Below, piece after piece: positions 1-42,515 of a stretch of 42,515 nucleotides of DNA. Origin of the DNA: Planctomycetota bacterium (GTDB lineage: Bacteria > Planctomycetota > Planctomycetia > Pirellulales > Pirellulaceae). The stretch covers positions 1 to 42,515 of the forward strand of contig JAJRWU010000106.1 of NCBI GenBank assembly GCA_024276655.1, written 5' to 3'. Position numbers and translations under genes: made by a program. The notes beneath the pieces were generated by a model. The model was not told where the DNA came from. It saw nothing but the letters and a program-made list of their open reading frames with translations, and searched no databases. Every line of letters begins with the position of its first letter. The first letter of the stretch is position 1.

Positions 1-47
1 TCTTGCAATTCCCGAATTTCGTCCGCGGTAAATTCCACCAAAAGCAT
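1..47 (-). CDS. 5' end of a leftward gene, truncated by the window edge
   Basis: Reading leftward from an ATG at 47, the sequence is open to the edge and encodes MLLVEFTADEIRELQ. A GGAGG Shine-Dalgarno (complement of 57-61) lies 9 nt before the ATG, and a sigma70-like promoter lies further upstream at 91-120. Only 15 codons are visible, so no function can be given. The start is credible because promoter, ribosome binding site and ATG are correctly ordered and spaced. Confidence 0.5.
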   Translation of the reverse strand, partial: MLLVEFTADEIRELQ

Positions 48-90
48 CCTTGCTTTCCTCCGTCGAGAGCCAGTTCAATAACAAAAATGC

Positions 91-120
91 ACTATAACCC
101 CTAAGGAAACTTTCAGACAA
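91..120 (-). promoter_or_regulatory. Candidate sigma70-type promoter of the truncated leftward gene
   Basis: On the minus strand TTGTCT (115-120) and TTATAG (92-97) are separated by 17 nt. The shifted TATAGT (91-96) would give 18 nt. Transcription would begin near 84 and leave a leader of about 37 nt before the ATG at 47. This is a prediction from spacing and consensus only. Confidence 0.4.
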
Positions 121-140
121 TATCAATCACGGGCAGTATA

Positions 141-325
141 TTAGCCGGTGGTCGAGCGCAGCGAACACCACCGGTAGGCCTGTTGGAGTGTACGCTTCAG
201 CGTGTTTTTTTCGGACGCACGCTAAAGCGTGAACTCCAACGGTGGGCGGCTGGCATCCCGCCGGGATGTGGAATGTCGGGGCCTCGCTCCTCCGGTGGTG
301 TTCGCTGCGCTCGACCACCGGCTAA
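141..325. repeat. Nested palindromic repeat element (185 bp)
   Basis: The outer arms, 141-174 and 292-325, are perfect 34-nt reverse complements starting TTAGCCGGTGGTCGAG. Inside them is a second inverted repeat, 182-204 against 218-240 (23 nt each, GTTGGAGT at the outer edge), and a third small one around 255-270 (CATCCCGCCGGGATG). No ORF in it resembles a protein. The inner 23-nt arm recurs exactly, inverted, at 36499-36521, so the element is a composite of dispersed repeats. It is probably non-autonomous mobile or REP-like DNA. Confidence 0.7.
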
Positions 326-655
326 TGGCTTGAATCCTTCCAGGGCAGGAAATCACAGACGCCCAACGCCGTCACCTTGCCGCGATTGTTCTCGAAGAAT
401 CCCAAAAAAGGGTGGTCTCTTCGTGGGAAGCGGTATAATTGTTTAAGTCGTGCGAATTGGCCGCTAGCGAGCGCTTTTTGGCGGAGAATCGGTGCGTTCG
501 GCTTTTATTGAGTCGGCGCCGAATCAGAATCAAATTCAAGGCCTTGCGATCAGTCACTCGCCGTTTGTACACAAACACGCGGAAACGGCGCACGTGTGAA
601 ATAATCACCGGTCGGGAGCGCCTGGGCAATTCATATCCGAGGGTAAAAGAATACA
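326..655. other. Gene-free leader region before the AmmeMemoRadiSam gene
   Basis: No convincing ORF is seen here; the frames that stay open have no recognisable protein character. A TATAAT hexamer lies at 434-439 but has no good -35 partner, so I do not call it a promoter. The segment from about 440 to 655 presumably holds the promoter and leader of the gene starting at 656. A weak GAGGG (639-643) precedes that GTG start. Confidence 0.4.
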
Positions 656-3600
656 GTGACTGCTGCTCGTGTTGTTCATCTGCCGCCCCCCTTCGACGGA
701 AACGCCAATGAGGGAAACGCCGACGCGGTTCATCCCGCCGGTTGGTGGCGCGACGCCGACGAACCGGGGCGCATCGTGTGCGAGTTATGTCCTCGCTATT
801 GCACCTTGAAGCCGGGTGATCGTGGGTTTTGCTTCGTGCGTGAAAATCACGAAGGGCAAATGGTGCTCTCCACCTATGGCCGCAGCACGGGCTTTTGCAT
901 CGACCAGATCGAAAAAAAGCCGCTGAATCATTTTTATCCTGGTACGAGCGTGCTCTCGTTTGGCACGGCGGGTTGCAATTTGGGCTGTAAGTTTTGCCAG
1001 AACCACGATATTTCCAAATCTCGCGAAGTGGCGAGTTTGAGTGAAGCGGCGAGTCCTGAAACGATTGCCCACGCAGCCGTTGCATTGGGCTGTCGCAGCG
1101 TGGCGTTTACGTACAACGACCCGGTCATTTGGGCGGAATACGCGATCGATACCGCGCGCGCCTGCCGGGCGGCGGGCGTCAAAACGGTGGCTGTCACCGC
1201 GGGTTATATCACACCGCAAGCACGAGCGCCTTTTTTTGAAATGCTCGACGCCGCCAACGTCGACCTCAAAGCCTTTACCGAGGAATTTTACTATCGGCTG
1301 ACGCTCTCCCACATGCAGCCGGTGCTCGATACGCTGGCCTGGATCAAAGCTGAAACCGACGTTTGGTTGGAGATCACGAACCTTGTCATACCGCGTGAGA
1401 ACGACACCGACGACGAATTCCGGCGGCTCTGCGATTGGCTGCTGAAGCACGTTGGCGACGAAACGCCGCTGCATTTCTCCGCCTTTCACCCCGACTTCAA
1501 AATGCGCGACACGCCGCCCACTCCGCCAGAAACACTGTTGCGGGCTTACGCGGTTGCCAAAAAACAGGGCCTCAAGCATGTGTACGTGGGGAACGTTGAC
1601 GACGCCCGCCACCAGAGCACCTATTGCGCCGGCTGCGGCCAGTTGCTGATCGAACGCAATTGGTATGAACTGGGCCAATATCGCTTGGAGAAAAATAAAT
1701 GCCCCCACTGCCAAGCTGCATTGGCCGGTCGATTCGACGCCGCGCCCGGCGATTGGGGCCGAAAACGAGAGCCGGTGCGCATTTCGCAATTCGCCGCGTC
1801 CCCAGCAAATCCCACATCTCTTCACACACCTTCACCGACCATTTCCATTCGCGAACAGGGAGCCACCACTATGACTAAGCAAACTGTGACTGAACAAACC
1901 GCCCTAACCGAATCCGGGGTTACTGAAACCGACGCCGCTCCCTCCGCCGGCTTGCAACTCACCGCGGAACAAAAGCAGAGCGTGCATCGCGCCGCCTGCC
2001 AACTGATTACTAACGCGTTGTTGGAAAAGAACACCGGTTTTTCCGCCGACTCGCTCGGCGGCAGCGCCCATGCGGAAGTGCTCGGCGCTTTTGTCAGCGT
2101 GAAACGCAAGGGCCGCCTCCGCGCTTGCTGCGGTTTCGTGGGGCGTCGCGCCCGGCTCGACGCCGCCCTGGCGCACGCCGCCGCCGCAACCGCCAAAGAC
2201 GACCAACGCCTGCCGCCGCTCTCCCTGTCTGAACTGCCCTATTTGGAGGTCGAGGTCTGGCTGCTGCACAACATGCAACCGGTCACGGCGAGCGGCGAAG
2301 AACGCATGAACGCCGTAACCATCGGCCGCCACGGCCTGCAAATCGTACACGGCGACGCGCGAGGCCTGCTCTTGCCGGGCGTCGCGGTGGAAAATGACAT
2401 GAGTGCGGAGAAGTTCTTGGAGCAAACCTGCATCAAGGCCGGCTTGCATCCGGCAACTTGGAAAGACGACGCCTGCCGCGTGTTCACCTTCGAGGGCGAT
2501 TCCATTTCGGCGCCGTTCGACACACAAGCCCTACCGCCCGCCGGCAGTGCGAAACTGCAATTCACACAGCGTGAAATTCTTATCTTGGCCGAAATGTGTC
2601 GACAAAATATCTTGCTGCTGGCCGAAGGGGCCACGCCTTCGTATTACATGCCAGGCGTTTCCGACGGCATGGTCAACGGCATCGCCTTGGGCATCAAGCT
2701 AGGTCCGGAGGAAGAGGTTTCGCATGTGGGGAAAATCTCGTTCCGTCCGGCCATGCCGATGCAAGCCACATTGCTGGAGTTAACGCAAGCGGCGGCTGAA
2801 TCGCTGCAACGTTATGGCGTGCGGCAACTGGAAAATCTTCAGGTGGAGCTCACGCTGCTATACGACACCGCCATGCACAATTTGGCCTCCAACCCCGACC
2901 TAGCGGGTTTCGATCCCCAAACCCGGGCCTTGGTCCTGATGGAGCGCAACCGCTCCGCTTGGTTGTTCGATCCTGAAAAAACGGCGGAGCAGTTGCTCGA
3001 AGCCGGTAAAGAGGCAGTCCAGATGATGGACGCAAAAAGCACCGCCCTTTACAGCCTGACGGCGCAGGCCAGCGTCGCGCCGCTGACGATCATTACCGGC
3101 CCCAAAGCGCAAGCGGGCGCGAAGGCGCGTCCAACAGCCGTGGCGGGTGCGTTTTATCCTGGCGATGCAGCCGAAATGGATCGCGAAGCGGCGGCCCTCC
3201 AACCGGAAGCGTCGATCGAAGCGCGGCCCTGTTCGGCCATTTTGCTTCCGCATGCCGGTTGGAAATACTCGGGAAAAATCGCGGCTGAAGTTTTGGCGCA
3301 CGCCGAAATTCCACCCACGGTGATCGTGATTGGGCCAAAACATACCTCGTTGGGCGTCGACTGGGCGGTGGCGCCGCACGACGAATGGCTGCTGCCCGGC
3401 GGCGCCGTGGCCTCCGACCCACAACTCGCGCAAGAACTGGCCGAAGCCATTCCACACCTACAACTCGACGCCCTGGCGCACTACCGCGAACACTGCATTG
3501 AAGTGGAGTTGCCGCTTTTGGCGCATCGTCGGCCCGATGTGCGCGTGGTGGGAATCGCCATGGGCGCCGCCGACTTCGAGCAGTGTCAGGCCTTCGCCAA

Positions 3601-3931
3601 GGGTTTGGCCGAAGTGCTCAAAAAACGAGAGGAGCCGGTGCTGTTGGTCATCTCGAGCGATATGAACCATTTCGCCAACGAAGAAGAAAACCGGCGGTTG
3701 GATGAAATCGCCATGAACGCGATCCAAACGCTCGACCCGCAACAGGTGTTCGATACGATCACCAACGAGCAAATCAGCATGTGTGGATTGCGGCCGGCGG
3801 TGGTCGTTCTGGAAGCCTTGAAAGAACTCGGCGCGTTGCACCACTGCGAGCGCATCAATTACACGACCAGCGCCGAAGCCAGCGGCGATGCCAGCCGCGT
3901 GGTCGGGTATTCGGGAATGCTGTTCACATAA
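656..3931 (+). CDS. AmmeMemoRadiSam triple fusion: radical SAM (AmrS) - AMMECR1-like (AmrA) - MEMO-like (AmrB)
   Basis: The 1091-residue product starts at GTG. Residues about 40-370 are the radical SAM enzyme: the cluster motif CNLGCKFC (C107, C111, C114) is preceded by the conserved CELCPRYC block and C59. Residues about 430-620 are AMMECR1-like (LRACCGFVG). Residues about 630-800 match nothing I recognise. Residues about 823-1091 are MEMO-like, which has a class III extradiol dioxygenase fold; the metal-site residues are present in PHAGWKYSG, HCIEVELPLL, SSDMNH and MCGLRPAVV. In most genomes these are two or three separate proteins whose joint reaction is not settled. The first junction (residues 373-405) looks like translated spacer, and an internal ATG at 1871 has AGGGAG 8 nt upstream, so a separate A-B protein may also be made. 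Confidence 0.93.
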   Translation: MTAARVVHLPPPFDGNANEGNADAVHPAGWWRDADEPGRIVCELCPRYCTLKPGDRGFCFVRENHEGQMVLSTYGRSTGFCIDQIEKKPLNHFYPGTSVLSFGTAGCNLGCKFCQNHDISKSREVASLSEAASPETIAHAAVALGCRSVAFTYNDPVIWAEYAIDTARACRAAGVKTVAVTAGYITPQARAPFFEMLDAANVDLKAFTEEFYYRLTLSHMQPVLDTLAWIKAETDVWLEITNLVIPRENDTDDEFRRLCDWLLKHVGDETPLHFSAFHPDFKMRDTPPTPPETLLRAYAVAKKQGLKHVYVGNVDDARHQSTYCAGCGQLLIERNWYELGQYRLEKNKCPHCQAALAGRFDAAPGDWGRKREPVRISQFAASPANPTSLHTPSPTISIREQGATTMTKQTVTEQTALTESGVTETDAAPSAGLQLTAEQKQSVHRAACQLITNALLEKNTGFSADSLGGSAHAEVLGAFVSVKRKGRLRACCGFVGRRARLDAALAHAAAATAKDDQRLPPLSLSELPYLEVEVWLLHNMQPVTASGEERMNAVTIGRHGLQIVHGDARGLLLPGVAVENDMSAEKFLEQTCIKAGLHPATWKDDACRVFTFEGDSISAPFDTQALPPAGSAKLQFTQREILILAEMCRQNILLLAEGATPSYYMPGVSDGMVNGIALGIKLGPEEEVSHVGKISFRPAMPMQATLLELTQAAAESLQRYGVRQLENLQVELTLLYDTAMHNLASNPDLAGFDPQTRALVLMERNRSAWLFDPEKTAEQLLEAGKEAVQMMDAKSTALYSLTAQASVAPLTIITGPKAQAGAKARPTAVAGAFYPGDAAEMDREAAALQPEASIEARPCSAILLPHAGWKYSGKIAAEVLAHAEIPPTVIVIGPKHTSLGVDWAVAPHDEWLLPGGAVASDPQLAQELAEAIPHLQLDALAHYREHCIEVELPLLAHRRPDVRVVGIAMGAADFEQCQAFAKGLAEVLKKREEPVLLVISSDMNHFANEEENRRLDEIAMNAIQTLDPQQVFDTITNEQISMCGLRPAVVVLEALKELGALHHCERINYTTSAEASGDASRVVGYSGMLFT

Positions 3932-3946
3932 CCGCCGCCGCCCACC

Positions 3947-4072
3947 GTTGGAGTTCAGTCTTCAGGCTGTGTTTTTAGTTCAAAAAAGCCCGGCATTTTC
4001 AAAATGCCGGGCTTTTAATTCGGCATGTAAATTCAAGACCGTTCCTGAGTTCAGTCTTCAGACTGCGTTTTT
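3947..4072. repeat. Hairpin of the GGAACAGTCC element family flanked by direct repeats; likely terminator
   Basis: A perfect 16-bp inverted repeat with a 1-nt loop (3984-3999 and 4001-4016, core GCCCGGCATTTT) is followed by the element's right half, AATTCGGCATGTAAATTC, ending near 4045 in GTTCC. A 26-nt direct repeat beginning GAGTTCAGTCTTCAG flanks it at 3951-3976 and 4047-4072 (24 of 26 identical). The left copy starts with GTTGGAG (3947), the hallmark of the second dispersed family. Lying 15 bp after the fusion gene's stop, and with T-rich hairpin ends, it can act as a terminator. Confidence 0.7.
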
Positions 4073-4181
4073 CACGTCATTCCTTTGTGGGGTGGCCTTC
4101 CGACCGCCCCGCCGATTACACTGAGCAAATGTTGGCAGCGACTATTTCCGTGTACGTTTGGGAGGTGCCGGAGCGCATTTC

Positions 4182-4832
4182 ATGGACCCGCTTCATATTG
4201 CAATCGCTCTCGGACCGTTGGCGGTTTACACACTCCTGATGGGAATGCTGAATCTGTTTCGGCGGCCTTTCCTCACGACCGGCGCCCGAGATACAGCGGC
4301 CTTGGGCATTGCAGTGAGCGGTTTCGTGATTGCCGGTCCTATGGAATTATTTCTTCCGGAGTCGGCGGTCATACTGTTTGGGCCGCTGGTTTGGGTCTTG
4401 CTGTTGGCGTTTTATACGTTGTGTCTGACGTTGGTGGTGCTCTTGATGCGGCCGCGTCTGATTATTTACAACGCCACCTATAGCCAGGTGCGGCCCTTGC
4501 TTTCTGATTTGTCGCTCCAGTTAGACAAAGAAGCTCGCTGGGCGGGTGAGAATCTGATGTTGCCGCAGCTTGGCGTCCAACTCACGATTGAATCGTTCCC
4601 GCCGTTGCGAAACGTACAACTTGTTTCGGCCGGTCCCAATCAGAGTTACGCCGGCTGGCGGCGTTTGGAGGTCGCGATGGCCGCCGCGTTGCGGGAAACC
4701 AGTGTGCAGGCGAATCCTTACGGGGTGAGTTTGCTGATCGCCAGCGGGGCAATGACCACGCTGATCGGCTATTGCCTGATCAGCGACCGGCAAGGCGTGG
4801 CCAGCGCGCTGTTCGATATGCTGCGGTTATAA
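4182..4832 (+). CDS. Membrane protein with four or so hydrophobic segments, unknown function
   Basis: The 216-residue protein begins at ATG 4182, with GGAG at 4170-4173 as ribosome binding site; an upstream TTG at 4158 is less likely. The N-terminal half has hydrophobic segments around residues 5-25, 40-60 and 65-92. A soluble middle (SDLSLQLDKEARWAGENLML) follows, then a C-terminal hydrophobic stretch near LIASGAMTTLIGYCLI. I recognise no catalytic motif. The middle region, which places arginine and tryptophan after the membrane part, suggests a cytoplasmic domain. It stands alone between a hairpin repeat and a convergent gene. Confidence 0.75.
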   Translation: MDPLHIAIALGPLAVYTLLMGMLNLFRRPFLTTGARDTAALGIAVSGFVIAGPMELFLPESAVILFGPLVWVLLLAFYTLCLTLVVLLMRPRLIIYNATYSQVRPLLSDLSLQLDKEARWAGENLMLPQLGVQLTIESFPPLRNVQLVSAGPNQSYAGWRRLEVAMAAALRETSVQANPYGVSLLIASGAMTTLIGYCLISDRQGVASALFDMLRL

Positions 4833-4841
4833 TATTGCGGC

Positions 4842-5171
4842 TTATTCCTTGGGCAGTTTCTTTTGCTCTTCGGGCGGTAAGAGTGAAAAACGCACGCGGT
4901 AGGCCGAACGCGCGTCGGCCAAGCCGTCGGGATAAAGCCGCGCCAGTTCCGCGTGCAATTCGGCCAAGGAGGAGAAGCCGTCGCGGGTGGCGTCGTCTTC
5001 GGTGAGGTCGTTCAGTTCGACGCGCTCCACCGTTTCGACCCGAATGTATCCCGCGCCGGGAATGTAGCTGCGCTGCCCGGCGCGCATCCGACGATGTTTC
5101 CAAATGCGCACGGTTTGCGTTTTCTCGCCTTGGCGAATCGCGGGCAGAAATCGTTTCTTGAACAGCAGCAT
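4842..5171 (-). CDS. ASCH domain protein
   Basis: This 109-residue protein starts MLLFKKRFLPAIRQGEKTQT, the opening strand-helix and basic GxKTxTxR-type motif of the ASCH family, a PUA-like beta-barrel fold proposed to bind RNA. The centre (RSYIPGAGYIRVETVERVEL) fits the barrel strands, and the DATRDGF stretch fits the usual helix. It is the size of a stand-alone ASCH protein. The start has no clear Shine-Dalgarno. It faces the preceding membrane protein tail to tail with 9 bp between them. The RNA target is unknown. Confidence 0.8.
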   Translation of the reverse strand: MLLFKKRFLPAIRQGEKTQTVRIWKHRRMRAGQRSYIPGAGYIRVETVERVELNDLTEDDATRDGFSSLAELHAELARLYPDGLADARSAYRVRFSLLPPEEQKKLPKE

Positions 5172-5203
5172 GGCGGCGTGTTTCTATTTGGTGAGAGGAA
5201 GCG

Positions 5204-6640
5204 TCAATTCCAAAAGTGTTCACGCACGTCACCGCGTTTTCGAAGATAGACCAAATCCGACCGCAAACGATGCCGCCCGGTCAGCCGCCACGTTTCCAAA
5301 TCGGGAGGGCCGAAAGCGTAAAGCAGCGCCACCGCCAGCAACGTCAGGCTGGCGGAAACGGGCTGAAGCGCTATCACGAATGCCAGCACATGCCGCGTCG
5401 CGACAAACCCCAGCAGCATTGTGGCAAGCATCAGCAGCGGGGTAATGAATACGCGGTCGTATCCGGCGATGAACCAACGTCCGGTGCGCAAACGCCCCCA
5501 AGGGTTGATTGGGGAGGCGAACGGCGCCATGTGTTTTATGAGCCGAACGACCAACAGGCCGATGCACGGAAAACCGACGAAGTAGAGGGATAACATATCG
5601 AACAGGCCAGCGGAGCTGCGCCGCCGTTCCATATTCGCAAACATTTCGTCCGGCATCATTCGCAGCATTGCAACGATGCCGTTCAGAATAAGAAACACAG
5701 TAAATGCCGCCAGTGAGCAAATAACAATCCGCTCCAACGCGGAATAAACCGGGCGGGCGTCCGCCTTGGGGTTGAGCACGCTCATCGGCCAGCCGACTGC
5801 GGCAAACTCCCGGTGGAACTGCCTTGGCTGAGTGTTTGTAGTGCGAGTGTTGTTGGCGCGAGTGTTGTTGGCGCGAGTGTTGGCGGTTGTCTGCCTTTCA
5901 AATATCTCCACGACTTTCGCACTCCAGGGGAACCGGCGGAGTTGCAGTTTGAGACCCACTTGCGTGGCAACCACCGTCAAGGCGACAAACGTCAACAAGA
6001 GAACGGCCAGCAATAATTCATCGCCTGTTCGCGGAGACGCTTCGCCGCTGTACGACGTCAATTGTTCGAACACCCTACCGGACTCAATCATTCCCACGCG
6101 CCAGCCGACGCTCGCCGACGCCGCCAACCCAAACAATCCGGCGTAGCCCAACCAATAGGGACCGCCGTGAATCAGCATCCGCAATGTAATGATAATATAA
6201 ACGACCAGCGCAAACACCACCGGCGCCAACCAAAAGAAACCTCCCGCCGGCGCGACCAACAACGCGAAAACCGCCATGCAAACTGCATCTTGCCAGCATA
6301 ACGTGACTGGCCCCAGCGGCAGAGGCAGCGGATATTTCCAGGGCGTGGACGAAAGCCAGCGGTAGTAGTCGGGGTTATGCATGGGGTGGGAATGCGTCGC
6401 TCTCAGGGCGCCGTAAATGGCGGCGCAAAAAGACACAAATGCCGTCAGCAGGCGCGATGTCTGGAGCCAGTAGGACGGCGTTATCGATGGTGAATCCGAA
6501 TGAAGCGGATACCCCATGGCCCAAAAAACTCCCATCGTTACGGCATAAATCATCGCGGCAGTTAGAAAAACCAGCCCCGCAACGCCCACGGCGTACTCCG
6601 CCGGGTTGATCACCCGCAGCCATGTCCAGAAGCGTTTCAT
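5204..6640 (-). CDS. Multi-spanning membrane protein, presumed ABC transporter permease
   Basis: The 478-residue protein is mostly hydrophobic, with about eight to ten candidate membrane segments, beginning with VAGLVFLTAAMIYAVTMGV. A polar loop around residues 245-275 contains a short run of NTRANNTR-type repeats. It overlaps the upstream ATPase gene by 4 bp (ATGA, 6637-6640), so translation is probably coupled and the two should form one transporter. It does not look like a standard ABC-2 or FtsX permease, and I infer the role from the neighbour rather than from its own sequence. Substrate unknown. Confidence 0.75.
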   Translation of the reverse strand: MKRFWTWLRVINPAEYAVGVAGLVFLTAAMIYAVTMGVFWAMGYPLHSDSPSITPSYWLQTSRLLTAFVSFCAAIYGALRATHSHPMHNPDYYRWLSSTPWKYPLPLPLGPVTLCWQDAVCMAVFALLVAPAGGFFWLAPVVFALVVYIIITLRMLIHGGPYWLGYAGLFGLAASASVGWRVGMIESGRVFEQLTSYSGEASPRTGDELLLAVLLLTFVALTVVATQVGLKLQLRRFPWSAKVVEIFERQTTANTRANNTRANNTRTTNTQPRQFHREFAAVGWPMSVLNPKADARPVYSALERIVICSLAAFTVFLILNGIVAMLRMMPDEMFANMERRRSSAGLFDMLSLYFVGFPCIGLLVVRLIKHMAPFASPINPWGRLRTGRWFIAGYDRVFITPLLMLATMLLGFVATRHVLAFVIALQPVSASLTLLAVALLYAFGPPDLETWRLTGRHRLRSDLVYLRKRGDVREHFWN

Positions 6641-7416
6641 GGCGTCTCCTCCGGGCGGAAGTAGCGGTCGATATTTTCCACCGTTTCGGGAAACACCGAC
6701 TGCTGCAAAGCCTCTTCCAACGTGGCTGTTCCCGCCTGTTCGATCAACGCTTGCGGCGTGGCGTAGTCAGCCACTTTTCCTTCCCGCAAAACAAGTACGC
6801 GCGTGGCGACTTCCGCCACCAGCGAAGGCACGGGCGTGGTCATCACGACGGTGATGTCTTGATTTTTGGCCAATCGCTTCAGCACTTCCTTGAGGGCGAG
6901 AATACCGGCGGGGTCGAGCCCTCCACCGAAAGGTTCGTCCAACAGCAACACGGGCGCTTCGCTAATCAGCGCGGCGGAAATGCCGATTTTGTGTTTCTGG
7001 CCGTTGGAATAACCCGACGTTGTTTTGTCGGCCTGCTGTTGCAAATCGAACAGCGTCAACAGCCGATCAACATGATCGAACAGCCGCCGCGAGGGAATGT
7101 CATACACCTGGCCCACCGCCACCAGCAGTTCGCGCCCGGTTCGCAACGAAGGTAACCAAGGCTGGTCGGGCAGATAATACACTTGCCGCCGGATGGCCTG
7201 TTCGTCTTCGGGCGACGCACCGCGGGTGCGTCCGTCAATTTTCACGCGGCCTTCAACCGGGCAGAGCAATCCCGCCAGCACGCCCAGCAACGTGCTCTTG
7301 CCCATGCCGTTGGGGCCGATCACGCAAACTTGCTCGCCCTGGGGCACATGAAAACAAACATCGCGCAACACCGGCGCCACGCCGTAATGATGCCAAACGT
7401 GCTCCACTTGAATCAT
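6637..7416 (-). CDS. ABC transporter ATP-binding protein
   Basis: The 259-residue ATPase has all the expected motifs. Walker A is GPNGMGKST (about residues 35-43), a diverged signature follows in [15 protein letters not shown], and Walker B is [17 protein letters not shown] late [18 protein letters not shown] region corresponds to the switch-histidine area, although histidine is replaced by proline/valine, which may weaken hydrolysis. The architecture is that of CcmA/NatA-type single-domain ATPases serving a separate permease. The 4-bp overlap with the next gene supports a two-gene transporter operon read leftward. Its direction of transport cannot be deduced. Confidence 0.9.
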
Positions 7417-7583
7417 GATCGGTTACCTGGGGTGTTGGGAGGTTGTTTTGGAGTGTTAGGGAGACACGCTGGAGAGGCCGCCCGACCTAGGTTGGCCGTT
7501 TAAAGGTTGACCTTCAAATATTTTTGAAAACCATTTGTGATTCGCCTTGCCTCTCCTTTTTTGAATGAGGAGGTGCGAGTGGT

Positions 7584-7982
7584 TCATTTTTTCCGCAAGT
7601 AATGTCGCGGCGCCGGGTTCGGATGATGACTCCAAGCATAGGTCCATTCATCCCACCACGTTTGGACGAGCGCGATCTGCTTATATCGTTTTTCGTCGCT
7701 TTCCATTTCGCTATGCACCCATCCTTGTTTTTTCGCATATGCCCAAATGGCGTCGCCCCTAACGAGCGGCCGTTGCAATTTGCATTGAACGTTCACCCGG
7801 AGTTCTTCGTCGAACCGACTACCAGGAATGCAGAACCCCGCCCTGTAAGCGTGGGAGAAAACCTTAAAAAAATCCCTCTTGTATGAGCTTTGGGTAATCG
7901 CCGCCCTTTCATTGATTTTCAGAAGCTCTAGGATTTCGGCCAGATATTTTTCACGCTGTTCTTCGAACTTTTTCTTACCCAT
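7584..7982 (-). CDS. Small basic hypothetical protein
   Basis: The 132-residue protein is rich in Lys, Arg, Trp and Tyr (for example KQGWVHSEMESDEKRYKQ). It begins with a charged helix, MGKKKFEEQREKYLAEILEL. It has no signal peptide, membrane segment or motif that I recognise. The composition is protein-like and the local base composition is lower in GC than the neighbours, which may point to acquisition from elsewhere. It is flanked by 167 bp and 475 bp of gene-free DNA and so appears monocistronic. A function cannot be given. Confidence 0.55.
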   Translation of the reverse strand: MGKKKFEEQREKYLAEILELLKINERAAITQSSYKRDFFKVFSHAYRAGFCIPGSRFDEELRVNVQCKLQRPLVRGDAIWAYAKKQGWVHSEMESDEKRYKQIALVQTWWDEWTYAWSHHPNPAPRHYLRKK

Positions 7983-8457
7983 AATGAGGCCGCCTTGCTA
8001 TTCAACTTCCTTTTTTGGGATACGGAATAAAGTCGCGCCGCGAAAGGATCGCACTACACGAAACAAAGTGGAGACCGTTCTCATTTTTTTTTGCCGCCAT
8101 GTTTCGGCACGCTCCTTGTGGTTGGAGTTCACGCTTACGCGAGCGCGTTATGGTACAATTTTTTGCTCGCCCTACGGCAGTGAATTTTTAACCACGGAGA
8201 ACACCGAGACCACAGAGAAGAAGAACCTCGAACTCCATGAACCGAAGACAGCGCCCAACGCATCAAGCTCTGTGGTCTCGGTGCTCTCTGTGGTTAAAAA
8301 CGTTTTCTTGTCGCCTCGACGTCCGGTGGAATACCAATTTTAGTTTCGAGTCGTTCCTAAACAATTCGTTCGCCGGCTGGTATTATTGCGTTTGGCAACC
8401 GGCGGGCGGGGCAAACCCTTGAGTTGCAATTTTTTATCGAACAGAGAGTTTATCAAC
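7983..8457. other. Gene-free region with repeat fragments upstream of the exported isomerase-like gene
   Basis: No coding potential is evident. It holds a diverged copy of the GTTGGAG family (8121-8143), the palindromic element at 8185-8300, and about 155 bp of presumed promoter and leader DNA before the ATG at 8458. Confidence 0.5.
8185..8300. repeat. Palindromic intergenic element with ACCACGGAG-type ends
   Basis: Two 33-nt arms, 8185-8217 and 8268-8300, are reverse complements at 31 of 33 positions. The left arm runs TTTTTAACCACGGAGAACAC and onward. A 50-bp centre lies between them. The arm contains the internal near-repeat ACCACGGAGAACACCGAG, a pattern I know as a common dispersed intergenic repeat in planctomycetes and some other environmental bacteria. 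The A/T-rich outer ends suggest a MITE-like or REP-like unit. Confidence 0.75.
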
Positions 8458-9423
8458 ATGACGACGCATTCAAACCGCCGCCAGTGGCTTTCCAATATAT
8501 CTTGCACGGCGGCGTTGGGCGCTGCCGGCGCGGTGCTCGCGCAAACAACAACAGCCGCCGCCGAAACGGCAGACCAGACAACGCAAGAAAAACTTCGCTA
8601 TTGCCTCAACACCAGCACGTTGCGGGGCCACAAATTGACCCTGGTGGAGGAAATCGAAATTGCCGCGGAAGCCGGATACGACGGCATCGAACCCTGGATG
8701 GGCGAAATCAACCAGCACCAAAAGGCGGGTGGCAGTCTAAATGACTTGCGCAAACGCATTGCCGACGCCGGGCTGAAAGTCGAGAGCGCGATCGGCTTCG
8801 CGCGTTGGATTGTCGACGACCCCGAAGCCCGCCGCCAAGGTCTCGAAGCCGCCCGCCGAGATATGGACATGCTGCGCCAAATTGGCGGAACGCGCATTGC
8901 CGCGCCGCCCACCGGCGCCACCAAGCAAACCGGCTTCGATCTATTCGCCGCCGCCAGCCGCTATGCCGACTTATGCGCGGTGGGCGAGCAGATGGGCGTC
9001 ACGCCGCAACTCGAGGTTTGGGGGTTTTCCAAAACGCTGAGCCGTTTGGGAGAAACGGCCTTGGTGGCAATTGAAAGCGGTCGCGCCGACGCCTGCATTC
9101 TGCCCGACGTGTATCATATCTATAAGGGCGGGTCCGACTTCAACGGTTTCCGACTGCTCAACGCCGCCAAGATTCACGTCTTGCACATGAACGATTATCC
9201 GGCGGACCCCCCGCGCGAGACCATCTCGGACGCCGACCGCGTCTATCCTGGCGATGGCGTCGCGCCACTGAACGACATTTTGCAAACCCTCACCGCCAAC
9301 GGCTTTCGCGGCGCCCTTTCGTTGGAACTTTTCAACCGCACTTATTGGAAGCGCGACGCGAGGCAAGTCGCGCGAACCGGGTTGGAAAAAATGCGCGCCG
9401 CGGTGCATAACGCGCTGGGGTAA
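8458..9423 (+). CDS. Exported sugar phosphate isomerase/epimerase-like TIM-barrel protein
   Basis: Start ATG 8458 is preferred over a TTG at 8386, because it begins directly with a Tat-type export signal: MTTHSNRRQWL, a hydrophobic stretch, then AQTTTAAAE. The mature part has the AP endonuclease 2/xylose isomerase-like barrel pattern: LVEEIEIAAEAGYDGIEPW, then HVLHMNDYP and a late GALSLELFN strand. Those segments usually supply the His, Asp and Glu metal ligands. At 321 residues it is normal for planctomycete exported members, which probably act on periplasmic sugars or inositols. It appears monocistronic. The substrate is not predictable. Confidence 0.88.
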   Translation: MTTHSNRRQWLSNISCTAALGAAGAVLAQTTTAAAETADQTTQEKLRYCLNTSTLRGHKLTLVEEIEIAAEAGYDGIEPWMGEINQHQKAGGSLNDLRKRIADAGLKVESAIGFARWIVDDPEARRQGLEAARRDMDMLRQIGGTRIAAPPTGATKQTGFDLFAAASRYADLCAVGEQMGVTPQLEVWGFSKTLSRLGETALVAIESGRADACILPDVYHIYKGGSDFNGFRLLNAAKIHVLHMNDYPADPPRETISDADRVYPGDGVAPLNDILQTLTANGFRGALSLELFNRTYWKRDARQVARTGLEKMRAAVHNALG

Positions 9424-9433
9424 CTTCGGGAAA

Positions 9434-9649
9434 TTGTCAATAGTTATTTGTCAATCGTCATTTGTCATTGAAGGGAGTGATGGCGCCCGTTGCGTTCCGG
9501 CGCACCGCAGGCGCCGAATTACGAGTGGAGCCGGCGCGCCGAAAGAAATGCTGGCGTTGTTCATTGGGCAAAGGCAATAGAATCATCGGCGAATTATCCG
9601 TTGGTTGCCGCCGAATGCCAAATGACAATTGACAAATAACTATTGATAA
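9434..9649. repeat. Inverted-repeat element with TTGTCAATAGTTATTTGTCA arms
   Basis: A 37-nt arm at 9434-9470 is the reverse complement of 9613-9649 at 33 of 37 positions. About 142 bp of GC-rich, apparently noncoding DNA lies between them. The arms consist of near-repeats of CAATTGACAAAT/CATTTGTCATTG. The length and the long imperfect terminal repeats suit a MITE-like insertion. No target-site duplication is obvious. Confidence 0.7.
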
Positions 9650-9883
9650 ATGAGGTTTAAGTCTTCTCAATGAACGAGCGGGATGTCGGCTACACCCGGA
9701 AGACACAAAGACTCTCCGCGTTCGTTTTAATCGGTGCAATCGTCAATGCGGCGGCGGCCGACGCATGCTATGTTTCGTTATTGGCTTAGAGCCATGCAGC
9801 GTTTTAGAGCCACACTTGGTCTGCACATGGTTTGTGCGGCCGCGAAACCAACCTCTCCCTCCTGTAGTCGGTGTTTGCTGGTC
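9650..9883. other. Leader region of the NatA-like gene
   Basis: The frame is open from 9734, but the translation before the ATG at 9884 has no similarity to ABC ATPases and an odd composition. I treat it as untranslated leader. No terminator or riboswitch was recognised. Confidence 0.4.
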
Positions 9884-10669
9884 ATGATTCACGTGCGAGA
9901 GTTAACAAAATCGTACACCGACATGGCGCAAGGTCGGAACGTAGCCTTGGCGGGCATCAGTTTCGACGTAATGCCCGGCCAGATTTATGGATTACTCGGC
10001 CCCAACGGCGCCGGAAAAACAACAGCGCTGCGAATTCTCAGCACGGTGCTTCAGCCCAGCGGCGGAGCGGCGACCGTGAACGGGTACAATGTCGTCACGC
10101 AACCGGCCCAAGTGCGGCGGCAACTCGGTTTCGTCAGTGCGAACACCGCTGTTTATGACCGCATGACCGGCTGGGAAATGGTTGAATACTTTGGCCGTTT
10201 GTATGGCTTGGACGACAATCTGCTGCGGAATCGGATGGAAGTGATTTTTGATCGTCTGCAGATGAACGAAATTCGCGATGTGCTCGGCGCCAAGATGTCG
10301 ACCGGCATGCAACAGAAGGTCTCGATTGCGCGAGCCATCGTGCATGATCCGCCGGTGTTGATTTTTGATGAAGCGACTTCGGGGCTTGACGTTTTGGTGG
10401 CCCGAGCGCTGCTGGGCACGGTTTCGGAACTGCGAGATCAGGGCAAGTGCATCGTTTTCTCGACGCACATCATGCGCGAGGCGGAGCGGCTGTGCGACAA
10501 AATAGCGATCATGCACCGCGGGCGTTTTCTGGCGGAAGGCGCGTTGGAGGAGTTACTCGAATCTCGGCAAGAGAACGATCTGGAAGAGCTGTTTTTTGGT
10601 TTGATTTCCCAGCACGACGAACGATGGCTGGCGGGCGCGTTTGAGACGCCGGCGAGTCGGAACGAATAG
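9884..10669 (+). CDS. ABC transporter ATP-binding protein, NatA-like
   Basis: The 261-residue ATPase starts [11 protein letters not shown], the standard first strand of ABC ATPases, which decides this start over upstream in-frame ones. Walker A is GPNGAGKTT, the signature is [13 protein letters not shown], and Walker B is [12 protein letters not shown]. The switch histidine is present in [14 protein letters not shown]. The pattern is that of NatA/CcmA exporters. The permease gene follows 6 bp after the stop, so the pair forms one operon and presumably one exporter. NatAB exports sodium in Bacillus, but that substrate should not be assumed here. Confidence 0.93.
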
Positions 10670-10675
10670 AACGTT

Positions 10676-12856
10676 ATGAAGTGGTTGAACGTTAAGTTGA
10701 TATTCCAGCGGGAAGTGCGCGATCAACTGCGCGATCGCCGCACGATGTTCACTATTTTTGTGTTGCCGCTGTTGCTCTATCCGCTGATGGGCATGTCGAT
10801 GATGCAGGTCTCGCAGTTTCTGCGCGAGCACCCCACGAAAATTCTTGTTCTCGGCGCCGACCAACTCCCCGCGGAGCCGCGGTTGATTGAGGGAAATCGA
10901 TTTCTCAGCGAGTATTGTCTTAATCAAGACGACGCCCGCCTGCTGGAGCTTTCGCTGGGCGATGGCGAAGAGACGGGTTACTCCAAGGGAAAGCAGGCGT
11001 CGTTCGAACAACGCATGCAGGCGGTTATCGATCGAGGCGAATTCGACGCCGTGTTGGTCTTCCCGCCTGGGTTTGGTCGGCGTCTGGCGGATGCCGCGGC
11101 CGATTCCGGCGAAGTTCGCCAGCCGCAAGCCGATGCAATTCGACCAAGAATCTTTTACAACACCACCAAGGATAAATCTCGCATGGCGCACGACCGTATT
11201 TCGTTCGTGCTGCGCGCGTGGCGGGAACATATGGTGGCCGCGACACTGGCGCGAAACAAACTTCCCGCACTCACCACCCGACCCTTTCAGGTGGAATATC
11301 GAGACGTGGCGCCGGTGGCCAGCCGGCGAGCGGCGGTGTGGTCGAAGGTGTTGCCGTTTGTCGTTTTGATCTGGGCGCTAACGGGCGCCTTTTACCCCGC
11401 GATCGATCTGTGCGCCGGCGAAAAAGAGCGCGGCACCTTGGAAACGCTGTTGTGCAGCCCGGCCGGTCGTAACGAAATTGTGTTTGGGAAACTGGCCACC
11501 GTGATGGTGTTCAGCATGGCCACCGCGCTGCTGAACTTGCTCGTGATGAGCGGCACGGCCACGTTTGCCGTCCGCCAACTGGAGGCGTCGGCGGGCCAGC
11601 CGTTGGCGATTGGCTCGCCTCCGCTCTCGGCGATTTGGTTGCTGGTGCTGGCCTTGGTTCCGCTTTCGGCTTTGTTCAGCGCGTTGGCGTTGGGCATCGC
11701 CACGTTTGCTCGCAGCGCCAAAGAGGGGCAGTATTATCTGATGCCCCTGTTGATGATCACCCTGCCGCTGATGATGCTGCCGATGTTGCCGGCCGTCGAA
11801 CTCGACCTCGGCACCAGCCTGATTCCGGTTTCCGGCGTGATGCTCCTCCTGCGAGCCTTGATCGAGGGAGAATACGCGCGAGCCGCCCAATTCACACTGC
11901 CGGCGATGGGTGTCACGATTCTGTGTTGTCATTTCGCCATCCGCTGGGCGATCGATCAATTCAACAACGAAAGCGTGCTCTTTCGCGAAGGCGAGCGATG
12001 GCGGCTTGACTTGTGGATGAAGAACCTTATTTCGCAGCGAGAAGACACACCCACCTTCGCCGCCGCCATTATGTGTGGCGTGTTGATTCTCATGATGCGG
12101 TTTTTCTCCTCGATGATGGCTTCCACGCCTGGCCATTGGCAAGGTTTCGTGACCTCCACCTTGTTGGTGCAAATAGCGTTTATCGCCACGCCCGCGCTGT
12201 TGATGTCGATCATGCTGACCCGCCGTCCTCGCCGCACGTTGTTGCTGCAAATGCCGCACCTCGCCGCCATACCGGCCGCCATTGGGCTGGCGGTGGCGCT
12301 GCATCCCGCGGTGGTGAAGATGGGGGAATTCATCAGTTGGCTGTATCCGATGAGCGCGGAAACGACGCGTTTGCTGGAGCCGATTGGCGCCATGCTGAAC
12401 GAAGCGCCGCTTTCGGTGTTATTGCTGGCGATGGCGCTGGCGCCGGCCATTTGCGAGGAACTCGCCTTCCGAGGTTTTATCCTTTCGGGATTTCGCCACA
12501 TGGGGCATCGGCGGTCGGCCGTTTTGTTGAGCGCCGTTTTCTTTGGCGTCACGCATGGCATTTTGCAGCAGTCGATTTCCGCCACGGCGGTGGGCATGGT
12601 GCTGGGGTATTTGGCGGTGCAAACAGGTAGTTTGCTGCCTTGCATTCTGTTTCACTTCACGCACAACTCGCTGCTCCTGATCGCCGGCCGCCTGCCGAAT
12701 TCCGACTTGATTTACGATAAAACGACCGTCGTTCTGGGAACCTTGGCGGCGATCAGTATTTTGCTTTGGGTTCGCAGTTTGCCGAAGCATTATACCGATG
12801 AGGAAAAACGGCAGGGCGTGCTCGAACATCCGCAGCCCGCGCCAGTGATCAAATGA
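10676..12856 (+). CDS. NatB-like ABC permease fused to a CPBP intramembrane protease
   Basis: The 726-residue protein begins with an ABC-2 permease: one membrane segment near residue 25, a large extracytoplasmic loop (about 50-230), then several membrane segments with the typical EKERGTLETLLCSP motif near residue 250. The C-terminal 230 residues are a CPBP (CAAX protease/bacteriocin processing) domain. It has EELAFRG (EExxxR), FGVTHG (FxxxH) and HFTHNS as the three catalytic blocks, all intact. CPBP proteins are membrane-embedded metalloproteases. A fused protease could process what the exporter moves, or regulate the exporter; both are inference. I know this arrangement as recurrent in planctomycetes. 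Confidence 0.92.
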   Translation: MKWLNVKLIFQREVRDQLRDRRTMFTIFVLPLLLYPLMGMSMMQVSQFLREHPTKILVLGADQLPAEPRLIEGNRFLSEYCLNQDDARLLELSLGDGEETGYSKGKQASFEQRMQAVIDRGEFDAVLVFPPGFGRRLADAAADSGEVRQPQADAIRPRIFYNTTKDKSRMAHDRISFVLRAWREHMVAATLARNKLPALTTRPFQVEYRDVAPVASRRAAVWSKVLPFVVLIWALTGAFYPAIDLCAGEKERGTLETLLCSPAGRNEIVFGKLATVMVFSMATALLNLLVMSGTATFAVRQLEASAGQPLAIGSPPLSAIWLLVLALVPLSALFSALALGIATFARSAKEGQYYLMPLLMITLPLMMLPMLPAVELDLGTSLIPVSGVMLLLRALIEGEYARAAQFTLPAMGVTILCCHFAIRWAIDQFNNESVLFREGERWRLDLWMKNLISQREDTPTFAAAIMCGVLILMMRFFSSMMASTPGHWQGFVTSTLLVQIAFIATPALLMSIMLTRRPRRTLLLQMPHLAAIPAAIGLAVALHPAVVKMGEFISWLYPMSAETTRLLEPIGAMLNEAPLSVLLLAMALAPAICEELAFRGFILSGFRHMGHRRSAVLLSAVFFGVTHGILQQSISATAVGMVLGYLAVQTGSLLPCILFHFTHNSLLLIAGRLPNSDLIYDKTTVVLGTLAAISILLWVRSLPKHYTDEEKRQGVLEHPQPAPVIK

Positions 12857-12908
12857 CCGTGATCAAATGACAACAGACGCCTGCAAGCGTTGCTCAAGGC
12901 GTTTCCAT

Positions 12909-14159
12909 TCAAACAGCCGCCAATGCCCTGGGCGCCGGGAAGTTGGAGCAGAGTTCGCGTACGTCGTTTCGGATCGTCTCGATTGCGGCGGTGTTTTCAG
13001 GGTCGCGCAGCGCGGCGAGAATCCAACCGCCGATGCGGCGCATTTCCTCGACGCCCATGCCGCGCGAAGTGAGCGCCGGCGTGCCGATGCGAACGCCCGA
13101 AGGATCGACCGGCTTGCGTTCATCGTACGGAATCATGTTCTTGTTCACGGTAATTCCGCACTGGCCGAGCGAGGCTTCCGCGATTTTGCCGCCAATGCCC
13201 AGCGGTGTCACATCGACCAGCATCACGTGGTTGTCGGTGCCGCCGCTGACCAGGGTCAGTCCGCCGGCGGCGAGCGTGTCGGCCAGCGTTTTGGCGTTAT
13301 CGATCACGGCCTGGGCGTATTGCTTGAATTCCGGCAGCAACGCTTCACCAAAGCAAACCGCCTTGCCAGCCACGACATGCATCAACGGACCGCCCTGCAC
13401 GCCGGGAAAAACGCTGCGGTCAAGGTCCTTGGCGTATTCCTTTTTGCAGAGCACCATGCCCGCGCGTGGACCTCGCAGTGTTTTATGCGTGGTGGTGGCG
13501 ACAAAATCAGCCACTTCGGTCGGGTTATCGTGCAAGCCGGCCGCCACCAACCCGGCGTAGTGCGCCATGTCGACAAACAGCAAGGCGCCGCACTGGCGGG
13601 CGATGTCGGCGAACTTCGCATGGAAGATTTCCCGTGGATACGCGCTGGCGCCGGCCACGATCATTTTGGGCTTATGCTCCTTGGCCAAGCGGGCGACTTG
13701 ATCGAAGTCGATGCGATGCGTATCGGGCGTGACGCCGTAGCTGTGAAAGTCGTACAACTTTCCCGACGCATTGAGCCGCATGCCGTGCGTTAAATGGCCG
13801 CCGTGCGCCAAGTCGAGCCCCAACACGGAATCGCCCGGCTGGAGCATCGCCAGATAAACCGAAAAATTCGCCTGCGAGCCCGAATGCGGCTGCACGTTGG
13901 CGTGTTCGGCGCCGAACAATTTCTTGGCCCGCTCGCGAGCCAGATTTTCCACCACGTCCACATGTTCGCAGCCGCCGTAATAACGCCGGCCCGGATACCC
14001 TTCGGCGTATTTATTGGTGAGCACGCTGCCCACGGCCTGCATCACCGCCGGACTCGTATAATTTTCACTCGCGATCAATTCGAGTTCGTCTTGCTGGCGT
14101 TCTTCTTCCGCCAAAATAGCAGCCCAGATGTCAGGATCTTGTTGCGCCAGAGGATTCAT
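12909..14159 (-). CDS. glyA: Serine hydroxymethyltransferase
   Basis: The enzyme interconverts serine and glycine with tetrahydrofolate and is the main source of one-carbon units. From ATG 14159 the protein has 416 residues, the normal bacterial length; an upstream frame extension of 80 residues has no homologous character. Recognisable blocks are [39 protein letters not shown] and GGHLTHG. The PLP-lysine region is [14 protein letters not shown], followed by [12 protein letters not shown]. Nothing is missing. It is convergent with the transporter gene to its left and divergent from the zinc-ribbon gene to its right. Confidence 0.97.
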
Positions 14160-14398
14160 GCGATCACCGAAAAAAAGAAAAAACCGTTGCGGCCCATCCC
14201 GCCACTGTTGCGGCGGAACCTCCCGATTGTCGGCCGCGCGGGCGAATTCGTCAATTGGGCGCGGCGTTCGGGAACACACCAACGGCGCATGCGAAACGAG
14301 CGGTTCTTGCCGGAGGCGGCGTGGGCGGATACGATTCAAAGTAAAGACAAGGTAGTTCTGCTGCGCCGCGTGGCGGATGTTTGAGGTAAAAATCAGCA

Positions 14399-15496
14399 AT
14401 GCCCATTACGGTAGTTTGTTCCGCGCCGGTTCGCTACGATTCGGAGCAAAAGAAGTACATCGCTTGTGGACGCAAGCTGAAGGTGGCCGATAAACTGGCC
14501 GGCCGACGCGTAAAATGCCCCGACTGCGGCGGCGCGGTCGAAGTTCCGTCGGGCAAAACGCCAACGGCCAATGCGTCATCATCGGCTACTGCCGACAAAA
14601 CGGACCAATCCACGGACGACGATTGGCTCACCTTGGAGGCGGACGACGCTATCGTTACTCCGCAGGAATCGCCGCCGAAGAAAAAATCATCCAAAGAGAA
14701 ACGCGCTAAGCAAACCTCGGCGGCGAAGAAGTTTCCACGATCGGGAGAACCCACCGAATCGACTTCGCAGTCTGAAGCTCCGCAGTCTGCAACATCGCCC
14801 ACGCGTGCGTCGCCGTTCGATTCGTCTCGCCAGAGCGCGCCTCCCAGTGAGATGAAGCCTTGCCCCGGTTGTGGGGTGGACATGCCATTGCATGGCGTGC
14901 TCTGCGAAAATTGCGGCTACCACAACCTGCTCGACCGGCGTTTCGAGAAACTAGGCGATACGGAAGCCGAAGTGCTGGTTACCGGTTTCCGCCGGTGGTT
15001 GGGAAAGCGGCTCACTTCGGGGGAGTCGGCCGATACGATGATTTCCCTGGCGCCCTGGTGCTTGGCCGCCTTTGTCTTGGCGGTTTCAATACTCTTCTTC
15101 TTGATGTTGCGTTGGCCGGGCTTGGCCATTGCCGTAACGCCGTGGCTGGTGCTCTTCGGTGGAGGCTGGCTGGGCTTTTGGCCGCGCAACCCCTGGGAAT
15201 GGGTGTTGGCCTGGGGACGAAAATTCGGCTGGCGCAATTGGACTCCCGCCTTGCCGAAAGTAAAAATGCTCGACCTCCGCAAGGCCGATATCAATGACGC
15301 CGCCCTCATCGCGAGAGACGATCTCGCCGGCTTCGGCGCCATCGACCTGGAGGGAACGCCCATCACCGATGCCGGGCTGGCGCACTTGATCGAATATCGC
15401 AACCTGGGTTTTATCATTCTCAAAAAAACAAAAGTTAGCGAAGACGGCCTCTATCAAACCGAACAACGCATGCCGAACAGTTGGTTTTGGTATTAA
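14399..15496 (+). CDS. Zinc-ribbon membrane protein with a short leucine-rich C-terminus
   Basis: The 365-residue protein opens with a planctomycete zinc-ribbon signature ([17 protein letters not shown] followed by KCPDCGG). A long Ser/Thr/Pro/Lys linker (about 50-150) and a second ribbon ([20 protein letters not shown]) follow. Two or three membrane segments lie around residues 220-265. The C-terminus ([19 protein letters not shown]) reads like two leucine-rich repeats. It may anchor a protein assembly at the membrane through the ribbons. It ends 40 bp before the asparagine-synthetase-like gene and may be the first gene of that operon. No enzymatic motif is visible. Confidence 0.78.
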
Positions 15497-15536
15497 GTGC
15501 GGTAAACGCAACACTACTACTCAGAAAGAACACGCC

Positions 15537-16883
15537 ATGGCATTTGTCGCGCTGGTCGAACGCATGATCGACTTACTCGACCCCCAAGCGAATCTGCTCT
15601 TGAACGCTACGCTTGAACAGGCGACCGCGGCGGTGCGCAGCGGCGACGCGGCGAAAATCGCCAAGCTGGAAGGGCAGTTCGCCTTGCTCGCCAAGGATGG
15701 GCAAACCGTTCGCATGGCGCGCACGCTGGGTCGGCCGATGCGATATTTTCTCGCCAAGCAAGCGGCCGGGCCGTGTCTGATCGTGGCCGAACGCATTGAT
15801 GAAATCAAACAGCAACTCGTCGAGATGGGGCTGGCCGATCAGTTCCATCCTTCCTACACCCGCATGGTTCCGGCGCATCATCTGCTGGAGTTGCGTTTGA
15901 TCGGCTGCCCCGACCCACAACCAACCTGCACGCGTTTTGTCGCCCCGCAACGTAACCGGTTGCCGGCCGATATCAACAGCATCGGCCAAGCATACATCGG
16001 CGCCGTGGCGCATGTTTGCCAAGCCTGGCTCGATCAACTCGACGAACAGGAACCGATCGGCGTGCTGTTTTCCGGCGGCGTCGATAGCGGAGCGCTGTTT
16101 CTGATTCTCCACCATTTGATTCTGCAAAGAGGGCAGTCGCCGGCAAGGCTGAAGGCCTTCACGCTCTCGGTCGGCGGCCAGCCGTCTGATTCCCAACAGG
16201 CCGATTCCCAACAGGCCCGGGAGTTCCTCCGCGCGCTCGACTTGGAGCTTTTCCTCGAAGTGGTGCAAGTCGGCGGCGATGCGATCAACCTGCGCGAAAC
16301 AGTTCGCACGATTGAAGATTATAAACCGCTTGATGTGCAAGCCGCCGCCATGGGTTTGACGCTGTGCCGCGCGATTCGGCGGCGGTATCCCGATTGGCGT
16401 GTGTTGGTCGATGGCGATGGCGGCGACGAAAACTTAAAAGACTACCCGATTCACGAGAACCCCGAACTGACCATTCGCAGCGTGCTCAACAATTTGATGC
16501 TGTACCAGGAAGGTTGGGGCGTCGACGCGGTCAAACATTCGCTGACCTACAGCGGCGGCCAAAGCCGGGGGCACGTCCGCACGTACGCGCCGGCTCGCAG
16601 TTGTGGATTCAGCGGCTTCAGTCCTTTCGCCGAACCTTCGGTGGTGGGTGTCGCGGAGGGTATTCCTTTCATCGAACTCACCGATTGGGATGAACAACGG
16701 CTGTACGCGTTGAAAGGTCAAATCGTGGCGGCGGGCGTGGAGGCGTTGACCGGCATGAAGATGCCCATCTTCGAAAAGCGGCGTTTTCAACGCGGCGCCG
16801 TCGATGCCGAACGCTTCACAAATCTCTTCCCCGCGAATGAAGAGGCCGTGTATCGCCGCATGTTTTCCGAGCTTCATGGCTGA
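15537..16883 (+). CDS. Asparagine-synthetase-like ATP-dependent amide-forming enzyme without glutaminase nucleophile
   Basis: The 448-residue protein has the synthetase half of the AsnB family. The PP-loop VLFSGGVDSGALF (SGGVDS at 179-184) binds ATP and VLVDGDGGDE (about 290-298) corresponds to the conserved second block. The N-terminus starts MAFVALV, not the MCG of Ntn glutaminases. Only the second half of that domain remains (LEGQFALLAKDG, then RPMRYFL and VAERIDE). It should therefore activate a carboxylate with ATP and use ammonia or another amine, as beta-lactam synthetase does. A 15-bp tandem duplication near 16187-16216 gives DSQQADSQQA. It overlaps the next gene by 8 bp. Confidence 0.82.
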   Translation: MAFVALVERMIDLLDPQANLLLNATLEQATAAVRSGDAAKIAKLEGQFALLAKDGQTVRMARTLGRPMRYFLAKQAAGPCLIVAERIDEIKQQLVEMGLADQFHPSYTRMVPAHHLLELRLIGCPDPQPTCTRFVAPQRNRLPADINSIGQAYIGAVAHVCQAWLDQLDEQEPIGVLFSGGVDSGALFLILHHLILQRGQSPARLKAFTLSVGGQPSDSQQADSQQAREFLRALDLELFLEVVQVGGDAINLRETVRTIEDYKPLDVQAAAMGLTLCRAIRRRYPDWRVLVDGDGGDENLKDYPIHENPELTIRSVLNNLMLYQEGWGVDAVKHSLTYSGGQSRGHVRTYAPARSCGFSGFSPFAEPSVVGVAEGIPFIELTDWDEQRLYALKGQIVAAGVEALTGMKMPIFEKRRFQRGAVDAERFTNLFPANEEAVYRRMFSELHG

Positions 16884-17838
16884 CCGTCTTTTGATTCCCA
16901 CACGCGAAATTTTGGCCGCTCGCGGCGGCAAGTCGGCCGTTGATACGGCGCGGCCGTACGCCTTTCACGTGGAGCCGGAATGCGCCGCCGACGGAAGCGT
17001 CGTGCAAGTCGCGACGATCTTCCTCACCAATCGCGAATGCCCGCTGCGTTGTTTGATGTGCGACCTCTGGCGCAACACGACCGACGAAACAGTTCCCGTT
17101 GGCGCCGTGGCGGGGCAAATCGAATATGCGTTGGAGCATCTCGGCCCCGCCCAGCAGATCAAACTTTATAACAGCGGCAACTTTTCCGACCCAGCCGCCA
17201 TCCCTCCCGCCGACTACGAAAAAATCGCCCAGCATGTGGCGCCGTTTCAGCGGGTGATTGTGGAAAACCATCCAAAGTTTTGTGGCCAGCGGCTGTTGCA
17301 GTTTCAAAAGTTACTCGCCCCGCCGCTGGAAGTGGCGCTCGGTTTGGAAACCATCGATCCTCGCGTGCTGCCGCGTTTGAACAAGGCCATGACGCTCGAC
17401 GACTTCGCCGCTTCGGCGGCCTTCCTTCGGCGGAGCAACATCGGCGTGCGGGCCTTCATTCTGCTGCGTCCTCCCTACCAAACGGAAGAAGAGGGTGTTG
17501 CCTGGGCGTTGCGGTCAATTGCCTGGGCGTTTGAAGTCGGCGTGCAGTGTTGCGCGGTCATTCCCACGCGCGCCGGCAACGGCGTGATGGAGCAACTGGC
17601 AACGCAGGGAAATTACGCACCGCCCACGCTGGCGTCGCTGGAAAAAGTGTTGGAGGAAGGTTTGAACCCCGCGCGCGGACGGGTGTTTGTCGACCTCTGG
17701 GACGTCGAACGATTCTTTGCCTGCACTCTTTGCGGTCCGCGCCGCGCACAACGGCTCGCCGAGATGAATCTGCGGCAGGTCGTGCTGCCACGCGTCGCGA
17801 CCGACTGCCCCTGCCAAAGCGAAACGAGCGGCGCATGA
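16876..17838 (+). CDS. Radical SAM enzyme, possibly related to the RaSEA/TIGR01210 type
   Basis: ATG 16876 lies inside the end of the preceding gene (ATGGCTGA overlap), giving 320 residues and coupled translation. The cluster motif NRECPLRCLMCDLW carries C55, C59 and C62 (CxxxCxxC). Strands IKLYNSGNFSDP and RVIVENHPKF resemble the family that includes the archaeosine-forming radical SAM enzyme. I hold that resemblance as moderate, since it is from memory of the pattern. The C-terminus has FFACTLCG (C283, C286) and ATDCPC (C311, C313), enough for an additional Fe-S or zinc site. The next gene overlaps by 4 bp. The substrate is unknown. Confidence 0.85.
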   Translation: MADRLLIPTREILAARGGKSAVDTARPYAFHVEPECAADGSVVQVATIFLTNRECPLRCLMCDLWRNTTDETVPVGAVAGQIEYALEHLGPAQQIKLYNSGNFSDPAAIPPADYEKIAQHVAPFQRVIVENHPKFCGQRLLQFQKLLAPPLEVALGLETIDPRVLPRLNKAMTLDDFAASAAFLRRSNIGVRAFILLRPPYQTEEEGVAWALRSIAWAFEVGVQCCAVIPTRAGNGVMEQLATQGNYAPPTLASLEKVLEEGLNPARGRVFVDLWDVERFFACTLCGPRRAQRLAEMNLRQVVLPRVATDCPCQSETSGA

Positions 17839-19346
17839 AGACGGTCAATTGCCAGATACTCGTACTTGGCGGCGGCTTCGCCGGTTCGCTGCTGGCCATG
17901 ATTTTGAAACGCATCGGTTTTGACGCCGCGTTGTTCGACCGCGCCCAACATCCTCGCTTCGCGATTGGCGAATCGTCGACGCCCACCGCCAACATGGTGC
18001 TGGCCGCGCTCGCCCAGCGGTACGACTTACCGCGTCTGCTGCCGCTGGCGAAATTCGGCTCGTGGCAAGAAACGTATCCCCACCTAACCTGCGGCTGCAA
18101 ACGCGGCTTCAGTTACTTCGCCCATCAAAAAAACCGGCCTTTCGCCGCGGCGCCCAATCACGGTAATGCGCTGTTGGTCGCGGCCAGCAGCAGTCGAGAG
18201 CAAGCTGACACGCAGTGGTTGCGGGCCGATGTTGACGCCTTCCTGTTCGACGAAGCCGCCGCCTTGGGCGTACAAACCGAAGAGCAGGTCGAACTCAACG
18301 CCGCGCATTACGACGGCGCATGGCGGCTCGGCGGCGTGCAAAATGGAGAGCCGCTCGAAGTTCGCGCCCGGTTCGTGGTCGACGCCACGGGTCCCGCCGC
18401 TTGGCTGCCGCGAATGCTGGGAGTGGCCAAAGCAAACGTTCGTTTCCGAACCAACTCATGGGCGATCTATTCGCACTTCGACCACCTGCCGCCTTGGTCT
18501 GACATGCTCGACGCCGCTTCGCCCTCCACCCGCGCCGATCACCCCTTCCCCTGCGACGAAGCAGCCCAGCATCACTTGCTCGAAACCAGTTGGTTGTGGC
18601 GACTGCGTTTCCTCGACGGACGCACCAGCGCCGGCCTTGTATTTGATGGTCGTCGCCGCCAACCACCCAACGCTGCATCGGCCCAACAGTTGTGGCGGCG
18701 GACGCTCGCCGATTACCCCGCGCTGCAAGAGCAGTTTACCGAAGCCGCGTTGGCGGCCTCCCCGGGAAAACTCATTCTCAGCCCGCGTTTGCAGCGGCGT
18801 TTGCAGCAGGCCGTCGGCCCCGGCTGGGCGGCGTTGCCGCACACCGCTGGTTTTATCGATCCGCTGCACAGCACGGGTATCGCACATTCGCTCTGCGGCA
18901 TCGAACGGTTGGCGTCTATTCTGGAACAGCACTTTAGTAAAGATTCGCTGCCCTCGACGCTTTGCGGCTACCAGCGGGCGTTGTTCAGCGAATTGGCGAT
19001 GATCGACCATTTGGCGAGTAGCTGTTACGATGCATTGACTGATTTCAGACTGTTCGCCGCTTGCACGATGCTTTACTTCGCCGCCGCCACTTATTACGAA
19101 CAGACTCGCACCGCAGGAGGGCCAGTTCGCCAGTTCCTTTGTGCCGACGAACTGCCGTTGCGGCGGGCGGTCGCCAGGATTTCGCACGAAGCGAAGCGAC
19201 TTTCCGGCCAACATCGTGTGACGACGAACATGGCGGCGCGGTTTGAACAGTCTGTCGCGGAGGCAATTCGGCCCTATAATCGAGTGGGGTTATGCGACCC
19301 CGGCGCGATGAATAGGTATCGTCACACCATCGCCCCGCAGGAGTGA
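17835..19346 (+). CDS. FAD-dependent oxidoreductase of the flavin halogenase/monooxygenase type
   Basis: ATG 17835 overlaps the radical SAM stop (ATGA), giving 503 residues; the frame is open further upstream only by chance. The dinucleotide site is ILVLGGGFAGSLLA (GGGFAG at 12-17). FAIGESSTPTANMVL and VVDATGPAAWLP match the second and third blocks of flavin-dependent halogenases. The family's GWxWxIP motif appears only as SWLWRLRF (about residue 252). A lysine in CGCKRGFSYF lies where the halogenase lysine is expected. HTAGFIDPLHSTGIAHS fits the late FAD-contact region. It could be a halogenase, a hydroxylase or a reductase. Confidence 0.8.
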   Translation: MKTVNCQILVLGGGFAGSLLAMILKRIGFDAALFDRAQHPRFAIGESSTPTANMVLAALAQRYDLPRLLPLAKFGSWQETYPHLTCGCKRGFSYFAHQKNRPFAAAPNHGNALLVAASSSREQADTQWLRADVDAFLFDEAAALGVQTEEQVELNAAHYDGAWRLGGVQNGEPLEVRARFVVDATGPAAWLPRMLGVAKANVRFRTNSWAIYSHFDHLPPWSDMLDAASPSTRADHPFPCDEAAQHHLLETSWLWRLRFLDGRTSAGLVFDGRRRQPPNAASAQQLWRRTLADYPALQEQFTEAALAASPGKLILSPRLQRRLQQAVGPGWAALPHTAGFIDPLHSTGIAHSLCGIERLASILEQHFSKDSLPSTLCGYQRALFSELAMIDHLASSCYDALTDFRLFAACTMLYFAAATYYEQTRTAGGPVRQFLCADELPLRRAVARISHEAKRLSGQHRVTTNMAARFEQSVAEAIRPYNRVGLCDPGAMNRYRHTIAPQE

Positions 19347-19349
19347 CCG

Positions 19350-19450
19350 AGGAACAGTCCTGAATTTACATGCCGAATTAAAAGCCCGGCATTTTCAAAA
19401 TGCCGGGCTTTTCTGAACTACTACCGGTAACTTATTTCAGGACTATTCCT
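19350..19450. repeat. Complete copy of the GGAACAGTCC palindromic element
   Basis: The outer ends, AGGAACAGTCCTGAA (19350-19364) and TTCAGGACTATTCCT (19436-19450), are reverse complements with one mismatch. The centre is a perfect hairpin AAAAGCCCGGCATTTT-C-AAAATGCCGGGCTTTT (about 19380-19412). Between ends and hairpin lie ATTTACATGCCGAATT on the left and CTGAACTACTACCGGTAACTT on the right; each half recurs in other copies in this window. This copy defines the element as about 101 bp. It starts 4 bp after the halogenase-like gene and so can terminate that operon. Confidence 0.8.
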
Positions 19451-19467
19451 GAACGGAAAGGGCGATT

Positions 19468-21171
19468 GTGTCGAACAATCGAGAACCGCGTCGTGAAAGC
19501 GGCTCTTTCTACACGCCGCCCCGACTGGCCCGGCACGTGGTGGAAAACGCCGTGGCTATCTGGCGGCGTTTTCACCCCGACCACTCGTTGCACGATGCCC
19601 GCGTTTTGGATCCCGCCTGTGGCGATGGTGTGTTCTTACTGGAAGCGCTGCGTTTGAAGCTCCCCGGCATCTACGGCGTGGACGTCAATCCGCAAGCGGT
19701 GGCGGCGGCCCGGCGTGCTGTCTTGCCGTCGTTCCGTGCGGCCCACTCGGCGGCGGGAAAACAGCCAGCGCGGGAAACATCGGCGCGATTGCTCGATGCG
19801 AGCATCCTCACGGGCAACGCCCTTCTGGGCGCCGATTTCTCGCCTCCGCAACTGACGGAGCGCCCCTATGATTGGCGGCAATTCGACTGGCGCCAAGCCT
19901 TTCCCAAAGTGTTTACCGGCGCCCCCGCCCAAAGCGGTTTCGACATGCTGCTGGGCAACCCGCCGTACGTCGGCATGCGGCGTCTTTCTCAAGGACCGTT
20001 GGCGGCGGCGAAGCCGTATTGGTCGACGCGTTACCAGACAGCCCGCGGCGCGTACGATCTTTACGTGCTGTTCCTGGAGCAGGCGAATCGCTTGCTGCGG
20101 CCGGGCGGCGTGGGCGCGATGATCACGCCCAACAAAATCGGTTCGCTGCTCTACGCCCAAGCCTGCCGCGACATGTTGCTGCGGGAAACCTGTTTGGAAA
20201 GAATCGATGACTGCTCCAACTTGCAACTGTTCCCCGGCGTGAACGTGTACCCTTATGTATTGTATTGGCGCAAGGCGGCGCCCAGCCAGCAGCAGCATGT
20301 TGGCGTGTATGAGGCTGCGGCCGTTGGGCGGTTGCCGACCCGCCCGCGATGCCGCGTGTTGCAAGCAACCTTGCGGGCCAAAGGCGTGTTTGCACTCCAT
20401 GCGGAGACCGATTTGGAAGTCAGGACGCCCGTCGCGCCGTTGGCCGAACTGGCCACGCTGCGCTGTGGCGTGACAGGTTTTCAGGCCGCGAAAATCGGTG
20501 CTGCCTTGCGTGAGGCGTCTGAAGAAAACGGTTCCTCGCCCGACGAGAACGTCGATAAAAACGCCCAGCAGGAAGGCTGGGATTTCGTCGTCAGCGGTTC
20601 GATCAATCGGTATCACATCCGCCGGGGAAATGTGCGATTCCAGAAGCGACGTTACGCGCTGCCTCGGTTGCCATTCGATGCGCCCACGGTCAGTCCAGGC
20701 AAGCGAAAACTTTTCGATGACCCCAAAATCGTGTGCTCAGGCTTGACCAAACGCTTGCAGGCGGCTTGGTGCGAATCGCCCTTGGCGTTGGGCGTGCAAG
20801 TGTTTGCCGCGGCGAATTTGCAAGTCGACGCGTTTTATCTTTTAGGTTTGCTCAATTCCAAATTGCTAACGTTCCTTTTCCGGCAACGGCATGCTTCGAA
20901 ACAGTTGGCGGGCGGGTATGCGTCGGTCAACAAGGGGCAACTCGGCGAATTGCCGATTCGGCGCATCGACTTCAAAAACAATCTGGAAAAACAATGGCGC
21001 CAAACCATTATCGATTCCGCCCAGAAACTCCATCGGCGCGGCGGCGATAATATTCCCGGCGCCGCCAGCCAACATCTCGAACAGCAACTCGACGCGGCCG
21101 TCTATCGGCTTTATCAAATCACGGCCGACGAAATCGCCCGCATCGAAACCATGTGCCAGGAGTTGGTCTAG
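19468..21171 (+). CDS. N6-adenine DNA methyltransferase (TaqI/Eco57I-like), apparently solitary
   Basis: The 567-residue protein starts at GTG 19468 behind GGAAAGGG, and the N-terminus RESGSFYTPPRLARHVVENA is typical of this class. SAM-binding motif I is VLDPACGDGVFLLEA (about 47-60) and catalytic motif IV is MLLGNPPYVGM (NPPY at 164-167). A C-terminal target-recognition domain follows, with the usual LLGLLNSKLLTFLF and NKGQLGELPIRRI stretches. I see no PD-(D/E)xK nuclease motif and no restriction gene next to it. It is therefore probably an orphan methyltransferase or the remnant of a type IIG enzyme. The recognition site is not predictable. Confidence 0.9.
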   Translation: MSNNREPRRESGSFYTPPRLARHVVENAVAIWRRFHPDHSLHDARVLDPACGDGVFLLEALRLKLPGIYGVDVNPQAVAAARRAVLPSFRAAHSAAGKQPARETSARLLDASILTGNALLGADFSPPQLTERPYDWRQFDWRQAFPKVFTGAPAQSGFDMLLGNPPYVGMRRLSQGPLAAAKPYWSTRYQTARGAYDLYVLFLEQANRLLRPGGVGAMITPNKIGSLLYAQACRDMLLRETCLERIDDCSNLQLFPGVNVYPYVLYWRKAAPSQQQHVGVYEAAAVGRLPTRPRCRVLQATLRAKGVFALHAETDLEVRTPVAPLAELATLRCGVTGFQAAKIGAALREASEENGSSPDENVDKNAQQEGWDFVVSGSINRYHIRRGNVRFQKRRYALPRLPFDAPTVSPGKRKLFDDPKIVCSGLTKRLQAAWCESPLALGVQVFAAANLQVDAFYLLGLLNSKLLTFLFRQRHASKQLAGGYASVNKGQLGELPIRRIDFKNNLEKQWRQTIIDSAQKLHRRGGDNIPGAASQHLEQQLDAAVYRLYQITADEIARIETMCQELV

Positions 21172-21278
21172 CGGCCGATCGCGAACGGTGCTAGAGTTCG
21201 CGGCTGCTAATCTTGGCTATTTCTCTATTCTTGAAGGCTCGGCCGGAGGTCGAGCGGCGTTTACCCAAGGAGGGACTC

Positions 21279-22277
21279 GTGAAAAAGTCAGCTGGTCTTG
21301 TGTTGCTTGCGCTCGTTTCAGCCGCAGGTTGGTTCTTCTTCCAGAATTTCGAGATCAAGGGCCTCGGCAACCTGCAAGTCGGCGCTCGCGAGAAAATTCC
21401 GAGCGAAACCGAGCCGCAAGGCGCCCTGGCCAGCAACGCCAATGGCGTGATTCGCGTGGCCTCATTCAACATTCAAGTTTTTGGACAAAGCAAACTCAAC
21501 AAGCCGGTCGTGATGGACCGGCTCGCGCAAATAGTTCGTCAGTTCGATATTGTGGCTGTCCAGGAAGTGCGGTCGAAGAATCAAGACGTTCTGCCGAGAT
21601 TTATCGATCTGATCAACGCCGGCGGGCGCCGCTACGACTACGTGATCAGCGAGCGGCTGGGGCGAACGGTCAGCAAGGAACAATACGCGTACATCTTCGA
21701 CACGCAAAAGGTTGAAGTCGATCGCAACCAGTGTTATGTCGTGGCCGATCCCAATGATGTCATCCATCGCGAACCGTATGTGGGTTGGTTTCGCGTGCGA
21801 GGACCGCCGCCAGAACAAGCCTGGACGTTCTCGCTGGTCAACATTCACACCGACCCCGACGAAGTTAAAGATGAAATCAAGTACCTCGACGCGATCTATC
21901 GTGAAGTGCGCGACGACGGCCGCAACGAAGACGACGTGATCATTCTCGGCGATTTCAACATCGACGACCGAGGCCTCATTCCACAGGTGCAAAGCGCGGG
22001 CCTCACTCCCACGATTTCGGGCGTGGCCACAAATACACGGGGCACGAAACTCTACGACAATTTGGTTTTTTCCACCAAGGCGACCAGCGAGTTCACCGGC
22101 CGCTCAGGCGTTTATGACTTCCTGCGGGAATTCAATCTACCGCTGCCCGAAGCGATTGAAATTTCGGATCACCTTCCCGTATGGGCCGAATTCAGCGTCT
22201 TTGAAGGCGGGCAACCCGGCAGAGTTGCAACTGTGCCCCCGACGCCCAGCGTTGATAAGGCGAGCGCCAGAAAATAA
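21279..22277 (+). CDS. Membrane-anchored endonuclease/exonuclease/phosphatase (EEP) family protein
   Basis: The GTG at 21279 follows AAGGAGGG, an excellent ribosome binding site, which decides the start and gives 332 residues. The N-terminus is a membrane anchor (KKSAGLVLLALVSAAGWFFF). The DNase-I-like fold shows every core motif: RVASFNIQVFG (Asn), VAVQEVRS (catalytic Glu), LVNIHTDPDE, VIILGDFNIDD (Asp/Asn) and ISDHLPVWAEF (His). Residue spacing fits DNase-I-like nucleases, but the fold also hosts phosphodiesterases. The C-terminal 25 residues are a Pro/Ser-rich tail. It probably acts outside the cytoplasm. It begins 107 bp after the methyltransferase. Confidence 0.9.
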   Translation: MKKSAGLVLLALVSAAGWFFFQNFEIKGLGNLQVGAREKIPSETEPQGALASNANGVIRVASFNIQVFGQSKLNKPVVMDRLAQIVRQFDIVAVQEVRSKNQDVLPRFIDLINAGGRRYDYVISERLGRTVSKEQYAYIFDTQKVEVDRNQCYVVADPNDVIHREPYVGWFRVRGPPPEQAWTFSLVNIHTDPDEVKDEIKYLDAIYREVRDDGRNEDDVIILGDFNIDDRGLIPQVQSAGLTPTISGVATNTRGTKLYDNLVFSTKATSEFTGRSGVYDFLREFNLPLPEAIEISDHLPVWAEFSVFEGGQPGRVATVPPTPSVDKASARK

Positions 22278-22333
22278 CTTACCCGCACGCAGTGGGAGTC
22301 CGTAAGTTTTTTTTGGGTTCCCACCCACGCGGG
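22277..22333. terminator. Candidate terminator/REP-like repeat after the EEP gene
   Basis: ACTTAC (22277-22282) pairs with GTAAGT (22302-22307), which is followed by a T-run to 22314. A partly complementary CCCGC and GCGGGAATGAC extend the structure to 22333, resembling widespread GCGGGAATGAC intergenic repeats. The inner stem is weak, so termination is only likely. Confidence 0.4.
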
Positions 22334-22443
22334 AATGACCGTTTACTGATTCACTCGCTTGCGCTTCGTGCTTGTATTAGGTAAATTTCATCTGCCGCTC
22401 GCCTTAAAGCACCAGGCGAACTGTAAATTGCGGCGTTGCCAAG

Positions 22444-23175
22444 CTAATTCACCGTCCGTAACGACTTTCGGATTTCCTTGATGTGCGCAATATCGCCGGA
22501 TTTCACGTTGACGTCCGGGCGGATTTCAATCCGGCGAATCCACTGCCGTTCGCCGTCAGGCAACCATGTGAGTTTGTACGGTCCGGAAGCGACGTCCTCG
22601 ATACGGTAAATGCCGTCGCTGTCGGTCGTGCCGACGGTAGGCGCGACCGAGCCATCTACCCGATAACCGCTCCAATCCTTTTTCAGCGGCAATAGCGCAA
22701 CCCTGCAATTGGCAACCGGACGGCCCTTGTGGGACAAACGGCCATACACCTCGCCTCCAGGCGGCGCGTAAGGCTTCGGAGCGGGTTCGTCGCCGGTCTT
22801 TTCCAGTCGTAACTGCTGACCATTGAAGTTGATAATGATCTGCCCGCCGACGTCTTGCCAGGTGCCATCAACCGCCTGGGCATTCAGGGCGTTTGGCCGT
22901 TGCTGCGGCCTAATTGGCGGCAGGCGTCGGATTTGAGACGCGAACGAACCAGAGACAGGAGGCTGGCTGCGCATCGCCAACCTATCGTGGCGTTCTAAAG
23001 GATTCGCCGCACGCATTTCGTTCGAATGTCTGGCCCCGGCGGCGTATGGCCGCATGGCCGAAACTGGCGGCGGCAAGTAGGTCGTCTGTCTGTTTTGCGC
23101 GAAAAGGGAATCGGCGCCGCCAACGAAGGCGGCGACAGACCAGAAGGCAATCCAGAACGTTCGTTGCGTAATCAC
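22444..23175 (-). CDS. Secreted protein with a carboxypeptidase-regulatory-like (Ig-like) domain
   Basis: GTG 23175 follows GAGGGGAG 5 nt upstream, which favours it over a longer frame; the product is 243 residues. The N-terminus is a signal peptide (TFWIAFWSVAAFVGGADS, then LFAQ). After a Pro/Arg-rich region comes TWQDVGGQIIINFNGQ. The C-terminal about 100 residues (GEVYGRLSHKGRPVANCRVA, then DSDGIYRIEDVASGPYKLTW) show the beta-sandwich pattern typical of planctomycete exported proteins with carboxypeptidase-regulatory domains. It probably has a structural or binding role on the cell surface. It stands alone between gene-free stretches. Confidence 0.8.
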   Translation of the reverse strand: MITQRTFWIAFWSVAAFVGGADSLFAQNRQTTYLPPPVSAMRPYAAGARHSNEMRAANPLERHDRLAMRSQPPVSGSFASQIRRLPPIRPQQRPNALNAQAVDGTWQDVGGQIIINFNGQQLRLEKTGDEPAPKPYAPPGGEVYGRLSHKGRPVANCRVALLPLKKDWSGYRVDGSVAPTVGTTDSDGIYRIEDVASGPYKLTWLPDGERQWIRRIEIRPDVNVKSGDIAHIKEIRKSLRTVN

Positions 23176-23561
23176 GCCACTCCCCTCAAAATACCACGTT
23201 TCCGTCTGTACGGTGTCTTCAGAAGTGGTATCGACACCTCGCCCCATGCACATTTAGTAAATGAACGCCCCAAGTAAGCGCCCGCCAGAGCCATCGCCGG
23301 CCAAAATTGAAAAAGCGAGTGGCCATGAGAACGCCTGACAACAGACGCCAATACCTACGGAGGACACAAACTCTTACTGCTTCAAGAATGACGAGTCATC
23401 TTGTGTCGCCATAAGAGATTGCGCAACATCTCCAAAAAAGAAGCCCGGCATTTTGAAAATGCCGGGCTTCTTTGAGCTACAACCGGGAACGTATTTCGGG
23501 ACTGTTTCTTAACGGAACGCCGACCTTCGTCGACGCGTAAAAGGCAGCCCTTCGAAGCGTC
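23176..23561. other. Gene-free region with a repeat half-copy
   Basis: No ORF of protein character is present. It holds the promoter side of the leftward gene ending at 22444 and the element half-copy at 23437-23512. Nothing else was recognised between 23176 and 23436. Confidence 0.4.
23437..23512. repeat. Right half-copy of the GGAACAGTCC element with perfect hairpin
   Basis: AAAGAAGCCCGGCATTTT (23437-23454) and its perfect complement (23456-23473) enclose one G. The right flank GAGCTACAACCGGGAAC, then GTATTTCGGGACTGTTTC matches the right half of the copy at 19350-19450. The left half is absent. It sits about 50 bp downstream of the TadG-like gene's stop and can end that transcript, since the hairpin has T-runs on both strands. 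Confidence 0.72.
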
Positions 23562-25394
23562 CTATTTCACGAGTTCGGCCAAGGTGACAGTCCTACCGCC
23601 GGCGCCGCTTGGCGTCGCGCCGCCCCATGACGCCACAGCTCGGCGCGTCGTGATGGTTCCCATCACGTAACGCACGGTCGTTTTCTCACCCGGCTCATCG
23701 GGATCATCCACTTCCATTTCGACCACCCTGTCGAGGTGCACGGAAACGAAGTCCGCGATACGGATCTTACCCGTTAATTCGCCGTTAAGGTCGCGGCTTT
23801 CGGGAATCGTCTCGACGATAGGCATCACGATGTCCCGGGCAGGATCGTAATACGGCAGGTCGAGCCGTTGTTGTAGCGCTTCTTCAAAACTGCCTCCGTT
23901 GGTCCCGCCATTGAAGACACGAGCCTCGTCGCCAACCTTCAGGCTGACTGGATCGTCATCGCCATTGAGTATGCTCGCCACGTCGTTTTCGGTAGCGCCC
24001 TCGCCATAGGAATCGATTTCGAGCGTGAGGTGTGCCGAAAGATGTTCGCCTTCTCCGAAGACGGCGACCACGACCTCATCTCCAACTTTAAAGTATTCGC
24101 CGTTCTCGGGAGACGACGGACCGTATTCAGCACACTGAGTGCTGAAATCTTCATCGTCTTCGTCGTGATCTTCGTCATCATCTTCGTCGTGATCTTCGTC
24201 GTCATCTTCGTCGTCATCTTCGTCGTCATCTTCGTCGTCATCTTCGTCGTCATCTTCGTCGTCATCTTCGTCGTCATCTTCGTCATCATCTTCGTCGTCA
24301 TCTTCGTCGTCATCTTCGTCATCATCCTCGTCGTCATCCTCGTCGTCATCCTCGTCGTCATCCTCGTCGTGATCTTCGTCGTGATCTTCGTCATCATCTT
24401 CGTCATCATCTTCGTCGTCATCTTCGTCGTCATCTTCGTCATCATCTTCGTCATCATCTTCGTCATCATCTTCGTCGTCATCTTCGTCATCATCTTCGTC
24501 GTCATCTTCGTCATCATCTTCGTCATCATCTTCGTCATCATCTTCGTCGTCATCTTCGTCGTCATCTTCGTCGTCATCTTCGTCGTCATCTTCGTCGTCA
24601 TCTTCGTCATCATCTTCGTCATCATCTTCGTCGTCATCTTCGTCGTCATCTTCGTCGTCATCTTCGTCGTCATCTTCGTCGTCATCTTCGTCGTCATCTT
24701 CGTCGTCATCTTCGTCATCATCTTCGTCATCATCTTCGTCATCATCTTCGTCGTCATCTTCGTCATCATCGTCGTCGTCTTCGTCGTTGCATAAATCACT
24801 CAAGTTGCTGTCGGGGTCGATCGGACCGAAGCCCGGTGCTCGCAGCGCCAGAGGCATCCCCTCTGCTGCGGAACTGGGAGAAATGGTAGCCGTCGCGGCG
24901 GTCTTAAGCGGCACCTCTTTCACGCCGAAGATTTTCATGAAATACGTGCCCACGCTATCAGTGTTTTTGCCGTCGCGGCGAACAAGCACTTGCACGGCAT
25001 TCGGAGCGCCTTCACTTGCCGCGAACGTTTCGGACGCAGGATCCCATTTACCAAACACGATGTCTTCGGGCACCAGCACACTTCCCTTGTTTGGCAAATT
25101 CTCATTGGCGAACCCAGCCGCCCATGCCTGGGCGTTGGTTCTGGTCGCCTCCGTATTCACATTTCCGATACGCATCGCCGCCGCCAACGCCGCCGCATCG
25201 GCGGCGCTCTGCATGCGCGACTTGGATGCGTGCATGTAGCCGTAGTCGACCGTCATGGCGGTGAGCATACAGAGCATGACCACCATCAGGAGTGACGCCA
25301 TTAAGGCGGATCCGCGTCGCTGTCGCCGTTTTAATCGATGCGTGCTCATGGGTTGATTTTCTTCGTGGGTTGAGATGGCGCCGGGCTGAAACAT
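23562..25394 (-). CDS. TadG-like pilus assembly protein with a 213-residue Asp/Glu tract
   Basis: The 610-residue protein starts at ATG 25394 with GGAG 11 nt upstream, or at ATG 25349 (MSTHRLKRR). Residues about 25-75 are a TadG/TadE-type N-terminus: basic RRQRRGSALMASL, one membrane segment, then DYGYMHASKSRMQSAADAAA, typical of Flp-pilus-associated proteins. Residues 204-416 are almost only Asp and Glu in the four-residue rhythm DDED with four His. A folded C-terminal domain of about 190 residues follows (VGDEVVVAVFGEGEHLSAHL). The tract should be disordered and bind divalent cations. The upstream TadE-like gene is 54 bp away, so the two are probably cotranscribed. Confidence 0.85.
   Translation of the reverse strand: MFQPGAISTHEENQPMSTHRLKRRQRRGSALMASLLMVVMLCMLTAMTVDYGYMHASKSRMQSAADAAALAAAMRIGNVNTEATRTNAQAWAAGFANENLPNKGSVLVPEDIVFGKWDPASETFAASEGAPNAVQVLVRRDGKNTDSVGTYFMKIFGVKEVPLKTAATATISPSSAAEGMPLALRAPGFGPIDPDSNLSDLCNDEDDDDDDEDDDEDDDEDDDEDDDEDDDEDDDEDDDEDDDEDDDEDDDEDDDEDDDEDDDEDDDEDDDEDDDEDDDEDDDEDDDEDDDEDDDEDDDEDDDEDDDEDDDEDDDEDDDEDDDEDDDEDDDEDDDEDHDEDHDEDDDEDDDEDDDEDDDEDDDEDDDEDDDEDDDEDDDEDDDEDDDEDDDEDDDEDDDEDHDEDDDEDHDEDDEDFSTQCAEYGPSSPENGEYFKVGDEVVVAVFGEGEHLSAHLTLEIDSYGEGATENDVASILNGDDDPVSLKVGDEARVFNGGTNGGSFEEALQQRLDLPYYDPARDIVMPIVETIPESRDLNGELTGKIRIADFVSVHLDRVVEMEVDDPDEPGEKTTVRYVMGTITTRRAVASWGGATPSGAGGRTVTLAELVK
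24147..24785 (-). repeat. 12-bp tandem repeat (minisatellite) encoding the acidic tract
   Basis: About 53 units of a 12-bp motif, read on the coding strand as GATGACGACGAA with GAT/GAC alternation, fill 639 bp. Units differ mainly at third codon positions and in a few CAC (His) codons. This pattern means selection for D/E is stronger than DNA homogenisation. The other frames remain open as (MTKMTTK)n and, on the plus strand, as (VIFVVIF)n; neither is taken as a gene. Confidence 0.92.
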
Positions 25395-25448
25395 GATTGA
25401 TTATTCTCCAGGACCCGGCAGTTCTTGGACACCGCCTACCTACTCGCT

Positions 25449-26198
25449 TTAATCATCATCTTCGTGATCTTCATCATCGTCGTCATCATCATCGTCGTCA
25501 TCATCATCGTCGTGATCTTCATCGTCGTGATCTTCATCATCGTCGTCATCATCATCATCTTCGTCATCATCATCATCTTCGTCATCATCGCCGTCATCAT
25601 CATCATCTTCGTCATCATCATCATCTTCGTCATCATCATCATCATAATCATCATCGTCGTCATCGTCGTCATCATCATCATCGCCGTTGTCGCCATATCC
25701 GCCGCCGTTGTCGTCGTCGTCATTGTCCGTGCTTGGAGTGTCGTTGCTGTCAGGATCCATCGCCCCGTCTCCTTCGGCCGGCATCACGCATGTTCCGGCC
25801 ACTGTTGCATTGCTCATGAAGTTGGGGGATGGCAGCCAACTCACATTCGAGTGGAGCACGGCGACTGAAACGGTAACAGCCTGAAAAGCCGCAAGATTCT
25901 GTGGCTGTTCTGGAGTTATCGTGACGGTGTAGTCGTCGATGTTTGCGGCATCCATCGCGGTGGCCACGATATTGAGCACATCTTGCCGGCTGCCATTTTC
26001 AAACGCAGCGATACGGCATCCTGCACGAGCGGTTTCTTCCAACACATGCCGCACCATCACGGTCCGACCCATTTCGAGCGAACCCATGAACAGCAAAACG
26101 ATAACAGGCAGCACGATAGCGAATTCAACGAGCGCCGCCCCCTTACGTTTGCTCGATACTTGCGCCAGACGCAGCCGTCGGAATTCACGAAGATTCAT
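25449..26198 (-). CDS. TadE-like pilus protein with a 77-residue acidic C-terminal tail
   Basis: The 249-residue protein begins MNLREFRRLR; residues about 18-65 are a TadE domain: RKGAALVEFAIVLPVIVLLF as basic start and membrane segment, then the conserved Glu and MGRTVMVRHVLEETARAGCR. A beta-rich middle (DDYTVTITPEQPQNLAAF) follows. Residues 173-249 are nearly all Asp with scattered Glu, His and Gly; unlike the neighbour's tract there is no strict four-residue period. TadE proteins are minor pseudopilins. Together with the next gene, it suggests an envelope structure carrying dense negative charge. Its own start has only a weak GAGAAG ribosome binding site. Confidence 0.85.
   Translation of the reverse strand: MNLREFRRLRLAQVSSKRKGAALVEFAIVLPVIVLLFMGSLEMGRTVMVRHVLEETARAGCRIAAFENGSRQDVLNIVATAMDAANIDDYTVTITPEQPQNLAAFQAVTVSVAVLHSNVSWLPSPNFMSNATVAGTCVMPAEGDGAMDPDSNDTPSTDNDDDDNGGGYGDNGDDDDDDDDDDDDYDDDDDEDDDDDEDDDDDGDDDEDDDDDEDDDDDDDDEDHDDEDHDDDDDDDDDDDDDEDHEDDD
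25452..25682 (-). repeat. Low-complexity GAT/GAC repeat encoding the TadE-like acidic tail
   Basis: The last 77 codons are almost purely GAT/GAC/GAA with a few CAC/CAT. The plus strand reads as runs of TCATCATCATC and TCGTCGTC. The repeat is related in composition to that at 24147-24785 but lacks its 12-bp order, so the two tracts probably expanded independently. Confidence 0.8.
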
Positions 26199-26595
26199 GG
26201 AAAGGTCTTCTCGAAAAGATGTTATTGTTGACTACGCCAAACTGTCTGCCCGCCATAGTGAAGGCTAGGTTTTAAATCTTGAGCTGGAGGTGGCGTGCAA
26301 CAAAAAAAACTGAAAATATTGTTTTTGATCAATCGAACGCAACGGTTGTAAGGGCATTCGTTCCTTGAGAGGGAGTTTCGCGCATGCTGCACGACGATGC
26401 GCCAACCGGGAGTATTCGCGAAATAAGTTCTCGGTTGTAGCTAAAAGAACCCGGCATTTTCAAAATGCGGGCTTTTAATTCGGCATGTAAATTGGGGGCT
26501 ATTCCCGGCGAACAGGGGATGGCGTCGCTGGCGCCTGGCCAGACAACTCACCGAAGCCGCTCGCGGTGCGTCTTTCCAAGAATCGGCGGAGGCTT
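26199..26595. other. Gene-free region between xseB and the tad genes
   Basis: It contains an A/T-rich stretch (about 26297-26345) that could hold the promoter of the leftward tad genes, and a degenerate element copy (26410-26507). No ORF of protein character was found. Confidence 0.45.
26410..26507. repeat. Degenerate full-length copy of the GGAACAGTCC element
   Basis: The left flank CGAAATAAGTTCTCGGTTGT is the reverse complement of the right flank seen at 23474-23500. The hairpin (ACCCGGCATTTT-C-AAAATGCGGG) has lost one base, and the right flank AATTCGGCATGTAAATT equals that at 4018-4034. The outer ends still pair roughly (GGGAGTATTC and CTATTCCC). The copy is older than the one at 19350 by its divergence. 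It lies between xseB and the tad genes. Confidence 0.68.
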
Positions 26596-27045
26596 CTAGA
26601 AAAGCTCTCGCGGTTCGTCAGTGTTGCGAGAATTGGGTTCGCGAGAATCGTCGCGAGGCGGGGCGGCGTTCGGGGGACTGGATGCCATTTTCTTGCGGCG
26701 TTTTTTGGTTTTTTTGACGCCTCGTCGCTGGCCGCGTGCGGCGGATTTTTCGTCCAGCGAGTCGCCCGCCGCATCGTCGAACGATTGCACCACCGGCCGA
26801 CCTTCGCTGTCGACTCCGGTCAGGAGCTCGATTTTCCGTTCGGCCGATCGCAGCAAGGCGTGGCAATGTCGTAGGTGCGCGACGCCCTCCTCGTATTCCT
26901 TCAACGATTCGGTGAGCCCCAAATCGCCGCTTTCCAATTCGGCGGCAATTCCCTCCAACCTCGCCAACGCGTCCTCAAACGAAAGGTTTTCGTTCAGAAC
27001 AGGAGCGTGGTCTGCGGGTGTATTTGGTTTAGACGCGTCTGTCAC
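26596..27045 (-). CDS. xseB: Exodeoxyribonuclease VII small subunit
   Basis: The start is GTG 27045 behind GAGGAAAT, giving 149 residues. Residues about 20-85 are the XseB helical hairpin: LSFEDALARLEGIAAELESG, then LTESLKEYEEGVAHLRHCH and LLRSAERKIELL. XseB wraps the large subunit and makes the exonuclease VII complex, which degrades single-stranded DNA into oligonucleotides. The protein is nearly twice the usual 80 residues because of a disordered basic tail (GQRRGVKKTKKRRKKMASS) that may bind DNA. It follows xseA with 20 bp between them, as in most bacteria. Confidence 0.94.
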   Translation of the reverse strand: MTDASKPNTPADHAPVLNENLSFEDALARLEGIAAELESGDLGLTESLKEYEEGVAHLRHCHALLRSAERKIELLTGVDSEGRPVVQSFDDAAGDSLDEKSAARGQRRGVKKTKKRRKKMASSPPNAAPPRDDSREPNSRNTDEPRELF

Positions 27046-27065
27046 GGAGCCGATTTCCTCATTTT

Positions 27066-28346
27066 TTATTCGCGATCCTTTGCGTCTGGCCTCTTCGCTA
27101 ACGGAGCCGCCCCCGCATGCACCTCCTCCACGCGGCTCACGACCGCGCCCTCGGCCAGTTGGGTGTGCAGAAGAACGCCGTTGGCCACCTCACTCACGTT
27201 GCGCACCAACTCGCCGGAATCGGCCCATGTGGTCAAGCTATAGCCTCGCCCGAGCGTCGCCAGCGGACTCAACGAAGCGAGCCGCTCAGCGGCGGCGGCA
27301 AGTTGCATGTCTCCCCGCTCCAAGCCAACACGGGCCGCCCTCGCCAAGCGGCCCTCCAACTCATCCAGCCGAGCGGAATACAGTTGTATTCTTTCCAGGG
27401 GCTGGCGAAACACGCGTTGCCGTCCGAGCAATTCGAGGCGACGCCGCGCTTCATCATACCGCCGCCGCAGCGCGGCGAGTAGGCGTTGTTCGGTGGCCTG
27501 CAAGGAGGCCAAGATTTCCTCCGACGAAGGCGTGGCGAGTTCGGCCGCTTCGCTGGGCGTTAGGGCCCGCACATCGGCCGCCAAATCGGATAATGTCACA
27601 TCAATTTCATGGCCCACGGCCGAGACGACCGGAATCGAAGATTCTGCAATCGCCCGCACGACCGGCTCTTCATTAAAGCACCACAAATCCTCCAGGCTGC
27701 CGCCGCCGCGTCCCACGATGAGAATATCGATTTCGTCTTTCCAGCGGTTGACATTGCGAATTTGGGCGGCGATTTCCTGGGCCGCGCCTTCGCCCTGCAC
27801 GCGCGTCGGTGCGATCAACACGGACACGCCTCGCCAACGACGACGCGCGACTTCGAGAAAATCATTAACCGCCGCGCTGGTGGGGCTCGTGACAAAAGCA
27901 ACCCGCCGCGGGAATCGTGGCAGCGGCCGCTTTCTTTCCGCGGCAAACAAACCTTCCGCCGCCAGCCGGTCACGCAGTTTTCGCAGCGCCAATTGCTGCG
28001 CGCCGACGCCCAACGGCTCCACTTCCCGCACGATCAACTGGTAGCCGCCCCGAGGAGGGTACACATCGACCCCGCCCTGGCAAATGACCTGCATGCCGTC
28101 GTCGAGGTCGAATCGCAAACGCTGCGCCGTGTTGCGCCACATCACACAACGCAACTGGGCGCGGTCGTCTTTCAGAGTGAAATAAACATGACCAGAGCGA
28201 GGACGCGAGATGTCGAGAATTTCGCCGCTGACCCAAACATGGGGTATCGCCGCTTCGAGCAAATCCTTGATCACGCCGGTCAGCTGCGAGACCGAAAGCA
28301 CCGATTGTCGCGGCGCGGCGCCGGAAGAATTGGGTTGGGAAAGCAT
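27066..28346 (-). CDS. xseA: Exodeoxyribonuclease VII large subunit
   Basis: The 426-residue protein has the XseA order: an OB-fold N-terminus (LSVSQLTGVIKDLLEA, then VWVSGEILDISRPRSGHVYF), the LGVGAQQLALRKLRDRLAAE connection, and the catalytic domain with RVAFVTSPTSAAVNDFL, IDILIVGRGGGSLEDLW, FNEEPVVRAIAES and VSAVGHEIDVTL. A coiled-coil region and the late LGRGYSLT strand complete it. All motifs known for the family are present and the length is normal. It is the first gene of the xseA-xseB pair; the start ATG lacks a strong ribosome binding site. Confidence 0.97.
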   Translation of the reverse strand: MLSQPNSSGAAPRQSVLSVSQLTGVIKDLLEAAIPHVWVSGEILDISRPRSGHVYFTLKDDRAQLRCVMWRNTAQRLRFDLDDGMQVICQGGVDVYPPRGGYQLIVREVEPLGVGAQQLALRKLRDRLAAEGLFAAERKRPLPRFPRRVAFVTSPTSAAVNDFLEVARRRWRGVSVLIAPTRVQGEGAAQEIAAQIRNVNRWKDEIDILIVGRGGGSLEDLWCFNEEPVVRAIAESSIPVVSAVGHEIDVTLSDLAADVRALTPSEAAELATPSSEEILASLQATEQRLLAALRRRYDEARRRLELLGRQRVFRQPLERIQLYSARLDELEGRLARAARVGLERGDMQLAAAAERLASLSPLATLGRGYSLTTWADSGELVRNVSEVANGVLLHTQLAEGAVVSRVEEVHAGAAPLAKRPDAKDRE

Positions 28347-28390
28347 GGCCGCTCGTTGAGGATTTACCCAAGATGACTTCGCCGAACGAT

Positions 28391-28421
28391 AAGCCCGGCA
28401 TTTTCAAAACGCCAGGATTTT
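28391..28421. repeat. Relic of the GCCCGGCATTTT hairpin
   Basis: AAGCCCGGCATTTTC followed by AAAACGCCAGGATTTT keeps the left hairpin arm intact but has two mismatches in the right arm. Flanks are no longer recognisable. It lies between the PEGA gene and xseA. Confidence 0.6.
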
Positions 28422-28531
28422 CCGCGTAACGAATAAAACGTTTCTGTTGATTCGTTCGAGAACGCGGAAGTTTTCGTGGTTCATCCGACGGATGCACATT
28501 ATAGCCGACTAAAAACCCTTGAAGAACCCGT

Positions 28532-29176
28532 TCAATAGCGAGGTGCGAAGGGGGGCGTTTGCGGCGCCGTGGCGGGCGGCCCCAATACAGCGGGCGGTAA
28601 CGTGCGAGAGCGAAACGTTGGCGTGTTTGGAGGAGTCGTGGGCGGGGGCGTCGTCGGGGGGACTATCGGGTAAGAAGGCGCACTACTGGGCGCAGCGTAT
28701 GGCGCCGCATCGCGGGGCGTCAACTGCGGCGGCGCAAGGGGTGTGAAAAAACCTTGTCCAGCGTTGCCACGCAAGTCTTCCGCATTACGCACCAATTGCT
28801 CCGTGGGGACGATCACCTGCGGCCGCAGTTGGAATTCGACAATGCGTTCGTCGCGCAGCTCCCAGGGCCAAAGGTTTTCGCTGAAAAAGTCAATCACCGG
28901 GTACTCGTAAGGCGGCGGCGAAATCTTTTTATGCACCGTTTCCGATTCGTAACCGCTTTTTTCCACCCGTATCGAATACACGCCGTAGTAGAGAAAAGCG
29001 ACCGATACCGGCGTCGGGCCGATTTCCTGGTTGTTGATGCTGACCAACGCCCCAGAAGGATTGCTGCGAATCGTCAGCCGGCGGCGAACGCAGCCGGGAA
29101 GCACGGCGCAGCAGAGAAAAACGACCCATAGCAGCGTCGTTCCCTTGCACCGTCGGACTGAGGCGACCGCCGCCAA
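28532..29176 (-). CDS. PEGA-domain lipoprotein
   Basis: Translation most likely starts at TTG 29176, as GGGAG lies 7 nt before it and the signal peptide follows at once (TTLLWVVFLCCAVLPGC). LPGC is the lipobox, so the protein should be a lipid-anchored envelope protein of 214 residues or slightly less once processed. Residues about 32-80 are a PEGA domain: LTIRSNPSGALVSINNQEIG, then YGVYSIRVEKSGY. The C-terminal 75 residues are Pro/Ala/Thr-rich and presumably disordered. PEGA domains are associated with surface-layer and cell-wall proteins; the partner is unknown. Confidence 0.85.
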   Translation of the reverse strand: MAAVASVRRCKGTTLLWVVFLCCAVLPGCVRRRLTIRSNPSGALVSINNQEIGPTPVSVAFLYYGVYSIRVEKSGYESETVHKKISPPPYEYPVIDFFSENLWPWELRDERIVEFQLRPQVIVPTEQLVRNAEDLRGNAGQGFFTPLAPPQLTPRDAAPYAAPSSAPSYPIVPPTTPPPTTPPNTPTFRSRTLPPAVLGPPATAPQTPPFAPRY

Positions 29177-29481
29177 GAGTTTTCTCCCGATTTTATGCTC
29201 GATTTCTAAATAACTGAGAGTCTGGCCATAAATTGGAGTTCACACCATATTTTGGTTTCCAGCCAGTCTCCCAGCGGGGCGGGAGTATACCGACCTTCGC
29301 CCAATGCTTCCAGAGGAAAAACGAGCACCCTCGCGATATCGCGTGGCAAACGCATCACGAAATCTGCGGTAGCCCCCCAAATAACGACGGCAGCCCCCCC
29401 CGAACGGTGGTCGTTTTTGCAGCCGTTGCGCCGTTAAGACCAAAATATTCTAACTAATTTGAAAAAATGCGGGTTGTAATC
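29177..29481. other. Gene-free region before the TetR gene
   Basis: It separates the divergent PEGA and TetR genes. A fragment of the GTTGGAG family (TTGGAGTTCACACC at about 29233) and two C-rich near-repeats (TAGCCCCCCAAAT and GCAGCCCCCCCCG, about 29371-29401) are visible. No protein-like ORF was seen. Confidence 0.4.
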
Positions 29482-29510
29482 TTGAACTGGCATTCAATAA
29501 TGCCGATACT
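29482..29510 (+). promoter_or_regulatory. Promoter with a palindromic operator between -35 and -10 of the TetR gene
   Basis: TTGAAC (29482-29487) and GATACT (29505-29510) are 17 nt apart. The spacer contains a perfect 6-bp palindrome, GGCATT-CAAT-AATGCC (29489-29504). The start codon is only 6 nt after the -10, so transcription would begin at or near the ATG, giving a leaderless mRNA. An operator in this position would block RNA polymerase, the usual autoregulation of TetR repressors. The binding is predicted, not shown. Confidence 0.55.
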
Positions 29511-29516
29511 TGTGGT

Positions 29517-30101
29517 ATGAATCGAGGACGCCCCAGACAATTTGACGAACAACAGGCTCTCGCCGCCGCGATGGAGGTTTTTTGGCGGCGAGGATTTGAA
29601 GGCGCCTCGTGCGATGAACTGTTGTCGGCGATGAACATGAATTCTGGTAGCATGTACGCCGCCTTTGGAGACAAGCAAACTCTGTTCGATCGAGCTTTTG
29701 ATCTATATTGCGAGACCATGTTCAAGCGAGGAATCGGAGTGCTCGACGGGCCGGGAACGCCGCTGCAAAACGTGCGGAGTTTAGTGGAGTGCTGGGGTGA
29801 GTTTATGTCGCAGCCCGACTGCAAGGGATGCTTCATCCAGAATACGCTGATCGAATTCGGCAAAAATCAAGATGGCGTGGCAAAACTCGCCCGCCAACTT
29901 TTGAAACGGTTGCAAACCATGCTGGAAACCAAACTCACCGAAGCCGCCGAAGCGGGGGAGTTGTCGCCTGGAGCCGACCCAATCGCGCTGGCGGCTTTTT
30001 TGGTGAACACGGTCAGCGGGTTGAATGTCATGGCGCGAGCCGGCGCCGATTCAAAAACTATTCGCGGCGCTGTTGATTCTACTCTGCTATTGCTGCGTTG
30101 A
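29517..30101 (+). CDS. TetR/AcrR-family transcriptional regulator
   Basis: The 194-residue protein has a TetR-type DNA-binding N-terminus: RGRPRQFDEQQALAAAMEVF, then WRRGFEGASCDELLSAMNMN, then GSMYAAFGDKQTLFDRAFDL, which is the helix-turn-helix with its final YxxFxxK element. The C-terminal ligand domain contains two Cys in PDCKGCFIQN, like the subset of TetR proteins that control oxidoreductases. No ribosome binding site is seen, in line with the promoter ending just before the start. Its targets may include itself and the DUF1207 gene that follows in the same direction 63 bp downstream. Confidence 0.93.
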   Translation: MNRGRPRQFDEQQALAAAMEVFWRRGFEGASCDELLSAMNMNSGSMYAAFGDKQTLFDRAFDLYCETMFKRGIGVLDGPGTPLQNVRSLVECWGEFMSQPDCKGCFIQNTLIEFGKNQDGVAKLARQLLKRLQTMLETKLTEAAEAGELSPGADPIALAAFLVNTVSGLNVMARAGADSKTIRGAVDSTLLLLR

Positions 30102-30121
30102 GCCTCTCTTTTTTTGCCTAT

Positions 30122-30174
30122 TTGTTGAACTGACTTTCAAAATTATACGTCCAATTATTGAACCATGATTCAAT
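30122..30174 (+). promoter_or_regulatory. Possible promoter and imperfect palindromes before the DUF1207 gene
   Basis: TTGTTG (30122-30127) and TATACG (30144-30149) are 16 nt apart. An imperfect inverted repeat TTCAAAATT/AATTATTGAA overlaps the -10, and a 5-bp one (TTGAA-CCATGA-TTCAA, 30159-30174) covers the start codon. They do not match the operator at 29489, so control by the neighbouring TetR is uncertain. Confidence 0.25.
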
Positions 30175-31196
30175 TACGATCCGACGCCAACCGAATGCCG
30201 ACCAAATTGCGGTTGCGCCGTCTGCCACAAGCCTCGGCCGTTTTGCTGGCCCTGTTGCTGATCGTAATTCCCGGCTTGGTTGCGGCGGGCGATCTGTTCG
30301 ACCCGTATGGCGAGCCGATGATCTCGCTGCCCTCGGTGCTGCCGGCGTCGGAAAACATCCCCTCGCGTAGAACGGCCGCTGCTCCCACAGAAAATGGCCA
30401 TTTGCAGGGACCGCCGGCGGGCGTTCTCCCGGCGTCTTCCGACTGGGAGTGGCATGTGCGACCGACGGGGTTCATCTACCACACGTATTGGGCGAACGCG
30501 CAGGAGCCGAGAATGTCGACACAGTTGGTTGACGAAACCGGCAATGGTCCGCTGGCCGATTCCATGCTCGGCGGTCGGCTGGGATTGATTCGGTACGGTC
30601 CTCGCGACCGCGCCGAGGGTTTTCAGCTCGACATTCTGGTCGGCGCCTAGTTACGCCAAGACCCTGACCAAGGCCTGGATGTCGTCTCGACAGATTTCCG
30701 CGTCGACATTCCTTTCACCTACGGCGTCGGTCCGCATCGTTTCAAGTTTGGCTACTACCACGTTAGCTCCCATACGGGCGACGAATTCCTGCTGAAGAAT
30801 CCGTCGCATGTGCGGCTGAACTTTTTTCGCGATGTTCTGGTGCTGGGCTATTCCTACTACGCCACGCCCAAGATTCGGCTCTACACGGAAGCCGGCTGGG
30901 CCTTCGCTTCGGAGTTTTCCGAACCCTGGGAAATTCAATTTGGGCTCGACTACGGCCCCGGCGGACCGACCGGCGGCCGCGGGGCGCCGTTCTTCGCGGT
31001 CAACGTGCATCTTCGGCAGGAACTCGATTTCAGCGGCAACCTCGCCGTGCAAGCCGGCTGGGCTTGGCGCGGCGGCTTGCCAGGCGACGGAACCTTACGC
31101 ACCGGACTTTACTACTACAACGGCGGCAGCCCTCAGTTCTCATTCTTTCGCGAAAATGAACAACAAACCGGCTGGGGCCTTTGGTACGACTTTTAG
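30165..31196 (+). pseudogene. DUF1207 outer-membrane-type protein gene interrupted by an in-frame TAG
   Basis: From ATG 30165 the frame reads 161 codons to a TAG at 30648-30650, then continues open in the same frame for another 181 codons to 31196. The second part (DFRVDIPFTYGVGPHRFKFG, YYHVSSHTGDEFL) and the C-terminus (FRENEQQTGWGLWYDF) are DUF1207, a planctomycete family of signal-peptide proteins with beta-rich, outer-membrane-like sequence. The first part contains the signal (AVLLALLLIVIPGLVAAGD) and the domain's opening. No length change is needed, so one point mutation or sequencing error explains it. Stop-codon readthrough is possible but not supported by context. Confidence 0.85.
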
Positions 31197-31336
31197 TTTT
31201 AGTAGGACGGCGCTGTCCAACAGCAGATGTCCAAAGGGTTGGGCGGCGTCGTTTTTTTGAGCGGTAAGACAAATTGCAAAAATTCAGTTTTCATCGATAC
31301 GTTTATCTCGGGAGTAGAAACATGACGGGAGGAAAC

Positions 31337-31855
31337 ATGATGGCGAAGAACCTGCAATTCAGCAAACTCGACGACATCGTCGCGCGGCTCGATTTGCTAA
31401 CACATCGCGGTTACGACCAGCAAGGAAGTTGGTCGTTGGGTCAGAACTGCAATCATTTGGCGACAATGATGGAGTTTTCGCAACGTGTTGGCCGCACGCG
31501 CTTCGGCGCGCTGCTGGAACGAATTCGAGTGCCGATTATCGTGATGCACTTCGCGCGAACGGTCACGGCGCTTCGCTTGCGTTTGCCCACGTTGCCGATG
31601 GCCCGACAATCCCAACCCGTTGCCGACGAAGCCGGCGTCGAGCGGCTCAAACAAGCGGTTGCGCAACAACGCTGCCGGGTTGGAGCGGGGGCCTGCACAA
31701 CGTTTCAACTTTGGCACTGTGGCCACCACCTTGGTTTCCTCTCGCCGCAAGTCGAACAGGCGGCCCAGCCGGGAACCGACAAAACGCCTCGCGCCGAAGA
31801 GCAGGCAACCCCCGCATTCCAACCGGAGTTTTCGCGGCGCGTGGCGCCGGAATAA
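31337..31855 (+). CDS. DUF1569/DinB-like protein with an altered C-terminus
   Basis: The start at ATG 31337 follows GGGAGG, giving 172 residues. It resembles the gene at 32759: LTHRGYDQQGSWSLGQNCNH against LQSHGYDRARRGNLSLDQIC, and FQLWHCGHHLGFL against QQLWHCEHHLSYL. Both carry the His residues of the DinB-like four-helix fold, a metal-binding family that includes thiol-dependent enzymes. Between residues about 120 and 140 it lacks some 12 residues present in the paralogue, and it ends with an extra 30-residue charged tail. A small deletion may have damaged it. Confidence 0.7.
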   Translation: MMAKNLQFSKLDDIVARLDLLTHRGYDQQGSWSLGQNCNHLATMMEFSQRVGRTRFGALLERIRVPIIVMHFARTVTALRLRLPTLPMARQSQPVADEAGVERLKQAVAQQRCRVGAGACTTFQLWHCGHHLGFLSPQVEQAAQPGTDKTPRAEEQATPAFQPEFSRRVAPE

Positions 31856-31898
31856 GTTTTTACATCGTATACCTCACACGGTTGACAATGCACAATTC

Positions 31899-31994
31899 CT
31901 CGTTTAACGGCAAGCCGAAGGCGGCTGCGTTTGACGGCAGCGCGTACGAGCAGGACCGAAAAACGCAGCCGCCTTCGGCTTGCCGTTAAACGAG
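31899..31994. repeat. Perfect 34-bp inverted repeat (attC-like ends)
   Basis: The arms 31899-31932 and 31961-31994 are exact reverse complements around a 28-nt loop. The outer part reads CGTTTAACGGCAAGCCG on the left and CGGCTTGCCGTTAAACG on the right, which happens to fit the RYYYAAC/GTTRRRY ends of integron attC sites. A genuine attC has mismatched bulges and no integron integrase is nearby, so I list it only as a strong hairpin, possibly a terminator or mobile repeat. Confidence 0.75.
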
Positions 31995-32077
31995 ATAACG
32001 TAACCTCGAAAAATTCAAGTTGTTATGACGCCTTGGTCTTCTTGTCTTCTCTTTTTTCAAACGAAAAGGTACGCAGT

Positions 32078-32578
32078 ATGAAAACGATTGATTACATCCG
32101 CATGAGCCTCGAAACCAGCAAGGCATTCACGTTTGGCTTGCTCGACGACATGAAGGATTCGCCGCTCACGCAGCCCACCGCCACGGGCGGGAATCATCCG
32201 TTGTGGATTCTTGGCCATTTGACGTACGCCGAAGCCAACATCGTGAATCACATCATTCTGGGAAATGAAAACCCGTTGATCGGCTGGAAGGAAATGTTCG
32301 GCAGCGGGATCGAGCCGACGACCGAAGCCAGCGACTATCTTCCCTGGGACGAAGTCCGCCAGAAGTTCGACGAAGTTCGCACGCAAACCATGAGCGTGCT
32401 GAACGGCCTTTCGGAGGACGACCTCGACGCGCCCAGTAAAAACTGCCCGCCGGAGCGCGAAGCATTCTTCGGCAAGGTCGGGCAATGTTTTCTCGTGCTC
32501 ACGTTGCATCCGATGATGCACTACGGGCAGATAGCCGATTCTCGCCGCGTGCTGGGCCGCAAACCGCTGGCAGGTTGA
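32078..32578 (+). CDS. DinB-family protein
   Basis: From ATG 32078 the protein has 166 residues, the usual DinB length. It shows the three metal-binding histidines of the four-helix DinB fold: HPLWILGHLTYAEAN near residue 45 and LTLHPMMHYGQIADSRR near residue 150. The tail with the double His in HPMMH is characteristic. DinB proteins include bacillithiol and mycothiol transferases and many of unknown activity. It is the second of three such genes in a row. A predicted terminator follows 30 bp downstream, so it ends a transcription unit. Confidence 0.88.
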   Translation: MKTIDYIRMSLETSKAFTFGLLDDMKDSPLTQPTATGGNHPLWILGHLTYAEANIVNHIILGNENPLIGWKEMFGSGIEPTTEASDYLPWDEVRQKFDEVRTQTMSVLNGLSEDDLDAPSKNCPPEREAFFGKVGQCFLVLTLHPMMHYGQIADSRRVLGRKPLAG

Positions 32579-32607
32579 GGGAGCGTGAAGAAACTACGTC
32601 CTGGTTC

Positions 32608-32640
32608 AGAAGCCCGGCTTTTTCAAAAAGCCGGGCTTCT
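32608..32640 (+). terminator. Terminator hairpin after the DinB gene (variant of the repeat hairpin)
   Basis: AGAAGCCCGGCTTTTT (32608-32623) and AAAAAGCCGGGCTTCT (32625-32640) form a perfect 16-bp stem with one C in the loop. The sequence differs from the other copies (CGGCTTTTT for CGGCATTTT), yet both arms stay complementary. It lies 30 bp after a stop codon, as expected of an intrinsic terminator, although only a few T residues follow. Confidence 0.6.
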
Positions 32641-32758
32641 CGGGCCGCCAAGTCGGGATTCAGTCGTTCCACGCTTTCCAGGTATTGGCCATCAAATGTC
32701 GCGTCCTTTTCGTCGGCCGCGAAATATTTCGCCCTCACTCAAACAGGAGTTCGCAAGC

Positions 32759-33235
32759 ATGACAAAACAACAACCGCAACGCCGCGCGCTTCGGTTTGAT
32801 GAATGGGCCGATGTATTGGCTGACATCGAGTCGTTGCAATCGCATGGATACGACCGCGCGCGTCGTGGAAATTTGAGTTTGGACCAGATCTGTAATCACC
32901 TAGCGATTGTCATGGAAGACGCGTTGGATGGCTTCCCCAAAAACATGCCGTGGCCAATGAGAAAACTGCTGCGGTTGCTTTTTTTGAAAGGGATGATGCA
33001 GCACAAACAGTTCAGCTTGCGTTTCCCGGCGCCTCCGTTCGCCAACCCTTTGGCGCCGGTCGACGATGGCGTCGGCGCCGAGCGTTTGCGAGCGGCAATC
33101 AAACGCTTCAGCGCCCCGGACGCGACCTACGTGATGCATTTGGCGTTCGGGAATCTGACGCCGGAGCAGTGGAATCATCAACAACTTTGGCACTGCGAGC
33201 ATCATCTCAGCTACCTGATTCCAAAGGGCTGTTGA
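32759..33235 (+). CDS. DUF1569/DinB-like protein
   Basis: ATG 32759 is preceded by CAGGAG and gives 158 residues. The protein carries the His residues of the DUF1569 subset of the DinB superfamily: SLDQICNHLAIVMEDAL near residue 42 and NHQQLWHCEHHLSYLIP near residue 145. The middle is Pro- and Lys-rich (PWPMRKLLRLLFLKGMMQHK). It resembles the gene at 31337 but is intact. It is followed 69 bp later by an AhpD-like gene, suggesting a shared link to thiol or peroxide chemistry, though nothing proves it. Confidence 0.82.
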   Translation: MTKQQPQRRALRFDEWADVLADIESLQSHGYDRARRGNLSLDQICNHLAIVMEDALDGFPKNMPWPMRKLLRLLFLKGMMQHKQFSLRFPAPPFANPLAPVDDGVGAERLRAAIKRFSAPDATYVMHLAFGNLTPEQWNHQQLWHCEHHLSYLIPKGC

Positions 33236-33304
33236 AGTCCGTTTTAAGTTATGGCGACTCAATACCGCGTCACATCCACAGTTGTTTCCCAAAGGATATA
33301 TTCG

Positions 33305-33883
33305 ATGACGACCTTTACTGTCCACACGCACGATTCCGCTCCGGAAGACGCCCGCGAAGTATTGAAGAAGGTTGAAAGCAACTACGGATTCATTCCCAAT
33401 TTGCTGGGTGTGCTGGCCGAAGCGCCGGTTGCCGCCGAGGCCTATTTGAGCCTGATCGATCTTTGCCGCCGCTCCAGTTTGACGCCCACCGAAAGGCACG
33501 TGGTTTGGTTCGCGATCAACTACGAACACGAATGCAACTACTGCATGGCCGCCCACACCGCGCTTGCCAACATGGAGGATATCGCCGACGATGTGGTCGA
33601 AGCCACGCGAAACGGCGCGCCGTATAGCGACCAACGCTTGCAGGAGTTGCGAGAATTCACGCAAGAGGTGGTCGTGGAGCGGGGCGTTGTCTCGCCCCGG
33701 CGGGTCGAACAGTTCATCGCGGCGGGCTACACCAAGCGAAATGTGTTGGAGCTGCTCACGGCGGTCGCTTCGAAAGTGCTCTCGAACTACACGAACCACA
33801 TCGCCAAGACGCCGCTCGACGAAGCGTTTTCCGCGTGTGCTTGGAAAAGCCGAGCGAAGTTTCCACCGTGGAAGGTTGAATAA
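33305..33883 (+). CDS. AhpD-like alkylhydroperoxidase/carboxymuconolactone decarboxylase-family protein
   Basis: ATG 33305 follows AAAGGA 9 nt upstream and gives 192 residues. The core is NYEHECNYCMAAHTALA, the ECxxCxxxH site in which the two Cys and the His reduce peroxide via a thiol relay. The surrounding helices (SSLTPTERHVVWFAIN) match the AhpD/CMD fold. The C-terminal helices (LELLTAVASKVLSNYTNHIA) complete it. AhpD-type proteins reduce organic peroxides or act as general thiol oxidoreductases. The next gene starts 3 bp after the stop, so the two share an operon. Confidence 0.9.
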   Translation: MTTFTVHTHDSAPEDAREVLKKVESNYGFIPNLLGVLAEAPVAAEAYLSLIDLCRRSSLTPTERHVVWFAINYEHECNYCMAAHTALANMEDIADDVVEATRNGAPYSDQRLQELREFTQEVVVERGVVSPRRVEQFIAAGYTKRNVLELLTAVASKVLSNYTNHIAKTPLDEAFSACAWKSRAKFPPWKVE

Positions 33884-33886
33884 TCC

Positions 33887-34330
33887 ATGCGACGTATTTT
33901 TCCGCCTTTTTGGCTGCTGTTTTCGCTGTTGCTGATGACGGCGTTGCATTTCTTCGCCCCGATGCAAACGCTTGTGCCGACGCCGTTTCGTCTCGCCGGC
34001 CTGGCGCTGGTGGTGCTCGGAATTTCGCTCGTGATCTGGCCGGCGCGATTGTTCGCAAAATCGAAAACAACCATCAAACCGTTTCATGAATCGTCGGCGC
34101 TGGTCACTACAGGACCGTACCGATTTTCGCGCAATCCGATTTATGTCGGCATGGCGTTGGCGCTATGGGGCTGCGCGGTTCTGTTTGGATCGTTAACGCC
34201 GCTGCTGGTTGTGCCGTTGTTCGTGCTGCTGATCGATCGCGTTTTTATCGCGGGCGAGGAACGCATGTTGCAAGCCACGTTCGCCGACGATTACGCCGAA
34301 TATTGCCGCCGCGTCCGACGTTGGATTTAA
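33887..34330 (+). CDS. Isoprenylcysteine carboxyl methyltransferase/PEMT-like membrane protein
   Basis: The 147-residue protein has three or four membrane segments (LLFSLLLMTALHFF, LALVVLGISLVIW, ALALWGCAVLFG and LLVVPLFVLLI). The signature LVTTGPYRFSRNPIYVGM and the later EERMLQATFADDYAEYCRRV fit the bacterial members of this methyltransferase group, which use S-adenosylmethionine at the membrane. The substrate of the bacterial proteins is usually unknown. It directly follows the AhpD-like gene and precedes a glycosyltransferase by 16 bp, so the three are probably cotranscribed. Confidence 0.88.
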   Translation: MRRIFPPFWLLFSLLLMTALHFFAPMQTLVPTPFRLAGLALVVLGISLVIWPARLFAKSKTTIKPFHESSALVTTGPYRFSRNPIYVGMALALWGCAVLFGSLTPLLVVPLFVLLIDRVFIAGEERMLQATFADDYAEYCRRVRRWI

Positions 34331-34346
34331 TGAAGGAACACCCCAG

Positions 34347-35102
34347 ATGTCGATCCGATCTCTCACCGCATTGCCTGTTTTTAACGAAGCCAAACACGTC
34401 GGAACCGTTCTCGACGCCGTCGCGCAATACGCCGACGACGTGTTGGTCGTCGACGACGGCTCCACCGACCAAACCGCTCGTGTATTACGCACTCGCACTG
34501 AGGTCAGGGTGGTTCGGCATAACGAAAATCAAGGTTACGGCGCCGCCCTGCGAACCGCTTTCGCCTATGCGCTCGAACACCGCTACGATGTGCTGGTCAC
34601 GATCGATTGCGACGGCCAACATGAACCTCGCCGCATTCCGCTGTTCGTGTCGGCCGTCGGCGGGGTCGATATCGTTTCCGGCAGCCGTTATCGGCATGTC
34701 TTTCGAGACGACGACGCGGCGCCCGAAGATCGGCGGCGGGTGAATCGAATCATCACGCGTGAATTGAACGAGCAGTTGCAGTTTCAACTGACCGATGCCT
34801 TCTGCGGTTTCAAGGCGTATCAGGTTGCGTCGCTCGCCCGTTTGCAACTCACTGAAAACGGCTACGCCATGCCGATTGAACTCTGGGTTCAAGCGGCTTT
34901 GCACAACCTTCAAATTCGCGAACTGCCAGTGCCCCGAATTTATCTGGACGAATCCCGCTCCTTCGGCGGCGCGCTCGACGACCCCAACCACCGCCTGCGC
35001 CACTACCGCGATGTGTTGCAGAGCAGTCGGCAAGCGGCGGGGCTTTCCACGAGGCAATCTCCTTCGCCAAAAGTTGGTTCGGTTTGCCCTTGTGATTCGT
35101 AA
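34347..35102 (+). CDS. Family 2 glycosyltransferase
   Basis: The 251-residue protein has the GT-A fold of family 2 glycosyltransferases: VLVVDDGSTDQTARVL binds the nucleotide sugar, NENQGYGAALRTAFAYAL is the next conserved block, and VTIDCDGQHEP supplies the DxD-type metal site. The later GSRY and FCGFKAYQV segments resemble dolichyl-phosphate-mannose-synthase-like enzymes that load polyprenyl phosphates. There is no membrane segment, so it acts at the cytoplasmic face. It follows the ICMT-like gene closely. The donor and acceptor cannot be stated. Confidence 0.92.
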   Translation: MSIRSLTALPVFNEAKHVGTVLDAVAQYADDVLVVDDGSTDQTARVLRTRTEVRVVRHNENQGYGAALRTAFAYALEHRYDVLVTIDCDGQHEPRRIPLFVSAVGGVDIVSGSRYRHVFRDDDAAPEDRRRVNRIITRELNEQLQFQLTDAFCGFKAYQVASLARLQLTENGYAMPIELWVQAALHNLQIRELPVPRIYLDESRSFGGALDDPNHRLRHYRDVLQSSRQAAGLSTRQSPSPKVGSVCPCDS

Positions 35103-35125
35103 GGGCTCGCCCGATATTGTCTCGC

Positions 35126-35160
35126 GGAATTAAAAGCCCGGCATTTTGAAAATGTCCCGA
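35126..35160. repeat. Relic of the GGAACAGTCC element
   Basis: GGAATTAAAAGCCCGGCATT and the partial right arm GAAAATGTCCCG match the centre of the complete copy at 19350-19450, with the right arm degraded. It lies in the gap between the glycosyltransferase and the amidohydrolase genes. Confidence 0.6.
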
Positions 35161-35213
35161 TTCCCCGAGCGATTCGTAGCCGCCGGGAATATCCGCTATC
35201 GCCTGAGGAATGC

Positions 35214-36296
35214 ATGATGCCCTTACAACAAACGCTGCATGCGGCCAATCGGCTGGGGCTCGATTACGCAGCCGAAGCCGCGAAGTTCACCAACCATCCG
35301 TTTCCTATTGTCGACATCCATACGCATTTGAGCGGTGGCGAGGCGGCTCGCGTTTATCAAGATGTGGCGCGGCGGTATGGAATCGAACGCACTTACTCCA
35401 TGACGCCGGAAGATGGTATAGAGGCCGTGCGCGCCGTGCTGGGCGACGCCGTGCGTTTTATCGCGATTCCCAAATATTGGCGGCTGAAATCGACCCAACA
35501 ATTAGGTGAGCAGTACGCGCGGCAAATCGAGCGAATGCATGCGGCCGGTTCTCGTATTGCGAAATTTTGGTCGGCGCCCCGCCGCCGAGATATGGAAGAC
35601 AAAGCCGGTTTGCCGAACGCCATGCGACTCGACGCGCCGCATATTCTGGATGCAATGGCCGCCGCCGCCGAGCGGAACATGGTGATCATGGTCCATATCG
35701 GAGATCCTGATACGTGGTTCTCCACGAACTATGTTGATGCCGCGCGGTACGGCGTGAAACGCGAGCAGTACGAACCGCTCGAAGCCGCGCTCGAGCGGTT
35801 TCCCGTGCCGTTTATCGCGGCGCACATGGTAGGTTGGCCGGAAGATCTGGGCTTTCTCTCCGACCTGCTCGCTCGCCACGACCGGCTTCACCTCGACACA
35901 AGCGCCACGAAGTGGATGGTGCGGGAACTGAGCAAACATTCGCAGGCGGCGGTCGTCCGATTTTTCACCCGCTGGAAAGGCAGGATTTTGTTTGGATCCG
36001 ACATCGTGACCAGCAACAAACATCTGCGGCCGAACCACCTAACACCAGCCGCCAGCGCCGGCGAAGCATTCGACCTGTACGCCTCGCGTTACTGGGCGCT
36101 GCGAACGCTCTTCGAGACAAACCACAACGGCCCTTCGCCCATTGCCGACCCCGATTTGCAACGCATCGACGCCCAGCGGTTCGATGCGATGTCGGCCCCG
36201 CAACTCGTCGGCAAACAACTACCACCGCAAATTCTGCAATCCCTCCTGCACGACGCAGCAGCGAACTTATTACAACCGTTGGAGTCCACGCTTTAG
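35214..36296 (+). CDS. TIM-barrel amidohydrolase (amidohydrolase_2 type)
   Basis: ATG 35214 (or 35217 next to it) follows GAGGAA and gives 360 residues. The barrel shows DIHTHLSGG (HxH metal site, about residue 35), MVHIGDPD, AAHMVGWPEDL (His), HLDTSAT and RILFGSDI (final Asp), the order seen in the ACMSD/amidohydrolase_2 family of hydrolases and decarboxylases. All the metal-binding residues are present. Its last codons and stop lie in a GTTGGAG repeat (36278-36300), so the C-terminus (PLESTL) appears to be repeat-encoded. The substrate is unknown. Confidence 0.9.
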   Translation: MMPLQQTLHAANRLGLDYAAEAAKFTNHPFPIVDIHTHLSGGEAARVYQDVARRYGIERTYSMTPEDGIEAVRAVLGDAVRFIAIPKYWRLKSTQQLGEQYARQIERMHAAGSRIAKFWSAPRRRDMEDKAGLPNAMRLDAPHILDAMAAAAERNMVIMVHIGDPDTWFSTNYVDAARYGVKREQYEPLEAALERFPVPFIAAHMVGWPEDLGFLSDLLARHDRLHLDTSATKWMVRELSKHSQAAVVRFFTRWKGRILFGSDIVTSNKHLRPNHLTPAASAGEAFDLYASRYWALRTLFETNHNGPSPIADPDLQRIDAQRFDAMSAPQLVGKQLPPQILQSLLHDAAANLLQPLESTL

Positions 36297-36521
36297 GCTG
36301 TTTCGCATCGCGCGACAAATTGCTATCGCCTATCGCGACCGTTCCCCTGTCTAATCATAATCATAATCCGGTCCCTTCAATCGTCTTACGTAACAGATCA
36401 CTCACTACTCCGACCGACAAACAGATTACGATTAAGATCATCGACATGTCAAACGTATTTGACCACGGGCTGTTTCGTTGGCCGTGAAAAAGAAAAAGCA
36501 CGCTGAAGCGTACACTCCAAC
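36278..36521. repeat. GTTGGAG-family repeats flanking a gene-free stretch
   Basis: GTTGGAGTCCACGCTTTAGG (36278 onward) and the inverted copy at 36499-36521 face each other across about 200 bp without a gene. The right copy is an exact 23-nt match (inverted) to 182-204. The interval (36297-36498) contains no protein-like ORF and is A/T-richer than its surroundings, so the whole may be one MITE-like unit with diverged left end. Confidence 0.5.
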
Positions 36522-36550
36522 GGCGCGGAGTGCGCCAGGATGGGAGACCG

Positions 36551-37528
36551 CTAATCCGAGATGGTCAGCCGATGCACCGCATCAAAGGAACCAGGCTCTT
36601 CGTGGCTGAATACAGCAATGTAAAGCGATCCTTTGCGCGGCGTCAGGTAGTACGGAACGATCTTGTCGGGAAGAAACCGGCTGAGATCTTCCCAGTTTCC
36701 CGATTTCAAATCTTGCCACGTTTCAAAGCGAATCAACTTGTTCTCGTTGCAGTCTTCGTTTCCGGCATAGGTGGGGCAAAAATAGCAGGTGGCGAACCAG
36801 CGCCCTTGGAAAAAGTCGACATCGTTCAGAACCAGACCGGTCGACTTCCAACTGCCTGCCACGGCATTCTTTTTTTTGCCGAAACTGGGGTGGATATTGT
36901 ACAACCCTTTTTCAAAGTCGATGATTTCGGCCACTGCGCCAACACTCGAACCAACCACATACAACCGGCCGTTCACGATGCTCAACGCGCGTGAATAACC
37001 GAAGTGCGAGGATAAATCGAGGGCGTCCGCCTTTCCGCCCAGTGTCTTGAATCGAAACACCCGGCAACGATCTGGGTTGAGCGAATACAGCCAGCCGGTG
37101 GAGGGGTCGAACACTATGTCGTGCGGACGTTTTAGTTTGATATTTGCCAGCGCGTCGGCGCTGTTTTTCAGTGGGCGGCGGGCTGGGTCGCTAAAGCTGA
37201 TCAGCCGATGATTTCCGGTATCAGTCGCATAGAACAGTTGATCCAGAGGATTGAAGACCACCGCATGTGCATCGCGCAAACCTTTAATGGCCGCTTCGCG
37301 AAACGACGACCGTGAATTTTTTCGGTGGAACAGCCGAGCACCCGTAGTGACGATTTCGGTCTGGCCACGAAAAGTGATGTGCGTGCAGCCCGGAAACGAC
37401 CCGGCTTTCGGCGCATATTGCGTAACGCGAATGCGGTTCAACGAGCGGTGCTCTTCCGCCTTGGACGGACCGGCGCCAATAAGACAAACACATAACGACA
37501 CTGCAATTGTTGTGTTTATTATATTCAT
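36551..37528 (-). CDS. Exported beta-propeller-like protein (NHL/YWTD type)
   Basis: ATG 37528 opens with a signal peptide (MNIINTTIAVSLCVCLIGAG, then PSKAEE) and gives 325 residues; the longer upstream frame belongs to the neighbouring gene region. Repeated blade-like segments are visible: HAVVFNPLDQLFYATDTGNH, HDIVFDPSTGWLYSLNPDRC, then RALSIVNGRLYVVGSSVGAV. This fits an NHL-type propeller. Its CYFCPTYAGNEDC loop could form disulphides. The gene starts 5 bp after the BatA-like gene's stop, so it is the last member of that operon. The role is unknown; a secreted binding protein is likely. Confidence 0.75.
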   Translation of the reverse strand: MNIINTTIAVSLCVCLIGAGPSKAEEHRSLNRIRVTQYAPKAGSFPGCTHITFRGQTEIVTTGARLFHRKNSRSSFREAAIKGLRDAHAVVFNPLDQLFYATDTGNHRLISFSDPARRPLKNSADALANIKLKRPHDIVFDPSTGWLYSLNPDRCRVFRFKTLGGKADALDLSSHFGYSRALSIVNGRLYVVGSSVGAVAEIIDFEKGLYNIHPSFGKKKNAVAGSWKSTGLVLNDVDFFQGRWFATCYFCPTYAGNEDCNENKLIRFETWQDLKSGNWEDLSRFLPDKIVPYYLTPRKGSLYIAVFSHEEPGSFDAVHRLTISD

Positions 37529-37533
37529 GACGT

Positions 37534-39570
37534 TCAAAGATAAACGCGGCGGTTGTAAACGTACCACTCGAACAGCAGCACGCCGAGCCCGGCCAGCAAC
37601 AGCCATTTCCACATTTCTTTTCGCGCTGGCGCCCAGCCGGCCTCTCCGCTGACTTCCTGCGCGCCGAGCTCAATGGTTTTCCGCAGTCGCAAATCACTCT
37701 CGCGAGGACTGAAAAGATTCACCGCGAATCGTTGCATTACCTCTTCGCCGCGTCCTGGTTTCTCACGAACTTCATACAGGCCGGTGACGTCGGTGGCGCC
37801 GAAGAGGAACGTATTTTCCCGCTCCCGCGAGATCGGCGGAAAGACCGCGCCCGAGGGCGAAGTGATATAGAGTTTGTCGACCGGGGCGTCGGTGCGAATC
37901 GTGATTGGCTCCCCCGGTTGCACGCTGGTCGAGCGTTGGGCGGACCGTCCTCCCCCCAAATATTCCATCACGTTCTTGACGAATAAGGGAAAGCTGAGCC
38001 GCTTGAGCCAATCGGTATTGACCAGCACTTCACCTTTTTCGTCGACGCTGAAAATTTCAAAACCCATGACGGCGTCTTCAAAACCTTCACGCGGTGCAAT
38101 GGCGAACAAGGGGCCGATATCGGCGTCAATCAAAACGGCGCTGCCGCGCGGCGGCTTCACGGAAAAACCTTCGATAATGGTCACGTTTTCGAAACTGACC
38201 ATTTGCATCAGCGGGTGCGAGCGATCAACATCAATCACCAGCGGCGGGCTCTGCATTTTTCCCGCTTGCCAACTTTCCAGCGGAGGCGCGCGGCCGATAA
38301 AGAGCGTGTTCGACTGCGGCATTTCCAGCGGCGCGCATTGATCGTAGATGATTAGATCGTAGCGGGCCGAGTCCGCCGCTTTTTGGTAATTCTTTTGTGC
38401 TTCGGTGAGCGCCGCGGCTCCAACATCGGCCGACGGCAACACTTCAGGGCCAAGCTGCGTGACGGCCGCCAACTTTTGAGCTTCGTCGGTTCCCAGGGCC
38501 AGCGTGAGGGCGTCGTTGCGCGGCGTGATAAGCAAGATTCTCGCCCGCCGCGTGCTGTTTACCGCCGCATAACCGCTGTTGTCAACCGCTAGGTCGTCGT
38601 CGTGTTGCACCACCAATCGCAAACCGCCTTGTTCAAAATCGGTCAATTCAAACTGCACGCCGGCTTGGCCCTGAGATGGCACCTTGGTGCGTTGGGCGTC
38701 AATCACGCTGTCGTTGAGCAACAGTTCGACGTCGACTTCAACATCGGCGGCGCTGTAGTTTTCCAAGCGGCCAAAGGCTTGCGTTTGCTCGACCCGTTCG
38801 GGATTCCGCGACGTATTAAACGCCACCACGGCCACGTTGTTTGACGTTTCGGCGTCGAGCACGCCAATGGGTGTGTAGCTGGGCTCCAAGTTGCCCAGCG
38901 AGAAGTTGGGAATGTTATCGAAACCGCCATCGGTGAACAAATACAGCGTGGCCGGCAGCGCTTCGGCCACGGCCACGTCGCCTTCCTCCGCGTTGCCGGT
39001 GCGGCCGGGGTTGGCCAAGCCCGAAGCGGCCCGCAGCGCTTCACTCAAATCGCTGGTGTGGTCGGTCTGTTCGATATCGGCCAAGGCGGCTTTCAATTTG
39101 GTGCGGCTACTGGTGAACGTCTGTTCGACGCGCGCCGCGTTGGTAAAGCTGATCACCATGCCGACATCGCCCGACTGCATGGCGTCGATCATTTCGCCAG
39201 CCTTCTTCACCGCATCGGCCAGACGATTCGGTTTGACATCTCGCGCCGCCATGCTGGCCGAAGCGTCGATCAAAAAGATGAAGCGGTCGCCGATCAGGGC
39301 GCGGCCGCTCCAGCCGGGCCGCAACAGCGCGAACATCACCAACAGAATCAACAGCAGTTGCAAGAACAGCAACAGGCTTTGCCGCAACCGCTGCCAAATG
39401 CTGTTGACGTGCAAATCTTCAATGGTGCGCGTCCAGAGGTAGGTGCTGGGCACCTCCAGCGGCTGGCGTTTGAGCTTCAAAAAATAGAGCAGCAGAATTG
39501 CGGTGGGCAAAATCGCGGCGAAGGCGCCCCAGAGCCACCAGGAACCGAGTGCGTTGCTCAAAAAACTCAT
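37534..39570 (-). CDS. BatA-like membrane protein with von Willebrand factor A domain
   Basis: ATG 39570 overlaps the upstream stop (ATGA), giving 678 residues; a longer frame exists but lies inside the previous gene. The N-terminus is the BatA hallmark: a membrane segment followed by LKLKRQPLEVPSTYLW, then a second one. Residues about 95-265 are a VWA domain with FIFLIDASASMAARD as metal-binding DxSxS site. A long extracytoplasmic region follows, ending in a C-terminal membrane segment (WKWLLLAGLGVLLFEW). With MoxR and DUF58 it forms the Bat-type complex, suspected of metal-dependent protein-complex assembly in the envelope. Confidence 0.92.
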   Translation of the reverse strand: MSFLSNALGSWWLWGAFAAILPTAILLLYFLKLKRQPLEVPSTYLWTRTIEDLHVNSIWQRLRQSLLLFLQLLLILLVMFALLRPGWSGRALIGDRFIFLIDASASMAARDVKPNRLADAVKKAGEMIDAMQSGDVGMVISFTNAARVEQTFTSSRTKLKAALADIEQTDHTSDLSEALRAASGLANPGRTGNAEEGDVAVAEALPATLYLFTDGGFDNIPNFSLGNLEPSYTPIGVLDAETSNNVAVVAFNTSRNPERVEQTQAFGRLENYSAADVEVDVELLLNDSVIDAQRTKVPSQGQAGVQFELTDFEQGGLRLVVQHDDDLAVDNSGYAAVNSTRRARILLITPRNDALTLALGTDEAQKLAAVTQLGPEVLPSADVGAAALTEAQKNYQKAADSARYDLIIYDQCAPLEMPQSNTLFIGRAPPLESWQAGKMQSPPLVIDVDRSHPLMQMVSFENVTIIEGFSVKPPRGSAVLIDADIGPLFAIAPREGFEDAVMGFEIFSVDEKGEVLVNTDWLKRLSFPLFVKNVMEYLGGGRSAQRSTSVQPGEPITIRTDAPVDKLYITSPSGAVFPPISRERENTFLFGATDVTGLYEVREKPGRGEEVMQRFAVNLFSPRESDLRLRKTIELGAQEVSGEAGWAPARKEMWKWLLLAGLGVLLFEWYVYNRRVYL

Positions 39571-40460
39571 CGCACCAGTCCTCGCTGGCGGAGGTAGTTC
39601 ATCACCAGGCGGTCGACCGGCACATCGGTTCGGGCCATTAAATACATCATGCCGCGGCGGGTGCAGAACTCCCGCGCGTGTTCGATAAACGCGGCCAGGG
39701 TGCTTTTGTAACGGTTCAACAGCGGACGGCTGACGGTAATCTCGGCGATGTCGGCGTCTTCGCAATCGACGAGCTTCAAATCTCCCTTGATGTCGGGCTC
39801 GATTTCCTCCGGCGAGAGCAGATGAATCACATAGATATCCATCTGCTGGGCCAGCAACATTCGCAGCGCCGATTCATAGCCCGCCTTTTCCATTAAGTCG
39901 GAAATCAAGACCACGACGCCCTTGCCCGAATTACGCAGACAAAAGTTTTTCACGCCATCGACCAACGGCGTGTTATTTCCGGGTTCGATCTGTTCGAGGT
40001 AATCGAGCATTCGCCACATGCTCCGGCGGCCGCGCAGCACCGGGCCGGGCGTTTGTTGGGCCGGCCCAATCTGCTCGATTCTGACGCGGTCGGCCCGACA
40101 GAGCCCGATAAAACCCAAAGCCGCCGCCAACTGTTTGGCGTATTGCAATTTGGTGGGGTCGCCAAAATCCATTGAGGCGCTGGCGTCGAGCAACACGTAG
40201 AAGTGAAGGTCTTCCTCTTCGAGAAACAGTTTGAGGAAGAGTTTGTCGAGCCGGGCGTACAGGTTCCAATCGATAAAACGCAGGTCGTCGCCGGGCGTGT
40301 AGCTGCGAAAGTCTGAAAACTCGACGCTTTGCCCTTTCCGTTTACTACGGCGTTCGCCCTTCATGCGGCCGCGAAAAATCTTCCGGCTGACCAGTTCCAA
40401 ACGCTCCAATTGGGCCAATAGGGCCGGCTCCAGCAAGGGCGTTGATGGCGAAGTAGACAT
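39567..40460 (-). CDS. DUF58 domain protein
   Basis: The 297-residue protein carries the DUF58 core, SDFRSYTPGDDLRFIDWNLY, then ARLDKLFLKLFLEEEDLHFY. This is directly followed by a VWA-like stretch, YVLLDASASMDFGDP. The GVVVLISDLMEKAGYESALR strand completes the fold. DUF58 proteins are cytoplasmic partners of MoxR ATPases and of the Bat membrane proteins. Gene order and the 4-bp overlap with the BatA-like gene support a joint complex. No transmembrane segment is present. The start has no strong ribosome binding site. Confidence 0.93.
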   Translation of the reverse strand: MSTSPSTPLLEPALLAQLERLELVSRKIFRGRMKGERRSKRKGQSVEFSDFRSYTPGDDLRFIDWNLYARLDKLFLKLFLEEEDLHFYVLLDASASMDFGDPTKLQYAKQLAAALGFIGLCRADRVRIEQIGPAQQTPGPVLRGRRSMWRMLDYLEQIEPGNNTPLVDGVKNFCLRNSGKGVVVLISDLMEKAGYESALRMLLAQQMDIYVIHLLSPEEIEPDIKGDLKLVDCEDADIAEITVSRPLLNRYKSTLAAFIEHAREFCTRRGMMYLMARTDVPVDRLVMNYLRQRGLVR

Positions 40461-40513
40461 AAACAGTTACACAACGAGGTGATGAGAAAAACGAGGTTGA
40501 ATTCATGAGACGG

Positions 40514-41545
40514 CTAATCGACGGCAACCGCGGCCACGGCTGCTTCCTCACCCTTCTCCGGCAGTTGCTCCAGAATTTCCAGCAACACATGGTCCGGCTC
40601 AATGCCCTCGGCCTGCGCCTCGAAATTGAGTATGACACGGTGCCGCATGGCGGGCAGAAAAACGCGCCGCACGTCTTCAAAGCTCACGTTGTAGCGGCCT
40701 TCCAGCAGTGCTCGCACTTTCGAGGCCAAGGCCAACGTTTGCGCGCCGCGAGGACTACTGCCCCAACGCAGATACTTGTTCGTGATCGGCAGTGCGTACG
40801 GTCCTTCAGGATGCGTGGCGAGTGTCAGCCGCACGACATAATCTTGTACGTGTTGCGCCAGAATGACTTCGCGAATCAGCTTCCGCCATTTGATGATTTC
40901 ATGGCCGTCCATCACTTTTTCAGGTGTGACCGTTTCGCCACGCGTGGTGCGGTCGACAATCGTGGCCAGGTCTTTTTTTGTCGAGTAACCAACGACCAGC
41001 TTGAAGAAGAAGCGGTCGAGTTGTGCTTCCGGCAGCGGATACGTTCCTTCCTGCTCGATCGGGTTTTGCGTGGCCAGCACGAAGAACGGCTGGTCCAACT
41101 CGAAACGCGTTCCCGCCACCGTGACGGTGCCCTCTTGCATCGTTTCCAACATGGCCGATTGCGTTTTGGGCGTGGCCCGATTGATTTCGTCGGCCAGACA
41201 GATTTGCGTGAAGATCGGTCCCCGTTGGAACTCGAAAACGCGTCGGCCCTCGGGAGTTTCCACAATCATGTTCGTGCCCAGAATATCGGCGGGCATGAGG
41301 TCGGGCGTGAATTGAATGCGGGAGAAGTTCAAGTCCAACGCTTCGGCGAGCGTGCGCACCAAGAGCGTTTTTCCGAGGCCGGGAACGCCTTCCAGCAGGC
41401 AGTGCCCGCCCACGAACATACAGGCCAACACGCCATGCACGATATCGTCGTGGCCGACAATCACACGGCCGATTTGCTCGCGTACGGCCTGATAGCGTTC
41501 GCGGAATTCCTCCGCCTGCTGTTGGATCGACTCGGCGTTGCTCAT
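40514..41545 (-). CDS. MoxR-type AAA+ ATPase
   Basis: The 343-residue ATPase starts at ATG 41545 behind AAAGGACA. Walker A is LLEGVPGLGKTLL and Walker B is QICLADEINRATPKTQSAML; FFVLATQNPIEQEGTYPLPE is the sensor region, and a Leu-rich lid domain with GSSPRGAQTLALASKVRALL follows. All features of the MoxR family are present. MoxR proteins act as chaperone-like remodelling factors for the DUF58/VWA proteins encoded next to them. It is the first gene of the leftward operon; 53 bp separate it from the DUF58 gene. Confidence 0.96.
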   Translation of the reverse strand: MSNAESIQQQAEEFRERYQAVREQIGRVIVGHDDIVHGVLACMFVGGHCLLEGVPGLGKTLLVRTLAEALDLNFSRIQFTPDLMPADILGTNMIVETPEGRRVFEFQRGPIFTQICLADEINRATPKTQSAMLETMQEGTVTVAGTRFELDQPFFVLATQNPIEQEGTYPLPEAQLDRFFFKLVVGYSTKKDLATIVDRTTRGETVTPEKVMDGHEIIKWRKLIREVILAQHVQDYVVRLTLATHPEGPYALPITNKYLRWGSSPRGAQTLALASKVRALLEGRYNVSFEDVRRVFLPAMRHRVILNFEAQAEGIEPDHVLLEILEQLPEKGEEAAVAAVAVD

Positions 41546-41799
41546 GCTGAATGTCCTTTGAGACGCTCGTGGGGAAGTGGGCGTTGGCGCCGGGTTCGTT
41601 ACGTCAGACGCTCCGGTATTCGCTTCAATTCGCGGTTCTTGGCTTTCGGGAGCGTTTTTTTTCGTTTTATCGCCCTATTTCTTCATTTTTTCGTAACGCA
41701 ACGCCATTCGCCGGTGGGCTCAACCGGCCGCGGAACTGCAAGACAAATGCGATGTCACTAATAAACGCTGGCCGGCCGTGAATTGCAAGACTCCGTAGA

Positions 41800-41865
41800 T
41801 CGAAAAACCGCATTCGTCGACGCTGGGCTTTTAAGTCGGTAGGTTAATTTGGAACGGTTCCTTAG
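41800..41865. repeat. Relic of the GGAACAGTCC element, right half
   Basis: GCTGGGCTTTTAAGTCGG (41822 onward) followed by TAGGTTAATTTGG and ACGGTTCC aligns with the right half of the copy at 3988-4045. The left hairpin arm survives only as GAAAAACCGCATTC. It is the most decayed copy in the window. Confidence 0.5.
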
Positions 41866-41963
41866 ACTTAGGGCCGCTCGAACAAATCAGGCAAAAATCA
41901 TGTTTTTGGTCGCCGCCAAAGGCCGCGCTGGGGTCTTGGAACGCTAGCGGTTACAATGCTTTT

Positions 41964-41992
41964 TTGTCATCCGCTCGCGTTTCGTGGATAAC
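41964..41992 (+). promoter_or_regulatory. Candidate promoter of msrB
   Basis: TTGTCA (41964-41969) and GATAAC (41987-41992) are separated by 17 nt. The predicted start near 41999 leaves a 46-nt leader that contains GAAGGAG (42027-42033). The -10 matches the consensus at four of six positions. Confidence 0.4.
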
Positions 41993-42044
41993 TCCGCTTA
42001 TCGTTGCATTGGATAAGATTCGCACCGAAGGAGACTCCGTATTG

Positions 42045-42515
42045 ATGAGCACAACGAACTTTTCAAGTCGGTGGATTTGCGTGCTTGGCGTTGCCTTCGT
42101 CGTCGTCGCGATTGGCGGCGGGTGCGCCCCGCGGCACGATGCGCCCAGCGCGTCAACCCGCCAACCAGACCCACCGGCAAATAATCAGCGGGAAGATTCG
42201 ATAACATCGCCGCCCGAGCGGAACGCCGGGACTGAAGAACCATGGGTCGCCAAAACCGACCAACAGTGGCGCGCCCTGCTGACGCCGCTGCAATATGAAG
42301 TCACGCGGCAAAAGGGCACCGAGCGTCCTTTTGCCAATCAATACTGGGACAGCAAAACCAAGGGCGTTTACCATTGCGTTGGCTGCAAACTGCCGCTCTT
42401 CCATTCCGACCAAAAATACAAATCGGGCACCGGTTGGCCAAGTTTTTGGGCGCCGCTCCATAAGACCAGTGTTCGCGAGGAAGTCGACGACACGCTGTTC
42501 GCGCGCCGCACCGAA
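42045..42515 (+). CDS. msrB: Peptide-methionine (R)-S-oxide reductase, lipoprotein form, 3' end outside the window
   Basis: The frame is open from ATG 42045 to the window edge (157 codons); GAAGGAG at 42027-42033 is its ribosome binding site, and an in-frame TTG at 42042 is an alternative start. The N-terminus is a signal peptide with lipobox IGGGC, then a Pro/Ser-rich linker to about residue 65. The MsrB domain begins at [19 protein letters not shown], followed by PFANQYWD and the first zinc CxxC in [11 protein letters not shown], then [12 protein letters not shown]. MsrB reduces methionine-R-sulfoxide; the lipoprotein form acts in the cell envelope. The catalytic Cys lies beyond the edge. 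Confidence 0.93.

Follow-up and report, generated by a model that had tools for sequence, protein, structure and literature searches.

The window analysed here is a stretch of planctomycete DNA of 42,515 nucleotides, and it holds a trio of overlapping enzyme genes, P0001, P0002 and P0003, all on the forward strand (Table 1). A preceding sequence-only reading had placed the three genes at the coordinates listed in the table, with overlaps of 8 and 4 bp, and both the limits and the overlaps hold: the first 8 bp of P0002 lie within P0001, and P0002 and P0003 share the four bases ATGA. Its family calls are likewise confirmed, with P0001 matching PF00733, P0002 assigned to the radical SAM enzymes (by profile matches below cut-off together with its motif) and P0003 matching Trp_halogenase, PF04820.

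Table 1. Predicted features of the trio locus, in positions of the window
Feature	Position	Strand	Details
P0001, asparagine-synthetase-type ligase, glutaminase active site deleted	15537..16883	+	448 aa; PF00733 5e-14
P0001 pyrophosphate loop SGGVDS, residues 179-184	16071..16088	+	aligned with the AsnB loop
P0001 Lys414	16776..16778	+	invariant 36/36; equals AsnB Lys449 in MAFFT alignment with E. coli AsnB
P0002, RaSEA-like radical SAM enzyme	16876..17838	+	320 aa; TIGR01210 2e-32
P0002 CxxxCxxC cluster motif, Cys55/Cys59/Cys62	17038..17061	+	invariant 52/52
P0003, PltM-like flavin-dependent halogenase/monooxygenase-type enzyme	17835..19346	+	503 aa; family n=67
P0003 Lys89	18099..18101	+	invariant 40/40; aligned with the Lys of PltM CGIK
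P0003 WxWxLxF, replacing halogenase WxWxI(P)	18591..18611	+	W253, W255 invariant 40/40; L257, F259 at least 90%
P0003 halogenase tunnel motif Fx.Px.Sx.G	18852..18878	+	P343, S346, G348 invariant 40/40; F340 nearly so
Perfect 16-bp inverted repeat with T run, possible terminator	19380..19412	+	downstream of P0003

The inverted repeat described after the trio is present, starting at 19350, three bases past the stop codon, with arms that are 77% complementary. The hairpin with a T run further downstream (Table 1) is a possible terminator by its sequence; a scan for consensus terminators did not return it among its sites, the total of which was no higher than in shuffles. Upstream, a zinc-ribbon membrane protein frame (14399-15496) does end 40 bp before the trio but is not a conserved partner. 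We rejected it as a fourth member, as no relative occurs in the other loci compared, among which the locus of the same genus ends before the corresponding point.

Co-occurrence and gene order

Among 60 relatives, strong matches to P0001, P0002 and P0003 were found in 25, 26 and 26 genomes, respectively, and these are almost the same genomes. P0002 occurs in all 25 relatives that are strongly positive for P0001, and in the one additional genome with P0002 (G001) the contig breaks off. A wider scan of 294 Planctomycetota took the best five to seven candidates per genome and applied cut-offs of 1e-60, 1e-40 and 1e-60. It recovered P0001 and P0002 in one identical set of 13 genomes (p about 7e-23, uncorrected for phylogeny), and P0003 in these 13 with four weaker matches elsewhere. 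P0003 is unlinked from the other two genes in eight of these 13. In four genomes assembled as single contigs (G107, G128, G238 and G295) some 0.24 to 2.1 Mb separate it from them, and in G146 and G273 each of the three genes is on a separate contig. This co-occurrence of unlinked genes implies that operon structure alone is not a sufficient explanation. The suggestion that the three genes work on one pathway is therefore strengthened, as the families are found together far beyond the genome of the window and also where they are unlinked.

Gene order and junctions were surveyed in 128 loci with matches, from which four duplicates were dropped. The order 1-2-3 on one strand is observed in 54 of the 55 loci that hold all three genes. 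The P0002/P0003 junction measures at most 30 bp in 52 of 54 loci (median -7), and the P0001/P0002 junction in 42 of 54 (median 20, usually a short gap), with all gaps calculated from alignment-extrapolated starts. Conserved order and overlaps had been proposed as a check on the sequence-only reading; the order is indeed conserved, whereas the overlaps vary, most clearly between P0001 and P0002.

According to record titles, carriers of the trio belong to Acidobacteriota and other phyla besides Planctomycetota. These cross-phylum loci were found via exact P0002 peptide patterns and form a sample rather than a census, and some of the titles (Akkermansia, Kuenenia, Bacteroidales, Actinomycetota) name metagenome-assembled genomes (MAGs) that may be mislabelled or contaminated. 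No P0003 turned up in five of 19 genomes checked, including the isolate Aquisphaera insulae, which suggests that the flavin step is not obligatory. For P0001 the corresponding count is one of 14 (the MAG G359). Genome G040 possesses P0001 and P0002 but no close P0003; in G010 and G323 a P0003 that is close or fairly close occurs in the absence of P0001 and P0002. P0001 and P0002 form the core of the trio. The trio is scattered in some genomes, yet rarely half-lost among those sampled, and such a near-strictly co-inherited set across Planctomycetota, Acidobacteriota and other under-studied phyla (as titled) points to a compound or modification used by its carriers. Judging by record titles, cultured carriers exist and make the question accessible to experimental test: Silvibacterium bohemicum and Granulicella sp. 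L46 have all three genes, and in Rhodopirellula europaea P0001 is unlinked.

The three enzyme families

We assign P0001 by its sequence to the asparagine-synthetase-type ligases, as a form in which the ATP loop and the catalytic lysine are kept and the glutaminase active site is deleted. In the family alignment (71 sequences, with per-residue conservation counted over 36), S179, G181, D183 and S184 of the pyrophosphate loop are invariant (36/36) and G180 is nearly so. The invariant Lys414 corresponds to AsnB Lys449, a catalytic residue. The AlphaFold model (pLDDT 86, pTM 0.88) resembles human ASNS, beta-lactam synthetase and AsnB with Z of about 23-24 in structure comparison, and the fold shared with AsnB, beta-lactam synthetase and carbapenam synthetase (Z 19-24) extends over nearly all of P0001. 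Both the loop and the C-terminal lysine are common to AsnB-type enzymes. Unlike these enzymes, P0001 has a deletion of 57 residues and a shortened N-terminus, which together remove the glutaminase active site, and AsnB Glu348 is replaced by Asp294. The earlier description of P0001 as nucleophile-less is thus accurate: in the alignment with E. coli AsnB, Arg49, Asn74 and Glu76 fall into the deletion, and Cys1 lies beyond the N-terminus of P0001. No Cys occurs within the first 12 residues in 70 of the 71 family members. Against TIGR01536, P0001 scores 50, with the cut-off at 267. P0001 would represent an amide ligase without a glutaminase.

P0002 displays the CxxxCxxC motif and fold matches to the radical SAM barrel, which place it in the radical SAM superfamily; its match to the radical SAM profile PF04055 is weak (1.7e-5, below cut-off). 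TIGR01210 (RaSEA) matches all 52 aligned family members and is the nearest named family for all of them, and MnmL/YtqA matches 19 of the 52. The predicted model (pLDDT 95, pTM 0.92) has its best Foldseek matches in Elp3, and compared with solved radical SAM structures it ranks queuine lyase first (Z 17.3), with biotin synthase within 1 Z. We interpret P0002 as a sister of archaeal RaSEA, though with 112.4 bits it remains well below the curated RaSEA cut-off of 212.15. The CxxxCxxC motif is common to both. P0002 differs from the archaeosine radical SAM enzyme in being bacterial, in falling below the family cut-off and in its partner, which is the adjoining AsnB-type ligase rather than ArcS. Within the RaSEA branch it would represent a bacterial enzyme whose role is not in archaeosine formation.

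P0003 matches Trp_halogenase (PF04820) at 3e-13, and its matches among PDB sequences include PltM (6e-47) and tetracycline 7-halogenase (9e-39). With these flavin-dependent halogenases it shares the GxGxxG motif (G12, G14, G17), the conserved lysine and the tunnel motif Fx.Px.Sx.G, whose commonest variants among the 67 family sequences are AGFVDPLLSTGF and AGFIDPLHSTGI, with a few sequences deviating. Residue conservation was counted over 40 sequences. In contrast to the WxWxI(P) motif of flavin-dependent halogenases, the P0003 family displays WxWxLxF (most commonly WIWVLQF or WIWVLRF), with Leu at the Ile position in at least 90% of the 40 and no Pro after that Leu among the variants listed. 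PMC12871659 describes the WxWxI(P) motif as thought to prevent monooxygenation. Of 40 P0003 relatives, all have a match to QhpG at E <= 1e-5, 38 to GoxB and 27 to LodB.

The affinities of P0002 to RaSEA, MnmL/YtqA and Elp3 raise the question of a pathway for modification of tRNA or another RNA, as a bacterial counterpart of archaeosine formation. A weak similarity of P0001 to TilS (0.006) and the basic pI of the P0003 of the window (8.65) point in the same direction, although the P0003 family has a median pI of 6.3. The P0001 and P0002 families are acidic, however (median pI 5.8 and 6.0), and a Pfam scan of the trio revealed no RNA-binding domain. A patchy distribution as in the 13 of 294 genomes is unusual for tRNA modification, and to our knowledge the PltM/halogenase type is not known from tRNA. 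We regard an RNA substrate as quite unlikely.

A proposed pathway and its alternatives

The families, their conserved catalytic residues, the near-obligate co-occurrence and the gene order are established by this analysis. Because the trio genes are mostly present together and missing together in distant bacteria of soils and waters, their joint product is very probably a single compound or modification. We give about an even chance to the three enzymes forming a pathway of their own, built around P0001 and P0002, in which ligation is followed by radical cleavage and then by flavin oxidation or halogenation; the order of reactions, the C-N cleavage, the substrate and the product are those we infer. 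With ATP, P0001 would convert a carboxylate into an acyl adenylate and join it to an amine, which would not stem from glutamine because the glutaminase active site is gone. P0002 would act as a RaSEA-type radical SAM enzyme on the amide-linked product of P0001 and, by analogy to RaSEA, for which the substrate is preQ0-Lys in tRNA, most likely cleave the C-N bond of the added amine such that the nitrogen stays on the product. This cleavage is drawn from analogy only, given the 112 versus 212 bits and fold matches that are tied among radical SAM chemistries. In the last step P0003, as an FAD-dependent enzyme of the PltM/halogenase type, would hydroxylate or halogenate an electron-rich ring. We consider tRNA a less likely substrate than a small molecule or an amino-acid residue in an exported protein.

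The same logic is known from archaeosine formation by ArcS and RaSEA, where an amino acid is joined and then stripped by the radical enzyme, with lysine as the donor (PMC11298593). The trio differs from that pathway by a ligase of another superfamily and by its third, flavin enzyme, and Pfam and family profile scans of the trio genes revealed no relative of ArcS or ArcTGT. A description of the trio was not found in the literature searched, which comprised openly licensed PMC papers.

RiPP pathways employ enzymes of all three kinds (asparagine-synthetase-like, radical SAM and halogenase), and the locus could be read as a RiPP-like cluster that modifies a ribosomal precursor peptide. In this reading P0001 would form a macrolactam in the manner of a lasso cyclase, and P0003 would halogenate a peptidyl Trp. 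The ammosamide cluster likewise combines a putative asparagine synthetase with a halogenase, according to PMC12715798. However, among short ORFs (20-110 aa) lying no more than 1.2 kb from a trio gene, the 25 largest clusters contain no recognisable conserved precursor peptide and look like fragments or shadows of trio or ASPIC genes, and the trio genes are unlinked in many genomes. A RiPP pathway appears highly improbable.

The usual neighbours of the trio are FG-GAP/ASPIC proteins, an RnfD-like membrane protein and a TPR-FG-GAP-ASPIC protein, which suggests that the trio might install or supply a modification on exported FG-GAP/ASPIC(UnbV) proteins, e.g., a side-chain-derived redox group. The ligase, the radical enzyme and the flavoprotein, with its matches to QhpG, GoxB and LodB, would then be maturases. 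We consider both the modification and this role unlikely. Within the DNA available, ASPIC genes are found at 31 of 36 loci grouped as acidobacterial and at five of 27 other genome-contig loci, one of these five (L023) being titled Acidobacteria. At least five ASPIC/UnbV genes occur in 26/26 trio-positive versus 10/34 trio-negative relatives (n=60; p 4e-9, phylogeny ignored), and within the family in 24/24 versus 5/13 (p 3e-5, phylogeny ignored). Among the ASPIC frames listed, lengths of about 940-1120 aa are confined to trio-positive genomes; the L197 ORF, considered as a long ASPIC protein of a trio-negative genome, was dismissed, as it has no match to TPR and seems to be a shorter protein whose frame is spuriously extended upstream. 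In one column of the ASPIC alignment (position 182), Trp is present in 82% of long (n=17) and 83% of short (n=6) proteins from trio-positive genomes versus 29% of 21 from trio-negative genomes; the aligned regions were picked in both groups (16 of 20 trio-positive ones for frame length), and these values are biased as frequencies. The Trp is not conserved in the acidobacterial ASPIC proteins of 600 aa, half of which have Asn. A modification site shared by trio-positive ASPIC proteins was rejected, as several columns differ between the groups and none holds in both phyla. Further points against the link are the abundance of ASPIC genes in some trio-negative genomes (52 in G005) and their absence from all 62 planctomycete trio-gene loci under our home-made ASPIC profile, although Pfam recognises one (8.6e-6, over its cut-off) beside the trio of G014.

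A variant that we hold to be very unlikely joins these proteins with a non-tRNA amidation route, in which an amino acid is ligated, its carbon skeleton is cut off and the product is an extracytoplasmic cofactor working with FG-GAP/ASPIC proteins. P0001 would have lost glutamine hydrolysis because a whole amino acid serves as nitrogen donor, and P0002 would remove the carbon skeleton by radical C-N cleavage, the ArcS/RaSEA logic being re-invented with an AsnB-type ligase. P0003 would oxidise or halogenate the finished group to serve the new cofactor.

Other candidate partners were set aside. A FAAL-ACP-aminotransferase fusion lies beside P0001 in G012 and G028 and is not specific to the trio, because matches over its full length or part of it occur in 58 of 60 relatives. 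The RnfD-like membrane protein is not an obligate partner, with a match in only three of 60 relatives. DUF1501 and PSCyt2/PSD1 account for 21 and 15 genes in the 62 planctomycete trio-gene loci versus 0 and 2 in 40 ASPIC-centred loci, counts from which we draw no conclusion because the profiles were built from trio loci and the controls were non-random.

Co-occurrence and gene order of the trio

The sequence-only reading placed P0001 (ligase), P0002 (radical SAM enzyme) and P0003 (halogenase-like flavoprotein) in one pathway. The three families are grouped beyond chance, with near-identical genome sets in 60 relatives and in 294 Planctomycetota, two samples overlapping by a few genomes. In whole-genome searches P0002 was present in 26 of the 60 relatives. 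All but one of these 26 also had a strong P0001 match (E <1e-99), 25 genomes in total, and no relative outside them did, four more relatives having weak, generic matches only; in G001, the sole P0002 genome without a strong P0001, the contig ends within the locus. Strong P0003 matches (E <1e-47) were likewise found in 26 of the 60, a set that lacks G040 and adds G010 relative to that of P0002, and weaker P0003 relatives are near-universal (58/60 at 0.001). Co-occurrence in the relatives gave hypergeometric p values, not corrected for phylogeny, of 5e-16, 2e-13 and 1e-14. Among the 294 Planctomycetota all three share the same 13 genomes, with four additional weaker matches of P0003 (best in G323).

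P0001 and P0002 are adjacent in 11 of those 13 genomes, and P0002 and P0003 in five. P0003 lies ~0.24 to 2.1 Mb distant in the single-contig genomes G107, G128, G238 and G295, and the three genes are on separate contigs in both G146 and G273. In two single-contig relatives it is P0001 that is remote from the other two genes, by ~1.2 Mb (G012) and ~0.6 Mb (G036). Linkage is often lost while co-occurrence persists, a pattern hard to explain other than by shared function, and we regard it as very probable that the trio works in one pathway.

The 64 titled loci found by exact peptide patterns of P0002 include the isolates Acidobacterium sp. S8, Granulicella sp. L46, Silvibacterium bohemicum S15, Aquisphaera insulae JC669 and Rhodopirellula europaea 6C, besides MAGs titled Planctomycetota, Acidobacteria, Armatimonadetes, Bacteroidales, Verrucomicrobia, Abditibacteriaceae and others. 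Whole-genome searches recovered P0001 elsewhere in 13 of 14 genomes whose locus had P0002 but no P0001, and P0003 elsewhere in 14 of 19 genomes whose locus was without it; P0003 was not found in the whole genomes of the other five (an armatimonad MAG, two Bacteroidales MAGs, an acidobacterial MAG and the isolate A. insulae). Because of these searches we interpret P0001 and P0002 as the core, and P0003 as a frequent but dispensable step.

The proposed check of gene order, made on 124 loci after removal of four duplicates, found 1-2-3 on one strand in 54 of the 55 loci with all three genes, P0003 being inverted in L095. The P0002/P0003 junction is at most 30 bp in 52 of the 54 (median -7), the P0001/P0002 junction in 42 (median 20). 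In the window itself the three ORFs and their overlaps of 8 bp and 4 bp lie as first read. The hairpin 3' of the trio was absent from the output of the consensus terminator scan. Of the loci compared, only L021 and L127, from the same genus, were seen to have the downstream methylase/Exo_endo_phos pair next to the trio.

Features of the trio and its surroundings in the window
Feature	Positions	Strand	Length	Matches and remarks
P0001	15537-16883		448 aa	PF00733 asparagine synthase domain, 5e-14
P0001 Cys124	15906-15908			motif GCPDP, between the two domains; invariant in 36/36 aligned family members
P0002	16876-17838		320 aa	TIGR01210/RaSEA 2e-32, under curated cut-off
P0003	17835-19346		503 aa	Trp_halogenase PF04820 3e-13; solved halogenases by sequence: PltM 6e-47, tetracycline 7-halogenase 9e-39
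Hairpin	19380-19412			perfect 16 bp, with T run; 3' of trio
Eco57I-type methylase and Exo_endo_phos protein	19468-22277	+		downstream of trio
Acidic-repeat ORF	23562-25394	-	610 aa	very long central acidic repeat of DED/DDD units
Permease/protease ORF	10676-12856	+		ABC-2 permease and CAAX-protease (Rce1-like) domains in one frame

Predicted chemistry of the three enzymes

The AlphaFold model of P0001 (pLDDT 86, pTM 0.88) resembles human asparagine synthetase, beta-lactam synthetase and AsnB over ~350-390 residues (Z 23-24), a likeness also returned by Foldseek. P0001 shares with E. coli AsnB the pyrophosphate loop, SGGVDS at 179-184, and its invariant Lys414 is aligned with AsnB Lys449, whereas Glu348 is replaced by Asp294, and a 57-residue deletion together with truncation at the N-terminus leaves Cys1, Arg49, Asn74 and Glu76 unmatched. 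Since these glutaminase residues are gone, the N-terminal domain is a remnant and the usual mechanism of glutamine hydrolysis is impossible; the ATP half looks intact.

All 52 aligned members of the P0002 family match TIGR01210 (RaSEA) and 19 match MnmL/YtqA, CxxxCxxC being invariant. The RaSEA reaction is a C-N cleavage, as follows from its substrate and product. By Foldseek the P0002 model (pLDDT 95) is closest to Elp3, and a second structural comparison places queuine lyase on top (Z 17.3), with biotin synthase (16.4) counting as tied under the tool's criterion. RaSEA makes archaeosine from preQ0-Lys, the lysine having been added by ArcS, and ammonia, Asn and Gln are not substrates of several ArcS enzymes (PMC11298593). 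A tRNA substrate for the trio appears improbable: the P0001 and P0002 families are acidic (median pI 5.8 and 6.0), and no RNA-binding domain was matched in the Pfam scan. The P0003 family has a median pI of 6.3, but the window's P0003 one of 8.65.

The P0003 family keeps GxGxxG, GESSTP and the tunnel motif Fx.Px.Sx.G, and has a conserved Lys aligned with that of PltM, whereas the halogenase WxWxI(P) is replaced by WxWxLxF. In the literature, WxWxI is regarded as the motif preventing monooxygenation, and Fx.Px.Sx.G marks the tunnel from the flavin to the halogenation site (PMC12871659, PMC7336383). The QhpG and CmlS models are also matched by 40 of 40 aligned members at E <= 1e-5, the window's P0003 scoring well under both cut-offs. 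The putative reaction may be halogenation or hydroxylation.

We give the chemistry proposed for the trio (ligation, radical processing and a flavin step) about an even chance. In the simplest reading, which might equally hold or fail, P0001 would perform the ligation, P0002 the radical processing and P0003 a final flavin oxidation or halogenation. Modification of a ribosomal peptide (RiPP) is possible but rather unlikely: among the 25 largest clusters of ORFs of 20-110 aa within 1.2 kb of the trio genes, none looked like a conserved precursor gene. Each enzyme is from a known superfamily, yet each departs from its named relatives, and no description of the combination was found in the openly licensed literature searched; we call the trio a new pathway assembled from known enzyme types.

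ASPIC proteins and other neighbours

Within the stretches of DNA covered, FG-GAP/ASPIC(UnbV) genes occur in 31 of 36 loci grouped as acidobacterial, where FG-GAP/ASPIC proteins, an RnfD-like membrane protein and a TPR-FG-GAP-ASPIC protein are the usual neighbours; A. insulae has a similar gene set on the same strand as P0001 and P0002. Five of the 27 other genome_contigs loci carry ASPIC genes, one of them (L023) also titled Acidobacteria. A home-made profile found no ASPIC gene in 62 planctomycete trio-gene loci, although Pfam does report one match (8.6e-6), next to the G014 trio in L100.

Among the 60 relatives, at least five ASPIC genes are present in 26/26 trio-positive vs 10/34 trio-negative genomes (Fisher p 4e-9), and within the family in 24/24 vs 5/13 (p 3e-5). 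ASPIC frames of ~940-1120 aa all come, among the matches listed, from trio-positive genomes, and the two long frames scanned by Pfam (L178, L174) contain TPR, FG-GAP and ASPIC parts. The most interesting rival, that the trio modifies exported ASPIC proteins, is possible but doubtful. Trio-negative genomes with ASPIC genes are common (52 such genes in G005), so the association is one-way and may reflect lifestyle.

Long (~1000 aa) ASPIC proteins of trio-positive genomes (L171-L186) share, within the ASPIC domain (aligned positions 510-517), a GDG...N stretch whose Asp is found in 88% of 17 long proteins vs 0/21 from trio-negative genomes. As raw counts, DUF1501 (21) and PSCyt2/PSD1 (15) genes are frequent near trio genes in the planctomycete loci L088-L126 and L128-L150. 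One locus (L118:11012-14587) encodes a fused acyl-AMP ligase, carrier domain and class I/II aminotransferase-type protein; this fusion, whole or in parts, matches 58 of the 60 relatives.
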